In this document: positions 1 to 64,000 of the stretch, piece after piece
How positions within the stretch are numbered: position 1 is the stretch's first letter
Layout of the letters: every line of letters starts with the position of its first letter
From: Bradyrhizobiaceae bacterium
Lineage (GTDB): Bacteria; Pseudomonadota; Alphaproteobacteria; Rhizobiales; Xanthobacteraceae
DNA length: 64,000 bases
Assembly (NCBI GenBank): GCA_947481635.1
Contig: CANKHJ010000002.1
Coordinates: 1 to 64,000 of the forward strand
Direction of reading: 5' to 3'
Notes under the pieces: model-generated
Told to the model about the DNA's origin: nothing
Seen by the model: only the letters and a program-made list of their open reading frames with translations
Databases searched by the model: none
Program-made: the position numbers and the translations under genes

Positions 1-114
1 CCGGGCGGCGCCGCGGCTCCGACCGGCGGACAACCGCCGCTGGTCAATTAAAGGCTGCGCGGGCTCGACGATCTGCGCGGCCAGCGCCGCGAACAGCAGC
101 AAGGCAACCGGACT

Positions 115-948
115 GTGATCCAGGAGCCGGGCCGCATCATCATCCAGGAGGGCGGACGCAATATCGTGCGCTCCAACGAGGCCGATCGCTTCCGCGTCGG
201 CATCGCGCCGCAGAACGTGCGCACCGAACGGCGCGGCCGCGACACCCAGACCGTCGTGTTGCGTCCGGGTGGCGAGCAGATCATCACCGTGGTCGGGGAA
301 GATGGCCGGCTGATCCGCCGCTCACGTCGTGGTGCGAATGGCCGCGAGGTCGTCATCATCGACAACCGCGCGCGCGGGCCGCGTGGCGCCAGCTTCTTCG
401 TCCGGCTGCCGCCACCGATGATCCGCATCCCGCGCGAACGCTACATCTACGAGATCGACGATCGCGGGCCGCCGGAGGAAATCTACCAGGTGCTGATGGC
501 GCCTCCGATCGAGCGTCTGCCGCGTGCCTATTCGCTCGACGAAATCCGCCAGAGCCCTGACGTGCGCGCCCGCATGCAGCGGGTCGATCTCAATACCATC
601 GCGTTCCCGACGGGATCGTGGGAGATCGCGCCCGACCAAGTGCAGCAGCTCGCGGGTATCGCCGATTCGATCCTGCGCGCGGTGCAGCAGAACCCGAACG
701 AGGTGTTCCTGATTGAAGGACACACCGACGCGGTCGGCTCGGACGTCGACAACCTGTCGCTGTCGGACCGTCGCGCGGAGTCGGTCGCGCTTGCGCTCAC
801 CGATCAGTTCCGGGTGCCGCCCGAGAACCTGACGACGCAGGGCTATGGCGAGGAGCAGTTGAAGGAACAGACCGACGGCCCGAGCGCCATCAATCGGCGC
901 GTCACCGTGCTGCGCGTCACCCCACTACTGAGCGGCGCGGCCCAGTAA
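115..948 (+). CDS. OmpA-family outer membrane protein, C-terminal part
   Basis: The C-terminal half is an OmpA-like peptidoglycan-binding domain: a FPTGSWEI strand, then EGHTDAVG and NLSLSDRRAESV, whose Asp and Arg are the usual diaminopimelate-binding residues. The N-terminal part is the Arg-rich linker typical of rhizobial OmpA/MotB-like proteins and would lie in the periplasm. The GTG at 115 is only the first available start. The same frame reads on upstream as a plausible protein segment (RLRGLDDLRGQRRE from 52), and before that as a Pro/Ala/Gly/Gln-rich stretch from base 1, broken by TAA at 49-51. The true gene therefore probably begins outside the window, and this reading is partial or interrupted. 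Family assignment is secure; the start is not. Confidence 0.75.
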   Translation: MIQEPGRIIIQEGGRNIVRSNEADRFRVGIAPQNVRTERRGRDTQTVVLRPGGEQIITVVGEDGRLIRRSRRGANGREVVIIDNRARGPRGASFFVRLPPPMIRIPRERYIYEIDDRGPPEEIYQVLMAPPIERLPRAYSLDEIRQSPDVRARMQRVDLNTIAFPTGSWEIAPDQVQQLAGIADSILRAVQQNPNEVFLIEGHTDAVGSDVDNLSLSDRRAESVALALTDQFRVPPENLTTQGYGEEQLKEQTDGPSAINRRVTVLRVTPLLSGAAQ

Positions 949-970
949 ACACGCGCCAAAACACAAACGA

Positions 971-1000
971 AAATGGCCGGGATGAAAGTCCCGGCCATTT
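971..1000. terminator. Shared terminator hairpin between OmpA-like gene and argG
   Basis: A perfect 12-bp inverted repeat (AAATGGCCGGGA / TCCCGGCCATTT) with a 6-nt loop, A-rich on the left and followed by CTATTT on the right. It lies 22 bases after the OmpA-like stop and 30 bases after the argG stop on the other strand, so it could serve both convergent transcripts. Confidence 0.8.
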
Positions 1001-1030
1001 CTATTTCCACCCAGACGAAAGCGAGCCGCG

Positions 1031-2263
1031 CTACAGCCCCAGCTTCTTCTTCCGTTGCCCGAGCGTGCGCAGACGCAGTGCGTTGAGCTTGATGAAGCCG
1101 GCGGCGTCGCGGTGATCATAGGCTACCGCGCCTTCCTCGAAGGTCACGAGGTCCTGATCATACAGCGAGTACGGGCTCTCACGCCCGATCATGATGACGC
1201 TGCCCTTGTAGAGCTTGAGCCGCACCCGGCCGGTGACGAATTGCTGGCTCTTGTCGATCGCGGCCTGGAGCATTTCGCGCTCCGGCGTGAACCAGAAGCC
1301 GTTATAGATCAGCTCGGCGTATTTCGGCATCAGCTCGTCCTTGAGATGCGCCGCGCCGCGATCCAGCGTGATCGACTCGATGCCGCGATGCGCCGCAAGC
1401 AGGATGGTGCCGCCCGGCGTCTCATACATGCCGCGTGATTTCATGCCGACGAAGCGGTTCTCGACCAGGTCGAGCCGGCCGATGCCATTCACTTTGCCCA
1501 GCGCGTTGAGCTTGGTGAGCAACGTCGCCGGCGACATTTTCACGCCGTCGATCGCGGTCGCATCGCCCTGCTCGAAATCCACGCTGATCACAGTCGGCTG
1601 ATCCGGCGCGGTCATCGGATCGTCGGTGCGCGAATAAACGTAGTCCGGCACTTCCTGGGCCGGATCTTCCAGCACCTTTCCTTCCGAGGAAGCGTGCAGC
1701 AGATTCGCGTCGACCGAGAACGGCGCTTCGCCGCGCTTATCCTTGGCGATCGGAATCTGGTTCCGCTCGGCAAAAGCGAGAAGCTGCTCGCGCGACCGCA
1801 TCTCCCACTCGCGCCACGGCGCGATCACGGTCACGTCGGGCTTGAGCGCATAATAGGTGAGCTCGAAACGCACCTGATCGTTGCCCTTGCCGGTGGCGCC
1901 GTGACAGACCGCGTCGGCGCCGACCCGCTCCGCGATCTCGATCTGCTTCTTACCGATCAGCGGGCGCGCGATCGAGGTGCCGAGCAGATACTGCCCCTCA
2001 TAGACCGTGTTGGCGCGGAACATCGGGAACACGTAGTCGCGCACGAATTCCTCGCGCAGATCCTCGATGAAGATGTTTTCCGGCTTGATGCCGAGCAGCA
2101 GCGCCTTGGAGCGCGCCGGCTCCAGTTCCTCGCCCTGGCCGAGATCGGCGGTGAAGGTGACGACCTCACAGCGATAGGTGGTCTGCAGCCACTTCAGGAT
2201 GATCGAGGTATCGAGGCCGCCGGAATAGGCGAGCACGACTTTCTTGACGGACTTCTGGGACAT
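1031..2263 (-). CDS. argG: Argininosuccinate synthase
   Basis: Joins citrulline and aspartate at the cost of ATP to give argininosuccinate, the penultimate step of cytoplasmic arginine synthesis. The protein is 410 aa, the normal length for the family. The N-type ATP pyrophosphatase P-loop AYSGGLDTS is at residues 12-20. The family blocks [14 protein letters not shown] and YETPGGTIL follow, and the basic tail QRKKKLGL ends the protein. The frame stays open far upstream, but ATG at 2261-2263 is chosen because the family always begins a few residues before the P-loop. A candidate promoter lies about 35 bases upstream. Confidence 0.97.
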
Positions 2264-2567
2264 CGTCGGCCTTGTCTGGAGAGGGCTGCTGACCGCCGTT
2301 ATAGGCACCGGGAACCGGTGTGCAAGCAGGCCCGGTCGCCGCGGGGCAGTCAGACCTTGCTCCGGCCGGTGCCGTTCACTGCGGCAGACCGCCTGACGGG
2401 CCGAATGGTCGACTCCGCCGCATCGACTCCCATCCGGACAAGGCGCAAGGTCACGGCGACCGAAACGCCCGCGCAAAGCGGCCGGCCCTCCACCCCAACT
2501 TTCGACCGGAATCCGTTCGGGTGTCCGTTGCCCTCGCGCCGACGCATGTCGGTCGAAAGGAAAATTC
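2264..2567. other. Divergent intergenic region, argG / small membrane protein
   Basis: About 300 bp with no credible gene. It holds the argG promoter candidate and, just before the ribosome-binding site of the plus-strand gene, a short dyad CCGAC-GCAT-GTCGG at 2539-2552. Nothing else was recognised. Confidence 0.5.
2298..2325 (-). promoter_or_regulatory. Candidate argG promoter with dyad in the spacer
   Basis: On the minus strand, TTGCAC (2320-2325) and TATAAC (2298-2303, 5 of 6 match to the -10 consensus) are 16 nt apart. A perfect dyad CACCGG-GAA-CCGGTG (2306-2320) fills the spacer. Transcription would start near 2290, about 27 nt before the argG ATG. The assignment rests on sequence inspection only. 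Confidence 0.4.
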
Positions 2568-2930
2568 GTGAAATTACCCGCAATTCTACAGGGCGAATCG
2601 GTGACGCGCCTGCTCCAGGGCGCCGCCGGCGGCGCACTGATCGCCATCGTGGTCGGTTTCAACTGGGGCGGATGGACGCTCGGCAGCACCGTCGACAAGA
2701 AGATGGTCGAAGCCGAGCAGAAGGCCATCGTGCGCGTCTTGGCGCCGATCTGCGTCGACAAGTTCCAGCAATCCGTCGACGCCAAGCCCAATCTTGAAGC
2801 CCTCGTCAAAGCCGATTCCTGGCGCCGCAACGAGATGGTCGAAAAGGCCGGCTGGACCAAGTTTCCCGGTTCGGAGCCCGACCGGCGCGTGGCCGAAGCT
2901 TGTGTGAATCTGCTGAGCCCGTCGAAGTAA
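2568..2930 (+). CDS. Conserved hypothetical protein with one N-terminal membrane segment
   Basis: A 120-aa protein. Residues about 14-38 ([20 protein letters not shown]) form a glycine-rich hydrophobic segment that would anchor it in the inner membrane. The remainder is soluble, with two Cys residues and no motif I recognise. The start is GTG at 2568, supported by GAAAGGA seven bases upstream. It stands alone, divergent from argG. The function is unknown, though the coding character is clear. Confidence 0.75.
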
Positions 2931-3133
2931 AGCTACGCATCAAGCCGGACGCGGCGGCTTCAGAGGCTGCCCGCGCCGGGTTCACCCGGCCCCACACGCT
3001 GCGTCGACACGGCGGGCAGGTTTGATATAGATCGCATTAGAAAATCCGCTGGCGCGGGGGGTGCGCGGCGGGTCATTCGAATCGCGCCGCCAAGCCGGGG
3101 CGCGACAACAAAGTAACCGAGTGAACGCGCCCC

Positions 3134-4309
3134 TTGAGTGAAGACCATTCCGCCGACATCGCCGCGATTTCACGGATCGCAGCGGTTCCCACCATCCTCG
3201 AAGTCGTCTGCCGCACCACCGGCATGGGCTTCGCCGCGGTCGCGCGCGTCACCGAGGATCGCTGGATCGCCTGTTCGGTGAAGGATGACATCGCTTTCGG
3301 CCTCAAGCCGGGCGGCGAGCTGAAGATCGAAACCACGATCTGCAACGAGATCCGCTCCAGCCGGGAGCCGGTGATCATCGACCATGTCGCCGAGGACGCG
3401 GCATTCTGCAGCCATCACACGCCGGCGATGTATGGCTTCCAGAGCTACATCTCGATGCCGATCATCCTGCCGAACGGCGATTTCTTCGGCACGCTCTGCG
3501 CTATCGATCCGCGACCGGCAGCTCTTAAAAATCCGGCGACCATCGGCATGTTCAAGCTGTTCGCCGAATTGATTGCATTCCACCTCGACGCGCATCAGCG
3601 GATCGCCGCAAGCGAAGCGACGCTGCTGGGCGAACGCGAGGTCTCCGAGTTGCGCGAGCAATTCATCGCGGTGCTCGGCCACGACCTGCGCAACCCGCTG
3701 GCGTCCGTGGATGCAGGCGCGCGGCTGCTGCTGAAACGTCAACTGGACGACAAGTCGCGCGAGATGATCGGCATGATGCAGATGAGCATCACGCGCATGG
3801 CGCGGCTGATCGACAATGTGCTCGACTTAGCGCGCGGACGCCTGGGCGGCGGGCTGCTGCTGCGCCGCCGCCCCGAAGAGCCGCTGACGCCGGTGCTGGA
3901 ACACGTGATCGCCGAACTACGCTCAGCTAATCCCGATCGCATTTTCGAAACTAAGCTCACGATCAACGCGCCGATCGCCAGCGACCCAATCCGCATCGGA
4001 CAGATGCTGTCGAATCTCCTGGCCAACGCCGTGAGCCATGGCGCGGAAGGCCAGCCGATCCGCGTCGATGCGACGACCTTGGACGGAGTGTTCACCTTAT
4101 CGGTCGCGAATGCCGGCGACCCAATCCCTGCGGCAACGCGCGAACGACTATTCCAACCATTCTTTCGCGCGTCGGCGCGGCCGCATCAGGAAGGGCTGGG
4201 CCTCGGTCTATTCATTTCGAACGAGATCGCACGCGCTCATGGCGGAACGCTGGATGTTTCGTCCACCGCTGACGAGACACGCTTCACCTTCCGCATGCCC
4301 CTGGCGTAG
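3134..4309 (+). CDS. Soluble GAF-domain sensor histidine kinase
   Basis: A 391-aa cytoplasmic kinase with no membrane segment. An N-terminal GAF domain (about 16-155) ends in the typical SMPIILPNGDFFGTLCAID strand. The HisKA H-box is GHDLRNPL with the phospho-acceptor His at 183. The catalytic domain has its N-box at QMLSNLLANAVSHG (290-303), G1 at NAGDP (326-330), F-box LFQPFF and G2 GLGLGL (354-359). The start appears to be TTG at 3134, because no ATG precedes the GAF domain. No response regulator is adjacent. The signal sensed is unknown. The gene is convergent with the PAP2 gene, with a 7-bp gap. Confidence 0.9.
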   Translation: MSEDHSADIAAISRIAAVPTILEVVCRTTGMGFAAVARVTEDRWIACSVKDDIAFGLKPGGELKIETTICNEIRSSREPVIIDHVAEDAAFCSHHTPAMYGFQSYISMPIILPNGDFFGTLCAIDPRPAALKNPATIGMFKLFAELIAFHLDAHQRIAASEATLLGEREVSELREQFIAVLGHDLRNPLASVDAGARLLLKRQLDDKSREMIGMMQMSITRMARLIDNVLDLARGRLGGGLLLRRRPEEPLTPVLEHVIAELRSANPDRIFETKLTINAPIASDPIRIGQMLSNLLANAVSHGAEGQPIRVDATTLDGVFTLSVANAGDPIPAATRERLFQPFFRASARPHQEGLGLGLFISNEIARAHGGTLDVSSTADETRFTFRMPLA

Positions 4310-4316
4310 CTGCGGC

Positions 4317-5087
4317 CTATGATGGCTTGCGTTCGCCACGGCTGAATAAACGGCCGGTCACATCACGGAGCCATCGGGCGACGCGCTCGACCGCGCGCTC
4401 GACGCCGTCATCGGTGATGCGCGTGCGCGGCCAACGGAAGATCAGGCCATGCGCGGTCCAGACGATCAGGAACGTGAACACGCCGGCAAACACGCAATCG
4501 GAAAAGAAATGGCCGCCGGCGGCCATGCGCATCACGCTCACCACGCTGCCAAACACCAACGCCGCACCATAGGCGGGCACTCGCCATGGCGGCGGCGCGA
4601 GCGCGGCCGGCGCCAACGTCCAGAATGCGCCTGCTGGCTCGCCGCCGATGAAGGAGCAATTGGTCGGACAGACGCCGCGCGGGTCCCACCAGGCGACGAA
4701 GGGATCGGTGCCCTTGAACTCGGTGACGTCGATTGGACGCGGACGGCCCCAATGCTCCTTGAGCAGGCCGTTGGCGACGACGCCCGGCGCGAGCAGGATG
4801 GTGACCAGGAGAAACAGCACCGCGCGGCCCGAGACCAGCATCGGCCGGTCCGGACGAATGAGCTTCACCACCAGCGCAATGCCGGCCGGGAGCACCAGCA
4901 GCGCGATCATCCACGCCGAGAGGTCGCGCCACACCACCATCCAGCGCTGCCACGCGAAATGAAAGCCTTGCAGCTCCGGATAGTAGAAAATCCGCGCGAT
5001 CGCGAGATCGAGCCGCGACCAGACGCCGAACACGACGCCGACGACGACGGCAATGGCGAGCGCGATCAGGAGGCCGGTACGGGTCAT
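4317..5087 (-). CDS. PAP2-superfamily membrane phosphatase
   Basis: A 256-aa integral membrane protein of about six segments, related to lipid phosphatases such as the undecaprenyl-pyrophosphate and lipid A phosphatases. Motif 1 is KEHWGRPRP and motif 3 is the RMAAGGHFFSD stretch with its His and Asp. The middle motif, normally PSGH, reads GGEPAGAFW, so its histidine position is glutamate. ATG at 5085-5087 is chosen because the first membrane helix (LLIALAIAVVVGVVFG) starts four residues later. The substrate cannot be told from sequence. It lies downstream of a second membrane protein gene on the same strand. Confidence 0.8.
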   Translation of the reverse strand: MTRTGLLIALAIAVVVGVVFGVWSRLDLAIARIFYYPELQGFHFAWQRWMVVWRDLSAWMIALLVLPAGIALVVKLIRPDRPMLVSGRAVLFLLVTILLAPGVVANGLLKEHWGRPRPIDVTEFKGTDPFVAWWDPRGVCPTNCSFIGGEPAGAFWTLAPAALAPPPWRVPAYGAALVFGSVVSVMRMAAGGHFFSDCVFAGVFTFLIVWTAHGLIFRWPRTRITDDGVERAVERVARWLRDVTGRLFSRGERKPS

Positions 5088-5125
5088 GCCGGGATCGTCT
5101 AACCCACGCGGCGGGTCTTGGAAAG

Positions 5126-5593
5126 CTAGCGGAATTGCGGCTGTGGCGGCGCGCGGTTGGCGCCGGCACCGCGCCCCGCGATCAGCCAATAGACGAGCCC
5201 GGCAGCGGCGCCTGCCACGACGATGAAGCGCGGATCGCCATAGATCGGATAGGCATCGTTGAGGCGCGGCGCGGCATACCAGCCGATCCAGGCCGACAAC
5301 ATTCCATTCGAGACGTGAAACATCCAGGAGCGGATCGAGAACGCCTCGGCGATCAGCACGCCGATGGCGGCCGGCAGCAGGATCAGCACACCTGAACTCA
5401 CCAGCAGAAAGAAGATCACCGGCGCGAACGCCACCGCGGCAAAGAACTGGTCCTGCGTCAGGTCGGGCGCGTCGAGCGCGCGCGAGAACACATTCCAGTG
5501 CGCCAGCACCAGGACGATCACCGATGCGCAGATCGCGAATAATGCACCGAGCGGCACGACCACCAGACGGAGGATGAAGCGGCCGAGAGTCAT
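5126..5593 (-). CDS. Small four-helix membrane protein, function unknown
   Basis: A 155-aa protein with four hydrophobic segments (about residues 5-31, 49-65, 66-85 and 123-142) and a short Pro/Gln tail. It lies 13 bases after rlmN on the same strand and 38 bases before the PAP2 gene start, so the three may be cotranscribed. No domain was recognised. Confidence 0.8.
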   Translation of the reverse strand: MTLGRFILRLVVVPLGALFAICASVIVLVLAHWNVFSRALDAPDLTQDQFFAAVAFAPVIFFLLVSSGVLILLPAAIGVLIAEAFSIRSWMFHVSNGMLSAWIGWYAAPRLNDAYPIYGDPRFIVVAGAAAGLVYWLIAGRGAGANRAPPQPQFR

Positions 5594-5606
5594 GAGGTCG
5601 ACCGCA

Positions 5607-6848
5607 TCATTCGTCGTCGTCGGTCATCGCCATGGCGCGCAACGCGATGCGCTCGCGCGCGGATAGCTTTTCGGTCGCGCTCTTGAGCTGGCCGCAGGCG
5701 GCGAGGATGTCGCGGCCGCGCGGCGTGCGAACCGGCGAGGCATAGCCGGCGTTGAACACGACCTCAGAGAATTTCTCGATCTGGTCCCAGTCCGAACATT
5801 CGTATTTGGTGCCGGGCCAAGGATTGAACGGGATCAGATTGATCTTGGCCGGAATCCCCTTCAGTAGGCGTACCAGCGCCTTTGCGTCGGCGATCGAATC
5901 GTTGACGCCCTTGAGCATCACGTATTCGAACGTGATGCGGCGCGCATTCGACGCGCCGGGATAATTGCGGCAGGCCTCGAGCAATTGGGCGATTGGATAT
6001 TTGCGGTTGAGCGGCACCAGCTCATTGCGCAATTCATCGCGCACCGCATGCAGCGAGATCGCGAGCATCACGCCGATCTCGGCGCCGGCCCGCTCGATCA
6101 TCGGCACCACACCCGAGGTGGACAGCGTGATGCGGCGGCGCGAAATGCCGATGCCGTCGCCATCCTGCACGATCAACAACGCGTCGCGCACCGCATCGAG
6201 ATTATAGAGCGGCTCGCCCATGCCCATCATGACGATGTTGGTGACGGCGCGGTCGCCATCGGGGACGACGCCGTCGGTCGGCTTCACCCCGCCCGGCCAA
6301 TCGCCCAGCCTGTCGCGCGCCACCATCACCTGCCCGACAATTTCGCCGGCGGTGAGATTGCGCACCAGGCGCTGCGTGCCGGTGTGGCAGAACGAGCAGG
6401 TGAGCGTGCAGCCGACCTGGCTCGACACGCATAATGTCGCGCGTGACGTATCGGGGATGTAGACGCACTCGACCTCGTGCGGACGTTCGCCGGGATTTTC
6501 GCTCGGGAGGCGCAGCAGCCATTTGCGCGTGCCGTCGGCCGAGACCTGCTCGGCGACCACTTCCGGCCGCGCCAGCGTGAAGCTTTGTTCGAGCACCACG
6601 CGCAGCTCTTTCGACACGCTGGTCATGTCGTCGAAATTCTGCGTGCCGCGCACATAGAGCCAGTGCCAGAGCTGCTGCACGCGCATGCGGCGCTGTTTCT
6701 CGGGCACGCCGATGGTGCCAAGCGCGTCAGCGAGCTCGGCGCGTGTCATGCCGACCAGCGAAGGTTTCGCTGGGGCGACATAAAGCTCCAGCGGCGTCTT
6801 CTCGACGAAGCCGGGCTGCACGTCGGCGGTCAGCAATTCGACGGTCAT
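5607..6848 (-). CDS. rlmN: 23S rRNA (A2503-C2)/tRNA (A37-C2) methyltransferase
   Basis: A radical-SAM methylase that modifies A2503 of 23S rRNA and A37 of some tRNAs, 413 aa long. The [4Fe-4S] motif is CTLTCSFC. It is followed by [23 protein letters not shown] (the SAM-binding GEP), ISLHA and PFNPWPG. The second catalytic Cys is in [12 protein letters not shown]. Its ATG (6846-6848) overlaps the stop of the upstream DUF72 gene by 4 bp (ATGA), which suggests translational coupling and also fixes the start. Confidence 0.96.
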
Positions 6849-7636
6849 TTGTCCTTCAGTATCTCCAGCATCGCCATCGCGGCGGCGGGATTGCGCACCT
6901 TGGCGCCGGAAATCATGAACACGAAGACGTCGCGCTTCTGCTTCACCGGAGACTTGCCGGCGACGCGCGGAACATCGTCCGGCTCGTCGCCTCTTTCCCA
7001 GATGCGCGCCCAATCCACAACCGCGGAAAGCGCGGCTGGCGGGTAGCCGGCCGGCACGTCGTCTTTGGTGTTCTGCAGCCGCAGATATAGGAAGTCTGCG
7101 GTCGCGTCGCCAATCGCCGGATATTCCTCGGATTCGGCGAACACGATCGCCACGCCATGCGCGCGCGCCAGATCGATGAATTCCGGCACGCAGAAGCTCG
7201 GATGACGCGCCTCGATCACATGGCGCAGCACCCGCCCCTCATGCTCACGCGGCATCAGCTTGAGAAAGGCCGCGATATCGGCCGGATCGAATTTCTTGGT
7301 CCCGGCAAGCTGCCAGAGGATCGGCCCAAGCTTCGGACCCAGTTCGCCGACGCCGCTGTTGAAGAAATGCTTGATCGAGTCGCCGGCCTCGGCCAGCACG
7401 CGGCGGTTCACCGCGAAGCGCGGCGCCTTGAGCGAGAACATGAAATCATCCGGCGTCTCGTCATGCCATTTGCGGAAGCTGGCCGGCTTCATGGTGCCGT
7501 AGAAAGTGCCATTGACCTCGATCGCGGTCACGGCGCGGCTGGCATGGGAGAGCTCGCGCGCTTGCGGCAGCTTCTCCGGATAGAACACGCCGCGCCAGGG
7601 CTCGTAAGTCCAGCCGCCGATGCCGACGCGGATCAT
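6845..7636 (-). CDS. DUF72-family protein (YecE-like)
   Basis: A 263-aa TIM-barrel-type protein of the DUF72/YecE family. It begins with the diagnostic [19 protein letters not shown] and continues with INGTFYG-type (here [11 protein letters not shown]) and FSLKAPRF blocks. The biochemical role of the family is not settled. ATG at 7634-7636 is the family start. The stop overlaps the rlmN start by 4 bp. A 22-bp perfect palindrome lies 32 bp upstream of the start. Confidence 0.9.
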
Positions 7637-7667
7637 GGTGGTAACTCCGTATGACAAACGCGGGCAT

Positions 7668-7689
7668 TTCCGGGCGCGCGCGCCCGGAA
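7668..7689. repeat. Perfect 22-bp GC-rich palindrome
   Basis: An uninterrupted self-complementary sequence with half-site TTCCGGGCGCG. It sits 38 bases after the stop of the IalB-family gene and 32 bases before the DUF72 start, both on the minus strand. It could act as a terminator hairpin without a U-run, or be a relic of a repetitive palindrome: the nearby CCGGAATGACG end resembles the repeat at 42409-42513. Confidence 0.6.
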
Positions 7690-7726
7690 CCCATCGTGCG
7701 GGACGCACCGGAATGACGAAGCTAGA

Positions 7727-8491
7727 CTATTTGCACTCTTCGCCGGCGCGGTCGAGCGCCTGGGGCAGGCCCTTCAGCGAGAAGGTGTCGGCGCTCTTGG
7801 TGCCGCGGCCGGATTCGCCCTTCACGACCACGTCGTTGCCCTTGCGCATGGCGTCGAGCATCTTGCCTTCGTCGGCCACGTTCTTGATCCAGGCGCCGTC
7901 ATTCTGCGTGTACATCGCATAGGCGCTGCTGCCGATCTCGGCCATCGCCTCGGATGACGGCTTGAACGGATAACCGATGATCACCGATACCTCGGCGCGC
8001 ACATTCTCGCTCGGGCGGCTGGCGACAAAGAAGAAGGCCGGGTCGCGGGCGCGCCCAGTCGGCGTGGTCTGCGAGGATTTCGCCTTGGCCAGCGCGAAAC
8101 AAAGCTTTTTGCCGTTGGGCGTAGCCGTGTAGGCGCCCCAATCGCCGAACTGGCCGAGCAAGGTCGGCTGGACGACTTCGGCCGGCGGGGCCGCCTTGGC
8201 CGGAGCTGCGGCGGTTTTCGGAGCCGCCTTGGCGGGCGCCGGCCCTTTGGCGCTGGCGGGAGCGGCTTTTGCCGGAGCGGCGGCCCTTTCAGGTGCAGCC
8301 TTTTCAGGTGCAGCCTTGGCCGGCGCGGGGGCCGCGGCCTTAGCCGAGGCTGGCGCGGCAGCCTTGGGCGCCGTTTTGGCCTTTTCAGCTGGTGCGGTCT
8401 GGGCGCCCGCGGCGACCACAAAACCAAGCGATCCCATGATCAGGGCGAAAGCGGCAATTCGAGAGAATGGCGCGAGGCTCATTACGCTCAT
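7727..8491 (-). CDS. IalB-family secreted protein with Ala/Lys/Pro linker
   Basis: A 254-aa exported protein. It has an N-terminal signal peptide (about 1-31, ending VVAAGAQ) and then roughly 75 residues of Ala/Lys/Pro repeats (AAPAKAAP-like units). The C-terminal domain is of the invasion-associated locus B family, starting near FGDWGAYT and containing KLCFALAKAK and a conserved Cys at the penultimate position (GEECK). IalB-like proteins are periplasmic or outer-membrane associated, with a poorly known function. ATG at 8489-8491 is used; an ATG three codons later is equally possible. Confidence 0.8.
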   Translation of the reverse strand: MSVMSLAPFSRIAAFALIMGSLGFVVAAGAQTAPAEKAKTAPKAAAPASAKAAAPAPAKAAPEKAAPERAAAPAKAAPASAKGPAPAKAAPKTAAAPAKAAPPAEVVQPTLLGQFGDWGAYTATPNGKKLCFALAKAKSSQTTPTGRARDPAFFFVASRPSENVRAEVSVIIGYPFKPSSEAMAEIGSSAYAMYTQNDGAWIKNVADEGKMLDAMRKGNDVVVKGESGRGTKSADTFSLKGLPQALDRAGEECK

Positions 8492-8609
8492 CCGTTACTG
8501 ACAGGACAGGGACCGACGGAATCTCCCCACCGGAGACCATCATGGTTAGCGCTGAATAATTGAGAAAATCGGGCAATGTGAAGGCGGTGAACGGCCCCTC
8601 CGGCCATGG

Positions 8610-8981
8610 TCACGGTTGCGGCGGGCTATTTTCCGCCGAACCGCCAAATGCCTGCCGCGCCGCCGCGCGATGCTTGGGCAGGATGTGCGAGGAGACCAGC
8701 TTGATCGCGCCGATCAGCACCGCCGCGTCGTCGGTATAACCGAGCCCGACCACGACATCCGGGATGGCGTCGAACGGCAGTACGAAATAGGCGAGTGCAC
8801 CAATCAGCCCGGCGCGCACATGCGTCGGCGTCTCGCGGTCGAACGCACAATAATAGGCGGCAGCGAGGTCCTCGGCGAAAGGCAGCCGCGTGGCGACCCG
8901 CGCCGCCTTGCGCCAGAAGCCGCGGCGGACCTCCGCTTCGTTGCGCGCGGCGTGCTCCCAGGATGTCGAATGCTCAGACAT
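8610..8981 (-). CDS. YkvA/DUF1232 membrane protein
   Basis: A 123-aa protein with the DUF1232 signature around LIGALAYFVLPFDAIPDVVVGLGYTDDAAVL (about residues 60-90), a hydrophobic hairpin near LPxDxIPD. The family role is unknown. ATG at 8979-8981 is chosen over a further in-frame start at 9026 because GGGAGAAG sits just upstream of it. Confidence 0.88.
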   Translation of the reverse strand: MSEHSTSWEHAARNEAEVRRGFWRKAARVATRLPFAEDLAAAYYCAFDRETPTHVRAGLIGALAYFVLPFDAIPDVVVGLGYTDDAAVLIGAIKLVSSHILPKHRAAARQAFGGSAENSPPQP

Positions 8982-9050
8982 GGCTTCTCCCTCGGGCGTT
9001 AGATGGGAGCCGAAAATGGCGGACACAAGACGGGCGCGTGTGCCCCAGAG

Positions 9051-9341
9051 CTACCCCGCGATCTTGTCCATCGCCTCGGCGAGTTTCACGTCCATCTCGG
9101 TCACCCCGCCGGCGTTGTGGGTCGAGAGCGTCACGTCGACGGTCTTGTAGACATTCGTCCATTCGGGATGATGGTCCATCTTCTCGGCCGCCAATGCGAC
9201 GCGTGTCATGAAGCCGAACGCCTCGCTGAAATCCTTGAAGGTGAATGTCTTCTCGATCGCGTCGCGGCCGGAAAACTCGCTCCAACCTTTAAGTTTGCTG
9301 AGTGCGGTCTTACGCGCATCGCCGGATAATTTTTGGGCCAT
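9051..9341 (-). CDS. phhB: 4a-hydroxytetrahydrobiopterin dehydratase
   Basis: A 96-aa pterin-4a-carbinolamine dehydratase. It recycles the pterin cofactor after aromatic hydroxylation and acts as a small cytoplasmic dimer or tetramer. The signature EKMDHHPEW (catalytic His-His) is followed by [17 protein letters not shown]. Two ATGs compete, at 9351-9353 and 9339-9341. The inner one is preferred because GGAG lies at the right distance and the protein then begins MAQKLSGD, as relatives do. No phenylalanine hydroxylase gene is nearby. Confidence 0.92.
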
Positions 9342-9413
9342 GTCATGCTCCATACCTGTTCAACCGCGAGGATAGCACGCCTGGTCCGCGGAGTTGGGCA
9401 ATGATGGGCGCCG

Positions 9414-10394
9414 TCAATCCACCTTCGCGCCGGACGCCTCGACCACCGGCTTCCACTTCGCGATCTCGGCCTTGATATAGGCCGCGAACTCCTCCGGCGT
9501 GTTGGTCTCGATATCAAGACCGGATGCAGCAAAGCGCGTCATGGTCTCGGGATTGGCGAGGATTTTACGGATCGCCGCATTGTATTTGTTGACGATCGCC
9601 ATCGGCGTGCCCTTCGGCGCGGCCACGCCGAACCACGCGGTGACGTCGAAATCCGGATAGCCCTGCTCCGCGATCGGCGCGACCTCCGGCAGCGAAGCGC
9701 CACGCGCTTTCGACGTCACGCCGAGCGCACGCAGCGCGCCGCTGCGGATGTGGTTGGTGGCTTCAGGAATGCTGACGAACATCACCTGGATCTGCCCGGC
9801 GATCAGATCGGGCATCGCCTGCGCCGCGCCGCGATACGGGATGTGGATCATCTTGGTGCCGGTCGCGAGGTTGAACAATTCGCCGCTGAGATGCTGCGAG
9901 GTGCCGACACCGGCCGAGCCGAACGACACCTTGTCGGGATTGGCCTTCGCATAGGTGACGAATTCCGCGATCGTCTTGGCCGGGATCGAGGGGTTGATCA
10001 CCATCACGTTCTTGAGCTGCGCCGCGATCGTGATCGGCACGAAATCATTCACCGCGTCGAACGGCATCTTCGCGCCATAGAGGCTGGTGTTGATGCCATG
10101 GGTCGAGACCGTGATCATGCCGAACACCGATCCGTCTGGCGCGCCGCGCGCGATCTCGGCCGCGCCGATATTGCCACCGGCGCCGGTGCGGTTCTCGACC
10201 ACGATCTGCGCGCCGATATGCTCGGGCAGGCCCAGCGCGATGGTGCGCGCCAGGAGGTCAAGCGACCCGCCGGCCGTGGTGAGCGTGATGAGCCTGACCG
10301 GCTGCCCGGCCGGTTGGGCCAACCCAACCGAGGCGGCCGCCAGAACCAGCACCGCCGCTGCCGCGCCGCGCACAATGATACCCTCCTTGGTCAT
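9414..10394 (-). CDS. TctC/Bug-family periplasmic solute-binding protein
   Basis: A 326-aa periplasmic binding protein of the tripartite tricarboxylate transporter family. It has a signal peptide (about 1-26) followed by the Bug blocks VVENRTGAGGNIGAAEIARGAPDG, VSFGSAGVGTSQHLSGELF and IPYRGAAQAMPDLIAGQ. Such proteins bind carboxylates or small organic acids. No TctA or TctB membrane gene is adjacent, so it is an orphan receptor. A strong GGGAGGT site precedes ATG 10392-10394, ruling out the longer upstream frame. Confidence 0.93.
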   Translation of the reverse strand: MTKEGIIVRGAAAAVLVLAAASVGLAQPAGQPVRLITLTTAGGSLDLLARTIALGLPEHIGAQIVVENRTGAGGNIGAAEIARGAPDGSVFGMITVSTHGINTSLYGAKMPFDAVNDFVPITIAAQLKNVMVINPSIPAKTIAEFVTYAKANPDKVSFGSAGVGTSQHLSGELFNLATGTKMIHIPYRGAAQAMPDLIAGQIQVMFVSIPEATNHIRSGALRALGVTSKARGASLPEVAPIAEQGYPDFDVTAWFGVAAPKGTPMAIVNKYNAAIRKILANPETMTRFAASGLDIETNTPEEFAAYIKAEIAKWKPVVEASGAKVD

Positions 10395-10636
10395 TTGACC
10401 TCCCTTTTGCCCTGCGAACGGACTTCGAGGCCAGTTTAAGCGGGGTTTCGCCGCGCGCCACAAGCTCCGCCGAGTTCCAGTTGGGGCAGGCACATTAACG
10501 ACGCCATGATTCCGCGGTAATCCGGGCCTTTCTGCTGCCGATTATCGTTGCGCCGCTCAGCGTCGTGACTATATTGCGCCGCAGCAAGCCGCGGGTCCTT
10601 TCGGACGCCGCGGCCGGCCTTTTTTGGAAACCTCGA

Positions 10637-12463
<1,827 letters not shown>

Positions 12464-12889
12464 TCGCCGGTCGGCCGCTGAGCCGCCGGGCGCGATTCTC
12501 TTCCCAACGACGTTGCCCAATAGCCGGCGCGCCTCCAAGCGCTTCGGTTGCAATAAGATTATTCTACTGTCAAAGGTTGCAGTACTGGCACGACCGCATC
12601 GCGGTGCTGACCTTCGAACGCACCGCACATGTCCGGTCATTAAAGGCAGGACAACGCGCCGCCCCCCGGGGCGGTACCGGCATGGTGATTCGTCACATCG
12701 GGCAAATCGCACGCGTGCGACCTGTCGCGAGAGTCTCAAGAAGCGGCGCGCGCACGGCATCGGCCCGCCCGTCGCAATGCGATTTTTTCGCCGTGGCGCA
12801 GCGGGTTTCGAATCCGGCGTGACCAATAATCCACACCGTTAACCGATCGTTAAAGAGAGGGCTTGAAGGCCGCCTATCGGATTGCTTGT
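12464..12889. other. Intergenic region without recognisable gene
   Basis: About 425 bp between typA and the acetyltransferase. Several open frames exist, but none has family-like composition or a good ribosome-binding site. A relatively A/T-rich patch at about 12549-12590 could carry a promoter. I see no clear terminator or RNA gene. Confidence 0.4.
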
Positions 12890-13408
12890 ATGCGCTCCAT
12901 GAACACCGTTCTGATCGAGGTTCGGCGCGCGAAGGCGGGCGATGCAGGGGCGATCGCCGCCACGCATGACGAGGCATGGCGCGCGGCCTATCAGGGAGTG
13001 ATTCCCGGCCGCGAGCTCGAGAAGCTGATCAACCGCCGCGGACCGGACTGGTGGGATTCGGCGATTCGCAAAGGCAGCCGCATCGCGATCCTGGTGTTCG
13101 GCGAGACCGTCGCCGGTTATGCCAATTACGGCCGCAACCGCGCGCGCAGCCTGTCCTATGACGGCGAGATCTACGAACTCTACCTGCGGCCGGAATTCCA
13201 GGGCCTCGGCTTCGGCCGGCGGCTGTTCACAGCGGCCCGCAAGGACCTCGCCCAGAGCGGCTTGCAGAGCATGGTGATCTGGGCGCTGTCGGACAACGAG
13301 CCGGCGGTCGAGTTCTACCGCGCGCTCGGCGGCAAGGCGGTCGCGCGCTCGTCGGAGCGTTTCGGCGACAAGGTGCTGGATAAGGTCGCCTTCTCCTGGC
13401 AGCCGTAA
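12890..13408 (+). CDS. GNAT-family N-acetyltransferase
   Basis: Acetyl-CoA-dependent acyltransferase of the GNAT fold, about 172 aa, acceptor unknown. The acetyl-CoA pyrophosphate loop is LRPEFQGLGFGRRLF, and the C-terminal part reads ALSDNEPAVEFYRALGG, as in many GNATs. Start choice is uncertain. ATG at 12890 and 12899 lack a clear ribosome-binding site, while TTG at 12863 follows AGAGG with a spacing of only two bases. Confidence 0.88.
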   Translation: MRSMNTVLIEVRRAKAGDAGAIAATHDEAWRAAYQGVIPGRELEKLINRRGPDWWDSAIRKGSRIAILVFGETVAGYANYGRNRARSLSYDGEIYELYLRPEFQGLGFGRRLFTAARKDLAQSGLQSMVIWALSDNEPAVEFYRALGGKAVARSSERFGDKVLDKVAFSWQP

Positions 13409-13441
13409 GCTTTCGCCTTCACGCTGGCCTAACCGCTAACG

Positions 13442-13987
13442 TCAATTCGTAACATATTCCGCTTTATCGACCCCGCACTTGAAGCTGCGCGCCTTCTCGT
13501 CGGCGAGCTTGCGGGCGACCTCGTTCGGGTTGGCCGTGGTCCGCGCGTCGACATAGCCAACGTGACACACGCCGCCGGGATTGAGGCGCGTCACGACCAG
13601 CACGCGACCGCTCGCCTGACGCTCGTCATCGGGCAACATCACGTTCCAGCGCAGGATCGTGGCGAATGGCTTGCCGTCGGCGGTGCGCCATTCGACGGTT
13701 CCTTTATAGGCATTGTTGAATGCCGGAAGGGTTTCGCCCGCAGCGACCTCCTTGTTCGCACGCGGCCCGAAGCTCACCTGCATGCGCTGGTCGCCGGCCG
13801 ACAGCCGCACCGCGATGCCGGCATAACCGGGGCATTGCCACGAGCCATAGTCTTCCTCGACGCGGCTCGGCGTGTGCTTGCAGCCCTTGTCGGCATCGAA
13901 CTGGGTATACGCGTTGGTCACGTCCTGCGCCGATGCGGACGAGGCAAAGCCTGTCACCAGAACGAGAACCTGCAGCAACCTGGTCAT
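13442..13987 (-). CDS. Hypothetical secreted protein
   Basis: A 181-aa protein with a clear signal peptide (LLQVLVLVTGFASSASAQ, cleavage near residue 19). The mature domain has four Cys residues (GCKH, WQCPGY, GVCHVGY, FKCG), which suggests two periplasmic disulfides. No family was recognised. ATG 13985-13987 is preceded by GGGGAGG at good spacing. It is convergent with the acetyltransferase and follows folD on the same strand with an 81-bp gap. Confidence 0.78.
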   Translation of the reverse strand: MTRLLQVLVLVTGFASSASAQDVTNAYTQFDADKGCKHTPSRVEEDYGSWQCPGYAGIAVRLSAGDQRMQVSFGPRANKEVAAGETLPAFNNAYKGTVEWRTADGKPFATILRWNVMLPDDERQASGRVLVVTRLNPGGVCHVGYVDARTTANPNEVARKLADEKARSFKCGVDKAEYVTN

Positions 13988-14068
13988 GGCGCGCCTCCCC
14001 ACCGGCGCTCCGGAGAGCGCAGCAAACTGAACGACTGAACGATAGGTCGCGCGACAGGCCGCCGAGGT

Positions 14069-14956
14069 TCAAACCGACGGCGCGGGCAATCCAATCGCGG
14101 CGCAGGCGGCGCGCACGGTGTTCACCAGCAGGCAGGCGATGGTCATTGGACCGACGCCGCCGGGCACCGGCGTGATCGCGCCCGCAACCTGCAAGGCTTC
14201 GTCATAGGCGACATCGCCGACCAGGCGCGTCTTGCCGGCTTCCTTACCAGGGACGCGGTTGATGCCGACATCGATGACGGTGGCGCCGGGCTTCACCCAG
14301 TCGCCGCGAATCATCTCTGGACGGCCGACCGCAGCGATCAGCAGATCAGCGCGACGGCACACGCCGGCGAGATCCTTGGTGCGCGAATGCGCGATCGTGA
14401 CCGTGCAATTCTCGTTCAGCAGGAGCTGCGCCACCGGCTTGCCGACGATGTTGGACCGGCCGACCACCACCGCATCGAGGCCCGACAGGTTCGGGAGCAC
14501 CGCCTTGGCCAGCATCACGCAGCCAAGCGGCGTACAGGCCGTGAGCGCCGGAAGTCCGGTCGCGAGGCGGCCGGCATTGATCGGATGAAAGCCGTCCACG
14601 TCCTTGGCCGGGTCGATGGTGTTGAGCACTTTCTGCGCGTCGATCTGGTCCGGAAGCGGAAGCTGCACCAGGATGCCATGCACCGCCGGATCGGCATTGA
14701 GCTGTGCGACCAGCGCCAGCACCTCGGCCTCGCTCGCGGTCTGCGGCAGCTTATGTTCGAACGACTGCATGCCGGCTTCGACGGTCTGCTTGCCCTTGCT
14801 GCGGACATAGACCTCGCTTGCCGGATTGCTGCCGACCAGCACCACGGCGAGGCCGGGCGTGAGATGATGATCGCGCTGCAGCCGTGCCACCTCGCCCGCC
14901 ACCTTGGCGCGCAAGTCAGCTGCGATGGCCTTGCCGTCGATGATGGTCGCAGTCAT
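14069..14956 (-). CDS. folD: Bifunctional methylene-THF dehydrogenase / methenyl-THF cyclohydrolase
   Basis: Interconverts 5,10-methylene-, 5,10-methenyl- and 10-formyl-tetrahydrofolate in the cytoplasm using NADP. The protein is 295 aa, a typical length. It shows [16 protein letters not shown] with the catalytic Tyr/Lys, [23 protein letters not shown], the NADP-binding [17 protein letters not shown], and the C-terminal signature [19 protein letters not shown] at 14954-14956. Confidence 0.97.
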
Positions 14957-14993
14957 GTCGGTCCCGCTCGTTGACCCTGAGATGGCGCGTGAT

Positions 14994-15329
14994 CTAGCCG
15001 ACCGCCGCGCATTTCACCAGCGCGGCGATCAGCACATTGCTGTCGCCGGTCAGCTTCACGCGCTTGATGCGGGCCGTGGCCCCACTGGCCAACGCAACAT
15101 CGCGCGCCGGAATCCCGAGTGCGTGGGCGAGAAGCTTCAGCAGCGCGTCATTCGCCGCGCCATCGGTCGGCGCTACGCGCACGCGCGCCTTGAGCACAGG
15201 CTGGCCATCCGCGCGCGTCTCGATGCCATCGATCGCGTCGCGACCGCCCTTCGGGCTCAGACGCAGCGTGACGGCGACGCCATCCGCGACCGCCTGCCAA
15301 GGAACCCTGGCAGGAGCCCCGGGGGACAC
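14994..15329 (-). CDS. DUF167/YggU-family protein
   Basis: A 111-aa protein of the DUF167 family: [17 protein letters not shown], then [47 protein letters not shown] at 15327-15329 lies two bases after the YggT stop, and the two form a YggT-DUF167 pair seen in many proteobacteria. Translational coupling with yggT supports the GTG start. The function is not established. Confidence 0.88.
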
Positions 15330-15331
15330 GC

Positions 15332-15622
15332 TCAGAACACGTTGGGCAGGATGTAGAGTTCGATGATCCGCTGGATCAGGTAGATCAGCAGGATCAGGAC
15401 CACCGGCGAGAGATCGATCCCGCCGAGATTGGGCATCATGTTGCGGATCGGCGCCAGCACCGGCTCGGTGATGCGGTAGAGGAATTCGCCGATCGTCGCC
15501 ACGAACTGGTTGCGCATGTTGACGACGTTGAACGCCACCAGCCACGAGAACACCGCCGAGACGATCAGAATCCAGACGTAGAGATTCAGGGCGAGGAGGA
15601 CGACTTCGAGGATCGCGCGCAT
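15332..15622 (-). CDS. YggT-family membrane protein
   Basis: A 96-aa protein with two membrane helices (about residues 4-30 and 70-90), separated by the family block [27 protein letters not shown]. Relatives are linked to membrane organisation and osmotic or cell-division phenotypes, but the molecular role is unclear. ATG 15620-15622; its stop is followed after two bases by the DUF167 start. Confidence 0.93.
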
Positions 15623-15824
15623 AGCAGCAGTGTTCCAGATCGGTGCGACGCGCAGATGTACCGGGTCGGAGGGGTCGGAACAAGACGGTAAAGCCACCAG
15701 GGTAAATGGTGGAGCGGAAGCGGAGTCAGTTCGCTGGCAGCGCCACTAACGGACGCCGGACTCGCTCTGAAAGATGTAGACGTTGCCTTGCCCGCCTACG
15801 TTCCTTCGGAACTTCGGCGCGACA

Positions 15825-15891
15825 GCCTTCGCCCTGCGGCTTCGCTGGTCAAGCCTCCGGCTTGCCCAGCCGAAGCCCGCAGGGCGAAGGC
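15825..15891 (-). repeat. Long hairpin directly 3' of tRNA-Ala
   Basis: The arms 15825-15848 and 15866-15891 pair over 24 positions with two single-base bulges. A second short stem, AAGCC-TCC-GGCTT, closes the loop. On the tRNA strand it begins at the base after the encoded CCA. It could be a terminator or processing stem for the tRNA, or a palindromic repeat of the REP type inserted there; no U-run follows. Confidence 0.6.
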
Positions 15892-15967
15892 TGGTGGAGC
15901 CGAGGGGATTTGAACCCCTGACCTCCGCAGTGCGATTGCGGCGCTCTCCCAACTGAGCTACGGCCCC
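15892..15967 (-). tRNA. tRNA-Ala (anticodon CGC), CCA encoded
   Basis: A 76-nt cloverleaf. The acceptor stem GGGGCCG/CGGCTCC contains the G3-U70 wobble pair that specifies alanine. The D-arm region is GCTCAGTTGGGAGAGC. The anticodon stem CCGCA/TGCGG has the loop ATCGCAC (anticodon CGC, reads GCG). The T-arm is AGGGGTTCAAATCCCCT, and the discriminator A is followed by an encoded CCA. The unusual A at position 32 of the loop is a minor oddity. Confidence 0.95.
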
Positions 15968-16006
15968 GCCGAAAGCGCGCAAACAGCGCCATTTCGGGAG
16001 TTCGGC

Positions 16007-16035
16007 CATTTAGGCTGAGGTCCTATGCGTGTCAA
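16007..16035 (-). promoter_or_regulatory. tRNA-Ala promoter
   Basis: On the minus strand, a perfect TTGACA (16030-16035) and TAAATG (16007-16012) are separated by 17 nt. Transcription would start about 33 nt before the tRNA 5' end. The exact -35 box and spacing make this the best sigma-70 promoter seen in the window. Confidence 0.7.
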
Positions 16036-16065
16036 GGACGAGGGTTGCTGTGCTATCAGTCGCCC

Positions 16066-17346
16066 ATGAATGAGTCCGATACGGTCCCCCTGACCGTCCT
16101 GAAACACCCGCCCTTCCTGTTCTTCTGGACAGCCCGCACCGCCGCCTCCATCGCCTGGCAGATCCAGGCGGTCGCGGTCGGCTGGCAGATGTATGAATTG
16201 ACCGGCAGCGCGTTCGACCTCGGGCTGGTCGGCTTGGCGGAATTCGTCCCGCTGATCGCCTTCATGCTGGCGGTCGGCCCGCTCGCCGACCGCTACGACC
16301 GACGCCGGCTGATGCAGTTGTTCCAGTTGCTCGAAGTGGTGTGCGCGGCCGGTCTCGCCTACGGCACCTATACCGGCATCATCAGCAAGGAATTCATCCT
16401 GATTCTGGTGTTCATCCTCGGCACCGGACGGGCCTTCGAGGCGCCGACGTCGAGCACCGTGCTGCCGTCGATCGTGCCGCCGGCGCTGTTTCCGAAGGCG
16501 GTCGCCACCAATTCCTCCGCGACCCAGATCGCCACCATTATCGGCCCGGCAATCGGCGGCCTGCTCTACGCATTGAGCCCGACCCTGGTCTACACGGTGT
16601 GCGCCTCCTGTTTCCTGCTCAGCATCGTGCTGCTGTCGATGATCCGCATCTCGGTGCGTTCCAAGACGCGGGCGCCGCTGACGCTGGCCTCGATCTTCGC
16701 CGGCTTCCACTACATCAGGTTCAACCGCATCGTGCTCGGCGTGATGTCGCTCGATCTGTTCGCCGTGCTGCTCGGTGGAGCGGTCGCGCTGCTGCCGATC
16801 TATGCAAGCGACGTGTTCCATGTCGGCGCGGAGGGCCTCGGGCTGCTGCGCGCCGCCCCTGCCGCAGGCGCGCTGATCACGATCACGATCATGTCACGCT
16901 GGTCGATCCGCTCCCATGTCGGGAAAGTGCTGCTCGGCTCGGTCGCGGTGTTCGGACTCGCGACCGTGGTATTCGCGATATCGACCTCGTTCTGGCTGAC
17001 CATGGCGGCGCTCGCGATTACCGGCGCGGCCGACTCAGTCGGCGTGATCCTGCGCATGACGCTGGTTCAACTCGAGACCACAGACGAGATGCGCGGCCGC
17101 GTCATGGCGGTGAATTCGCTGTTCATCGGAACCTCTAACGCGCTCGGTGCATTCCGCGCCGGCGCGATGGCGGCGTGGCTCGGTGCGCTGCCCGCCGTGC
17201 TGGTCGGCGGCATCGGCTCGATCGCCGTGGCGGTGATCTGGGTGCGCTGGTTCCCGACATTGTATCGGGTGCAGGACTTCCCGCCACAACGAGTCTCGGC
17301 GGACACCGCGGAAACCGCGATGAAGGAAGCCAGCGCGTCGGTGTGA
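16066..17346 (+). CDS. MFS transporter, EntS/MFS_3-like
   Basis: A 426-aa, twelve-helix major facilitator. The N-terminal block PFLFFWTARTAASIAWQIQAVAVGWQMYELTGS is typical of the EntS-like MFS_3 group, and the A-loop motif reads GPLADRYDRRRLM (about 72-84). The C-terminal region has RGRVMAVNSLFIGTSNALGAF. Relatives export siderophores or other small molecules; the substrate here is unknown. ATG at 16066 gives the usual N-terminus; a TTG at 16045 after AAGGACGAGG is an alternative. It is divergent from tRNA-Ala. Confidence 0.9.
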   Translation: MNESDTVPLTVLKHPPFLFFWTARTAASIAWQIQAVAVGWQMYELTGSAFDLGLVGLAEFVPLIAFMLAVGPLADRYDRRRLMQLFQLLEVVCAAGLAYGTYTGIISKEFILILVFILGTGRAFEAPTSSTVLPSIVPPALFPKAVATNSSATQIATIIGPAIGGLLYALSPTLVYTVCASCFLLSIVLLSMIRISVRSKTRAPLTLASIFAGFHYIRFNRIVLGVMSLDLFAVLLGGAVALLPIYASDVFHVGAEGLGLLRAAPAAGALITITIMSRWSIRSHVGKVLLGSVAVFGLATVVFAISTSFWLTMAALAITGAADSVGVILRMTLVQLETTDEMRGRVMAVNSLFIGTSNALGAFRAGAMAAWLGALPAVLVGGIGSIAVAVIWVRWFPTLYRVQDFPPQRVSADTAETAMKEASASV

Positions 17347-17353
17347 CGTCCGA

Positions 17354-18808
17354 TTATTTGCTGAGCGCCTCGATCCGTGCCTTCGCCAGCACGGCGAAGT
17401 CGCAGGCCGCGAAGCGGGCCAGATGGTCCTGATACACGGCGAGCGCCTTGATCTCCTCGGCGCTTTTCCAGTGCGTTTCCGCCAGGGCGCAACCGGCGGC
17501 GGGCGCCGATGCCGGCGCTGCAGCCGCGGCTGGAACAGGAACGAGGACGCCGTAGCGTACGAATTCTTCTGCAATGTTGGCCTGAAGCGCTTTCGCCGCC
17601 GTGATGTCTGCATTGCCGCCGGCGGCGTCGCCCTTTTTCAGCCGGACGATGCCGCGGCCATACTGCGAGTTGGCGGACTTCGCATCGAGCTTCAGCGCCG
17701 TATCATAGTCGGCAATCGCATCATCGAGCCGTCCAAGCTTCAGATGGACCAGACCGCGACTATCGATGGTCGACGACACATTCGGCGCAAGACGCAGCGA
17801 CTCGTTGCAATCCTTCAGTGCCGGCTCCAAATCTCCGGCGATGGCCCGCGCCCAGCAGCGTGAATTCCAGGCTTCAGCCGCATCCGGGGTGAGCCGGATG
17901 ATTTCGTTGTAATCCAGAATCGCGCGGCCATAGTCGGCCTTCGCTTCGAAGGCCGATGCACGGCCCTCGTAAGCTGCCTGGTACTTCGCATCGATCCGGA
18001 GCGCCGCGGTGTAGTCCGCGATCGCGCGATCCGGTGCGTTCATGGCGCGATGGACATCGCCACGATTGACGAAGGCCGGGGCGTAATCCGGATCGATCCG
18101 CAGCGCCTCGGTGTAATCCGCCAGGGCACGCGGATAATCCTTCTTCAGCTCATACGCGAGACCGCGGTTATTGAACGACCGGACCCGTTTCGAGTCGAGC
18201 TGGATGGCCTTGGTGTATTCGGCGATCGCCTGATCCTGCCGGTCGGTCTTCCGGTAGATGTCGCCGCGGTTATGGATCGCGACGGCATCTCGGGGATTGA
18301 GCCTGACCGCCTCGCTGTAATCCGCCAGCGCTCGCACGTAATCCTTATTGTCCTCATAGGCGAGGCCACGGTTGTTGAAGGCGGAAGCGTGTTTGGGATC
18401 GAGCCGGATGGCGGCGCTGAAATCCGCGATCGCGCGGTCCTGCTGGTCCTTGTTGGCATAGGCCATGCCACGATTGTAGTAGACGTTGGCACGGCCCGGA
18501 CCGAGCACGAGGGACTGATCGTAGTCCTGGATGGCGCGGTCGTGCTCCCCCTTCTCGTCATAGGCGTTGCCGCGATTCATGTAGGCGACGGCGAGGTTCT
18601 GCTTCGATTCCTTGCCGGACTGGATCACCGTGGTGCAGCCCCTGATCTGCTGGTCGTCGGTGATCCGGTCACTCTTGCGCTCGCACCAGGTCCACGCCTG
18701 CGATGTCTGCGCCGCGGCCGAACCAGCAAGCCCGGCAAGCGGCGCGAGCGCGAAAGAGCAGATTGCCAAAATCTTCATCGGCCGGAACTGCGCAGAGCAA
18801 GACAACAT
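17354..18808 (-). CDS. Secreted tetratricopeptide-repeat protein
   Basis: A 484-aa exported protein. The N-terminal signal peptide (about ILAICSFALAPLAGLAGSAAAQ) is followed by about ten TPR units from residue 70 to 400, recurring as Y.NRG.AY...D..RAI.DY..A..LDP. An Ala/Pro linker and a short Cys-containing C-terminal domain follow. TPRs mediate protein contacts; no enzymatic domain is present. The start at 18806-18808 is preferred because AAGGGGG precedes it. It is convergent with the MFS gene, with 7 bp between the stops. Confidence 0.88.
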   Translation of the reverse strand: MLSCSAQFRPMKILAICSFALAPLAGLAGSAAAQTSQAWTWCERKSDRITDDQQIRGCTTVIQSGKESKQNLAVAYMNRGNAYDEKGEHDRAIQDYDQSLVLGPGRANVYYNRGMAYANKDQQDRAIADFSAAIRLDPKHASAFNNRGLAYEDNKDYVRALADYSEAVRLNPRDAVAIHNRGDIYRKTDRQDQAIAEYTKAIQLDSKRVRSFNNRGLAYELKKDYPRALADYTEALRIDPDYAPAFVNRGDVHRAMNAPDRAIADYTAALRIDAKYQAAYEGRASAFEAKADYGRAILDYNEIIRLTPDAAEAWNSRCWARAIAGDLEPALKDCNESLRLAPNVSSTIDSRGLVHLKLGRLDDAIADYDTALKLDAKSANSQYGRGIVRLKKGDAAGGNADITAAKALQANIAEEFVRYGVLVPVPAAAAAPASAPAAGCALAETHWKSAEEIKALAVYQDHLARFAACDFAVLAKARIEALSK

Positions 18809-18873
18809 GGAATCCCCCTTCGGCATTCGTTCAAGCTAACCGAAGGTTTGCCGGATGTCAGCGTGTCGCGGTC

Positions 18874-19599
18874 TCAGCCGGCGGCCGCCGGCTGCTTGTC
18901 GCGCGGCTGAACGCCGGCCACCCAGCGGTCCATGAAGGCCGAGAACCACAATTGCCCGGCGGGATCATGCACCGCACGGTCGGTGAAGTGGGTTTCGCGC
19001 GGCCGTGCGCCCGGCAGGGCCAACCGCTCCTGCCCGCGCGTAGTCCAGGTGCGCATCATCGCGTGGGTGACGTCAGGATGGAATTGCAGGCCATAGGCTG
19101 CGCCGTCGAAACGGAACGCCTGGACTGGAAAGGTGTCGCCTTCGGCGAGCAATTCGGCGCCCGGCGGCAGGTCGAAGCCTTCGCGATGCCATTGATAAAC
19201 CTGCTCCGGCCACGGATCGAGCAGGGCGCGTCCATGCGCGGTCGGACGGATCGGGTAGTAACCGATCTCGGCGTGACCATCCGCATGGCCCGCGACGGTG
19301 CCGCCGAGATGGCGCACCAGCAGCTGCGCACCGAGGCAGATGCCGAGCAACGGCTTGCCTTCCTTCAGCGGGACGCCGATCCAATCGATCTCGCGTTTCA
19401 GATAGTCGTCATCGTCGTTGGCGCTCATCGGCCCGCCGAAGATCGCCACGCCGGCATGGTCCTCCAGGGTCTCAGGCAGCGGATCGCGATAGCGCGGGCG
19501 GCGCATGTCGAGCGCGAAACCGCGACGCTCCAGCGCCGGCCCGACGCGCCCCGGCGTCGAATGTTCCTGATGCAGAATGACGAGAATCGGCTTGTTCAT
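18874..19599 (-). CDS. Class I glutamine amidotransferase-like protein
   Basis: A 241-aa stand-alone GATase1 domain, as in YfeJ/GMP-synthase-like proteins. The nucleophile elbow is LLGICLGAQLL (Cys near residue 90), and the catalytic His is in LQFHPDVTHAMM. The oxyanion strand is VAIFGGPMSANDDD. Members hydrolyse glutamine or gamma-glutamyl compounds; no synthetase partner is adjacent. ATG 19597-19599 begins MNKPILVI, the usual fold start. Confidence 0.88.
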   Translation of the reverse strand: MNKPILVILHQEHSTPGRVGPALERRGFALDMRRPRYRDPLPETLEDHAGVAIFGGPMSANDDDDYLKREIDWIGVPLKEGKPLLGICLGAQLLVRHLGGTVAGHADGHAEIGYYPIRPTAHGRALLDPWPEQVYQWHREGFDLPPGAELLAEGDTFPVQAFRFDGAAYGLQFHPDVTHAMMRTWTTRGQERLALPGARPRETHFTDRAVHDPAGQLWFSAFMDRWVAGVQPRDKQPAAAG

Positions 19600-19672
19600 G
19601 GAAGCGAGCAAATCAGCGGGGTAAGGCGAAACTTTGCCTTGAGCGCCCCGGCCGGATCAAGCGCGATTCAAT

Positions 19673-20662
19673 CTACAGTTTGAACAGCTTTTCGGCGTTG
19701 CCGTGGAGGATCTTGCGCCGGTCATCCGGGCTGATCCGCAATTCCTCGATCCAGTCCATGCCGGGCTGATTCATCACAAACGGCCAGTCGATCGCGAACA
19801 GGATGCGGTCGGCGCCCATCTCGACCATCGCGCAGGTCAGCGCCGGGGTCGAGAAATTGCCGCTGGTGGCGATCCAGAAATGCTCACAGAACACGTCGCC
19901 GAACCAGGTCATCGCGTCCGGCCGCTTCGAGGTCGCGCCGACCCGCGACAGCGCCTCGCTGATGCGATGCATGTTGTAGGGAATGGTCTCGCCGAGATGA
20001 CCGAGGACAAATTTGAGGTTCGGATGCTTGTCGAACACGCCCGACAGCACCATGCGGATCGCCGTGGTCGCGGTCTCGACGGTGAAGCCCCAGACCGGCC
20101 CCGCGAAGTTCGGAACTTCGGGCAGGTAATCCTTGAGATAGATGTCGACCAGCGTCGGGTGCGGCGGCGCGGGATGAATATAGATCGGAACATCGAGAGC
20201 GGCAGCGCGCTCGAAGATCGGCCAGAATTGCTTGTCGTCGAAGAACACCTGCCCGGCGGCGAGGCCGTAAATCATCGCGCCCTTGAAGCCGAGCTTGTCG
20301 ACACAGCGTTCGAGCTCGTCCGCCGCGGCCTTCGGGTCCGGCGTCGGCAGCGTCGCCAGCGCCGCGAAACGTTTCGGATTGCTATCCACCCGTTGCTTCA
20401 GCCGGTCATTGACGTCGCGCGCCAGCGGCACCGCGACCGCGGCATCGAGCCATTGGGTCGCGGGCGGCGAATGCGACAGGATCTGCATGTCGATGCCGGC
20501 CTCATCCATCTCCTTGAGGCGCAGTTCGCCGGGATCGTCGAGCCGCCGGCCCATCTCGCCGCCGACCGGCTTGGCACCGCCGGCGATCATTGCCTTCTTC
20601 ACTTCCGCGTCGAGGAAATGCTCTTCGATCGCGATCACACGAGTGCCGTTGCGCGTTGTCAT
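19673..20662 (-). CDS. Amidohydrolase_2 decarboxylase-like enzyme
   Basis: A 329-aa TIM-barrel metalloenzyme of the aminocarboxymuconate-semialdehyde/gamma-resorcylate decarboxylase group. The N-terminal metal motif is IEEHF (E13, H15), as in hydroxybenzoate decarboxylases. Further candidate ligands or catalytic residues are H163 (IYIHPAPP), H222 (LGHLGE) and D292 (AIDWPF). It ends with HGNAEKLFKL, the usual family end. It probably decarboxylates or hydrolyses an aromatic-derived acid; the substrate is unknown. It lies 28 bp downstream of a Bug binding protein gene on the same strand, which may import the substrate. Confidence 0.85.
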   Translation of the reverse strand: MTTRNGTRVIAIEEHFLDAEVKKAMIAGGAKPVGGEMGRRLDDPGELRLKEMDEAGIDMQILSHSPPATQWLDAAVAVPLARDVNDRLKQRVDSNPKRFAALATLPTPDPKAAADELERCVDKLGFKGAMIYGLAAGQVFFDDKQFWPIFERAAALDVPIYIHPAPPHPTLVDIYLKDYLPEVPNFAGPVWGFTVETATTAIRMVLSGVFDKHPNLKFVLGHLGETIPYNMHRISEALSRVGATSKRPDAMTWFGDVFCEHFWIATSGNFSTPALTCAMVEMGADRILFAIDWPFVMNQPGMDWIEELRISPDDRRKILHGNAEKLFKL

Positions 20663-20690
20663 AGGCCTTGCCCCAATTCCGTCGCGGCGA

Positions 20691-21674
20691 CTATTGCGCC
20701 TCGACTTTCGCTATCTTGGCATAAGTGGCCCAAGCCGCGACTTCCTTCTTCACCAGCGCCTTGGTGGCCTCCGGGTCATTCGGGAACGGCACATTGCCCG
20801 AACGGGCGAGGAATTGCTTGGTGTCCTCCATCGCCAGCACGGTGCCGAACCACTTGCCGAGCTGCTCGACGATCGGCTTCGGCGTCCCCTTCGCAACCTG
20901 CACCGACCACCAGAACATGATGTCCATGTTCATCACGCCGGCCTCGTGCGAGGTCGGAATGCTCGCGGGAAGCGTCGGGATTCGCTCCGCGGATGTGGTG
21001 GCGAGCGCACGGATGCGGCCGGCATTGAGATGGCCCTGCGCCTGCGTCGCATCGAGGTAGGTAAAAGCAACCGCGCCGGTCGCCATCTCGCGCAACGCGG
21101 ATGGGAAATCGCGGAAGCGGACTTCGACGGTCTCCAGGCTGAATTGCGCCTTGAAGATTTCGCAGCACACGGTCGCCGAGTTTGAAATTCCGCCGAAGCC
21201 GACCTTGTCGCCCTTCGCTTTCAAATCCGCGACCAGATCCGCCACGGTCTTGTAAGGACTGTCACTGGAGACGACCAGCAGCAGCGGCGCCTTGGCAAGC
21301 GTCGTGACGTGCTCGAAATCCTCGACTGGGTCGAAGTTCAAACTCTTGAAGAAATACGGCGCCGAGGCGAGCACATTTGCGGCCGGGCAAATATAGATGG
21401 TGTAACCATCCGGCTTGGAGCGGGCGACGTATTCCGTGCCGATATTTCCAGCAGCGCCGATCTTGTTCTCGACCACCACCGGCTTGCCGCAGACCTCCTG
21501 CAGCTTGTTCGAATAAAATCGGACCACGATGTCCGCGCCCGACCCTGGCGTGAACGAACAGATCGAGTGGATCTGCTTGGAGGGATATGCGTCTTGCGCG
21601 AATGCGGATGAACGCATCAGCGGTGTCGCGGACGCGGCAAGGAGCGAACCAATGGCGCTGCGGCGGGTGAACAT
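20691..21674 (-). CDS. TctC/Bug-family periplasmic solute-binding protein
   Basis: A 327-aa binding protein. The N-terminus MFTRRSAIGSLLAASATPLM is a twin-arginine-like signal (RR at 4-5), followed by Bug blocks VVVENKIGAAGNIGTEYVARSKPDGYT and VGFGGISNSAT. AGGAGG precedes ATG 21672-21674. It forms a likely two-gene operon with the amidohydrolase 28 bp downstream, suggesting uptake of that enzyme's acidic substrate. No TctAB is present. Confidence 0.92.
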   Translation of the reverse strand: MFTRRSAIGSLLAASATPLMRSSAFAQDAYPSKQIHSICSFTPGSGADIVVRFYSNKLQEVCGKPVVVENKIGAAGNIGTEYVARSKPDGYTIYICPAANVLASAPYFFKSLNFDPVEDFEHVTTLAKAPLLLVVSSDSPYKTVADLVADLKAKGDKVGFGGISNSATVCCEIFKAQFSLETVEVRFRDFPSALREMATGAVAFTYLDATQAQGHLNAGRIRALATTSAERIPTLPASIPTSHEAGVMNMDIMFWWSVQVAKGTPKPIVEQLGKWFGTVLAMEDTKQFLARSGNVPFPNDPEATKALVKKEVAAWATYAKIAKVEAQ

Positions 21675-21757
21675 GCTGCCTCCTGATCGCTTGGACAAAC
21701 TGCGAATGGACGACAACTTTGATAACAGGTTCCAAAAACCCGCGATCACGACAAATA

Positions 21758-21773
21758 GTTATGAGGCCATAAC
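21758..21773. promoter_or_regulatory. Operator-like dyad upstream of the Bug/amidohydrolase operon
   Basis: A perfect dyad GTTATG-AGGC-CATAAC centred about 92 bp upstream of the binding-protein ATG. Its size and symmetry fit a dimeric regulator of LysR or GntR type. No regulator gene is nearby. Confidence 0.4.
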
Positions 21774-21818
21774 GAAACGGCGCCCGAAGCGCGCTTTCGT
21801 GTACCAGATCGTCGCGCG

Positions 21819-22613
21819 CTACGGCTTCGGATAGCGCCGGCGCGAGCGTCGTCCGACCAGTTCGGCCGCATAGCCGCGCGGAACAAAGCGCTGCAGAAAA
21901 ACGATCGCCTTGTTGGCGGCGCCCGGTACGACGACGCGGCGGTTCTGCTTCAGACCGCGATAGCCTTGCTCCGCAACTACTTCGGCCGACACGGTGATCA
22001 GCGGCGGATAGGATTCGCGCATGACACCGGCGCGTGCCTGGAATTCGCTCGGCACCGGGCCTGGACACAGCACGGTGACGCGCACCCCATCGGCGGCGAG
22101 TTCGGTGTGCAGCGCCTCGCTGAACGAGATCACATAGGCCTTGCTGGCATAATAGACCGACGAGCCCGGGCCGGGCAGGAAGCCCGCCACCGACGCGACA
22201 TTGAGCAGCCCGCCGCGATGCCGGCGCAAGCTGCCGACCCAGGCGAGCGACAAATCGGTCAACGCACGCACGTTGAGGTCGATCATCTGAAGCTGCTCGG
22301 CACGATCGAGGCTGGCGGTCTCTCCGACCAACCCGAAACCGGCATTGTTGACAACGATATCCGGCTCGACGCCGTGCGCGGCCATGCCGTTCTCGATCTG
22401 CTGCACGGCATCGCGCGCCATCAGGTCGACCGGCAGCACCAGCGGCCGCGGCAGGCCGGGGCGACCCAGCTCATCGGCGAGCGACAGCAGCCGCTGCTCG
22501 CGCCGCGCCACCAGAACCAACTCATGACCGTTGCGCGCGAACACCCGGGCCAACGCGACGCCGATGCCGGCCGACGCTCCGGTGATGAGGGTGACGGGCC
22601 GCTTCTCAGCCAT
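21819..22613 (-). CDS. Short-chain dehydrogenase/reductase
   Basis: A 264-aa classical SDR with complete signatures: cofactor loop TGASAGIG, NNAGFG, catalytic Ser in NVASVAGF, and YASKAY with Tyr and Lys. The ARRE after the second strand suggests preference for NADP(H). The basic tail RRSRRRYPKP is unusual. ATG 22611-22613; a TTG two codons earlier is less likely. The substrate is unknown. Confidence 0.9.
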   Translation of the reverse strand: MAEKRPVTLITGASAGIGVALARVFARNGHELVLVARREQRLLSLADELGRPGLPRPLVLPVDLMARDAVQQIENGMAAHGVEPDIVVNNAGFGLVGETASLDRAEQLQMIDLNVRALTDLSLAWVGSLRRHRGGLLNVASVAGFLPGPGSSVYYASKAYVISFSEALHTELAADGVRVTVLCPGPVPSEFQARAGVMRESYPPLITVSAEVVAEQGYRGLKQNRRVVVPGAANKAIVFLQRFVPRGYAAELVGRRSRRRYPKP

Positions 22614-22641
22614 GGTCAAACTTTCGAGCGGGCTGACACCG

Positions 22642-23106
22642 TCAGCCCTGTTGGCGCTTCGCGATCACCCGCTGGCGCAACGCGATCCGGTCACGCGCCG
22701 GCACCTGCAGCAGATCCGCCGTGCGCCAGAGCAGATTGTCTTCGAGCTCGCTCACCTCGCCGTCAGCAAAGACGATTTCCCACAGCATCTCGACGATGCG
22801 CTCGCGGCCGGCCTGGTCGAGCTCGCGATTGAGCAGGCTGGTGAAACGGTACAGGTCGACGGCCTCGTTCTCGGCGTCGGTCCCCTCGTCGATCAATTCC
22901 TGGGTCTGCGTCTCATCGAGGCCGAAGCGCTCATGCAGCAGCCCCCGCAGCCGCGCCTGCTCGGCGGACGAAACCTGGCCGTCGATCGTGGAGGCATGGA
23001 CCAGGAGCGCCGCCGCGGCGACGCGATAGTCATTTTCCTCAAACCGGGTGGGGTGCCGGTCCCCGCCATTGATCTCTTCGAAGAAGGTTTTGATGGAATC
23101 CCACAT
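22642..23106 (-). CDS. TerB-like (tellurite resistance/DjlA N-terminal) domain protein
   Basis: A 154-aa helical protein of the TerB superfamily, with paired acidic motifs in AALLVHASTIDGQVSSAEQARL and the FADGEVSELEDNLLWRTADLL repeat. It is a likely cytoplasmic, metal-binding helical bundle, function unknown. ATG 23104-23106. It lies 28 bp upstream of the SDR start and on the same strand as the tad operon, 61 bp after tadD. Confidence 0.85.
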   Translation of the reverse strand: MWDSIKTFFEEINGGDRHPTRFEENDYRVAAAALLVHASTIDGQVSSAEQARLRGLLHERFGLDETQTQELIDEGTDAENEAVDLYRFTSLLNRELDQAGRERIVEMLWEIVFADGEVSELEDNLLWRTADLLQVPARDRIALRQRVIAKRQQG

Positions 23107-23167
23107 GCCCGCCTCAGGTAGAATGCAGGCGCGGCGATGTCCAGCCGGCGCGAGTCCGAGGGCGGCG

Positions 23168-23764
23168 CTACTGAACCGCCTTGCCGCGCCGGGTGCTGTC
23201 CTCAAGCAGGTCGAAGTTGGCCTTGACGTGCGGATTGCCCGGCGCCGCCGCACGGGCGGCGAGGAGCTTCTCGCGCGCGCGCTTGTAGTCGCCACGCAGG
23301 ATCATCGAGAAGCCCTGATTGTTGAGGATCTCGACCCGCGGGCCGGAGATCGCGAGGGCCTGTTCATAGGCCCGGTCGGCGAGATCAAACCGCTTCAGCC
23401 GGTCATAGGCGGCGGCGAGTCCAAGCCAGGCTTCGGCATCGCGCGGATGCTGTTCGACGGCGCGTCGGAAATGCTTCTCCGCGGTGCCGAAATCCGCGGC
23501 GCGGAAGTGGCGCTTGCCGAGGGTCAGGTCGTCGTTCGGATCGCTGCCGAGCAGCCCCGGTTGCCCGGTCGCGCGCATTCCCGGCATTTCCGGCTGGCTG
23601 TCGGGCACTGTCCCGGTCGACGCGGGATCAACCTCCACCACAGCAGTCGACGCCTCGTTCGGCTTGTGCGTCAGCAATTCACCGAGCTTGCCCGAGGTTT
23701 CGCAACCCGCAAGCCACACCAGGCACGCGCTTGCGATGAGAACTCGGGAAGCACTGACGCTCAT
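23168..23764 (-). CDS. tadD: Tad pilus TPR lipoprotein TadD
   Basis: A 198-aa lipoprotein. A signal peptide ends in the lipobox LAGC (Cys near residue 21), and after a linker come three TPR units (LTLGKRHFRAADFGTAEKHF, DAEAWLGLAAAYDRL, VEILNNQGFSMILRGDYKRA). TadD proteins help localise or assemble the outer-membrane secretin of the Tad machine. Its position as last gene of the cpa/tad operon supports the name. GGAG lies eight bases before ATG 23762-23764. Confidence 0.88.
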   Translation of the reverse strand: MSVSASRVLIASACLVWLAGCETSGKLGELLTHKPNEASTAVVEVDPASTGTVPDSQPEMPGMRATGQPGLLGSDPNDDLTLGKRHFRAADFGTAEKHFRRAVEQHPRDAEAWLGLAAAYDRLKRFDLADRAYEQALAISGPRVEILNNQGFSMILRGDYKRAREKLLAARAAAPGNPHVKANFDLLEDSTRRGKAVQ

Positions 23765-23870
23765 CGATACGCTCCGGGCAGCCCACGGGCTGCCCAATCC
23801 TGGCCGGTACCGATGCACGCTAGGGGATCGGGGTTAACATTTCCTCGCCGGCGCCAGCGACGCTGATGGA

Positions 23871-24839
23871 TCAGTAGGCACCGACATAGAGCCGAACGAA
23901 AACCGGCAGCAAAATCACCACGAACAGCACCGGAAAGATGCACACCATCATCGGAACGGCGAGCCGCGCCGGAAGCGAATAGGCCTTCTCCTCGGCGCGG
24001 GACAGGCGCTTGTGGCGCATGTCGTCGCTATAGACCCGCAGGGCCTCGGTGATGCTGGAGCCCAGTTCGAGCGACTGCTGGATCAGTGTCGCGAACGAGC
24101 GCGCCTCGTCCAGGCTGAGCCGGTCCGCCAGATGTTCAAGCGCTTCCGGCAGCGTGCGGCCGGCGCGGATCTCAAGATTGGCCAGGTGGATGTTGGAGCA
24201 GAGCGACGGATAGGAATCGCCGAGCTCGCGCCCGACGCGCTCCAGCGCCGCCTCCATGCTGAGCCCTGAATCCGCACAGACCACCAGCAGATCCATGAAA
24301 TCCGGAAAGCCGGCGCGATGCTCGTCGCGCTTTACCCCGATGACCTTGTCGATATAGAGGCTCGGTGCGACATACCCGGCAATACCGCCAACCATGACGA
24401 ACAGCCAGAACATCGCCCCGCCCTTCGACGTGATCATCGGCAGCAGGAAGAAAACACCGACGCCGAAGCCGATGGCGCAAGCGGTGCGAGCCAGGAAGAA
24501 GTAGGCGACCGCGCGCGGATCGTAGATGCCGGCCTGCACCAGGCGGCGGCGCAACACCTTCATGTCCTTGTTGTCGCCGGCCGAGTAATGCTTGGTGGTG
24601 TAGTCGAGGATGCGCGACACCGCCTTGAGGCTGGAATTGCGCAGGCCGTCGCTGTCCCCGTGATAGACCATGTCTTCCGAGGCGAGCACGGCGGTACGCC
24701 GCTTCACCGCGCCGCGTACGCGCACCGCGGCCATGAAGCCGAAGGTCAGTGTCGCGGTGGCGAGAAACACCAGGAGCGCAAGCATCACTGTCGCGCTGTC
24801 GCCGAACACGCCGGTAATGGTTGCGGCGATGTCCATCAT
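23871..24839 (-). CDS. tadC: Tad pilus inner-membrane platform protein TadC
   Basis: A 322-aa T2SSF-type membrane protein and partner of TadB. It has an N-terminal helix (about 16-38), a helix pair near 120-165 and a C-terminal helix (MMVCIFPVLFVVILLPVFVRLY). The T2SSF core contains LVVCADSGLSMEAALERVGRELG and LIQQSLELGSSITEALRVY. Its ATG shares one base with the tadB stop (TGATG), so translation is coupled. Confidence 0.95.
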   Translation of the reverse strand: MMDIAATITGVFGDSATVMLALLVFLATATLTFGFMAAVRVRGAVKRRTAVLASEDMVYHGDSDGLRNSSLKAVSRILDYTTKHYSAGDNKDMKVLRRRLVQAGIYDPRAVAYFFLARTACAIGFGVGVFFLLPMITSKGGAMFWLFVMVGGIAGYVAPSLYIDKVIGVKRDEHRAGFPDFMDLLVVCADSGLSMEAALERVGRELGDSYPSLCSNIHLANLEIRAGRTLPEALEHLADRLSLDEARSFATLIQQSLELGSSITEALRVYSDDMRHKRLSRAEEKAYSLPARLAVPMMVCIFPVLFVVILLPVFVRLYVGAY

Positions 24840-25807
24840 CAGACCTTGAAGTTGACCATTCGGTACATGATGAAGTTGCCGGTCCCCATCCAGGCGGCCG
24901 CGACGGCGATGGCTTGCTTGGTGATCGGGTAACCCCAGACGCTCGAGTAGAAGTCGGGCGAGATCAGCTGGATGATCAGAAACATGCCGATCGGCAGCGA
25001 CGACAGGATCATCGCCGATGCACGGCCTTCCGAGGCCAGCGCACGGATCTTGCGGCGCATCTTGAAGCGCTGCCGGATCACGTCCGACAGGTTTTGCAGG
25101 ATCTCGCCGAGATTGCCTCCGGTCGAGGTCTGGATCGCAACCGCCGTGACGAATAGCGGCAGGTCGTCTTGTCCGATACGATAATATAGATTGCGCAGCG
25201 CGGTTTCGAGTTCCGCGCCATAGGTGATCTCGTCGACGACGATGCCGAATTCCGAACCGATCGGGTCGCGCATCTCGCGCGCCACCATGGTGATCGCGAT
25301 CGGCACCGGGTGACCCGCGCGCAAACTGCGCACGATGATGTCCAGCGCATCAGGAAACTGAGCGCCGAATGCCTTCTGACGACGGCTGCGCAAGACGCGC
25401 AGCACCAGATAGGGCAGCAGCGTGGCCGTGAACAGCGTCGCAAGCCCCGCCTCCAGGTAGGAATTGCGGAACATCAGGGTGACGCCGAACGCGAATAGCG
25501 CCCCGATCAGGATGAAGGTGAGCAGCTTGCCGTGGCCGAGCCTGACACCGGATTGCAGGATCAGGCGGCCGAGCGCTTCCAGGCCGAACCGGATGTTTCC
25601 GGAATTGCTGAGCCCGCGCTCCTTGCGCAATTGCACCAGGATGTTTTCGCGATCAGGCTGGTCCTTGAGCAGCTTGAGACGCCGATTGACGTTCTTGCGG
25701 TACGACGCGCCGGAAAAGAACAACAGGTAGAGGCCTTCGACGAACAGCGCGGCCGAGACCGCGACGAAGGCGTAGACGACATAAGTGGCGTCGATATCGA
25801 ACCACAT
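24839..25807 (-). CDS. tadB: Tad pilus inner-membrane platform protein TadB
   Basis: A 322-aa T2SSF protein. It has two N-terminal helices (about 10-32 and 96-140), a cytoplasmic core with FPDALDIIVRSLRAGHPVPIAI and AVAIQTSTGGNLGEILQNLS, and C-terminal helices (AMILSSLPIGMFLIIQLISP, AIAVAAAWMGTGNFIMY). It forms the membrane platform driven by the CpaF ATPase. ATG 25805-25807 lies four bases after the cpaF stop. Confidence 0.95.
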   Translation of the reverse strand: MWFDIDATYVVYAFVAVSAALFVEGLYLLFFSGASYRKNVNRRLKLLKDQPDRENILVQLRKERGLSNSGNIRFGLEALGRLILQSGVRLGHGKLLTFILIGALFAFGVTLMFRNSYLEAGLATLFTATLLPYLVLRVLRSRRQKAFGAQFPDALDIIVRSLRAGHPVPIAITMVAREMRDPIGSEFGIVVDEITYGAELETALRNLYYRIGQDDLPLFVTAVAIQTSTGGNLGEILQNLSDVIRQRFKMRRKIRALASEGRASAMILSSLPIGMFLIIQLISPDFYSSVWGYPITKQAIAVAAAWMGTGNFIMYRMVNFKV

Positions 25808-25811
25808 GGGA

Positions 25812-27245
25812 TTACAGCGGCTGCGACGGATCGAAATAGCTGCCGGGGATCTTGATCCCCATGGCAAGCAAGTCGGTCAGGAAGCGCGGACGCACGCCGG
25901 TGGCCTGGAAATGGCCGATCACGGAGCCGTCGGGCGCCGTACCGGTGCGGACATATTTGAAGATCTCCTGCATCTGGACGATGTCGCCTTCCATGCCGGT
26001 GATCTCGGCGATCGAAGTCACGCGGCGCTTGCCGTCCGACATGCGTTGCAACTGCACGATCAACCGGATCGCTGAGGCGATCTGACCGCGGGTGGAAGCG
26101 ATGGTCATCGGCAAGCCGGCCATGCCGATGAGTTGTTCGAGACGCGAGATCGCCTCACGCGGATTGTTGGCGTGGATGGTCGCCATCGAGCCTTCGTGGC
26201 CGGTATTCATGGCCTGAAGCATATCGAAGGCTTCCTCGCCGCGGCACTCGCCGAGGATGATACGCTCCGGGCGCATACGCAGCGCGTTCTTGACCAGTTC
26301 GCGCTGCCGGATCTCGCCCTTGCCTTCGAGGTTGGGTGGGCGTGTTTCCATGCGCGCCACATGCGGCTGCTGCAACTGCAACTCGGCCGCGTCCTCGATC
26401 GTGATCAGGCGCTCCTTCTCCGAAATGAACGCGGAGAGCGCGTTGAGCATCGTGGTCTTGCCGGAGCCGGTGCCGCCCGAGATGATCGTGGTGATGCGCG
26501 CCTTCACCGCCGCCGCGAGCAATTCCGCCATTTGCGGCCGGATCGCCCCGATATCGACCAGCTTGTTGAGGTTGAACGGCTTCTTGGAGAATTTACGAAT
26601 CGAGACCAGCGGACCATCGACGCCGATCGGGCGCACCGCGACGTTGACGCGCGAGCCGTCCAGCAGGCGGGCGTCGCAGAGCGGATGCGATTCATCGACG
26701 CGCCGGCCGACGGCGGCAACGATCTTGTTGATGATGCGCAGCAGATGCTGCTCGTCCTTGAAGCGCACGCCGCACGGCTCAAGCAAGCCGCCGCGCTCAA
26801 CATAGACGCATTCGTGGCCGTTGATCAGGATATCGGAGATCGACGGATCCTTGAGCAGCGGCTCCAGCGGCCCCAGCCCGGTCATCTCGTCGAGGATTTC
26901 CGAGACGAACTCGCCGAGCTCCTTGGCGTTGAGAGCGAGCCGCTCGACCAGGATGTATTGCTGCACCAGCTGCATGATGTGCTGGCGCATCTCGTCTTCG
27001 CCGAGCTTTTCCAGCGCCGACAGATTGACTTCTTCGATCAGCCGCCGGTGCAGACGGACCTTGGCGTCGAGCAGCCGGTCGCTGAGCAGCGGGTTGATCG
27101 ACGACGATTGTGACTGCGACTGAACCGGCTCCGGTGAGGCATCGGGGAAGACGGTCCACGAAACGCCTTCGAGGGCCGGCGACGGCTCCTCGATCGGAGG
27201 CAAAGCCTCCGGCGCTGCGCGGCGAGCGGTGAAACGACCGGCCAT
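25812..27245 (-). CDS. cpaF: Tad/Cpa pilus secretion ATPase CpaF
   Basis: A 477-aa hexameric ATPase that powers Flp-pilus assembly. After a variable Pro/Ser-rich start come the TadA/CpaF N-terminal region (about 60-220) and the ATPase core: Walker [10 protein letters not shown] (257-265), Asp box [10 protein letters not shown] (281-290), Walker [10 protein letters not shown] (328-336) and His box [15 protein letters not shown] (346-360). All catalytic elements are intact. ATG 27243-27245; the gene follows cpaE with a 53-bp gap. Confidence 0.96.
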
Positions 27246-27298
27246 CCTTATCCTCGAAACCTGTATCCGTACCTACGGCCGCTGTGCCGCACCTTGAA

Positions 27299-28525
27299 TT
27301 ATCGTGCCCATCCCAGGCTGAATTTCTTTTCGCGCGCAGCCTCGCGCGCCGCGCCTGGCTTGGTGTTGACCTGCGGCAAGACCAGCTTCTTGAGCTGGGT
27401 GGTGATCTTGTTGCCGGGCTTCACCTCGTCCAGCGGCACGCCGCGGTCGATCGCCTCGCGCACCAGGCTGTAGTGGTTCGGCAGCGCGGCAGCGAAGCTG
27501 TCACCGAGCACCTGTTCGATGTCGCTGCGCCGCAATCCGGACGAGAACATCTTCTGCTCGAAACGATTGATGATCACCTCGGCCTTGGGGGTATCGCCAA
27601 GCCGTTCGCGGATCGCATCGACCAGCTGCTTGGCATGGCGCAGGCCAGGCACCGACGTCTCACTGACAATGAACAGCTTGTTCGATCCAAGCAGCACGCT
27701 GTCGGTCCAGGAGAACCAGGTGCGCGGCATATCGAACACGACGTAATCGAAATGCGTCGACACCAGGTCGAGCAGCCGCGTCACCACGTCTGGATCGAAC
27801 GAGCGCATCTCGGCCGGGCGGTTCGGCGCGGCGACGACGGCAAGACCCGAGGGGTGATGCGCGGTCATCACTTCCAGCAACTGACGATCGAGGCGTTCGG
27901 GGCGCGGCTCGATCTCGCCGATGTTGAGGCGCGGCTCGAGGTCGAGATAATCGGCGCAGGCGCCATGCTGGAAATCGAGGTCGACCAGGCAGGTCGAGGT
28001 CTTGCCGCGCTGGCCCGAATTAAGCAGCAACATCGCGGTCTGGATCGCGAGCGTGGTGACACCGGCGCCACCGATGGCGGGAAGGAAGGTGTAGATCTTG
28101 GCCTCGGTCGTCTCCGACGAGGTGGTGGGCGCCGCCACCCGCGCGCAGGTGCGCACCAGTTCGACCGCAGAAACCGGCTTGGTGAGGAAGTCCGACACCC
28201 GCATCTGGATCAGGTTGCGCGCGACGGCCGCGTCGAAATTCTGAGCCACGACCACGACCGGCGGCCACCCGCCGGTGCGGGCTATCAGCCGCTCCAGCGC
28301 CTGCATCTCGACCGGATCGTTGGCGTCGATATCGGCGACGACCACCGTTGCGCCTGCGGGATCGAATTTATCCTCGAGGGTCTTCAGCGTCCCTTCCGTC
28401 AAGCGCAGTTCGATCTGCTGGCTCGCGCCAAAGGTCGCGCGCGCCATCTCCGCGAAGGCGTCGTCGGCCGTCAGCACCGAGACCTGGGTCTTGCTGGGCG
28501 TATTACTGGTTCGACCGATTCTCAT
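27299..28525 (-). CDS. cpaE: Pilus assembly protein CpaE (TadZ-like)
   Basis: A 408-aa protein. An N-terminal atypical receiver domain (about 14-130) is followed by a ParA/MinD-type domain that localises the Tad machine to the cell pole in relatives. The P-loop is deviant: AIGGAGVTT replaces KGGxGKTT and lacks the signature lysine. VDLDFQHGACADYLDLEPRLNIGEI and YVVFDMPRTW follow. ATG 28523-28525 has GTGGAG upstream; a GTG three codons earlier is possible. Confidence 0.92.
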   Translation of the reverse strand: MRIGRTSNTPSKTQVSVLTADDAFAEMARATFGASQQIELRLTEGTLKTLEDKFDPAGATVVVADIDANDPVEMQALERLIARTGGWPPVVVVAQNFDAAVARNLIQMRVSDFLTKPVSAVELVRTCARVAAPTTSSETTEAKIYTFLPAIGGAGVTTLAIQTAMLLLNSGQRGKTSTCLVDLDFQHGACADYLDLEPRLNIGEIEPRPERLDRQLLEVMTAHHPSGLAVVAAPNRPAEMRSFDPDVVTRLLDLVSTHFDYVVFDMPRTWFSWTDSVLLGSNKLFIVSETSVPGLRHAKQLVDAIRERLGDTPKAEVIINRFEQKMFSSGLRRSDIEQVLGDSFAAALPNHYSLVREAIDRGVPLDEVKPGNKITTQLKKLVLPQVNTKPGAAREAAREKKFSLGWAR

Positions 28526-28580
28526 GGGCTCCACTCACGTTTGACGCATCCCTGTCCCGTCTATGCGGGCTGACACTTTG

Positions 28581-28913
28581 CTACTTCACCGCGGCCGCGG
28601 GTGCGGCGCCGCCCGACTGGGCGGCGGCCGCCTGATCGGCCTGCTTAGCCTGATAATTGCTGGTGCCGAGGCTGACCGGCGGCGTGACCTTGTTGTGGCG
28701 ATAGCGCTCGATCGCGGTCTGCGCGCGCTCGCCATTGAAGGCGATATTCTTGTTCGCGCTGTAAGGCGGCCAGGGATCCACCATCTGGATCGCCTTGTTG
28801 GTCGCGATCGCATCACCGGCCGAGAACGAGATCGATTCACGGCGGTCATAGTAGATGTCCGAGCAGCCGCCGAGGGTCACCGCCAGTGCGAGCCCGGCGC
28901 CGAGGATGCGCAT
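28581..28913 (-). CDS. Small lipoprotein in CpaD position
   Basis: A 110-aa lipoprotein with a short signal peptide and lipobox TLGGC (Cys near residue 17). The mature part (SDIYYDRRESISFSAGDAIATNK, then QMVDPWPPYSANKNIAF) ends in an Ala/Gln tail. It occupies the cpaD slot between cpaC and cpaE but is about half the usual CpaD length, so it may be a reduced CpaD-like or a lineage-specific pilotin candidate. Its ATG lies one base after the cpaC stop, which indicates coupling. Confidence 0.85.
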   Translation of the reverse strand: MRILGAGLALAVTLGGCSDIYYDRRESISFSAGDAIATNKAIQMVDPWPPYSANKNIAFNGERAQTAIERYRHNKVTPPVSLGTSNYQAKQADQAAAAQSGGAAPAAAVK

Positions 28914-28914
28914 G

Positions 28915-30405
28915 TTAATTGCGGACTGTGAGCACATGCGAGCCTCCCGTGATTGCAGCCTTGGGCATGTCGAGAACATGGCCGACGAAGGGACGATCGG
29001 CGCCGAGTTGCAGGCGTGCCGTCGCCGGCGTGACTTCGGCCTTGCCCAGCAGGAAGAGATCCGCGTCGTTGGCCGGCAGTGTCGAGTCGAGCGGCGTCTT
29101 GATCGGGTCACCGGGGCGCGTCGGACGCACCAGCCGTGGCGTGACGATGATGGCGAGATCGGTCTCGCGCTTCTGATACGAGGCGCTGCGGAACAGCGCG
29201 CCGAGCACCGGCACATCACCGAGCCACGGCAATTGCTCCGTGGTCGTGGTGCCGATGTCCTGCAACAGGCCACCGATGACGAAGCCTTGGCCGTCACGCA
29301 GCTCGACCGTGGTGCTGGCGCGGCGCACGATCAGGGCGGGCACCGCAATGCCGTTGCCGATCGCGACCTGTCGGCTCGGATCGAACTGGCTGACTTCCGG
29401 TTCGATCTTGATGTTGATCAGCCCGTCGCGCAGCACCGTTGGCGTGAACGACAGGCCGACGCCGTAACGCTTATATTCGATGGCGATCTGGCCCTGCGTA
29501 CCGGCGACCGGGATCGGATATTCACCGCCCGCGAGGAAGCTCGCGGTATCGCCGGACAATGCCACGAGGTTCGGCTCGGCCAGGCTGCGCGCCATGCCGC
29601 GCTCTTCCAGCGCATTGACGATCACGTCGGTGGTGGCGCCGGCCGCAACCATGCGGCCGAGCAGCACGCCAAAGGGCGGCGCCAGCGTGCCGAGCACACC
29701 GGCCGCGGGCACGATCGCATTTCCGCTGGCGACCGGGAGCTGGTTGGCGGCAATGCGGTCGCCGACATTCGCGGTCACGTTGTTGGTCGACATATTCCAC
29801 TGCACGCCGAGCGCGCGGCCGGCGTTGCGCGACACCTCGATGAAGCGGACCTCCATCATCACCTGCTGCGGCGCCGAGACCAGCACCGAGTTGATGACGT
29901 CGGGCGCGAATTGGCGCGCCAGCGTGACCGCCCGGTCGAGAGTGACCGCGTCGGGCGAAGTGCCCGAGAGCAGCACACGGCCGTTGACCGACGAGACCTT
30001 GATGCCGGCATGCGCGATGCGCGCGATTTCGCTGGAGAGGCGCGACACGTCGTAGGTCACGTCGACGTCGAAAATGCCGACGAGCTTCTTGCCTTCGCCG
30101 TAGATGGTGACGCGCGTGGTGCCGACCTTTTTGCCCAGGATCGACAGCGAGCGATCGGTGAGCGGGTTGACATCCGCGACCTCGGGGTCGCCGACTGTGA
30201 TGTCGACAAAGGCGGTATCGGTTCGGACATCCTCGGTCTTGCCAACCGCCACGTTGAGCAGCACGGTGCGCTTGGCATTGCTCACCTGCAGCAGCCGCTG
30301 CGCCTGCGCATCGGCCGCGAGACCAGGCAGCAGCATCGATGCCGCAACCAGGCACGCAGCCACGAACCTGGCTGACAGCCCGCGATAATCCTTTGAATCA
30401 CTCAC
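28915..30405 (-). CDS. cpaC: Tad pilus outer-membrane secretin CpaC (RcpA)
   Basis: A 496-aa secretin forming the outer-membrane channel of the Flp pilus. It has a signal peptide (to about residue 35), an N-terminal pilus-assembly domain (RLLQVSNAKRTVLLNVAVGKTEDV), a BON-like domain (SSEIARIAHAGIKVSSVNGRVLLSGT) and the secretin core ending LPWLGDVPVLGALFRSASYQKRETDLAIIVTPRLV. The start is probably GTG at 30403-30405, because GGGGAG lies six bases before it; an in-frame ATG at 30421-30423 contains no site of its own upstream. Confidence 0.94.
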   Translation of the reverse strand: MSDSKDYRGLSARFVAACLVAASMLLPGLAADAQAQRLLQVSNAKRTVLLNVAVGKTEDVRTDTAFVDITVGDPEVADVNPLTDRSLSILGKKVGTTRVTIYGEGKKLVGIFDVDVTYDVSRLSSEIARIAHAGIKVSSVNGRVLLSGTSPDAVTLDRAVTLARQFAPDVINSVLVSAPQQVMMEVRFIEVSRNAGRALGVQWNMSTNNVTANVGDRIAANQLPVASGNAIVPAAGVLGTLAPPFGVLLGRMVAAGATTDVIVNALEERGMARSLAEPNLVALSGDTASFLAGGEYPIPVAGTQGQIAIEYKRYGVGLSFTPTVLRDGLINIKIEPEVSQFDPSRQVAIGNGIAVPALIVRRASTTVELRDGQGFVIGGLLQDIGTTTTEQLPWLGDVPVLGALFRSASYQKRETDLAIIVTPRLVRPTRPGDPIKTPLDSTLPANDADLFLLGKAEVTPATARLQLGADRPFVGHVLDMPKAAITGGSHVLTVRN

Positions 30406-30464
30406 TACACACTCCCCACCCATTGGACGCCCATTTCCCCAAACGACGTCCGTGATCTGCTTGA

Positions 30465-31334
30465 CTACTGAACCGATCGCCCCTGTCCCGAGGTTGCCAT
30501 CGCGTCCTTGCCTGCGCCTTCAACCGGCACGCTGTAGTCTTCTTTTTTCGCAGCGCGTGTCACACCGATGGTCGTGAACTTCGAATCCTGGGCGATCGGT
30601 GCGGCGCCCTGGAACAAATCGGTCGTCGTGATGCGGCGCGTCGTATCCGCATTAGCCTCGCCGGCCTTGCGCAGGATCAGCGACAGCGATCCGATCGTGG
30701 CGGCAAGCGCCAGCTTCTGCGCGTCGGCGGTTTCGACTTCGAATGTCGCGGAGCGGCCGACCATCGGCTTTTCCGACTTCTCGTCGGCGGTCTGGTCGAT
30801 CGCCAGCACGCGGACGTTCTGCAACAAGACATCGGTCGAGCCGACGCCCTTTTCGCCCTGGCGCGTCAGCGCGACATCGACGCGATCGCCCGGCAATACG
30901 AAGCCGGCGACGCCTTCGACGTCGTTGACGCGCACGGTGACGGCTTTCATACCGTCGCGCAGCAAGGCCGAGAGCGTGGCACGCTGGCCGGGGCCGGTGA
31001 TCTTGACCGGAAGGATCGGCTCGTTCTGCTCGATCGCGCCGAGCACGACGCGCTTCTCACCCGAGATGAGGTCGGAAATCTTACGGAACGCGCCGGGCGG
31101 CACCGCGTCTTCGGGCCACGCCACTTCGCGCAGCGACGTTGCCGAGAGCTCGCTGCCGAACCTCAAGGCGCGGCTCGCGACGACGACAGTTTGAGTTGCG
31201 AGCGGCTTCGCCTTGGTCTCGAGGCTGCGCATGCGCTCCTCGGCCTGCTGGTTCAGCCAGGACTGCGCCACGAACACCGCGAGCAAGCCGAACAAGACGG
31301 CAAACCCGATCATGACAATGGTGCTGGTACGCAC
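30465..31334 (-). CDS. cpaB: Flp pilus assembly protein CpaB (RcpC)
   Basis: A 289-aa periplasmic protein with one N-terminal membrane anchor (IVMIGFAVLFGLLAVFVAQSWL). It has an SAF domain (TQTVVVASRALRFGSELSATSLREVAWPEDAVP) and a RcpC-type domain (MKAVTVRVNDVEGVAGFVLPGDRVDVALT). It is the first gene of the operon. The start is GTG at 31332-31334, with GAGAGG upstream. CpaB binds peptidoglycan and links secretin and platform in relatives. Confidence 0.94.
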   Translation of the reverse strand: MRTSTIVMIGFAVLFGLLAVFVAQSWLNQQAEERMRSLETKAKPLATQTVVVASRALRFGSELSATSLREVAWPEDAVPPGAFRKISDLISGEKRVVLGAIEQNEPILPVKITGPGQRATLSALLRDGMKAVTVRVNDVEGVAGFVLPGDRVDVALTRQGEKGVGSTDVLLQNVRVLAIDQTADEKSEKPMVGRSATFEVETADAQKLALAATIGSLSLILRKAGEANADTTRRITTTDLFQGAAPIAQDSKFTTIGVTRAAKKEDYSVPVEGAGKDAMATSGQGRSVQ

Positions 31335-31437
31335 GTGAACATCCTCTCGGAAACGGTTTCGAAGCGACGACCTTCGAACGGCTCTTCGTTTCTTGATCGG
31401 ATATAAGCAGGCGGGCGGTATGGAATTGGTTTAGCGA

Positions 31438-31483
31438 AATCGATACCGTGCGCTATGCTGAAGAATGCTTGAATCGATATCGT
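31438..31483. repeat. 12-bp direct repeat upstream of the tad operon
   Basis: AATCGATACCGT (31438-31449) and AATCGATATCGT (31472-31483) match at 11 of 12 positions and start 34 bp apart, about 105-150 bp upstream of the cpaB start. This region is A/T-richer than its surroundings. They may be paired regulator sites for the operon; the upstream MFS gene ends at 31535. Confidence 0.35.
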
Positions 31484-31534
31484 ATATGCGCGTTCACACT
31501 CGACGCGACGACTTGAAGTAACCTTTCTGAAAAA

Positions 31535-32791
31535 TCAATTTTGATGCGCTGGCATGGTGCGCGTTATGATGAAGGCCGCGACCAGAGTCGCTGCGCCCAG
31601 CAGCAAAAACAGCATCGACGTGGTTAATCCCGCGATCTGCAGCACTGCGACGACCAGCGCGCTGCCGGTCATGAACGCGGCATTAAGCACGTTCACCGCC
31701 GCCACCACCCGCGCGCGCCGGTCGGCGCCGGCCCAGGCCTGCACCGCCGCAAAAACCGGCACAATATAAAGACCGCCCGCGATCGCCAGTCCGGCGAGGT
31801 CGATCACAACGCGAATTCCGAGCGCCGAGGTCAAGACCGCGGCGACCCCGCCCGGCACCGGGGCTACCGTGACATGCAGGGTAGCCCAGCCCAGATCGAT
31901 CGCGAACAGGCCGAGTAGCATCGCGCCGAGCAGCGTCGTCCGCAGCACGATCCGGCCGGCCGCGATCCAGGCCGCGATGCCGGACCCGACGCCGATGGCA
32001 ACAGAAAACAGCGCGAGGCAGGCGGTGACGACATGTTCGTCACCGCCGAGGACGTTCTTCACCAATGGCGGCAGCAGCGACAAGGTGACCGCCCCGGCCA
32101 GCCAGAACCAGCTGGTCGTCAGCGCGCCCCACCACAGACGGCGGTCGCTGCGCAGGTGGCGGATCAGCGCCGCTGTCGACGCCGCGATGTTCCAGCGCAC
32201 CAGCAGGGCCGGCGCCCCCTGGCCGGTCGGCGGAATGAACAGACTCGTTAACCAACATGCCAGCGCGAAGACCAGCATCAGCAGGCTCAGCGACGTGGCG
32301 TCGCCGCTCGCAAAGGCCAGCCCACCGACGATGGTGCCGAGCAGGATCGCGATGAAGGTCGCGCCCTCGACCAGCGCGTTGGCCATCGGCAGTTCGGCGC
32401 GTTCGAGATGGTCCGGCAGGATGCCGTATTTGATCGGGCCGAACAGCGCGGCCACCACGCCGAACAGGAACAATGCGACGAACAGGACCGGAACCGAATG
32501 CAGCGCGAAGCCGGCCACCGCCACCAGGGCGGTGCCGATTTCCGCGAACTTCAGGCGTTTCGCGACCAACGCCTTGTCGTAACGGTCGGCGAGTTCGCCG
32601 CCGAGACCGGACAGAAAGAAGAATGGCGAGATGAACACGCCGGCCGCCAGGGTGATCAGCGCGTCCGCGCCGGCCATCCGGAACAGGATCAGAAACACCA
32701 GCGCGTTCTTGAGGAAGTTATCGCTGAATGCCGAGAAGAACTGGCACCAGAACAACGGCGCGAAGCGGCGTGAACTGAGCAGCGCGAACAC
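31535..32791 (-). CDS. MFS transporter, LplT-like
   Basis: A 418-aa twelve-helix facilitator. The beginning RRFAPLFWCQFFSAFSDNFLKNALVFLILF and the block FGPIKYGILPDHLERAELPMANALVEGATFIAILLG are characteristic of LplT-type lysophospholipid transporters, which are often fused to or beside an acyltransferase. Here no PlsC/Aas acyltransferase domain or gene is attached. GTG at 32789-32791 follows the upstream stop by six bases. Confidence 0.85.
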   Translation of the reverse strand: MFALLSSRRFAPLFWCQFFSAFSDNFLKNALVFLILFRMAGADALITLAAGVFISPFFFLSGLGGELADRYDKALVAKRLKFAEIGTALVAVAGFALHSVPVLFVALFLFGVVAALFGPIKYGILPDHLERAELPMANALVEGATFIAILLGTIVGGLAFASGDATSLSLLMLVFALACWLTSLFIPPTGQGAPALLVRWNIAASTAALIRHLRSDRRLWWGALTTSWFWLAGAVTLSLLPPLVKNVLGGDEHVVTACLALFSVAIGVGSGIAAWIAAGRIVLRTTLLGAMLLGLFAIDLGWATLHVTVAPVPGGVAAVLTSALGIRVVIDLAGLAIAGGLYIVPVFAAVQAWAGADRRARVVAAVNVLNAAFMTGSALVVAVLQIAGLTTSMLFLLLGAATLVAAFIITRTMPAHQN

Positions 32792-32797
32792 GCGGCC

Positions 32798-34051
32798 TCA
32801 GCTATTCGCGCCGAGACGCCATGCACCCGGATGCCGCGTCTCGGCGGCTGCGACGTCCGCAACCGAGACCGCGCCGAGATGCGAGAATTCGCCGCGCAAT
32901 TCGTCGAAGAACATGTCGACGACATAGCGCGCGCCCTCGCCGCCAAGCGCGGCGAGCCCATAGAGCAGCGGGCGGCCGACGAAGGCGCATTTCGCGCCGA
33001 GCGCGACCGCGCGCACCACATCAAGGCCGGAACGCACGCCGCTGTCGAACAGCACGGTCATGCGCGTGCCGACCGCCGCCGACACCGCCGGCAACAGGTC
33101 GATGGTCGCCGGCGCGCCGTCGAAGTTGCGGCCGCCATGGTTCGACACCACGACGCCATCGACGCCGAGCGAGGCGGCACGCTCCGCATCGCGCGGATGC
33201 ATGATGCCCTTGAGCACCAGCGGCTTCTTCCAGCGATCGCGCATGCGCGCGATCTCGTCCCAGCGATGGCTGCCGCCATTCTCATTCGCCATCACCTTGG
33301 CGATCGAATGCCGGTCCTTCGCGGTCGCATAGGGCGCGATGTTGTCGAGCTGCGGAATGCCCTTCTTCCACACTTCCATCAGCCAGGCCGGCGAAGTCGC
33401 GACCTGATAGATCTCGTTCGGGCCGGTACGGAACGGCGCGCGGATGCTGATGCCGTTGCGGATGTCGCGCGGCCGCTTCAGGCCGAGCGGCGTGTCCACC
33501 GTCATCACCAGCACATGAGCGCCTGCGCGATCGGCGCGGTTCACCAGATCGTCGGTTATGGCATGGTTGTTACGCGGGAACCGGTAGAGCTGGAACCAGA
33601 GCACGTCGGGCGCGATCTTGGCGATCTCCTCGACGGTCGCATTGGTCGGCGTCGCGATCACATAGGGAATGCGGCGGCGCTGTGCTTCGGCCGCGAGGTA
33701 GTGTTCGGCGCCCGGCCAGATCGCGCCGGGCGAGCCCATCGGCGCGATGCCGAAGGGCGCGGCATAGCGCCGGCCGAACAGCTCGATCTCATAGGAAATC
33801 TTGTCGACATTCACCGAATAGCGCGGCAGCAATTCGATCTTCTGCAGTGCGCTGATGTTGCGGTTGAAGCAGAATTCTTCGTTGGCATTGCCGTCGAGAT
33901 AGTCGAAGGCGAAGCGCGGGATGCGACGCTTGGCGCCGAGCCGGAGATCCGTCACGGTCGGATAGCGGCGACGGATTTTAGCGGCACGACGCAGTTCGGC
34001 GGCGCTCGGCTGAGCCTGGACCGGCGCGGCTGCGATGGTTTGATCGGCCAT
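32798..34051 (-). CDS. FMN-dependent alpha-hydroxy-acid oxidase/dehydrogenase
   Basis: A 417-aa (S)-2-hydroxyacid oxidase of the lactate dehydrogenase LldD/glycolate oxidase family. It oxidises a 2-hydroxy acid to the 2-oxo acid using FMN. Signatures: FDYLDGNANEEF at the N-terminus, APMGSPGAIWPGAE, WFQLYRFP, VMTVDTPLGLKRPRD, LVLKGIMHPRDAE, and the active-site stretch SNHGGRNFDGAPATID with catalytic His and Arg. ATG 34049-34051 follows GGAAGGGGTG. It lies 26 bp after a molybdenum hydroxylase gene, so the two may be cotranscribed. Confidence 0.93.
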   Translation of the reverse strand: MADQTIAAAPVQAQPSAAELRRAAKIRRRYPTVTDLRLGAKRRIPRFAFDYLDGNANEEFCFNRNISALQKIELLPRYSVNVDKISYEIELFGRRYAAPFGIAPMGSPGAIWPGAEHYLAAEAQRRRIPYVIATPTNATVEEIAKIAPDVLWFQLYRFPRNNHAITDDLVNRADRAGAHVLVMTVDTPLGLKRPRDIRNGISIRAPFRTGPNEIYQVATSPAWLMEVWKKGIPQLDNIAPYATAKDRHSIAKVMANENGGSHRWDEIARMRDRWKKPLVLKGIMHPRDAERAASLGVDGVVVSNHGGRNFDGAPATIDLLPAVSAAVGTRMTVLFDSGVRSGLDVVRAVALGAKCAFVGRPLLYGLAALGGEGARYVVDMFFDELRGEFSHLGAVSVADVAAAETRHPGAWRLGANS

Positions 34052-34077
34052 AGTCACCCCTTCCTTCGCCTCGGTAC

Positions 34078-36411
34078 TTACGCGAGCGGCTTCGGCGCGT
34101 CCTTGATCGCCTTCCACAGCCGCGTCGGCGACGCCGGCATGTCGAAGGTGTCGATTCCGAGGGGCCGCAACGCGTCGCAGATCGCGTTCATGATCACCGG
34201 CAATCCGCCGACCGCGCCGGCTTCGCCCGCGCCCTTGATGCCCAGCGGATTATTCTTGCACATCACTTCGTTGCTCTTGATGTGGAAGTCCGGAAGATTG
34301 TGCGCGCGCGCGATGCCGTAATCCATGAATGAGCCACTCATGTTCTGGCCGCTATCCACGTCATAGGCGACGTCTTCCCACAACACCTGCCCAATGCCCT
34401 GGACGATGCCGCCGTGAAGCTGCCCCTTCACGATCATCGGATTCACCATGCGGCCAACGTCGTCCATCACCCAGTAGCCGACGATCTCGACCTGTCCGGT
34501 CTCTGGCTCGATCTCTATCTCGCAAACGTGGCAGCCATTCGGGAAGGTGATGCCCGGCGCGACTGCATGGACGCGCTCGATCAGCCCATGCTCGGCCGAC
34601 GAGCCGGCGCGCGGGATCACGAAGGAAGATTTTGCGACGGTCGCGATATCGACCGACTTGTCGGTGCCGGCGACGGTGAATTTTCCGTCCTTGAATTCAA
34701 TATCGGCTTCCGCCGCCTCGAGCATGTTGCTGGCGAGCTTCTTGCCGCGCGCGATGATCTTCTTCGAGGCCTCGTAGACCGCGACGCCGCCGACCGCCAT
34801 GGAACGCGAGCCGAAGGTGCCGCGGCCGAACGACACCGCGTCGGTGTCGCCATAGCGCAGCTTCACGGACTCGGGCGCGACGCCGAGCAATTCGACCGCG
34901 AGTTGGCGGAACGTGGTCTCGTGGCCTTGCCCGTGATTCTGCAGGCCGAGCACCAACGTCACCGCGCCGCCGGCGTCGAAACGGATCTCCGCCATTTCAT
35001 CGGGGATGCCGCCGGCCTGCTCGATGACATGCGCAATGCCGATGCCGCGGACCTTGCCGCGCGCGCGGGCTTCCACACGACGTGCTTCGAAATGTTTCCA
35101 GTCGGCCATTTTCAGGACCGCGTCCTGGTTCTTCTCGAACTCGCCGCTGTCATAGGTGAAAACGAACCCGGTATTGTAGGGCATCTTCTCGGCGGGGATG
35201 AGATTGCGCCGGCGCAGTTCCGCCGGATCGATCTTCATCCCGGCGGCCGCGATATCGATGATGCGCTCGACGATATAGGCCGCTTCCGGCCGCCCCGCGC
35301 CGCGATACGCGCAGGTCGGCGTGGTGTTGGTGAACACGCCGGTCACCTGGGCGAAGATCGCCGGCGTCGCGTAGACGCCCGAGAGCTGGCCGATATGGCC
35401 GACGCCGCATTGGATGCCGGTCGCGGCGAGATAGGCGCCAAGGTTGTGCATGTTGCGCACGCGCAGCGCCAGGAACTTGCCTTCGGCATCGAGCGCCAGT
35501 TCGACATGGCAGACATTGTCGCGCGCCTGATGATCGGACACGAAGGATTCGCTGCGGTCGCCAATCCATTTGACCGGCCGGCCGGTCTTGCGCGAAGCCC
35601 AGGCGACCAACCCGTATTCCGGATGCGGCGAGCCCTTCAAACCGAAGCCGCCGCCGACGTCGTAGGACACCACGCGGAAGCCATTCTCGGGCTCCTTGAA
35701 CATGGTGCCGGCGATCTGCGTGCGCATGTTGTGCGTCGACTGGAAGCTGCCGTAGATCGTGGTGCGTTCGTCGCGCGCGTCCCAGACGCCGATCGCGCCG
35801 CGCGGCTCCATTGTCACCTGTGCGACGCGGTTGATGGTGAGGTCGAGCTTGGCGACATGCGCGGCGCGGGCGAAAGCCTGCTCCACCACCGCCTTGTTGC
35901 CGAATTCCGAGACGTAACAGATGTTGTCGGGCTGCTGGTCATAGACCCTCGCGACGCCGGGGTTTGCCGCATCGGCGGTCCGGGTGATCGAAGGCAACGG
36001 CTCGTAGTCGATCTCGATCAGTTCCGCGGCGTCCTTGGCCTGGTGCATCGTGTCAGCCACCACCACGGCGACGATGTCGCCGACGTGGCGCGCATGACCG
36101 TTTGCGATCAGCCAATACGGAGGCTCGAAGCTCGGCGTGCCATCCGCCCGTGCGCGGCGCTGGCCGGACTGGATCGAGCCGATCCTGTCCTGCTCGACGT
36201 CGGCATAGGTGAGCACAATGAGCACGCCGGGCGCGGCCTTGGCTTTGGTCGTGTCCAACTTGCGGATACGGGCATTGGCATGCGGCGAGCGCAGCGCATA
36301 GAGCCGCGCCATGTCGGGAAAATCGAGATCGTCGGTGAAGCGCCCCATGCCGCGCAACAGCCGCCAGTCCTCGGTACGCGGCAGCGACTGGCCAACCCCG
36401 AACTCACGCAT
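34078..36411 (-). CDS. Molybdenum hydroxylase large subunit (xanthine dehydrogenase family)
   Basis: A 777-aa molybdopterin-binding subunit. Domains in order: the aldehyde oxidase/xanthine dehydrogenase a/b hammerhead (about 15-135) and the Mo-binding part, with [10 protein letters not shown] (251-260), [11 protein letters not shown] (368-378, form II rather than the AYRCSFR of CO dehydrogenase), a GQGHET motif, and the C-terminal GAGEAGAVGG that carries the presumed catalytic Glu. It would hydroxylate an aldehyde, purine or N-heteroaromatic substrate. No FAD or Fe-S subunit gene is adjacent, although the protein needs both. The start is ATG at 36409-36411. Confidence 0.93.
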   Translation of the reverse strand: MREFGVGQSLPRTEDWRLLRGMGRFTDDLDFPDMARLYALRSPHANARIRKLDTTKAKAAPGVLIVLTYADVEQDRIGSIQSGQRRARADGTPSFEPPYWLIANGHARHVGDIVAVVVADTMHQAKDAAELIEIDYEPLPSITRTADAANPGVARVYDQQPDNICYVSEFGNKAVVEQAFARAAHVAKLDLTINRVAQVTMEPRGAIGVWDARDERTTIYGSFQSTHNMRTQIAGTMFKEPENGFRVVSYDVGGGFGLKGSPHPEYGLVAWASRKTGRPVKWIGDRSESFVSDHQARDNVCHVELALDAEGKFLALRVRNMHNLGAYLAATGIQCGVGHIGQLSGVYATPAIFAQVTGVFTNTTPTCAYRGAGRPEAAYIVERIIDIAAAGMKIDPAELRRRNLIPAEKMPYNTGFVFTYDSGEFEKNQDAVLKMADWKHFEARRVEARARGKVRGIGIAHVIEQAGGIPDEMAEIRFDAGGAVTLVLGLQNHGQGHETTFRQLAVELLGVAPESVKLRYGDTDAVSFGRGTFGSRSMAVGGVAVYEASKKIIARGKKLASNMLEAAEADIEFKDGKFTVAGTDKSVDIATVAKSSFVIPRAGSSAEHGLIERVHAVAPGITFPNGCHVCEIEIEPETGQVEIVGYWVMDDVGRMVNPMIVKGQLHGGIVQGIGQVLWEDVAYDVDSGQNMSGSFMDYGIARAHNLPDFHIKSNEVMCKNNPLGIKGAGEAGAVGGLPVIMNAICDALRPLGIDTFDMPASPTRLWKAIKDAPKPLA

Positions 36412-36509
36412 ACGTCTCTCTCCCTTTGCGGCGCCATGTTTAGCAAATGTTGCGGCAAAGGAAACCGGCCTACTCCGTTACTAAGGGTGTGAGGACGGCC
36501 CGCCCTTCA

Positions 36510-36639
36510 ATCCGTCACCCTGAGGCGCTCGGCACCTTCGCCGAGCCCCGAAGGGCCACGGTCCGACTGGGGCCGCAGCGTGCCCGCTCATCCTTCGAGG
36601 CTTCGCCGCAACCGCGGCTCGCACCTCAGGACGACGGAT
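36510..36639 (+). repeat. MITE-like palindromic repeat, copy 1
   Basis: A 130-bp element bounded by ATCCGTCACCCTGAGG and CCTCAGGACGACGGAT inverted ends, with internal CTCGGCACCTTCGCCGAG and CATCCTTCGAGGCTTCG arms. A second copy lies inverted at 58963-59105. The right end touches the stop codon of the DUF2304 gene. No open frame was found inside. Confidence 0.8.
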
Positions 36640-36983
36640 CAGGAAGGGCGCCCGCCAGCTTCATCGCCGGGTTTCGCATTTGCGATTGCGACCGCCCGGG
36701 CCAGCTTGGTGATGGTCTCCATCTGGGCGCGCAGCTTGAGATGCAGGTTGAGCAACAGGATCAGGCTGATGCCCACCCAGGTGTAAAGAATGAGATCGAC
36801 GCCGCGGCCAATGCCGATCCAGGCGGCCAGGGCGGTCGCGTGCGTCGGGAACCAAACGAAATACAGCCCGGCGAACGCCGCCAGCATGGCGAGCAGCCCG
36901 ACCGCCGGGGATAGCCGGTAGGCAGTCCAGGCATAGAGCAGGACGCCGGCGAGCAGAATGGAGAGCAGCGCTTGCGCGATCAT
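36639..36983 (-). CDS. DUF2304 membrane protein
   Basis: A 114-aa protein with three hydrophobic segments (about 2-20, 28-46, 62-82) and a soluble basic tail, matching DUF2304 in size and order (YRLSPAVGLLAMLAAFAGLYFVWFP). It overlaps the GT2 stop by 4 bp (ATGA). DUF2304 genes usually follow polyprenyl-phosphate glycosyltransferases. As this GT2 lacks its own membrane helices, the protein may serve as its anchor; that is inference. Confidence 0.85.
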   Translation of the reverse strand: MIAQALLSILLAGVLLYAWTAYRLSPAVGLLAMLAAFAGLYFVWFPTHATALAAWIGIGRGVDLILYTWVGISLILLLNLHLKLRAQMETITKLARAVAIANAKPGDEAGGRPS

Positions 36984-37678
36984 CGGTGCAGCCGCCTGGC
37001 GAACAGATCGAGCATGATGCCGAAGCTGTCGCTCAGCTTCTGGCCCTTGGCGAGCGAGTAATCCGAATATTCGATCGTGACCGGCGCCTCGACATAGCGC
37101 AATCCGCTGGCTGCGATCTGGTGCAGGATTTCCGAGGCATGCGCCATCCGGTTCTGACGCATCTGGATTGCCTGCGCGCCGCGGCGCGTCATCGCGCGCA
37201 GGCCGTTATGCGAATCCGAGACCTGAAGGCCGGTCGTGATGCGCGTGAACAACGTCGCGGCCTGAAGCAACAGGCGGCGGCTCGCCGGCATGTTGACCGC
37301 GGTCGCGCCGCGAAACCGGCTGCCGAGCGCGAAGTCGGCATTGTTGGCGGCGAGCGCGTCGAGCAGGCGCGGAATATCGGCGACGCGGTGCTGGCCATCG
37401 GCGTCGAAGGTCACGATCGCGGCGGCGCCGCGCAGTAGCGCATATTCGATTCCGGTTTGCAGGCCGGCGCCTTGACCCAGATTGATCGGATGCTGCACGA
37501 CCGCCGCACCGGCTTCGGCCGCGCGCGCCGGCGTACCGTCCTTCGAGCCGTCATCGACCACGACCACCGGATAGCCCGCGGCGCGCAAGCCGCCGACCAC
37601 GCTGGCGATCACCGAGGCCTCGTTATAGGCGGCCATCACCACCCAGACATTCGCAGGTGTTTGTTCGGACATCTGCAT
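36980..37678 (-). CDS. Family 2 glycosyltransferase, DPMS/GtrB-like
   Basis: A 232-aa GT-A fold transferase, likely using a nucleotide sugar and a polyprenyl phosphate. It has VMAAYNEASVIASVV, VVVDDGSKDGT and the metal-binding DADGQH, followed by ALGSRFRG and the HNGLRAMTRRGAQ block as in dolichol-phosphate mannosyltransferases. Unlike GtrB it ends without C-terminal membrane helices. ATG 37676-37678 shares one base with the stop of the preceding transporter gene (TGATG), while its own stop overlaps the DUF2304 start. Confidence 0.9.
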   Translation of the reverse strand: MQMSEQTPANVWVVMAAYNEASVIASVVGGLRAAGYPVVVVDDGSKDGTPARAAEAGAAVVQHPINLGQGAGLQTGIEYALLRGAAAIVTFDADGQHRVADIPRLLDALAANNADFALGSRFRGATAVNMPASRRLLLQAATLFTRITTGLQVSDSHNGLRAMTRRGAQAIQMRQNRMAHASEILHQIAASGLRYVEAPVTIEYSDYSLAKGQKLSDSFGIMLDLFARRLHR

Positions 37679-38046
37679 CACTCGGCCACCACGATCAGTC
37701 CGACCACAATGATGCCCAACCCGATCATCAGCCGCAGCGACAAGGCTTCGGCGAAGATCAAACCACCGAGCAGCGGCGTGATCGCGAAGGCGAGTGCGAC
37801 GAAGGGATAGGCGCGCGACAGCGGCGTGAAGCTGAGAATCCACACCCAGAACACCGACAACGCAAAATAGAGCGCCATCGCTGCGATGAAATAAGGGTTC
37901 AAAGCGAGCGAGAGCATGCGCTCGGTCAGTGACGCGCCGCCCGCGAGCCGCAGCGATGCCGCCTTGAACAGAAGCTGTCCGCCCGCCATGCCGATGGCAT
38001 AGGCACAGAGTAGCCCGATCTGCATCATGGAGAGACTGGCGCTCAT
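37678..38046 (-). CDS. Small EamA/SMR-like membrane protein, possible lipid-sugar flippase
   Basis: A 122-aa protein with four membrane helices (about 8-27, 50-70, 79-97, 104-121). It resembles ArnE/ArnF-type half transporters (LSFTPLSRAYPFVALAFAITPLLGGLIFAEALS). Such proteins flip undecaprenyl-phosphate sugars across the inner membrane. It is coupled on both sides: ATGA overlap with the methyltransferase and TGATG with GT2. This context supports, but does not prove, a flippase role. Confidence 0.82.
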   Translation of the reverse strand: MSASLSMMQIGLLCAYAIGMAGGQLLFKAASLRLAGGASLTERMLSLALNPYFIAAMALYFALSVFWVWILSFTPLSRAYPFVALAFAITPLLGGLIFAEALSLRLMIGLGIIVVGLIVVAE

Positions 38047-38915
38047 GACGGCTTCCGCATCACGACGCGCATCGCGTCAAACAGGTTGACCGGCAGGCCG
38101 ACATTGCTGCCACCGCTCTGCGCCGACGGTTTGAGGCCGAGCATGCGCTTGAGCTGGTAGGCGATCAGCGACACCGGCACGACCTTCCAGGGATGCGTGA
38201 AGGACACCAGCGTCATGCCGAGCCTGTCGGCGAGCCGGCTCATGCTTTCGCGCGTGAAGAACCAGAGATGCTGCGGCGGCGTCATCAGCCGCCAGCCGGA
38301 CCCGGAGAGTCGCGCATATTGCGAGCCGAAATCTCCGGTGGTCACGACGATGATGCCATCGGGATTGAGATGCCGCTCGAGCAGCGCTAGCGTTTCGCGC
38401 GGATCGGGCAGATGCTCGATCACGTCGAGCATCACGATCACATCGAAACTTCCGAGCTTTGCCATGGTGGGCCCATCAGCGACGCCGTCGATCACATTGA
38501 GGCCGTTGGCGCGCGCATGGGCGGCGGCCTCCTGCGCAATCTCGATGCCGGCGACCTCGAAATGGGATTTCGCCTCCTGCAGAAAGAAGCCGTAGGCGCA
38601 GCCGACATCGAGCAGCCGCCCACCGGTCTTATGCTCGCGCACGAACTCGACCACGCGAGCGAATTCCTTGCGCAGCACCGGCTCGGCGCCGCGATAATCG
38701 GCGTAGCCGTCATCATGCTGGCCGGAAAAATAATCCTCGGTGTAATAGGCGGCGGGATCGAAATTGGTCGTCTCGGTGCGGCCGATGCCGCATTCGGTGC
38801 AGCGCAGGATGTCGCAGCCATTCTTCGCATAGAGGAAGTCCTGCGCCGTGAGACGGCCGCACGCGGGGCAGGCCAGCATCGAAACGCGAGGATCCTGCTT
38901 GGGCAATGCGCTCAT
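38043..38915 (-). CDS. SAM-dependent methyltransferase with N-terminal zinc ribbon
   Basis: A 290-aa class I methyltransferase. A zinc ribbon is formed by CPAC (16-19) and CTEC (39-42), followed by the short FDPAAYYTEDYF linker. The Rossmann core begins RLLDVGCAYGFFLQEA (motif I), with VMLDVIEHLPDP later. This architecture is common in O- or C-methyltransferases of surface glycan clusters. It overlaps the next gene by 4 bp and starts 13 bp after the GT-C-like gene. Confidence 0.9.
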   Translation of the reverse strand: MSALPKQDPRVSMLACPACGRLTAQDFLYAKNGCDILRCTECGIGRTETTNFDPAAYYTEDYFSGQHDDGYADYRGAEPVLRKEFARVVEFVREHKTGGRLLDVGCAYGFFLQEAKSHFEVAGIEIAQEAAAHARANGLNVIDGVADGPTMAKLGSFDVIVMLDVIEHLPDPRETLALLERHLNPDGIIVVTTGDFGSQYARLSGSGWRLMTPPQHLWFFTRESMSRLADRLGMTLVSFTHPWKVVPVSLIAYQLKRMLGLKPSAQSGGSNVGLPVNLFDAMRVVMRKPS

Positions 38916-38928
38916 TGTGAATACACAG

Positions 38929-40356
38929 TCATGTTGGAATTGCAGCGCGACGGCGCCGCGACAGAAGTAACGCGGCCACGTGACAAATGATCCATGCCGA
39001 TCCGATCGAAATAGGGCCGATCAGCATCAGATTATAGCGCGGATAGTGATTGGCCGCTGCGGCATGGGCGCCGACGATGACCAGTGCCGGCCCGGCATAG
39101 AGCAGAAACACCGGCGCGCGCCGAATGGCCGAGACCAAAGCGGCGGCGAAGAGCGGCAGCAGCAACAGCCCCCAGACCTGAAACACCCACAGCCCGCACC
39201 AGGCCATTGGAATGGTGCTCATCAGATAGCCGGCGCCGTTGGTCGACACTTGCTCGCGGAACAGGCCGCCGATCAGGGGATCGAGCTTGCCGTGGGTCTT
39301 GACCAAGGCTTCCCGGTGCGCCCGGCCGACCTGGAAGAAGCTGCCCGGCCGGTCCCATTCAAACCGGCTCATCGCGCTCTCACCGAACAGGCCATTCACC
39401 AGAGCCGGGCCGACCGCCGGCAGGCAATACGGAAAGGCGAGCCCAAATTCTTTCCCGGTCATGGCATTGAAGGCAAAGCGTTCGATCAGGGTGGCGGAGC
39501 CATATTCCTCGGTCAGGGCGGCCTTTCCGATGATCGCCGCGTTGCGGGTCATCCAGGGCGACAGCACGACGATAAAAGCGGCGATGAACGCCAGTGCGGG
39601 AGCGCCGAGCGATTGCCGCGATGGGCCGAACCGGCGCCAGACGAGCAGCAGGATCAGCCAGACCGGCACGAGCACCATGAAGGACGGCCGCGCCAGCACC
39701 AGCACCCCCAACAGCAGGCCGGCAGCGAAGCTCCAGCGCCAGCTCCGAGCCTTCAGCGCCATCACATAGGCCAGCGCCGCGAAGCTGAATAACGCGATGC
39801 TGGTGCTCTCGGTCATGATAAAAGAGAACAGGTCGGCCTCGACCGCCAGTCCGGCCGTCGCCAACCCACCCGCCAAAAATGGGACCGCCATGCCGCCGAA
39901 GATCGCCTGGGCGGTCAGGACGATCGCGACCACCGCCAGCGCCAGCAGGCCGGCATGAAGGAGATGCATCGGCCGGGCGTAGAACTCGCAGCTTTCCATC
40001 GGACGCTGCTTCTGGTTGGCCTGGACGTTGCAGACCACCGCGCGCTCGAAGCGCGGATCGGCCTTCATCGCGAGATAGACCAGCGTGGGATAGACCGGGA
40101 CGAAGAACATTCCCGAGGGTGGCCGGGTCACGGTGCTGTCGACGGTGTCGAAGATGCCATTGCTGAACACGCCCCAGCGGGACAGGTCGTGGGCGATGGT
40201 CAGATAAAAGGAATGGTCGAAATCGAGCAGCCGTTTTTCGGGGCGGCTGAAGATGGCCGATGCCAGAATGGCAAAGACGGCGAGGCCGAACAGGACGCGC
40301 AATGCCACCCGCGCCGCCTTGCTGCGGCGCCCGTCGAACCCGCGCGCTTCCCCCAC
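38929..40356 (-). CDS. GT-C-like polytopic glycosyltransferase candidate
   Basis: A 475-aa membrane protein with about ten helices. A first helix (20-37) is followed by a periplasmic loop with an acidic pair, LLDFDHSF (D45, D47), in the position of the DxD/ExD motif of GT-C enzymes such as ArnT and PMTs. A later large loop contains GLFREQVSTNGAGYL. It probably transfers a sugar from a polyprenyl-phosphate donor; the acceptor is unknown. GTG at 40354-40356 is used, with GAGG upstream. It is the first gene of the five-gene glycan operon. Confidence 0.78.
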   Translation of the reverse strand: MGEARGFDGRRSKAARVALRVLFGLAVFAILASAIFSRPEKRLLDFDHSFYLTIAHDLSRWGVFSNGIFDTVDSTVTRPPSGMFFVPVYPTLVYLAMKADPRFERAVVCNVQANQKQRPMESCEFYARPMHLLHAGLLALAVVAIVLTAQAIFGGMAVPFLAGGLATAGLAVEADLFSFIMTESTSIALFSFAALAYVMALKARSWRWSFAAGLLLGVLVLARPSFMVLVPVWLILLLVWRRFGPSRQSLGAPALAFIAAFIVVLSPWMTRNAAIIGKAALTEEYGSATLIERFAFNAMTGKEFGLAFPYCLPAVGPALVNGLFGESAMSRFEWDRPGSFFQVGRAHREALVKTHGKLDPLIGGLFREQVSTNGAGYLMSTIPMAWCGLWVFQVWGLLLLPLFAAALVSAIRRAPVFLLYAGPALVIVGAHAAAANHYPRYNLMLIGPISIGSAWIICHVAALLLSRRRRAAIPT

Positions 40357-40534
40357 CTTGGCCTCGGTTCTGAAGTCGTGTCGTTCCGTTTGCCTTCATG
40401 CCGGCCGACCATGGCCAAAGCCGGGCGGAGCGAAAACTAGCATGGCTGACGCCGCCGACGCCTGACTCGACACGGCCTGCCGGCTGCGAGTAAATGTCGC
40501 GCCAAACTGTGTCATATCAGCGTGTTGGGGGCGT

Positions 40535-41320
40535 ATGGATCTCGGAATCAAGGGCCGCAAGGCGATCGTTTGCGCCTCGTCGCGCGGCCTCGGCAAGGCC
40601 AGCGCGATGGCGCTGGCCAAGGAAGGGGTTTCGGTCGTCATCAACGGCCTGACCCAGGAGCGGCTCGACAAGGCCGCCGCGGAGATCCGCTCCGCGACCG
40701 AGGTCGCCGTGACCGCGGTCCGGGCTGACATCAACACCGAGGAGGGGCGCAACGCGCTGATCGCGGCCTGCCCGGACGCCGACATCCTGATCAACAACAA
40801 TGCCGGCCCCGCTCCCGGCCAGCTCGACACCCAGGAGCTTTCGCACTGGATGAAAGCGATCGAGGCCAACATGCTGGCGCCGATCTTCATGATGAAGGCG
40901 CTGATCCCGGGGATGCGCCAGCGCAAGTTCGGGCGGATCATCAACATCACCTCGGCCATGGTGATGTCGCCCAAATTCTCCCGCATGGTCACCTCGACCG
41001 CGGCGCGGGCCGGCCTGACCGGCGCGGCGAAGTCGGTCGGCCGCGACGCCATCGTCGACAATGTCGTGATCAACAACATGCTGCCCGAGCGCATCGACAC
41101 CGACCGTCAGGTGTACATGGCGCAGCGCATGGTCAAAGAGGACGGCGTTAAGGATTACGAAGAGGCGCGTCGGTTAATCGTCGAGTCGCTTCCCGCCAAG
41201 CGATTCGGGACGCCGGAGGAATTCGGCGCCATGGTCGCATTTTTCTGCAGCGCCCATGTCGGCTTCACGACCGCAATGAATGTCCATCTCGACGGCGGGT
41301 CCTACGAAGGACTGCTCTGA
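40535..41320 (+). CDS. SDR-fold protein with degenerate catalytic site
   Basis: A 261-aa protein. The cofactor loop CASSRGLG (13-20) and NNNAGPAPG are present and the catalytic Ser is at 140 (NITS). The expected Tyr thirteen residues later is Thr153, and the Lys position is Ala157, within MVTSTAARAGLTG. Such Tyr/Lys-less SDRs occur as FabG-like paralogs, and some bind NAD(P) without classical reductase activity. It begins the plus-strand ligJ cluster, divergent from the glycan operon. ATG at 40535 follows GGGGG. Confidence 0.85.
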   Translation: MDLGIKGRKAIVCASSRGLGKASAMALAKEGVSVVINGLTQERLDKAAAEIRSATEVAVTAVRADINTEEGRNALIAACPDADILINNNAGPAPGQLDTQELSHWMKAIEANMLAPIFMMKALIPGMRQRKFGRIINITSAMVMSPKFSRMVTSTAARAGLTGAAKSVGRDAIVDNVVINNMLPERIDTDRQVYMAQRMVKEDGVKDYEEARRLIVESLPAKRFGTPEEFGAMVAFFCSAHVGFTTAMNVHLDGGSYEGLL

Positions 41321-41365
41321 GCGACCGCCAATCTCCATTCGCACGATCAACGATAAGGTGACCAC

Positions 41366-42400
41366 ATGATCATCGACTGCCATGGCCACTACACCACCGC
41401 GCCGAAGCAACTCGAATTATTCCGCAACGCTCAGCTTGCCGGCATCACCGACAAGCCGCGCCGGCCGGCCAGCAACGACCTCGGCATCACCGATGACCAG
41501 ATCCGCGAAAGCGTCGAGGGCGCGCAGCTCAAGCTGCAGCGCGAGCGCGGCACCGATGTCACGATCTTCTCGCCGCGGGCCGCCGGCATGGCGCACCATA
41601 TCGGCGACGCCAAGATCAGCGAGCAGTGGACGCGGGTCTGCAACGACCTCGTCCATCGCGTCATCCAGCTATTCCCGAAGAATTTCGTCGGCGTCGCGCA
41701 GCTGCCGCAGTCGCCCGGCGTGTCGCCGAAGAACTGCATTCCCGAGCTCGAGCGCTGCGTGAAAGAACTTGGTTTTGTCGGCTGCAACCTGAATCCGGAT
41801 CCCTCCGGCGGTTACTGGCAAGACCCGCCCTTCACCGACAAATACTGGTACCCGATCTACGAAAAGATGGTCGAGCTCGACGTGCCGGCGATGGTGCATG
41901 TCTCGGCGTCGTGCAATCCGGCGGCGCACACCACCGGCGGCCATTACATCAACGGCGACACCACGGCGTTCATGCAGTTCGTCCAGGGCGACCTGTTCAA
42001 GGACTTCCCGACGCTGAAATTCATCGTGCCGCATGGCGGCGGCGCCGTTCCGTATCACTGGGGCCGTTACCGTGGCCTGGCGCAGGACATGAAGAAGCCG
42101 CCGCTCACCGAGCACCTGATGAAGAACGTGTTCTTCGACACCTGTGTCTATCACCTGCCGGGCATCGAACTGCTCACTAAGGTGATCGACATCGACAACA
42201 TCCTGTTCGCGTCCGAAATGGTCGGCGCTGTGCGCGGCATCGATCCGAACACCGGCAATTATTTCGACGACACCAAGAAATATATCGACCAGCTCTCGAT
42301 CAGCGCGGCCGACAAGGCGAAGATCTTCGAGGGCAACGCCTACAAGGTCTATCCGCTGCTGAAGGGTGTGTTGCAGCAGCGCGGCTTGCTGAAGGCGTAA
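41366..42400 (+). CDS. ligJ: 4-oxalomesaconate hydratase, LigJ-type
   Basis: A 344-aa amidohydrolase-superfamily enzyme. In the protocatechuate 4,5-cleavage pathway LigJ hydrates 4-oxalomesaconate to 4-carboxy-4-hydroxy-2-oxoadipate. The protein starts with the LigJ hallmark MIIDCHGHYTTAP, whose H6 and H8 are metal ligands. The conserved H178 (MVHVSASC), H223 (PHGGGAVPYHWGR) and E284 (FASEM) follow, as do LPQSPGV and NLNPDPSGG. The strong N-terminal match makes LigJ much likelier than a generic decarboxylase. A palindromic repeat separates it from the aldolase gene. Confidence 0.88.
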   Translation: MIIDCHGHYTTAPKQLELFRNAQLAGITDKPRRPASNDLGITDDQIRESVEGAQLKLQRERGTDVTIFSPRAAGMAHHIGDAKISEQWTRVCNDLVHRVIQLFPKNFVGVAQLPQSPGVSPKNCIPELERCVKELGFVGCNLNPDPSGGYWQDPPFTDKYWYPIYEKMVELDVPAMVHVSASCNPAAHTTGGHYINGDTTAFMQFVQGDLFKDFPTLKFIVPHGGGAVPYHWGRYRGLAQDMKKPPLTEHLMKNVFFDTCVYHLPGIELLTKVIDIDNILFASEMVGAVRGIDPNTGNYFDDTKKYIDQLSISAADKAKIFEGNAYKVYPLLKGVLQQRGLLKA

Positions 42401-42408
42401 CAAGTCGG

Positions 42409-42513
42409 CGTCATTCCGGGGCGGCCGCAAGGCCGAACCCGGAATCCAGACGCGGATACAGGAATACGTGTCTCTGGATTCCGGGTTCGCGCTGCGCGCG
42501 CCCCGGAATGACG
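42409..42513. repeat. Nested palindromic repeat (REP-like) between ligJ and aldolase
   Basis: The outer inverted repeat CGTCATTCCGGGGCG / CGCCCCGGAATGACG (15 bp, perfect) encloses an inner perfect 16-bp repeat, GAACCCGGAATCCAGA / TCTGGATTCCGGGTTC. Total length is 105 bp with no open frame. It is of the type scattered between genes in Bradyrhizobium relatives. Confidence 0.85.
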
Positions 42514-42549
42514 GAGAGAGGTTCGGAATCACATTCAGGAGGAAATGAC

Positions 42550-43416
42550 ATGGCGGAGCTTCCGCGGCTGAACGGGGTCATTGCGGCATTGGAGAGCGGG
42601 AAACACGCCTTCACGGCGTTCTGCCCGGTCGAGACCCAGTCGGCGATCACGTTCGGAACCAGCAAGTATGACGGCATCGTGTTCGAGGGCGAGCATCAGC
42701 CGTGGGATGCGCGGCTGTTGCGCGATGCGTTCCAGTATCTGCTCAATCGCAAGGTAATCCTGGACCGCGGCAACCCGTCTCCTGCGGTGACGCCGCTGGT
42801 ACGGGTGCCGGTGAACGGCGCCGAGAAAAGCCAGTGGCTCGCCAAGCAGGCGCTCGACATCGGCGCGTTCGGCATCGTGTGGCCGCATATCGCGACGGTG
42901 GAAGAAGCCTATAACGCGGTCTCCGCCTGCCGCTATCCGCGCATGAAGAACAAGTCGTTCTACGAGCCGCAGGGCATCCGCGGCGACGGCCCGCATAACG
43001 CGGTGCGCTACTGGGGCATCTCGCAGCAGGAATATTACGACCGCGCCGACGTGTGGCCGCTCAATCCGAAGGGCGAGATCTTCTGCATCATCCAGATCGA
43101 AGACACCGTCGGCATCAAGAACCTCGACGACATGCTCAAGAACGTGCCGGGCATCGGCGCAGTGCTGATCGGCGAAGGCGATCTCTCGCAGGAGCTCGGC
43201 TATCCGCGCCAGTATGAGCATCCGGTGGTGCTGGAGCACGTCGCCGAGATCGTCGCGACCTGCAAGAAGAACAACGTCGTGGTCGCGCATCCGCATGTCG
43301 AGGCCGGCAATGCCGAGCGTCTGATGAACGAAGGCTTCCGCTTCCTGATGTGCGCGCCGACCTCCGGCTCCGGCAATCTCGACAAGGCGAAGGCGGTCGC
43401 CGCGGGAAAGAAGTGA
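42550..43416 (+). CDS. HpcH/HpaI-family aldolase
   Basis: A 288-aa class II, metal-dependent pyruvate-type aldolase. Family residues are recognisable: FEGEHQPWD (acid/His), LVRVPVNGAEKSQWLAKQALDIGAFGIVWPHI (Arg plus glycine turn), IQIEDTVGIKN (metal Glu) and GEGDLSQELG (metal Asp). A full AGGAGGA site precedes ATG 42550, excluding the longer frame. Next to ligJ, it may cleave 4-carboxy-4-hydroxy-2-oxoadipate to pyruvate and oxaloacetate in place of the unrelated LigK; that is inference. Its stop shares a base with the next start (TGATG). Confidence 0.87.
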   Translation: MAELPRLNGVIAALESGKHAFTAFCPVETQSAITFGTSKYDGIVFEGEHQPWDARLLRDAFQYLLNRKVILDRGNPSPAVTPLVRVPVNGAEKSQWLAKQALDIGAFGIVWPHIATVEEAYNAVSACRYPRMKNKSFYEPQGIRGDGPHNAVRYWGISQQEYYDRADVWPLNPKGEIFCIIQIEDTVGIKNLDDMLKNVPGIGAVLIGEGDLSQELGYPRQYEHPVVLEHVAEIVATCKKNNVVVAHPHVEAGNAERLMNEGFRFLMCAPTSGSGNLDKAKAVAAGKK

Positions 43417-44306
43417 TGCCGAGCTATCCGAGCAGCGGGCCGGTCACCCTCAAGGCCAACCTGGGCGACTATCCCGCCTACAAGGCGCTGAAGGACGGCT
43501 CGTTCAAGTCGGACCTGGTGTCGTTTCAGTTCGCCGACCTCAAGACGCCGGTCGACGGCTTCAAGCCGATGGTGCGCGACCGCGCCTTCGACTGCGGCGA
43601 GATCGCGATCGTCACGTTCCTGCAGGCCAAGACCTACGGCAAGCCGATCGCGCTGCTGCCGGCGACGCTGGTCGGACGCTTCCAGCAGAACTGCGCCTGC
43701 TACAACGCAGACCGCGGCGAGGTGAAGCCGTCCGATCTCAACGGCAAGCGCGTCGGTGTCGGCTCCTACACCACGACGACCGGCGTGTGGGTGCGCGGCG
43801 TGCTGCAGCATGACTACGGCGTCGATCCGGCCAAGGTGACCTGGGTCGTGACCGGCGACGCGCATCTCGCCGAGTTCAAAGACCCGCCGAACGTCGAGAA
43901 AACCACCAAGAAGCTCGACCAGATGCTGCTCGACGGCGAGATCGATGCCTTCGTGACACCGGTGCTGCCGCAGGATCCGCGCGTGAAGCCGCTGATTCCC
44001 GACGCGCAGGCCGCCGGCCTCGCCTGGGGCCAGAAGCACAACAGCGTGCAGATCAACCACATGTTCGCGGTCGATACCGGCCTGCTGGCGCAGCGGCCGG
44101 ACGTGGTGCGCGAGCTGTATCGGCTGCTGTCGGAAGCCCGGAGCGCCGGCGGCCCGGCGACCAGCCCGGTCGACATGATGCCGTATGGCGCCGCGGTCCG
44201 GCCCGGCGTGACGCTGATGAACCAATATGCCGAGGAACAGCGGATCATTCCAAAGCGGTTCTCAGTTGACGAACTGCTGGCGGAGACCGCGAAGGCGATT
44301 GGGTAA
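43416..44306 (+). CDS. 4,5-dihydroxyphthalate decarboxylase-like protein
   Basis: A 296-aa protein with the periplasmic-binding fold but no signal peptide, so it is cytoplasmic. The blocks KRVGVGSYTTTTGVWVRGVLQHDYGV and DQMLLDGEIDAFVTP correspond to those of 4,5-dihydroxyphthalate decarboxylases, which release CO2 to give protocatechuate. INHMFAVDTGLLAQRPDVVRELYRL matches their C-terminus. Many such proteins are labelled ABC-transporter binding proteins. Its ATG overlaps the aldolase stop (TGATG), so the two are coupled. The substrate is inferred only. Confidence 0.75.
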   Translation: MPSYPSSGPVTLKANLGDYPAYKALKDGSFKSDLVSFQFADLKTPVDGFKPMVRDRAFDCGEIAIVTFLQAKTYGKPIALLPATLVGRFQQNCACYNADRGEVKPSDLNGKRVGVGSYTTTTGVWVRGVLQHDYGVDPAKVTWVVTGDAHLAEFKDPPNVEKTTKKLDQMLLDGEIDAFVTPVLPQDPRVKPLIPDAQAAGLAWGQKHNSVQINHMFAVDTGLLAQRPDVVRELYRLLSEARSAGGPATSPVDMMPYGAAVRPGVTLMNQYAEEQRIIPKRFSVDELLAETAKAIG

Positions 44307-44320
44307 CTTCGTGCGCCGCA

Positions 44321-44358
44321 AATGAAAAACGCCCGCCTTATCGGCGGGCGTTTTCATT
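44321..44358. terminator. Bidirectional rho-independent terminator
   Basis: A stem of AATGAAAA...CGCCCGCC with GGCGGGCGTTTTCATT around the loop TTAT. The left side is A-rich and the right side T-rich, so it would work in both directions. It separates the plus-strand decarboxylase-like gene from the convergent minus-strand binding-protein gene. Confidence 0.93.
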
Positions 44359-44379
44359 TATCAGCAAGCAAAAGTCAGA

Positions 44380-45441
44380 TTAAAGGCCGCAGCCCTTGAG
44401 CTTGCTGGCCTTGTTCTCGACCTCGAACGGGCCGAGCTTCTGGCGCGCGTATTCCACGAAGCTGAGGTCCACCAGCCGCTCGATCGGAAATTCCTTGGTG
44501 GCGTATTTGTTGGTGACGAACCACTTCTGCATGTCGAGCAGACTCTCGGGCCGCATTGCACCGTAAGGATCGCGCGCCGGCCAGGTGCCGGCGATCATTT
44601 CCGGGCGGCGCTCGGTGCCGGTCTTGATCAGAACCTGCTCCATCTCCTGGCGGATCGAGCCGCTGTGATAGGCCTGACAATAGTCACGCACGCCGCGCAA
44701 CGTCGCGATATAATAGTTACGCGCCACCTCGGGGTTCTTCGCAGCCCAGTCGCGGTTGATGAACTCGACGGAGATGGCGAGCGGGCTCGGCTGCACGGCC
44801 ACATCCGCGTCGATGAACGGCTTCGCGAAGCCGCCGACCGCAAGCTCGGTCGTCCATGGCGGGATCACCAGACCGGCATCCACGGCCTTGTTGCGGAATG
44901 CCAGGCTGTATTGCGTGAACGGGAAGATCTTCACGTCGACATCGTTCAGGGTGAGACCGTGCGGCTCGATCATCTTCGAGATTTCGTAGGTCGAGATCGA
45001 ACCCGGGCCGTTGGTCGCGATGACGCGGCCCTTGAGATCTTTCGGCGTCTTCACCGTGTCGACGAGATCGGTGCGCAGCATCAGGTTATGGCCGATCGGC
45101 GTCGAGGCGCGCGAGATCGTCATCACCACCGGAAGGTCTTTTTCCAGCGCGTTGAAATAGCCGGCCGAGATGCCGCCCATCACCACCTGGAACTGGTTCT
45201 GGGCCAACGAGGCCAGCGCGGTCGCCGAGGTGTCGAGATTCTCGTATTCGATATTGATCCCGACCTCTTTGTAATAGCCGCGCTCGATCGCCATCATCGT
45301 CGAGCCGGACGTGATGGTGCGCACCATGCCGACCTTCACGGTGGTCATCTGCTGTGCGCTTGCAAGACCCGTCGAGAGGGTCAGCGCCGCGGCGCCGAGC
45401 AAAGCCTGACCGAGAACCGCCCGGCGGAGAATAGTCGTCAT
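44380..45441 (-). CDS. ABC-type periplasmic binding protein, NMT1/SsuA-like
   Basis: A 353-aa protein with a signal peptide (about 1-29, ending LASAQQ) and the NMT1 fold: VKVGMVRTITSGSTMMAIERGYYKEVGINIEYENLD, ALASLAQNQFQVVMGGISAGYFNAL, VIATNGPGSIS. Relatives bind sulfonates, thiamin precursors or aromatic acids. No permease or ATPase gene is adjacent. GGGAGGAA precedes ATG 45439-45441, so the longer open frame is not used. It lies 136 bp downstream of the flavoprotein gene on the same strand. Confidence 0.9.
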   Translation of the reverse strand: MTTILRRAVLGQALLGAAALTLSTGLASAQQMTTVKVGMVRTITSGSTMMAIERGYYKEVGINIEYENLDTSATALASLAQNQFQVVMGGISAGYFNALEKDLPVVMTISRASTPIGHNLMLRTDLVDTVKTPKDLKGRVIATNGPGSISTYEISKMIEPHGLTLNDVDVKIFPFTQYSLAFRNKAVDAGLVIPPWTTELAVGGFAKPFIDADVAVQPSPLAISVEFINRDWAAKNPEVARNYYIATLRGVRDYCQAYHSGSIRQEMEQVLIKTGTERRPEMIAGTWPARDPYGAMRPESLLDMQKWFVTNKYATKEFPIERLVDLSFVEYARQKLGPFEVENKASKLKGCGL

Positions 45442-45577
45442 GAAGTTCCTCCCGATGTGATTGCTGTCGTCTTGTCGATCTTGTTCGGCCGAAGCCGGTC
45501 CGCGGTCAAGCCGGGCCGGCGCGCATTTTGTCCCACCTGGGTCGTGCGCTGCCCGGCCTCCCGCGGCGCGCGCGATC

Positions 45578-47062
45578 CTAGCTTGCCGCGGCGGCCGATG
45601 CACCGGCGATGCGGCCGAACACGGCCGCGGACATCAGGCCCGAACCGCCCGGATAGTTGAAATAGAATAGGCCGCCGACCATTTCGCCTGCGGCGTATAG
45701 CCCGGCAATCGGCGCACCGTCCACGTCGATCACCTGCCCACCCTTATCGATCTTCACGCCGCCGAAGGTGAAGGTGATGCCACAGGTCACCGCCCAGGCC
45801 TCGAATGGCGGCTCATCGAGCACAGTGGCCCAGTTGGATTTCGGCACAATGAGGCCTTTGGTGCCGCGGCCGTCCTTGTTGCCGTGATCGAGCGGCACGT
45901 CCTGCTGCACCGCCTTGTTGAAGGCCGCGATGGTTGCGAGCAGCGCGCGACGGTCGATGCCGTCGAGCTTGCCGGCGAGTTCCTCCAGGGTATTGCCGGA
46001 AAATTTTGCGGCCTGGCGCACGCGGTATTCGCCATGGATCAGCGGCGCGGCCTTGGCGTCGTAGATCTGCCACGCTACCTGTCCGGGCTGCGCCAGGATC
46101 GCACGGCCCATCCTGGCGTAGATCAGCGCGCGGGTGTCCGATCCCTCATCGACGAAGCGCTCGCCGGCCGCGTTGACCATGATGCCGTAGATGAAGTCGT
46201 CGCGCTTCCAGACGGTGCCGAATTCCAGCGTGTTCGCGTCGGCCGCGTTGAGGTCCCAGCTCGCGGAATGGCAGCCCGACCAATGCCCGGCCGGCATCGC
46301 ACCGGCGTCAAGCGCCATGCGCAGGCCGTCGCCGGTGTTGAAGCGCGAGCCGCGCACCTTGGCGAGTTCCCAGCCGGGGCCGAGATAGCGCGTGCGCATC
46401 TCCGGATTGGCCTCGAAGCCGCCGGCCGCCAGCACGACGGCCTTGGCCGGCATGTCGATGTCGCGTCCGGCTTGCCGAACCCGCGCGCCGGTCACCGTGC
46501 CGCCCTCGGTCAGCAGCGAAAGCGCCTTGGTGTCGTAGACGATCTCGATGCCGGCCTTCTCCGCCGCCCGAAACAGGGCCGCCGAGGCGCCATCGCCGGC
46601 GCCGCGGATTTCCACCGCGGAGCCGCCTGAGAAGATGATCTTCCCATCCGGCCGCTTGAACTGCCATTCGTAGAGCGGCAGGAAGCCGACCCCCTGGGAC
46701 TTCAGCCAGCGCATCGTGTCGGCGCTCTCCTCGACCAGCAATTCGGCCATCACCGGGTCGGTCCGGTACTGCGTCACGCGGCCGAGGTCGTCGTAATATT
46801 GCTCGCGGGTATAGCTGCCGAAATCGGCGCGGGCGCGCTCGGCGTCGCCCAGATCGTCGACCAGTTCCGCGACGTCATCGACGCCCGCATAGACCGCCCG
46901 CATGGCCCCGTTAGAGAAGCGCGTGTTGCCGCCGCGCTCGGCCTGCGGCGCGCGTTCGATCACCCGCACCGAGGCGCCGCGCTGGCGCGCGGTGAGGCCG
47001 GCGGCCAGCCCGGCGAGGCCCGCGCCCACGATCAAGACGTCGACCTTTGTTTTCTCGCCCAT
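45578..47062 (-). CDS. FAD-dependent oxidoreductase, TcuA/fumarate-reductase-like
   Basis: A 494-aa flavoprotein of the FAD_binding_2 family, like tricarballylate dehydrogenase TcuA. The dinucleotide-binding motif is VLIVGAGLAGLAAGLTARQRGA (9-30), followed by GGNTRFSNGAMRA. The cap domain and the C-terminal FAD block (GGVKIDKGGQVIDVDG, then LYAAGEMVGGLFYFNYPGGSGLMSAAVFGRIA) are complete. It probably oxidises or reduces a carboxylate carbon-carbon bond. It is divergent from the YxjG-like gene, with 60 bp between starts. Confidence 0.88.
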   Translation of the reverse strand: MGEKTKVDVLIVGAGLAGLAAGLTARQRGASVRVIERAPQAERGGNTRFSNGAMRAVYAGVDDVAELVDDLGDAERARADFGSYTREQYYDDLGRVTQYRTDPVMAELLVEESADTMRWLKSQGVGFLPLYEWQFKRPDGKIIFSGGSAVEIRGAGDGASAALFRAAEKAGIEIVYDTKALSLLTEGGTVTGARVRQAGRDIDMPAKAVVLAAGGFEANPEMRTRYLGPGWELAKVRGSRFNTGDGLRMALDAGAMPAGHWSGCHSASWDLNAADANTLEFGTVWKRDDFIYGIMVNAAGERFVDEGSDTRALIYARMGRAILAQPGQVAWQIYDAKAAPLIHGEYRVRQAAKFSGNTLEELAGKLDGIDRRALLATIAAFNKAVQQDVPLDHGNKDGRGTKGLIVPKSNWATVLDEPPFEAWAVTCGITFTFGGVKIDKGGQVIDVDGAPIAGLYAAGEMVGGLFYFNYPGGSGLMSAAVFGRIAGASAAAAS

Positions 47063-47065
47063 CGA

Positions 47066-47094
47066 TTGACGATCCTCTCCCGGGCCAGTATGCC
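47066..47094 (+). promoter_or_regulatory. Possible promoter of the YxjG-like gene
   Basis: TTGACG (47066-47071) and TATGCC (47089-47094) are 17 nt apart in the 60-bp divergent gap, giving a leader of about 23 nt. The -10 box is weak, so this is tentative. Confidence 0.3.
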
Positions 47095-47122
47095 CCCGCC
47101 GAGCATCGTATTGGAGAGAGTC

Positions 47123-48244
47123 ATGACGGAACGCAACGTCCCGCCTTTTCGCGCCGACCATGTCGGCAGCTTCATCCGCCCGGAAAACCTGATCAAGGCC
47201 CGCGAGGCGGCTGAAAAGGGCGCGATGCCTGACGCCGAGCTGAAGAAGATCCAGCACGACGCGATCAAAGAGGTCGTGAAGATGCAGGAGGATCTCGGCC
47301 TCAAGGTCGTGACCGACGGCGAGTTCAATCGCGGCTCCTGGCAGCGCGACTTCCTGGTCGGCTTCGCCAATGTCAGCGTGGTGCCGTCGAAGATCTCGGT
47401 GAAATTCCACAACGCGGGCGGCAGCCGCGAGCATGCCCCGCCGACGCTCGCCGTCACTGGCAAGCTGGCGCGCAACAAGCCGATCTTCGTCGACGACTTC
47501 AAGTTCCTGAAGTCGATCGCCAAGGGCACGCCGAAGGTGACCTTCCCCTCGCCCACCGTGCTGCATTTCCGCGGCGGCCGTCAGGTGGTGGACGAGAAGG
47601 CCTATCCGGACATCCAGGATTTCTACGACGATCTCGCTCGCGTCTATCGCGAGGAGATCGCGGACCTCGCCAGCAATGGCTGCCGCTACATCCAGATCGA
47701 CGAGGTCAACCTCGCCTATCTGTGCGACCCGGCTCTGCGCGGCCAGGTGCAGGGCTTTGGCGAGGACCCGGACAAGCTGCTCAAGACCTACGCCAAGCTG
47801 CTCAACGACGTGGTCAAGGACAAGCCGAAGGACATGGTCGCGGCGATGCATCTCTGCCGCGGCAACTTCGCCGGCGCATGGGTCGCGGAAGGCGGCTACG
47901 ATCCGATCGCCGAGGTGCTGTTCAACGAGATCAACATCGACGGCTATTTCCTGGAATATGACAGCGACCGCGCCGGCGGCTTCGAGCCGCTGCGCTTCCT
48001 GCCGAAGGGCAAGACCGCGGTACTCGGCCTGGTCACGACCAAGAGCCCGAAGATGGAGACCAAGGACGAGCTCAAGCGTCGCATCGACGAAGCCGCGAAA
48101 TTCGCTCCGCTCGAGCAACTCGCGCTGTCGCCGCAATGCGGCTTCTCCAGCGGCATCGGCGGCAACACGATGGACGTGGCCAACGAGATCGCGAAGCTGA
48201 AGCTGGTGGTGGAAGTCGCCCGCGAGGTTTGGGGCGGCCCGTAA
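47123..48244 (+). CDS. Cobalamin-independent methionine synthase-like protein (YxjG/MetE C-terminal type)
   Basis: A 373-aa single-barrel zinc protein related to the C-terminal half of MetE and to Bacillus YxjG/YxjH. It begins FRADHVGSFIRPENL. Zinc ligands are recognisable as His and Cys in MHLCRGN, Glu in FLEYDSDRAGG and Cys in LSPQCGFSS. Members move methyl or alkyl groups between thiols and donors; the substrate here is unknown, and methionine synthesis is not assured without the MetE N-terminal domain. ATG 47123 follows GGAGAGAG. Confidence 0.9.
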   Translation: MTERNVPPFRADHVGSFIRPENLIKAREAAEKGAMPDAELKKIQHDAIKEVVKMQEDLGLKVVTDGEFNRGSWQRDFLVGFANVSVVPSKISVKFHNAGGSREHAPPTLAVTGKLARNKPIFVDDFKFLKSIAKGTPKVTFPSPTVLHFRGGRQVVDEKAYPDIQDFYDDLARVYREEIADLASNGCRYIQIDEVNLAYLCDPALRGQVQGFGEDPDKLLKTYAKLLNDVVKDKPKDMVAAMHLCRGNFAGAWVAEGGYDPIAEVLFNEINIDGYFLEYDSDRAGGFEPLRFLPKGKTAVLGLVTTKSPKMETKDELKRRIDEAAKFAPLEQLALSPQCGFSSGIGGNTMDVANEIAKLKLVVEVAREVWGGP

Positions 48245-48284
48245 GGCGTTCTCTTCTTACTTAAGCACGACCCAATAAATGAGA

Positions 48285-48371
48285 CGTCATGGCCGGGCTT
48301 GTCCCGGCCATCCACGTCTTTGGGACATGCAAAGCAAGAAGTGGATGCCCGGGACAAGCCCGGGCATGACG
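48285..48371. repeat. Twin-hairpin palindromic repeat
   Basis: Two 31-bp arms (48285-48315 and 48341-48371) match in inverted orientation at 29 of 31 positions around a 25-nt spacer. Each arm is itself a 9-bp hairpin, for example ATGGCCGGG/CCCGGCCAT. The element lies between the convergent YxjG-like and SDR genes and may double as a terminator. Confidence 0.85.
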
Positions 48372-48401
48372 ACTGAGAGAGAGTGAGCGCCTCTCTTCCG
48401 T

Positions 48402-49133
48402 TCAACCCCGCCCCATGAATGGCTGCGCGATCGGCAGCATCAGCGTCTCGAACACCATGGTCTGGTCCGGCATGCCCGCAATGGTCGCGATCATGCGCGC
48501 GACATTCTCTGCATTCATCGAGTGCTCCGGCCCGCGCGTGCCCATCCCGGGCATCAGCTCGGTGACGGTCCCGCCCGGATGCACGACCGACGCGGTGATG
48601 CCGTGCTCGCGGCCGTCGAGCGCGAGCGAATGCGTCATCGCGACGATCGCCGCCTTGGTCGACGCGTAGCCGATGTTGTTCGGCCGTGGAATCTTCGCGG
48701 AAACGCTGCCGACGTTGATGATGCGGCCGCGCTTCTGCGGCTTCATGATCTTGAACGCCTCGCGGCTGCATAGGAACATCGACGTCAGGTTGATGTCGAG
48801 GATGTCGCGCCAGCGTTGCAACGTCATCTCGTCGGTCGGGGTATGATCGGCGATCCCGGCATTGTTGATCAGCAGATCGACGCGGCCGTACTTTTCGTGC
48901 GCGACCTTGAACAGCCGCACTACGTCGTCCTCGGACGTGACGTCGGTCTCCTGCACCAGCGCCTCTCCACCTGCCGCCTTGATCTTGGCCGCGAGTTCAT
49001 CGAGCCGCGCGCGCCGTCGCGCCGCCAGCACCACGCGGGCGCCCATCGCGGCCAATGCTTCCGCACAGGCCGCGCCGATGCCCGAACTTGCGCCGGTGAC
49101 GATGGCGACGCGATCCTTCAATTGACCTTCCAT
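48402..49133 (-). CDS. Classical short-chain dehydrogenase/reductase
   Basis: A 243-aa SDR with an intact active site: [15 protein letters not shown], Ser in NVGSVSAK, and YASTK with Tyr and Lys. ARRRARLDE after the second strand suggests NADP(H). It would oxidise an alcohol or reduce a ketone. It starts four bases after the stop of the first GMC gene on the same strand, so it is probably cotranscribed and may act on that enzyme's product. Confidence 0.93.
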
Positions 49134-49137
49134 GTCG

Positions 49138-50787
49138 TTATGCTGCCTTCCGTGTTGCGCCGGCCTTGCGGTCGGCCTTGATCATTTCAGCGCCCTTTTC
49201 GGCGATCATCATCGTCGGCGCGTTGGTGTTGCCCGACACGACATTCGGCATGATCGAGGCATCGACCACGCGCAAGCCTTCCAAGCCGCGCACGCGTAGC
49301 CGCTCGTCGACCACCGCCATGCGGTCGTTGTCGGTGCCCATTTTGCACGAGCAGGATTGGTGGAACACCGTGAGCACGGTCTGGCGGCAATAGGCGAGAA
49401 CCTCCTCGTCGGTATTGACCTTGGGCCCCGGATAAATCTCCACCGGATTGAAGCGCTTCAGCGCGGGACCGCCATCGACGATCCTGCGGGTGAGGCGGAT
49501 GGCGTCGATCGCGACGCGTTGCGCTTCAGGTTCCTTGAGAAAATTGTGCAGGATCGAGGGCGCGACGCGCGGATCGGCGCTCTTGATATGGGTATGGCCG
49601 ATGCTCTGCGGACGCACCACGGCAATGCCGCAGGAGAAGCCGGGATGCGCATGCAGCGGCCCGCCGAAGCGGTCAGAGCTGGCCGGAGACACGTGATATT
49701 GCAGGTTCGGCGTATCCTGCCCCGGATCGCTGCGCGTGAAGGCGCAGAGCTGCGGCGGCTGGCTCGCCATCGGCCCCTTGCCTGTCGCGAGATAATAAGC
49801 GCCCATCGCATACTTGCGCAGCGGGTTGAGCGCCCATTGGTTCATGGTGACGGTGTTCTCCACCTTGAACGTGTTCCGGATCTGCCAATGGTCCTGCATG
49901 TTCTCGCCGACGCCGGGGAGTTCGTGGCGCACCGCAATCCCCTGTTGTTGCAGGATATGCGCCGGACCGACGCCGGACACCTGAAGCAATTGCGGTGAAC
50001 CGATCGCACCCGCGGCAAGGATCACCTCGCCGGATGCATCGGCACTGCACAGCTCATCGCCCTGCCAGAATTCGACGCCGGTGACGCGCTTGCCTGCGAA
50101 CACAAGACCCTTGGCCTGCGCGCCGGTGATGACCCGCAGATTCGGCCGCGACATCACCGGATGCAGGAAGGCCTGCGCCGCCGACCAGCGCTTGCCGTTG
50201 CGGATCGTGCCCTGGAAATAGGCGACGCCTTCATTCTCACCGCGATTGAAGTCTTCGGTTTCCGGAATGCCGTAGTCGATCGCGGCCTGCTTCCAGGCCT
50301 CGATAATCTCCCAGCGGAAGTTATTGTCCGACACGTGCAGCTCGCCGCCCGCGCCATGCGCCTCATGGCTGCCGCCGCGCGGATGATTCTCGATGCGCTT
50401 GAAATAGGGCAGCAGGTCATCCCACGACCAGCCGACATTGCCGAGCTGGCGCCAGATGTCGTAGTCGCGACTATGGCCGCGGATGTAGCACATCGCATTG
50501 ATCGAAGACGACCCGCCGAGCGTTTTGCCGCGTGGCACCGGTGTCACACGGTTATCGGCATAGGGCTCAGGCTCGCTCTGGTAGCACCAGTCGAGCTCCT
50601 TGTTGCCGAGCAGATAGGGCATGCCGACCGGGACGTGGATCCACCAATATTTGTCCGGGCCGCCGGCTTCGAGCAGCAGCACCTTCACCGACGGATCCTG
50701 CGTGAGACGATTGGCGAGCACGCAGCCCGCCGAGCCCGCGCCGACGATCACGTAGTCGAAGCTACCAACTGACTTCGCTTCCGACAT
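49138..50787 (-). CDS. GMC-family FAD oxidoreductase, paralog 1 (atypical C-terminus)
   Basis: A 549-aa choline-dehydrogenase-like flavoprotein. It has an FAD-binding N-terminus [19 protein letters not shown], the GMC signature 1 [15 protein letters not shown] and signature 2 [15 protein letters not shown]. At the C-terminal active site the usual HPxGTCKMG reads HQSCSCKMG, keeping the catalytic His but changing the following Pro/Gly/Thr. The second residue, in SGNTNAP, is normal. GGGAGGGA precedes ATG 50785-50787. It is the first of five GMC genes. Confidence 0.93.
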
Positions 50788-50872
50788 GACGCTCCCTCCC
50801 AGGACTTTTATGCATTGTGATCCAAGGGGGTGGCGTCGTCCACACCCGCCCGGCGCCGGTGGCACCGTTGGG

Positions 50873-52177
50873 CTACAGCCCGTACATCCCCCACGGCAGG
50901 CCGAAATGCAGCCGCGCGAGCCCTGCACTGAACGCCTGAGACTGCGCCGACGAGTGCCCGCGATACATCGCAATATCGTTGAAATAGCGCTGCAGCCTGC
51001 TGCCCTTGCGCGCCGGCGATGAGCCGCCGGTATGGAACATCAGCTCGACCGCCTCACAGGCCATCCGGCCAGCCTGTTGGCCGATGCCCCAGAGCCGCAT
51101 GTTCTGCTCGATCGTGATCGGCGTCCCGTTCTCGGCCCATTCATCGCAATAATCTGCGTACATCTCGCAGACCTTGATCATGAGAGCCTCGGCCGCATCG
51201 GTAAGCTCGACCGCCTGTCCGAAAGCACGCTGAAAGTCCGCATGCTCGAAGCGCAGGATCATCGGCATCGACAGCGTCTTGCGCGTCGTGATGATGATTT
51301 CGTATTCCTCCAGCGCCGCTCGTGCAGCGCCGATCACCGGAACGATCAGCGTGACATGGAATGGCCCGGCCAGGCGACCGAGATACATCGGATTGCCGTG
51401 CAGTCGCGTGCCCGGCGTGCCATTGATCATGCTCTCGGCCGTGCCGCCGAGACCCGGAGAGAGGGTGCCGACGTGATGCTTGGGAACGAAGGTCTCCGCG
51501 ACGCGCACGCTGTTCGAGCCGGAGGCGCGCATGCCGAGCACGCGATCACCACCCCAGTCCGGCAAAATCTCGATCTTGTCGCGCGTTACGATGGCATGAC
51601 CGACCTGTGGCGGCGCGCCCTCACGTTTGATCATCGCGCCGCCGATGAAATGCGTCGAATACGGAACGCCCGAGGCGTAGTCCCAGGTGCCACTGAACAG
51701 ATACCCACCGTCCACGGGCCTGAGCGTACCCATCGGCGGCGCACGGTGCGGTGCGATGAAATGACCGTCACCGAACAGCTCACGTTGTGCCTGCTCGCTC
51801 CAGTGCGAGCCAATCTCGAACGCATGCGACGCGCCAAGCCCGTAGCACCATCCGGCGCCGGGATGTCCGATCGAGATCTCAAGCATCGTCAAATAGAAGG
51901 TTTTCAGATCGAATTCATAGCCGCCGAACATTCGCGGCTGCGTGATGCGGTAGAGCCCGGCTTTGATGAATTTCTCGTGCAGGTCCGGTGAATAGGTGCC
52001 GCGCGTATCACTCTCATCCTGCTCGGCACGGAGCTGGTCGCGAAACGACCTGGCCCGTGCGATGATCTCGGACGGCGTCAGGTTCGGCTCCGGCGCAACG
52101 ATTTCCGGCTTCGGCCGGCTTGGCCGAAGCGAAGGTTCAGGCGTGTGCTCGGTCGGCGGCTTGCTGAGAACAGTCAT
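50873..52177 (-). CDS. Acyl-CoA dehydrogenase-fold flavin monooxygenase (HsaA-like)
   Basis: A 434-aa protein of the acyl-CoA dehydrogenase superfamily, closest in layout to the oxygenase component of two-component flavin hydroxylases: TLRPVDGGYLFSGTWDYASGVPYSTHFIGGA, ILPDWGGDRVLGMRASGSNSVRV, FHTGGSSPARKGSRLQRYFNDIAMYRGH. These enzymes hydroxylate phenolic rings with FADH2 supplied by a separate reductase. No reductase gene is adjacent. The first 40 residues are Pro-rich and extra. It lies between GMC paralogs 1 and 2, all on the minus strand. Confidence 0.82.
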   Translation of the reverse strand: MTVLSKPPTEHTPEPSLRPSRPKPEIVAPEPNLTPSEIIARARSFRDQLRAEQDESDTRGTYSPDLHEKFIKAGLYRITQPRMFGGYEFDLKTFYLTMLEISIGHPGAGWCYGLGASHAFEIGSHWSEQAQRELFGDGHFIAPHRAPPMGTLRPVDGGYLFSGTWDYASGVPYSTHFIGGAMIKREGAPPQVGHAIVTRDKIEILPDWGGDRVLGMRASGSNSVRVAETFVPKHHVGTLSPGLGGTAESMINGTPGTRLHGNPMYLGRLAGPFHVTLIVPVIGAARAALEEYEIIITTRKTLSMPMILRFEHADFQRAFGQAVELTDAAEALMIKVCEMYADYCDEWAENGTPITIEQNMRLWGIGQQAGRMACEAVELMFHTGGSSPARKGSRLQRYFNDIAMYRGHSSAQSQAFSAGLARLHFGLPWGMYGL

Positions 52178-52211
52178 TCACTCACGTTCCTGAAGCGGCC
52201 GCCGACGTGGC

Positions 52212-53849
52212 TCACGCAGTGCGCGCTTCTGTTTGGCTGCGCGCATCCGCCTTTATCATATCCGCCGCCTTCTCCGCGATAGCGATGGTCGGCGCATTGG
52301 TATTGCCGGTGGTGATCGTCGGCATGATCGAGGCATCGACCACGCGCAGCCCGCTCAGCCCGCGCACCCGTAGCCGGTCATCGACCACCGCCATGTCGTC
52401 GCGACCCATCTTGCAGGTGCCGACCGGGTGGAACACCGTGGAGGAGAATTCGCGGATGAAGTCGCGATACTGACCGTCGGTCTGCACGCTGTCCGGTGGC
52501 CATACCGCCGCGCCGCGATAATGATCGAAGGCCGGCGCCGCCAGCACGCGGCGTGCATCCTTGAGGCCGCGCACCAGCGTCTCCATGTCTTCGCCGTCCG
52601 GGTCGGAGAAGAAATTGAAATGCACCTTCGGCGGATCGCCGACATTTCCGCTTGACAGGCCGACCGTCCCCTTGCTCTTCGGCCGCACCACCACGCAGGT
52701 GACGCGATAGCCGTGGCCCCAGGCGAGCAACTGGCCCGGCTTACCCTGGTGGGTCGGAACGAAGATTTGCTGGATGTCCGGCCGGTCGAGACCGGGCTTG
52801 GTGCGGATGAAGCCGCCGCTCTCGACGATGTTGTTGCCGAGCAGCCCTTTGCGGCCGAAGCCGTATTTGATGAAATTCCAGGCAATCTTTGGCAGCGACG
52901 CAAGCGAAATGCCGTAGGAGGTCGAGCGCGGGCTCATGAAATGAACCGGCGCGGAGATGTGCTCCTGCAGGTTGGCGCCGACACCGGGGAGCGAATGCTG
53001 CACGGCAATGCCGTGCTTCGACAATTCCTCGCTATTGCCGATGCCGGACAGCATCAGCACCTGCGGCGACTGGATCGCGCCGGCGGAGAGGATCACCTCG
53101 CGACGCGCGGCGATGCGCCTGGTCTCGCCGCCCTGCTTGAACTCGATGCCGGCGGCGCGGCCATTCTCGAGCAGGATGCGGTTGACCTGAACCCCGGTCA
53201 TGATCGTCAGGTTCGGACGCTTCATGATCGGCTTGAGATAGGCATTCGCCGCCGACGAGCGTTTGCCGTCCTTGATCGTGACCTGGAAGATGCCGAAGCC
53301 TTCATTGTCGCCGGCATTGAAATCCGGGATCGGCCGGCGCTGCAGCGACGTCGCCGCCTCCATGAAGACGTGGTTCATCTTGTTCGGACTCTCGAGATAC
53401 TTGACGTTGAGCGGGCCCCCCTGGCCGTGGACTTTGCCGTCCTTGAAGTTCTCGTTGTGCTCGGCCTTGCGGAAATACGGCAGCAGATCGTCATAGCCCC
53501 AGCCGTTATTGCCGAGTTCGGCCCATTCGTCGAAATCACGGCGATGGCCGCGCATGTAGATCATGCCGTTGATCGACGACGATCCGCCGAGCGTCCGGCC
53601 GCGCGGCACGAAGGTCGGCCGATCCTTCATGTTGACTTCCGGCGACGTCATGAACATCCAATTGTAGGTCGGATGAAACAGCATCCGGATGAAGCCCGCC
53701 GGCATATGAATCAATGGGCTCTTGTCACGCGGTCCAGCTTCCACGAGGCAGACATTGACCTTCGGATCTTCGGTCAGGCGATTGGCAAGCACGCAGCCGG
53801 CGCTGCCCGCGCCAATGATCACATAATCGAACGATTGGTCGCTCATCAT
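52212..53849 (-). CDS. GMC-family FAD oxidoreductase, paralog 2
   Basis: A 545-aa member with [49 protein letters not shown] and an intact active site, VFHPVGTCKMG plus TGNTNAP. It is likely an alcohol or sugar-type dehydrogenase, cytoplasmic as no signal is present. Two consecutive ATGs (53849 and 53846) follow GGGGGAGAG. A TATAAT box and a dyad lie upstream; it is therefore probably the first gene of the transcript running through the monooxygenase, GMC 1 and the SDR. Confidence 0.93.
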   Translation of the reverse strand: MMSDQSFDYVIIGAGSAGCVLANRLTEDPKVNVCLVEAGPRDKSPLIHMPAGFIRMLFHPTYNWMFMTSPEVNMKDRPTFVPRGRTLGGSSSINGMIYMRGHRRDFDEWAELGNNGWGYDDLLPYFRKAEHNENFKDGKVHGQGGPLNVKYLESPNKMNHVFMEAATSLQRRPIPDFNAGDNEGFGIFQVTIKDGKRSSAANAYLKPIMKRPNLTIMTGVQVNRILLENGRAAGIEFKQGGETRRIAARREVILSAGAIQSPQVLMLSGIGNSEELSKHGIAVQHSLPGVGANLQEHISAPVHFMSPRSTSYGISLASLPKIAWNFIKYGFGRKGLLGNNIVESGGFIRTKPGLDRPDIQQIFVPTHQGKPGQLLAWGHGYRVTCVVVRPKSKGTVGLSSGNVGDPPKVHFNFFSDPDGEDMETLVRGLKDARRVLAAPAFDHYRGAAVWPPDSVQTDGQYRDFIREFSSTVFHPVGTCKMGRDDMAVVDDRLRVRGLSGLRVVDASIMPTITTGNTNAPTIAIAEKAADMIKADARSQTEARTA

Positions 53850-53918
53850 ACTCTCCCCCGGGCCCGGTCTTTGCGCCGGAATAGTTTCGAACGACAGACA
53901 GCGGACGTTGCCGTGCCC

Positions 53919-53941
53919 GTTCAGCGTTGAACAACATTATA
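53919..53941 (-). promoter_or_regulatory. Promoter with adjoining operator-like dyad, upstream of GMC paralog 2
   Basis: On the minus strand a perfect TATAAT (53936-53941) is followed after three bases by the dyad GTTCA-N4-TGAAC (53919-53932), which would cover the transcription start. The -35 region is poor (TCTTTC at 16 nt). The layout fits a repressor-controlled promoter. Confidence 0.5.
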
Positions 53942-54019
53942 CACATAGCAGCCTCGTGAAAGAGCGCACGACGGCTTTCGCGGCGGACCGGATGTCGCGG
54001 AGATAACCGCGACTATCAG

Positions 54020-54035
54020 CCGGATAAATATCCGG
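54020..54035 (-). terminator. Short hairpin after GMC paralog 3
   Basis: CCGGATA-AA-TATCCGG, a perfect 7-bp stem 13 bases beyond the stop of paralog 3. No U-run follows, so it could be a weak terminator or an mRNA 3' stabiliser. Confidence 0.4.
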
Positions 54036-54048
54036 ACTGAGATCGCCG

Positions 54049-55677
54049 CTAGGCCGCCGCGCGGCCTCCAACGGCTTGATCCGCCTTGATCATGTCGGCG
54101 GCCTTTTCGGCGATCATGATCACGGGCGCATTGATGTGGCCGACGGTCAAAGTCGGCATCACCGACGCATCGACGACCCGCAGCCCGGCGATGCCGCGCA
54201 GCCGCAGATTTTGATCGACCACCGAACCGGCATCCGCGCCCATGCGGCAGGTGCCGCAGGGATGCTGGGTGGTGCTCGCGGTCGCGCGGACATGCTCGGC
54301 GAGTTGCTCGTCGGTCTGCGCTGCCTTGCCGGGGAGCAACTCCTCGCCGACCAGCCCGGACATCGCCTTATGTCCATAGATCTCTCTGGCGATGCGAATC
54401 GCGCGCACGGCGGTGTCGATGTCGCTCTGTTCGCCGAACAGGTTGAGACGGATGCGCGGCGCATCGGCCGGATCGGCCGAGCGCAACGTCACGACGCCGC
54501 GCGCCTGCGGATTCTGAATCGAGATCGAGCACTGCACCGAGAACACCGCGGGCTGGTGCGGCCACCAAAGTTTGGCGTCGCGCGACGTGGCCGCGAAAAT
54601 CAGCTGGACGTCGGGCCGGTCGAGTTCGGGGCGCGTGCGCAGGAACACGCCCGCCGTATTGCCGTTGATCGAGAATGGTCCACGGCCGGTGAAGAACCAG
54701 CGCATTGCCGCAAGGGCGGCACGATCCATGCGCAGATGGCGCATGAAGGCCGACGCCCCCTTGTCGGTCATCACCACCGGCAGGATCGAATGCTCGGCGA
54801 GATTGCGCCCGACATTGGGCTGGTCCAGCACCACCGTGATGCCATGCGCGCGCAACTCGTCCGCCGGGCCGATGCCGGAGAGCATCAGCAGCTGCGGTGA
54901 ATTATACGAGCCACCCGACAATATCACCTCGCGCGTGGCATGCGCCTGGATGAGCGCGCCACCGTGGCGGTAATCGACACCGGCTGCGCGTCCATTCTCG
55001 ATGCGGATACGCGTCGTCAGCGCGCGCGTGACCATCGTGAGGTTCGGCCGCTTGAGTGCGGTGCGCAGGAAGGCGCGCGCGGTGCTGTGGCGCCGACTGC
55101 GATCATCGATGGTGAGCTCGGTGCGGATGACGCCTTCCGTCACATCACCGTGGATGTCGGCGGTCTCGGCATAGCCCGCGGCCTTGGCCGCGGTCGCGAG
55201 CGGCGAGTAGGTTTCCTTGTCCACCGGCGATTCGTGAACCCGCAATTCTCCCTGCCCGCCATGATAACGGCCCTCGCCGCGCCAGCTTCGCTCCGAGCGC
55301 TTGAAATAGGGCAGCACGTCCTCGTAGCCCCAACCTTGCAGACCCATCTGCTTCCACTGGTCGTAGTCGGCGGGATGTCCGCGTGAGTAGCGCATTGCAT
55401 TCACGCTTGAAGAGCCGCCGACCACCTTGCCGCGCGGCAGGATCACCCTGCGTCCGCCGAGCTGCGGCTCCGGCTCGGTGGTGTAGCCCCAGTCGAAGCG
55501 GCGGTCGGTGGACACCATTGTCCAGGCGATCGGCATCCGCAGCAGCGGATGACGGTCGTGTCCCCCCGCCTCCAGCAGCAGCACGCGGATCGACGGATCC
55601 TGGGTGAGCCGGTTGGCGAGCACACAGCCCGCCGAGCCGGCGCCAACGATGACGTAATCGAAACTATTCTCGCTCAC
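54049..55677 (-). CDS. GMC-family FAD oxidoreductase, paralog 3
   Basis: A 542-aa flavoprotein. [19 protein letters not shown] opens the protein; PRGKVVGGSSSVNAM and GGSYNSPQLLMLSGIG follow. The active-site region is TQHPCGTCRMG, and the usual GNTNAP becomes VGHINAP, retaining the last Asn. The start is GTG at 55675-55677, overlapping the stop of paralog 4 by 4 bp (GTGA). Together with length this excludes the longer open frame. It is the most diverged member of the tandem trio and the last gene of that operon. Confidence 0.92.
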   Translation of the reverse strand: MSENSFDYVIVGAGSAGCVLANRLTQDPSIRVLLLEAGGHDRHPLLRMPIAWTMVSTDRRFDWGYTTEPEPQLGGRRVILPRGKVVGGSSSVNAMRYSRGHPADYDQWKQMGLQGWGYEDVLPYFKRSERSWRGEGRYHGGQGELRVHESPVDKETYSPLATAAKAAGYAETADIHGDVTEGVIRTELTIDDRSRRHSTARAFLRTALKRPNLTMVTRALTTRIRIENGRAAGVDYRHGGALIQAHATREVILSGGSYNSPQLLMLSGIGPADELRAHGITVVLDQPNVGRNLAEHSILPVVMTDKGASAFMRHLRMDRAALAAMRWFFTGRGPFSINGNTAGVFLRTRPELDRPDVQLIFAATSRDAKLWWPHQPAVFSVQCSISIQNPQARGVVTLRSADPADAPRIRLNLFGEQSDIDTAVRAIRIAREIYGHKAMSGLVGEELLPGKAAQTDEQLAEHVRATASTTQHPCGTCRMGADAGSVVDQNLRLRGIAGLRVVDASVMPTLTVGHINAPVIMIAEKAADMIKADQAVGGRAAA

Positions 55678-57308
55678 GCTGCCACCCGCTGTTTGGTCTT
55701 CGCATCGGCCAGTATCATAGCCGATGCCTTCTCGGCGATCATCATCACCGCGGCATTGGTATTGCCGGAGACGATCGCCGGCATGATCGCGGCGTCGGCG
55801 ACGCGCAGGCCGTTCACGCCATGGACCCGCAGCCTGTCGTCGACCACCGCGAGCGGATCCTGTCCCATCTTGCAGGTGCCGACCGGGTGAAACACCGTCG
55901 TTGCATTGGCGCGCGCATAGGCAAGAATGTCTTCGTCGGTCTGACATACGGCGCCGGGTCGGAATTCTTCCGGCCGGTATTGCGCCAACGCGGGCATCGC
56001 CGCGATGCGCCGCACCGCGCGGATGATATCGACAGTCACACGTTGATCGTCGAACGTATCAAGATAGTTATGGTGCAGGGCAGGCGACACGCGCGCGTCG
56101 GCGCCGGTGATATGCACGTGGCCACGGCTGGTCGGTCGCATGTTGTAAGTATACGCCGTGAAGGCCGGGAACGGATGCGGCGGGTCGCCCAGCTTGTCGT
56201 AGCTCACCGGCGCGACATTGACCTGGATATTCGCGGTCTCGCGCGAAGGGTCGCTCCTGGCGAAAACCTTCACGCCGGCCGGCAGCACGCTCAGCGGTCC
56301 GGTGCGCAACAGCGCGTATTCGAGGCCCATGGCGATCCTGTCGAGCGGGCTGCGCAGGCGCTCATTCAGGGTGCGTGTGTTGGCCACCTTGAAGATCATG
56401 CCGAGCATCAGGTGATCCTGAAGATTCCTGCCAACGCCAGACAACGCGTGCACCACATCGACGTCTTGCGCTTGCAGCAGCGCGGGCGCTCCGACGCCTG
56501 AGACCTGCAGCAATTGCGGCGAGCCGATCGCACCGGCGGCAAGGATCACCTCGCGGCGGGCTTGTGCGGAAGAGATTGTGTCGCCCTGCCAGAATTCGAC
56601 GCCGGTGGCGCGCCGGCCTGAAAAGGTGACGCGCCTGGCCTGCGCGCTCGTTACGACCCGCAGGTTGGGGCGCTGCATCACCGGACGCAGGAAGGCGGAC
56701 GACGCGGAAGCGCGCACGCCGCGCCGCTGCGTGACATGGGCATAGCCCGCGCCTTCATTGTCGCCCCGGTTGAAATTGGTGAGTCGCGGCAGACCGGTCT
56801 GCACCGCGGCATCGACCACGGCGTCGAGGATCGGCCAGCGCATACGCTGCTCTTCGATGCGCAATTCGCCGCCCGCGCCGTGCCATTCGTCGGCGCCGTG
56901 GCAGAAATCCTCGAAGCTCTTGAAATACGGCAGCACGTCATCCCAGGCCCAGCCCGTATTGCCAAGCTGCCGCCACAAATCGTAATCGCGCGCCTGCCCG
57001 CGCATGTAGATCATTCCGTTGATGGCAGACGATCCGCCGAGTACACGGCCGCGCGGGATGTTGATGCTGCGGCCGTTCAGGCCCGGCTCCGGCTCGGACT
57101 TGAAGCACCAGTCGAAACGCGGCGTGCCTTGGGTATAGCGCGCACCGACCGGCACCTTGAGCCAAATGTGATCGTCCTTGCCGCCGGCCTCAAGCAGCAG
57201 CACGCTCACCGACGCATCAGCGCTCAGCCGGTTGGCGAGCAGACAGCCGGCCGATCCGGCACCGACGATGATGTAGTCGTAATCGCCGATCGACGCAGGC
57301 TCGCCCAT
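55674..57308 (-). CDS. GMC-family FAD oxidoreductase, paralog 4
   Basis: A 544-aa flavoprotein with [60 protein letters not shown] and SGNTNAA. It is strikingly similar along its length to paralog 5 (shared [26 protein letters not shown] and HVTQRRGVR-like blocks), which indicates tandem duplication. It starts directly after the paralog 5 stop with no intergenic base, and its own stop overlaps paralog 3. Confidence 0.93.
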   Translation of the reverse strand: MGEPASIGDYDYIIVGAGSAGCLLANRLSADASVSVLLLEAGGKDDHIWLKVPVGARYTQGTPRFDWCFKSEPEPGLNGRSINIPRGRVLGGSSAINGMIYMRGQARDYDLWRQLGNTGWAWDDVLPYFKSFEDFCHGADEWHGAGGELRIEEQRMRWPILDAVVDAAVQTGLPRLTNFNRGDNEGAGYAHVTQRRGVRASASSAFLRPVMQRPNLRVVTSAQARRVTFSGRRATGVEFWQGDTISSAQARREVILAAGAIGSPQLLQVSGVGAPALLQAQDVDVVHALSGVGRNLQDHLMLGMIFKVANTRTLNERLRSPLDRIAMGLEYALLRTGPLSVLPAGVKVFARSDPSRETANIQVNVAPVSYDKLGDPPHPFPAFTAYTYNMRPTSRGHVHITGADARVSPALHHNYLDTFDDQRVTVDIIRAVRRIAAMPALAQYRPEEFRPGAVCQTDEDILAYARANATTVFHPVGTCKMGQDPLAVVDDRLRVHGVNGLRVADAAIMPAIVSGNTNAAVMMIAEKASAMILADAKTKQRVAA

Positions 57309-58943
57309 CTACGCCGCTGCTCGCGCCGCAATCTTCTGATCGGCGAGGATCATGTCGGATGCCTTGTCGGCGATCATGATGGTCGGCGCATTGGTGTTGC
57401 CGGACACCACGTTCGGCATGATCGAGGCATCGACCACGCGCAACCCGGCGATGCCATGCACGCGCAACCGATCATCCACCACCGCCAGCGAGTCGTGCCC
57501 CATCTTGCAGGTGCCGGTCGGGTGGAACACCGTCGTCGCGGTATCGCGCACGTATTGCAGGATGTCCTCATCGCGCGTCACGGCCGGGCCGGGCGCCTGT
57601 TCCGACGGCATGAAGCGCGCCAGCGCCGGCGCTTGCGCGATGCGCCGCACCTTATGGACGATATCGACCGCGACGCGCTGGTCGTCATGGGTCGAGAGAT
57701 AATTATGCATCAGCGCCGGGCGCTCGCGGGCGTCGGCGGACTTGATGCGCACATGGCCGCGGCTGGTCGGGCGCAGGTTGCAGGTCCAGGCCGTGAAAGC
57801 CGGCCACGGGTGCGGCGGCTCGCCGAGCTTCTCGTAACTGAAGGCCGCGACCTGGATCTGGATATTCGCGGTCTCGCGCGATGCGTCGCTCTTGGTGAAG
57901 GCGCAGATCTGCGGCGGGATCACCGACATCGGCCCGCGCTTGAACAGGAAATATTCGAGCCCCATGCCGAGCTTGCCGAGCGGATAGCGCAAGCGCTCGT
58001 TCAACGTCTTGGTATTGCTGACCCGAAAGAGCACGCGCTGCATTAGGTGATCCTGAAGATTTTCGCCGACGCCCGGAAGCGCATGCATCACATCAACACC
58101 GCGCTCGCGCAGCAGCGCGGCTGGGCCGATGCCGGAGAGCTGCAACAATTGCGGCGAGGCGATCGCGCCGGACGTCACGATGACCTCGCGGCGCGCCTCG
58201 GCCCGCGTCAGCACGTCGCCCTGCCAGAATTCCACGCCGATGACGCGTTTGCCCTTCATCAGCAGCCGCTTGGCCTGGGCCTGCGTCAACACGCGCAGGT
58301 TCGGACGATTTGTGACCGGATGCAGGAAGGCGCGCGCCGTGGAATGGCGCACGCCGCGCCGCTGCGTCACCTGGTTATAGGCGACGCCTTCATTGTCGCC
58401 GCGATTGAAATCGCGGGTCCTGGGGATGCCGCTCTGCGCCGCAGCGTCGACGAAGGCATCGAGGATTTCCCAGCGCATGCGCGGCTCTTCGACCCGCAAT
58501 TCGCCGCCGCGCGAATGCCATTCATCATCGCCGTGGCAGTAATCCTCGAAGCGCTTGAAATAGGGCAGCACGTCGTCCCAGGCCCAGCCGGTATTGCCCT
58601 GCTGGCGCCACAGGTCGTAGTCGCGCGCCTGGCCGCGGATATAGACCATGCCGTTGATCGACGAAGACCCGCCAAGCGTGCGACCACGCGGCACGTTGAT
58701 CACGCGGCCGCTCAAGCCTTCCTCTGGCTCGGAGCGATACATCCAGTCGGTGCGCGGATTGTTGACGGTGTAGCGGGTGCCGATCGGGATGCTGATCCAG
58801 AAATAGTTGTCCTTTCCACCGGCCTCCAGCAGCAGGACCTTGTTGGCGGGATCGGCGCTGAGACGATTGGCGAGCACGCAGCCGGCCGAGCCGGCACCGA
58901 CGATGATGTAGTCGTAGCTGCCGATGGAACGGATGCTGTCCAT
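57309..58943 (-). CDS. GMC-family FAD oxidoreductase, paralog 5
   Basis: A 544-aa flavoprotein, first gene of the tandem trio. [60 protein letters not shown] and SGNTNAP are all canonical, so it should be active. ATG 58941-58943 is preferred to an in-frame ATG seven codons upstream. A MITE-like repeat fills the gap to the molybdenum hydroxylase gene upstream. Confidence 0.93.
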
Positions 58944-58962
58944 GGTTTCACCCTGTCCTGTC

Positions 58963-59105
58963 ATCCGTCATCCTGAGGTGATCGAGCGCGAAGCGGTCAA
59001 GCCTCGAAGGATGAGCGGGCACATACGCACATCCGGATCGCGACAGTCGGGCCGTCGCCCTTTGAGGCTCGGCGCAAGCGCGCCGAGCACCTCAGGGTGA
59101 CGGAT
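58963..59105 (-). repeat. MITE-like palindromic repeat, copy 2
   Basis: A 143-bp element with near-perfect 18-bp terminal inverted repeats (ATCCGTCATCCTGAGGTG and CACCTCAGGGTGACGGAT, 17 of 18 matching). Read on the minus strand it aligns with copy 1 at 36510-36639 through the CTCGGC..GCCGAG arm, the GGTCCGACTG-like core and the GCCCGCTCATCCTTCGAGGCTT segment. It ends four bases from the stop codon of the molybdenum hydroxylase gene. Confidence 0.85.
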
Positions 59106-59109
59106 GACT

Positions 59110-61452
59110 CTACTCTGCCGCCATCTTCGGACGCGCCGCCTGGATCGCGTTCCACACCTTCAGCGGCGTTGCCGGCATGTCGATCTCGGTCACGCCGAGC
59201 GATTTGAGCGCGTCGAGCACCGCGTTGATCACGGTGGGCGGGCCACCGATGGTGCCGGACTCGCCGATGCCTTTCACGCCGAGCGGATTGGTCTTGGACG
59301 GGATTTCTTCCAGTTGCGATTCGAAATTGGTGAACAGGTGCGCCTTCGGCATCCCGTAATCCATGAAGCTCCCGGAAATCAGCTGGCCCGATTCCCGGTC
59401 ATAGACGGCATGCTCGAGCAGCGCCTGCCCGATGCCCATCGCGACGCCGCCGTGGATCTGACCACGGATGATCATCGGATTGAGCGCCTTGCCAACGTCG
59501 TCCACGACGAAGTAGCGGTCGACCTCGACTTCGCCGGTCTCGGGGTCGATCACGACTTCACAGACATGCGAACCGTTCGGATGATTCGGAACCGTGAGAT
59601 CGTAATTGCCGGCGGCCTCCAGTCCGACGCCGAACTTCGCGGTCAGCGGCCCCATCGGGGCGTAGAACGCCTTGGCCACATTCGGAAGCGGGATCGCCTT
59701 GTCGGTGCCGACGACGCGGAAGCTGCCATCCTTGAATTCGATGTCGGTCTCGGCCGCCTCCATCAGCGCGGCTGCCATCGGCTTGGCCTTCTCGATGATG
59801 ATCTCGGCCGCATTTTTCAATGCGTTGCCGCCGCAGACCGACGAGCGCGCGCCGTAGGTGCCGCGGCCCATCGCCACCTTCTCGGTATCGCCTTGCACGA
59901 AACGGATCTTGTCGTAATCCACACCGAGCATCTCGTTGACGAGCTGGGCGAACACCGTGGCATGACCCTGGCCATGCGAATGCGTGCCGGCAAAAATCGT
60001 CACCGAGCCTGACGGATCGAACCGCAGATCCATGCGCTCGTTGAAGATGCCGCCCTGCTCGATATAGAAGCTCACCGCGCGGCCGCGCAGCTTGCCGGTC
60101 TTCTTGGTGGCGGCGGCGCGGGCCGGAAAGCCCTTCCAGTCGCTCAGCTCCAGGCACTTGTCGAGGATGTGCTCGAAATTGCCGCTGTCATAAGTCCAAT
60201 AGGTCGGCGTCGTGTAGGGCAGCTTGCTGGGCGGGATCAGGTTGCGGCGGCGGATGTCGGCGGAGTCGAAGCCGCAGGTGCGCGCCGCGTGTTCGATCAG
60301 CCGCTCCATGATGTAGGCCGCCTCGGGACGTCCCGCGCCGCGATACGGACCGATCTGCACGGTGTTGGTGAACAGCCCCTGCAGCATGATGTGCATGTTC
60401 TGGATGTCGTAGGCTTCCGGCTGGAACCGCAGCGCGAACGCCGCCGGCGCCAGCAGAGCGCCAACGAAATACGCGCCGCACTGGAACAGGCTCTGCGACC
60501 GCAGGCCCAGGATCTTCCCTTTCTCGTCGAGCGCCAGTTCCGCGTAGGTCACGAGCTCACGGCCGTGATGGTCGGTCATGATGCTTTCGGACCGCGTGGC
60601 GAGCCACTTCACCGGCCGGCCGATCTTCTTCGAAGCCCACAACACCAGCGCGTCGTCCGGGAATGCGCCGCCCTTGAGACCGAAGCCACCGCCGACATCC
60701 GGTGACACCACGCGGATCTGGGCCTCCGAACAATGGAAGATGTGCGACATCTCCATGCGCGAGCCGTGCGGATTCTGCGAGCCGGTATAGAGCGTATAAT
60801 AATCGTCGGCGCGGCTGTAATCGCCGATCGCGACGCGCGGCTCCATCGCATTGGGCGAGATGCGGTTATTCTCGATGCGCAGCTTCACCACATGCTTGGC
60901 GCCGGCAAAGGCCGCGTCGGTGTTGTCCTTGTTGCCGAACATCAGGCCGAAGGCGACGTTGCCTTTCGGGCAATCGTCCCAGACCTTCGGCGCGCCGTCC
61001 TTGGCTGCGTCTTCCAGGTTGGTGACCGACTTCAACGGCTCATAGTCGACCTCGACCAGTTCGGCGGCATCATTCGCCTGCGCCAGGGTCTCGGCCACCA
61101 CGAAGGCGATGCGGTCGCCGACGACGCGCACCTTGTCGGACACCAGAACCGGCTGGAACGTACGATGTCCCTTCGGCGCGCCGACATCCTCCGGCATCAG
61201 ATGCGAGGTGAAGGCGCCGAGCTTGTCGGCAACGGCATCGGCACCGGTGAGGACCAGCAGCACGCCTGGCGCGGTCTTGGCCTTGGAGACATCGACGCGC
61301 TTGATCTTGGCGTGAGCATGCGGGGAATGGACGATGACGCCATGCACCATGCGCGGCAGTTCCATGTCATCGACGTAATTGCCCATGCCGGTGAGAAAGC
61401 GCTGATCCTCGACGCGCTTGACCGACTGCCCGATGCCGAACTTGGCCGCCAT
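59110..61452 (-). CDS. Molybdenum hydroxylase large subunit (xanthine dehydrogenase family), second paralog
   Basis: A 780-aa molybdopterin-binding subunit with the same layout as the gene at 34078: [26 protein letters not shown] start, [26 protein letters not shown], a GQGHAT motif and [10 protein letters not shown] with the presumed catalytic Glu. It would hydroxylate an aldehyde or heteroaromatic compound in complex with FAD and 2Fe-2S subunits. Neither lies beside it; the CoxM-like gene at 62665 is on the other strand. AGGGGG precedes ATG 61450-61452. Confidence 0.93.
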
Positions 61453-61659
61453 TGTCCGCCCCCTGATTTTGTTGTCGGCGCTGACGATAGCGTTGATCGC
61501 GCGTCCAGGGCAATTCCCTTGCACGCGGGGTCACAGCAAGGTCATTCGGTCGCAGCAAGCGTCACGGCTTGCCTTCCCGGCCGCGCGCTTATGGGCTATT
61601 GCTGCGCGCGACAATGATCTTGGGCGAATGCCCACAACACCACCGGGAGGGGCGAAGAC

Positions 61660-62640
61660 ATGATTTCTCGCATCGTCACAGGACTGGCCGCGCTGGCCGC
61701 GGTCGTATCGCTTGGCGTGAACGCGCTGGCCCAGGGCGCGGCCTCGTTTCCGGACCGGACGGTGCGGATGATCGTTGCCTTCCCACCCGGCGGCGCCACC
61801 GACATCGTCGCCCGCCTGGTTGCCGAAAAGCTTCAGGCCGCGTGGGGCAAACCGGTCGTCGTGGAAAACCTTGCCGGCGCGACCGGAATGACCGGCACCG
61901 CGCAGGGCGTGAAGGCGGCGCCGGACGGCTACACCATCACCTCGGTGGTCGGCACCACCACCACGCTGCTCGCCAGCCTGCGCAGCAAGATCCCGTATGA
62001 CCCGCTGAATGACTACGAGGCGCTGGCGCTGGTCACGGTGTTTCCGAACATCCTGGTGGTCCGGCCAGGAATCGAAGCCAAGACCGTGCCGGAACTGATC
62101 GATCTGTTGAAGAAAAATCCAGGCAAATACACCTTTGCCTCCACCGGCGCGGGCAGCTCGGTGCACATCGCCGGCGAGTGGTTCAAGCTCGCGACCAAGA
62201 CCGATATCCTGCATATCCCCTATACCGGCAGCAGCCCGGCCATTCCCGCGATGGTCGGCGGCCATGTCGACATGATGTTCGACACCATGCCGTCGGTGCT
62301 GCCGCTGACCCAGCAGGGCCAGCTCCGCGCGCTGGGGGTCGGCACCCTCACCCGGGTCGCGGTCGCCCCGGATATCCCGGCCATCGCCGAAACCATTCCC
62401 GGCTTCGACGTCGCCTCCTGGGAAGGCTTCGTAGTGCCGAAGGGCACGCCGGCCGACATCCAGAAGAAGATCGCGGATACGATCCTGGAAGCGATGAAGG
62501 ACCCGGCCATTGCTGAGAAGATGAACCGTGTCGGCGCCGTGCCGGTGGTGAAGGGCCCGGACGACTTCCGCGCCTTCATGCAGGCCGATTATGACAAGTG
62601 GCAGCGCGTCACAAAGGAAACCGGCATCAAGCTCGACTAA
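61660..62640 (+). CDS. TctC/Bug-family periplasmic solute-binding protein
   Basis: A 326-aa protein with a signal peptide (about 1-26, NALAQG) and Bug blocks FPDRTVRMIVAFPPGGATDIVARL, VVENLAGATGMTGTAQGVKAAPDGYT, YTFASTGAGSSVHIAGEWF and IPYTGSSPAIPAMVGGHVD. GGGAGGGG precedes ATG 61660. It leads the plus-strand group with the CoxM- and CoxL-like genes, so it may capture the substrate of that hydroxylase. A short dyad TGGGC-GAAT-GCCCA (61621-61634) lies just before its ribosome-binding site. Confidence 0.93.
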   Translation: MISRIVTGLAALAAVVSLGVNALAQGAASFPDRTVRMIVAFPPGGATDIVARLVAEKLQAAWGKPVVVENLAGATGMTGTAQGVKAAPDGYTITSVVGTTTTLLASLRSKIPYDPLNDYEALALVTVFPNILVVRPGIEAKTVPELIDLLKKNPGKYTFASTGAGSSVHIAGEWFKLATKTDILHIPYTGSSPAIPAMVGGHVDMMFDTMPSVLPLTQQGQLRALGVGTLTRVAVAPDIPAIAETIPGFDVASWEGFVVPKGTPADIQKKIADTILEAMKDPAIAEKMNRVGAVPVVKGPDDFRAFMQADYDKWQRVTKETGIKLD

Positions 62641-62641
62641 A

Positions 62642-62656
62642 CCCCGCCGCGCGGGG
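62642..62656 (+). other. Intercistronic hairpin
   Basis: CCCCGC-CGC-GCGGGG, a perfect 6-bp GC stem in the 24-bp gap between the binding protein and the CoxM-like gene. It may reduce read-through or protect the upstream mRNA. Confidence 0.35.
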
Positions 62657-62664
62657 CGCGAGCC

Positions 62665-63492
62665 ATGAGAGCGTTCGAACTCGTCGAGCCGGCGACGCTG
62701 CGTGAGGCCGCGGCGTCGCTCGGAGCCGATGACTCGACGATCCGTCCGATCGCGGGCGGCACCGCGATCGTGCTGATGATGAAGGCCGGGGTGTTCAGGC
62801 CGGAACGCCTGGTCAGCCTGCGCCGGATCGAACGGCGGCACGCCGCGATCGAGCGGACCGCCGAAGGCGGATTGCATATCGGCGCGATGGCAACGCTTAC
62901 CGCGCTGGAGCATTCGGCCGACATCCGCGCCGCGGCGCCGGTGATCGCGCGGATGCTGCGCAATCATTCCAACGTACGGGTGCGCAACGTCGCGACCGTC
63001 GGCGGCAACCTCGCACACGCCGACCCGAACATGGACATGCCGCCGGTTCTGATCGCGCTCGGTGCCCGCGTCACGACGATTTCCTCGGACGGCGAACGGT
63101 CGATCGCGGTCGAGGACCTGCCGGCCGGCTTCTATCAGACAGTGCTCAAGCCGAACGAGCTGATCGCCGCGCTGGAGATTCCCGCGCAGCACGCGCGCCG
63201 TTCGGCCTATCTCAAATGCACGACGCGCGCAGCACATGACTGGCCGACGCTCGGCATCGCGGTTTCGCTCGGCGACAATGACGCGCGCATCGTGATCAGC
63301 GCCGCGACCGAACGGCCGATGCGCCTCACCGCCGCCGAAAACGAATTCCGCGACCCGCGCAAGGCGGCGGAGGCGGCGGCGGATACCGTAAAAATCATGC
63401 CGGACGCACGCGGCTCAATTCCCTACAAGCGCCAGCTGGTGCGCGTCTATGTCGAGCGCGCGCTGCGCGCCGCGATGGAGGCCGCGTCGTGA
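62665..63492 (+). CDS. CoxM-like FAD-binding subunit of a molybdenum hydroxylase
   Basis: A 275-aa medium subunit that passes electrons from the Fe-S subunit to FAD. FAD-binding segments are PIAGGTAIVLMMKAG (about 28-42) and VRNVATVGGNLAHADPNMD (about 111-129), with the CO_deh_flav_C domain after residue 175. ATG 62665. Its stop overlaps the next start (GTGA), so it is coupled to the large subunit. A CoxS-like Fe-S gene may follow beyond the window. Confidence 0.92.
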   Translation: MRAFELVEPATLREAAASLGADDSTIRPIAGGTAIVLMMKAGVFRPERLVSLRRIERRHAAIERTAEGGLHIGAMATLTALEHSADIRAAAPVIARMLRNHSNVRVRNVATVGGNLAHADPNMDMPPVLIALGARVTTISSDGERSIAVEDLPAGFYQTVLKPNELIAALEIPAQHARRSAYLKCTTRAAHDWPTLGIAVSLGDNDARIVISAATERPMRLTAAENEFRDPRKAAEAAADTVKIMPDARGSIPYKRQLVRVYVERALRAAMEAAS

Positions 63493-64000
63493 ACAAGATC
63501 ATGCGCCACGGCCAGGTCGGGCGCTCGGCGCCGCGGCTGGAAGCGCGCGAGAAGGCGACCGGCCGCGCCGAATATGTCCACAACCTGCGCCTGCCCGGCA
63601 TGCTTTACGGCAAGATCTTCCGCTCGACCATTCCGCACGGGCGCATCCGCAGCATCGACGTGAGCGCCGCCGCGGCGCATCCTGGCGTCTATCGTGTGAT
63701 CACCGCGGCCGACGTCGCCAAGGTCGTACCCAATCCGTATTACGGGCCGGCATTCCACGATCAGCCGATCCTCGCCATCGACAAAGTGCATCATGTCGGC
63801 GAGCCGGTCGCGGTGGTGCTCGCCACCGATCCGCATGTCGCGGAAGAAGCCGCGGCGCTGATCGTGGCGCAATATGATGAATTGCCGGCGGTCTATGACG
63901 AGGTCGAGGCGATGACCTCGAAGGCCGTGGTGCACGACGTGCTCAAACCGGCAGGCACCTTCCCCGACCTGAAGCATTTGCAAGGCAAGACCGACACCAA
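63489..64000 (+). CDS. Molybdenum hydroxylase large subunit, N-terminal fragment (cut by window edge)
   Basis: The frame opens at GTG 63489, four bases overlapping the CoxM-like stop, and is still open at base 64000 (about 170 aa). It translates to the a/b hammerhead start of xanthine dehydrogenase large subunits: APRLEAREKATGRAEYVHNL, GKIFRSTIPHGRIRSIDVSAA, HHVGEPVAVVLATDPHVAEEA. An in-frame ATG at 63501 is an alternative start. With the FAD subunit it forms a proper hydroxylase operon, unlike the two orphan large subunits in this window. Confidence 0.9.
   Translation, partial: MNKIMRHGQVGRSAPRLEAREKATGRAEYVHNLRLPGMLYGKIFRSTIPHGRIRSIDVSAAAAHPGVYRVITAADVAKVVPNPYYGPAFHDQPILAIDKVHHVGEPVAVVLATDPHVAEEAAALIVAQYDELPAVYDEVEAMTSKAVVHDVLKPAGTFPDLKHLQGKTDT

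Follow-up and report, generated by a model that had tools for sequence, protein, structure and literature searches.

A recurring gene cassette that probably supplies a lipid-linked methyl-sugar to an exchangeable GT-C transferase

Five minus-strand genes in a 64,000-nucleotide window from a Bradyrhizobiaceae bacterium, the window being the whole stretch of DNA analysed here, probably combine a constant methyl-sugar donor cassette with an exchangeable GT-C transferase. The recurring unit comprises genes for a methyltransferase (MT), an SMR-like membrane protein, a GT2 glycosyltransferase and a DUF2304 protein together with a GT-C that differs between loci, the SMR-like gene being missing or decayed in some genomes. 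In the mechanism we propose, the GT2, docked via DUF2304, would load one sugar onto polyprenyl phosphate at the inner membrane face, the zinc-ribbon MT would methylate this sugar before it leaves the cytoplasm, the SMR-like protein would flip the lipid-linked sugar, and the GT-C would hand it to an acceptor in the periplasm or on the cell surface, be it a glycan, a lipid or a protein. Each of these reactions is our inference, as are the sugar, its acceptor and the placing of methylation before flipping; we regard the mechanism as a whole as fairly likely. Among the features found, none points to a particular acceptor.

Gene layout and the GT2-DUF2304 pair

All five open reading frames are present at 36639-40356, where the initial annotation had placed them, and they overlap as it described: the MT and SMR-like genes by 4 bp, the SMR-like and GT2 genes by 1-4 bp, according to which start codon is used, and the GT2 and DUF2304 genes by 4 bp, with 13 bp separating the GT-C stop from the MT start. 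A promoter scan returned no promoters and Rfam no matches, and ten terminator-like matches all lay within genes. The further claim that these genes form a lipid-linked sugar transfer module is supported by the analyses below.

Table 1. Predicted products of the five-gene locus in the window.
Product	Position	Strand	Features
GT-C glycosyltransferase, type a	38929..40356	-	475 aa
SAM-dependent methyltransferase (MT), N-terminal zinc ribbon	38043..38915	-	290 aa
SMR/EamA-like small membrane protein, putative lipid-linked sugar flippase	37678..38046	-	122 aa
GT2 polyprenyl-phosphate sugar synthase, predicted	36980..37681	-	Glycos_transf_2, DADGQ (DxDxQ) motif
DUF2304 small membrane protein, GacJ/WpsB-type GT2 partner	36639..36983	-	PF10066; 114 aa

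The GT2 protein scored 76.1 bits against Glycos_transf_2 (cut-off 23.3), and its best NCBIfam match was PpgS (NF058614) at 228.1 bits, below the equivalog cut-off of 370. A profile search of the PDB returned dolichol monophosphate mannose synthase 5mlz as the best match (1.5e-15), in agreement with the initial DPMS-like assignment, and also matched the aminoarabinose-type transferase ArnC and Synechocystis sll0501. The DADGQ motif was invariant in five aligned sequences, and DxDxQ is named as a possible hallmark of polyprenyl-phosphate glycosyltransferases in PMC10821137. By sequence, the protein is thus a predicted GT2-type polyprenyl-phosphate sugar synthase. Its hydropathy profile contained one segment (residues 23-42) and none near the C-terminus, and the adjoining DUF2304 protein scored 61.4 bits against PF10066 (cut-off 25.5), the two genes overlapping by 4 bp in all 27 rows checked. 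A DUF2304 gene next to a GT2 lacking C-terminal membrane helices is the arrangement of GacI/GacJ and WpsA/WpsB, in which, according to the passages cited, the small DUF2304-type membrane protein binds and activates the helix-less GT2 (PMC10821137, PMC8327497). The pair is therefore of a known type, and the idea that DUF2304 supplies the missing GT2 anchor, although correct for relatives, was already established there and is not new.

The donor is probably made from a common UDP-sugar; UDP-HexNAc is our guess, based on PpgS and GacI. As published, WpsA/B produce GlcNAc-P-C55 that is later elongated (PMC10821137), and the module could likewise start an oligosaccharide that further cytoplasmic glycosyltransferases extend on the lipid before flipping. 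We consider this very unlikely, since no extra glycosyltransferase recurs beside the module in at least 3 of the 28 stretches compared.

The methyltransferase and the putative flippase

The MT scored 90.7 bits against Pfam Methyltransf_23 (cut-off 27) and yielded a predicted model with a pLDDT of 90. The zinc ribbon recognized in the initial annotation was borne out by its cysteines C16, C19, C39 and C42: C39 and C42, together with H168 and H216, were present in 30/30 aligned MTs, and C16 and C19 in 27 of the 30, the remaining three rows having no residue there. The nearest structures to the model, zinc domain included, were the sugar C-methyltransferases MtmC, TcaB9 and KijD1 (Z 23.1-25.8; next structure 18.7), which superposed over 218-230 residues and share with the predicted fold both a zinc-binding N-terminal domain and a Rossmann MT domain. 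In TcaB9/KijD1-type sugar C-3'-methyltransferases, a Glu-His pair is catalytic. The MT, aligned with KijD1, carries Gln in place of this Glu (Gln/Ser/His/Thr in 26/2/1/1 of the 30 sequences beside the conserved His) and lacks the C-terminal third domain, the matches stopping near residue 269 of chains of about 400-420. Because both the Glu and the third domain are missing, a true C-methyltransferase was rejected as first choice; nor does a keto-sugar gene recur near the module. Methylation of the sugar, as initially suggested, is plausible, and the chemistry would most likely be O- or N-methylation through the conserved His.

The SMR-like protein fell under the Pfam cut-offs for TMEM234 (29.7 versus 30.1) and EamA (24.7 versus 28.2), and its profile matched nothing in the PDB. 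Its best NCBIfam matches, at 29.9 and 29.1 bits, were ArnE and ArnF, subunits of a lipid-sugar flippase, though far under the equivalog cut-offs of 92 and 99; SMR drug exporters also gave weak, sub-threshold matches. An ordinary small multidrug exporter, with GtrA or some other protein flipping the donor, would fit the latter matches, the two GtrA genes of the genome and one locus (L109) in which GtrA lies near the GT2-DUF2304 pair and no SMR match was found. Likewise, four loci (L042, L043, L046 and L050) carry a decayed SMR-like gene, the gaps of L041, L044 and L039 show no remnant of it, and it was not detected in L110 and L111; the gene is therefore at times dispensable or replaced. We nevertheless hold the exporter reading to be highly improbable, given the ArnE/ArnF matches, the overlap of the gene with both neighbours in the window and a full-length open copy in 17/23 loci. 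The protein, encoded by the sole copy detected in the genome, is by its weak SMR/EamA-like matches a putative lipid-linked sugar flippase.

Linkage across genomes and exchange of the GT-C transferase

Among 101 relatives, the MT occurred in five genomes and DUF2304 above cut-off in the same five, which also held the five best of seven GT2 matches; the three genes are clustered in these genomes, a co-occurrence beyond chance. A class-wide MT search of 385 genomes matched only the window's genome and one other (G537). After excluding 32 of 59 MT loci with MT identity under 40%, the MT adjoined a GT2-DUF2304 pair in 23 of the 27 close-MT loci; in L039 the contig ends within the GT2 gene, and L057, L058 and L059 had no pair in the stretch examined. 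The 32 distant loci, several on short contigs, contained no DUF2304 match, many had a generic GT2 match, and two had an SMR-like neighbour (L073, Hyphomonadaceae; L078, Lysobacter). A search led by DUF2304 instead of the MT found the MT in 9 of 11 GT2-DUF2304 loci, the two others (G216 and G117) having none within the stretch read. Of 14 DUF2304 matches, eight exceeded the cut-off. Among these eight, G214 (L113) had none of the other parts nearby, and neither did G071 (L114), the one examined of the six lower-scoring matches. No additional gene family recurred in more than 5 of the 27 close-MT loci plus the window, a comparison that did not extend to L110-L112, and a common sugar nucleotide is therefore favoured as the substrate.

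The module could instead be plain multi-component glycosylation with the MT as a mere neighbour acting on the glycan acceptor or another metabolite. Besides the two GT2-DUF2304 loci without an MT and the three close MT homologues without the pair, this would accommodate the sugar-biosynthesis genes that adjoin the MT in L058, L073 and L078 (by eye, five MT loci inspected). It also fits G066 (L012), in which SMR-like (35%) and GT2-like (25%) matches come after a distant GT-C of type a (28%), with neither MT nor DUF2304, indicating that such sets occur without methylation. We judge it unlikely, because the linkage in 9/11 loci is retained even where the other genes are inverted and reshuffled, and no other outside gene recurs so widely.

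The product of the first gene scored 19.9 bits against Pfam PMT_2, under the cut-off of 26.1, and was assigned to the GT-C class because its predicted fold (pLDDT 89) matches ArnT: in a fold search, ArnT 5f15 was the top match (Z 24.0, 316 residues aligned), and the model resembled ArnT, OST and PMT folds at Z of about 20-24. Searches of the PDB gave one chance match for the single sequence (E 2.2) and none for the profile. Loop 1 carries a DFD motif, of which D47 is kept in 14/14 and D45 in 12/14 aligned sequences; an RYN motif lies close to the C-terminus, and C109 and C123 are conserved. The GT-C-like assignment of the initial annotation and, for D47, its loop-1 acid are thereby upheld; its association of genes holds as well. 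Poor conservation of gene order had been named there as refuting, and by that measure the strict five-gene operon fails: the order of the window recurs in 0 of the 11 other type-a loci, and we rejected this operon as the conserved unit.

In those 11 loci, the GT-C gene is placed convergently, downstream of the cassette, whereas in eight further loci a DUF2142 protein (type b) replaces it; for types c, d and e the assignment draws on position and hydropathy only. No GT-C candidate was seen by eye among the listed genes of one locus (G216, L108). Distant GT-C matches also occurred in five further genomes (G020, G066, G071, G084 and G093), with none of the other parts adjoining in G084, G093 and G071. 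A contig scan with the window GT-C alone gave 36 pattern matches and no confirmed relatives; the relatives (about 50%) found otherwise escaped it owing to the excessive stringency of its six exact peptide patterns. What sequence or predicted folds show here is the linkage, the GT-C exchange, the 4-bp overlaps, the catalytic motifs and the family assignments.

Relation to known systems and biological meaning

In aminoarabinose modification of lipid A, ArnC, ArnD, ArnE/F and ArnT charge a lipid, modify the lipid-linked sugar, flip it by an SMR-like step and transfer it by a GT-C. The module would follow the same logic, and ArnT is the top fold match of its GT-C; ArnD, in contrast, modifies by deformylation rather than methylation, and the Arn flippase has two subunits, whose sequence cut-offs the module does not reach.

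The GacI-GacJ-GacK-GacL system of group A Streptococcus and WpsA/WpsB of Lactococcus likewise combine a soluble GT2 and a DUF2304-type protein, producing a polyprenyl-phosphate sugar, with a flippase and a GT-C (PMC10821137, PMC8035078, PMC8327497). In the passages cited, their flippase is Wzx-type rather than SMR-like, the acceptor is rhamnan and no methyltransferase is described; the main text of the review PMC8035078 contains no word starting with 'methyl'. In Mycobacterium tuberculosis, PpgS (Rv3631), Rv3632 and Rv3779 provide a GT2, a small integral membrane partner and a GT-C-type transferase that uses polyprenyl-P-GalNAc/GalN, again with no methyltransferase in the passages cited (PMC3485146, PMC5964476). 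Judging by locus number, Rv3779 is encoded away from PpgS, whereas the window GT-C adjoins the cassette.

Among named genomes, the module is present in Rhodoplanes, Pseudolabrys, Bradyrhizobium and others, and a literature search of open-access papers found no description of it there; the parts consulted of the literature on Bradyrhizobium lipid A and O-methylation held nothing attributable to it. Two aspects look new: the MT, as an element of an otherwise known type of kit, and the exchange of the last enzyme from one species to another.

Periplasmic sugar decoration alters bacterial encounters with phages, plants, antibodies and stress. As the set has five genes and no further widely recurrent partner, it is small enough to be rebuilt in a laboratory strain, where it could probe whether methylation of lipid-linked sugars precedes flipping and whether DUF2304 partners function in proteobacteria as in streptococci. 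It could also reveal how GT-C enzymes select their acceptor under a constant donor. More tentatively, we speculate that the cassette is portable, methylating a carrier-bound sugar before flipping and supplying the same methyl-sugar to several unrelated GT-Cs with species-specific targets; if so, one shared tag would mark surface molecules that differ from species to species.

The five-gene module of the window and its GT-C

The module is transcribed in the order of a 475-aa membrane protein (GT-C), a 290-aa zinc-ribbon methyltransferase (MT), a 122-aa SMR/EamA-like small membrane protein (SMR), a GT2 of at most 233 aa and a 114-aa DUF2304 protein. A 13-bp gap separates the GT-C and MT genes, and the 1-4 bp overlaps described for the last four genes in the initial annotation were confirmed. 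Clear Pfam families were Methyltransf_23 (MT), Glycos_transf_2 (GT2) and DUF2304; the 475-aa protein matched PMT_2 below threshold (19.9 versus a cut-off of 26.1 bits), as the 122-aa protein did TMEM234 (29.7 versus 30.1) and EamA (24.7 versus 28.2 bits). The best NCBIfam match of the GT2 was PpgS (228 bits, below the cut-off of 370), and those of the 122-aa protein were ArnE/ArnF (about 30 bits, below the cut-offs of 92 and 99).

The predicted GT-C model, built from a 14-sequence alignment, had a mean pLDDT of 89. Foldseek placed oligosaccharyltransferases on top, with ArnT, DPY19 and Emb lower, and a second structural aligner returned ArnT with undecaprenyl phosphate as the best match (5f15; Z 24.0, r.m.s.d. 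3.7 over 316 residues), with OST, AglB and PMT just under it. D47 of the loop-1 DFD motif, E183 and RYN (440-442) were present in all 14 sequences and D45 in 12. Taken together, the fold matches (ArnT, OST, PMT) and the conserved residues show that the protein had rightly been read as a GT-C-like transferase.

Elsewhere in the window lie two genes that, by eye, we take to be the pilus secretin (CpaC-like) and CpaB of an Flp pilus locus, and, 178 bp from the opposite-strand GT-C gene, the start of a run encoding an SDR, an amidohydrolase, an HpcH/HpaI-like aldolase and a fourth enzyme (names by eye), by eye an aromatic-compound breakdown set.

Positions of the module, SMR remnants and neighbouring or related gene sets
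Feature	Locus	Positions	Strand	Basis
Five-gene module	window	36639-40356	minus	ORFs read in the window
Flp pilus genes	window	28915-31334	minus	by eye
Breakdown set	window	40535-44306	plus	by eye
SMR remnant	L042	8826-9180		
SMR remnant	L043	8826-9174		
SMR remnant	L046	8826-9087		
SMR remnant	L050	816-1173		
GT2-DUF2304 without MT	L109	5667-8737		
Distant GT-C set	L012 (G066)	8994-11279		
MT-SMR-GT2-DUF2304	L056	7974-10345		
Distant MT and SMR-like gene	L073	8082-9217		
Distant MT and SMR-like gene	L078	7998-9136		

Linkage of MT, GT2 and DUF2304

The five parts of the module belong together. Among 101 relatives, GT2 was found in 7 genomes (E up to 1e-20), MT in 5 (E up to 1e-40) and 5 genomes had a DUF2304 match over the cut-off; MT and DUF2304 occurred in the same five genomes, which also held the five best GT2 matches. 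Were placements independent, the chance of five shared genomes of 101 would be 1.3e-8, a rough guide only that ignores kinship. The parts were clustered in all five, in varying orientation.

The MT alignment, run as a query against named genomes, returned 59 loci, 27 of them with an MT identity of 44% or more, and GT2 and DUF2304 adjoined MT in 23 of these 27; one of the others ends within GT2 (L039), and L057, L058 and L059 lack the GT2-DUF2304 pair. Four of the 23 (L040, L045, L048 and L053, with 100% identical GT-C) were judged to repeat the relatives' loci, and L055 probably repeats a locus of genome G193. Because MT had served as bait, DUF2304 was used as a second query in 397 genomes sampled across the order, in which 8 matches passed the cut-off and 7 of the 8 sat by GT2, with MT present at five of those seven, the window's own included. 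Counting the relatives and the order-wide sample together, GT2 and DUF2304 are paired at 11 distinct loci, and MT is present at nine of these. In 27/27 rows checked (the window, the 23 loci, L110, L111 and L112), the end of GT2 overlapped the start of DUF2304 by 4 bp.

The MT-SMR-GT2-DUF2304 order also occurs in the betaproteobacterium Pandoraea horticolens (L056), where it may reflect horizontal transfer. In a Hyphomonadaceae locus (L073) and in Lysobacter (L078), distant MTs (32-33% identity) directly precede an SMR-like gene, among what are by eye sugar biosynthesis genes.

Fold and likely chemistry of the methyltransferase

In PDB profile searches, a 5-MT profile gave as its two best matches the sugar methyltransferases CalS10 and TcaB9, amid uncharacterised methyltransferases and UbiG, and 30 MTs gave mixed top matches including uncharacterised methyltransferases, KijD1, UbiG, CalS10 and TcaB9. 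The predicted model (pLDDT 90) superposed, from the zinc ribbon onward, on MtmC, TcaB9 and KijD1 at Z 23.1-25.8, with the next structure at 18.7. Ribbon cysteines 39 and 42, together with His168 and His216, were present in 30/30 alignment rows, and cysteines 16 and 19 in 27, the remaining three rows having no residue there. In contrast to KijD1, in which Glu precedes the second His, this family has Gln there in 26/30 rows, and the window's MT lacks the third domain of the sugar C-methyltransferases. We infer that MT is a sugar O- or N-methyltransferase akin to the C-methyltransferases.

Probable exchange of the GT-C, decay of the SMR gene and known systems

Across the 23 loci, the GT-C was a relative of the window's (type a) in 11 and a DUF2142 protein (type b) in 8, of which one was cut by a contig end and one split between two frames; three type-b proteins tested scored 131-157 bits against Pfam DUF2142. 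L042 ends at a contig end, and L041, L055, L056 and L110-L112 carried large multi-helix proteins for which Pfam gave no clear match, types c, d and e being named by position, hydropathy and eye only. In the available text of PMC12599335, a transferase or polymerase role is proposed for DUF2142 proteins of cell-wall loci in Pseudolactococcus and lactococci. On a tree of joined MT-GT2-DUF2304 proteins (27 rows), with a weakly supported backbone and with L054 and L055 joining as long branches, the five GT-C labels (L042 left out) needed 7 changes against a minimum of four, and the starred branches by themselves require no fewer than 3 type-b changes and 1 type-a change. Some exchange of the GT-C is therefore likely, its number of changes being unsure. 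The GT-C gene was downstream and convergent in 11/11 other type-a loci and upstream on the same strand only in the window; conservation of the five-gene order was thus not borne out, the type-a order being peculiar to the window's genome among the loci seen.

In 17 of the 23 loci the SMR-like gene had an uninterrupted, full-length reading frame, standing after DUF2304 in L054. Four loci, three from Bradyrhizobium and one related, retained between MT and GT2 a remnant with frameshifts and stops; MT, GT2 and DUF2304 were still open there. No SMR-like gene was seen in the gap read at L041, L044 and L039, and no match in L110 or L111. Since lactococcal CflA serves several systems, as stated in the portion of PMC8035078 available, replacement by another flippase where SMR is lost is plausible by analogy. 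In the window's genome this kind of SMR occurs once, and there are two GtrA genes. Separately, a related GT2-DUF2304 locus without MT (L109) has a GtrA gene and an unassigned 479-aa membrane protein beside it. In G066 (L012), SMR-like (35%) and GT2-like (25%) matches come after a distant type-a GT-C (28%), all on one strand, and neither MT nor DUF2304 was matched beside this set.

According to the accessible portions of published accounts, GacI/GacJ and WpsA/WpsB are pairs of a GT2 and a small membrane protein that make GlcNAc-phosphate-undecaprenol, the small partner complexing with the GT2, or being predicted to do so, and raising GT2 activity (PMC10821137); the DUF2304 family is cited as typical for GacJ-like proteins (PMC8327497), PpgS, Rv3632 and Rv3779 are assigned a like role for galactosamine in mycobacteria (PMC3485146, PMC5964476), and further three-component systems are described (PMC11127046). 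Most of the mechanism in the initial annotation, a module making, flipping and transferring a single sugar with DUF2304 as possible GT2 anchor, is established for relatives of the GacI/GacJ type. In the accessible portions of one open-access library, such modules were not described with a methyltransferase as a regular component, a result too narrow in scope to prove absence. Three features stand out: the zinc-ribbon methyltransferase, which recurs; the GT-C, which is exchangeable; and the SMR, which is dispensable.
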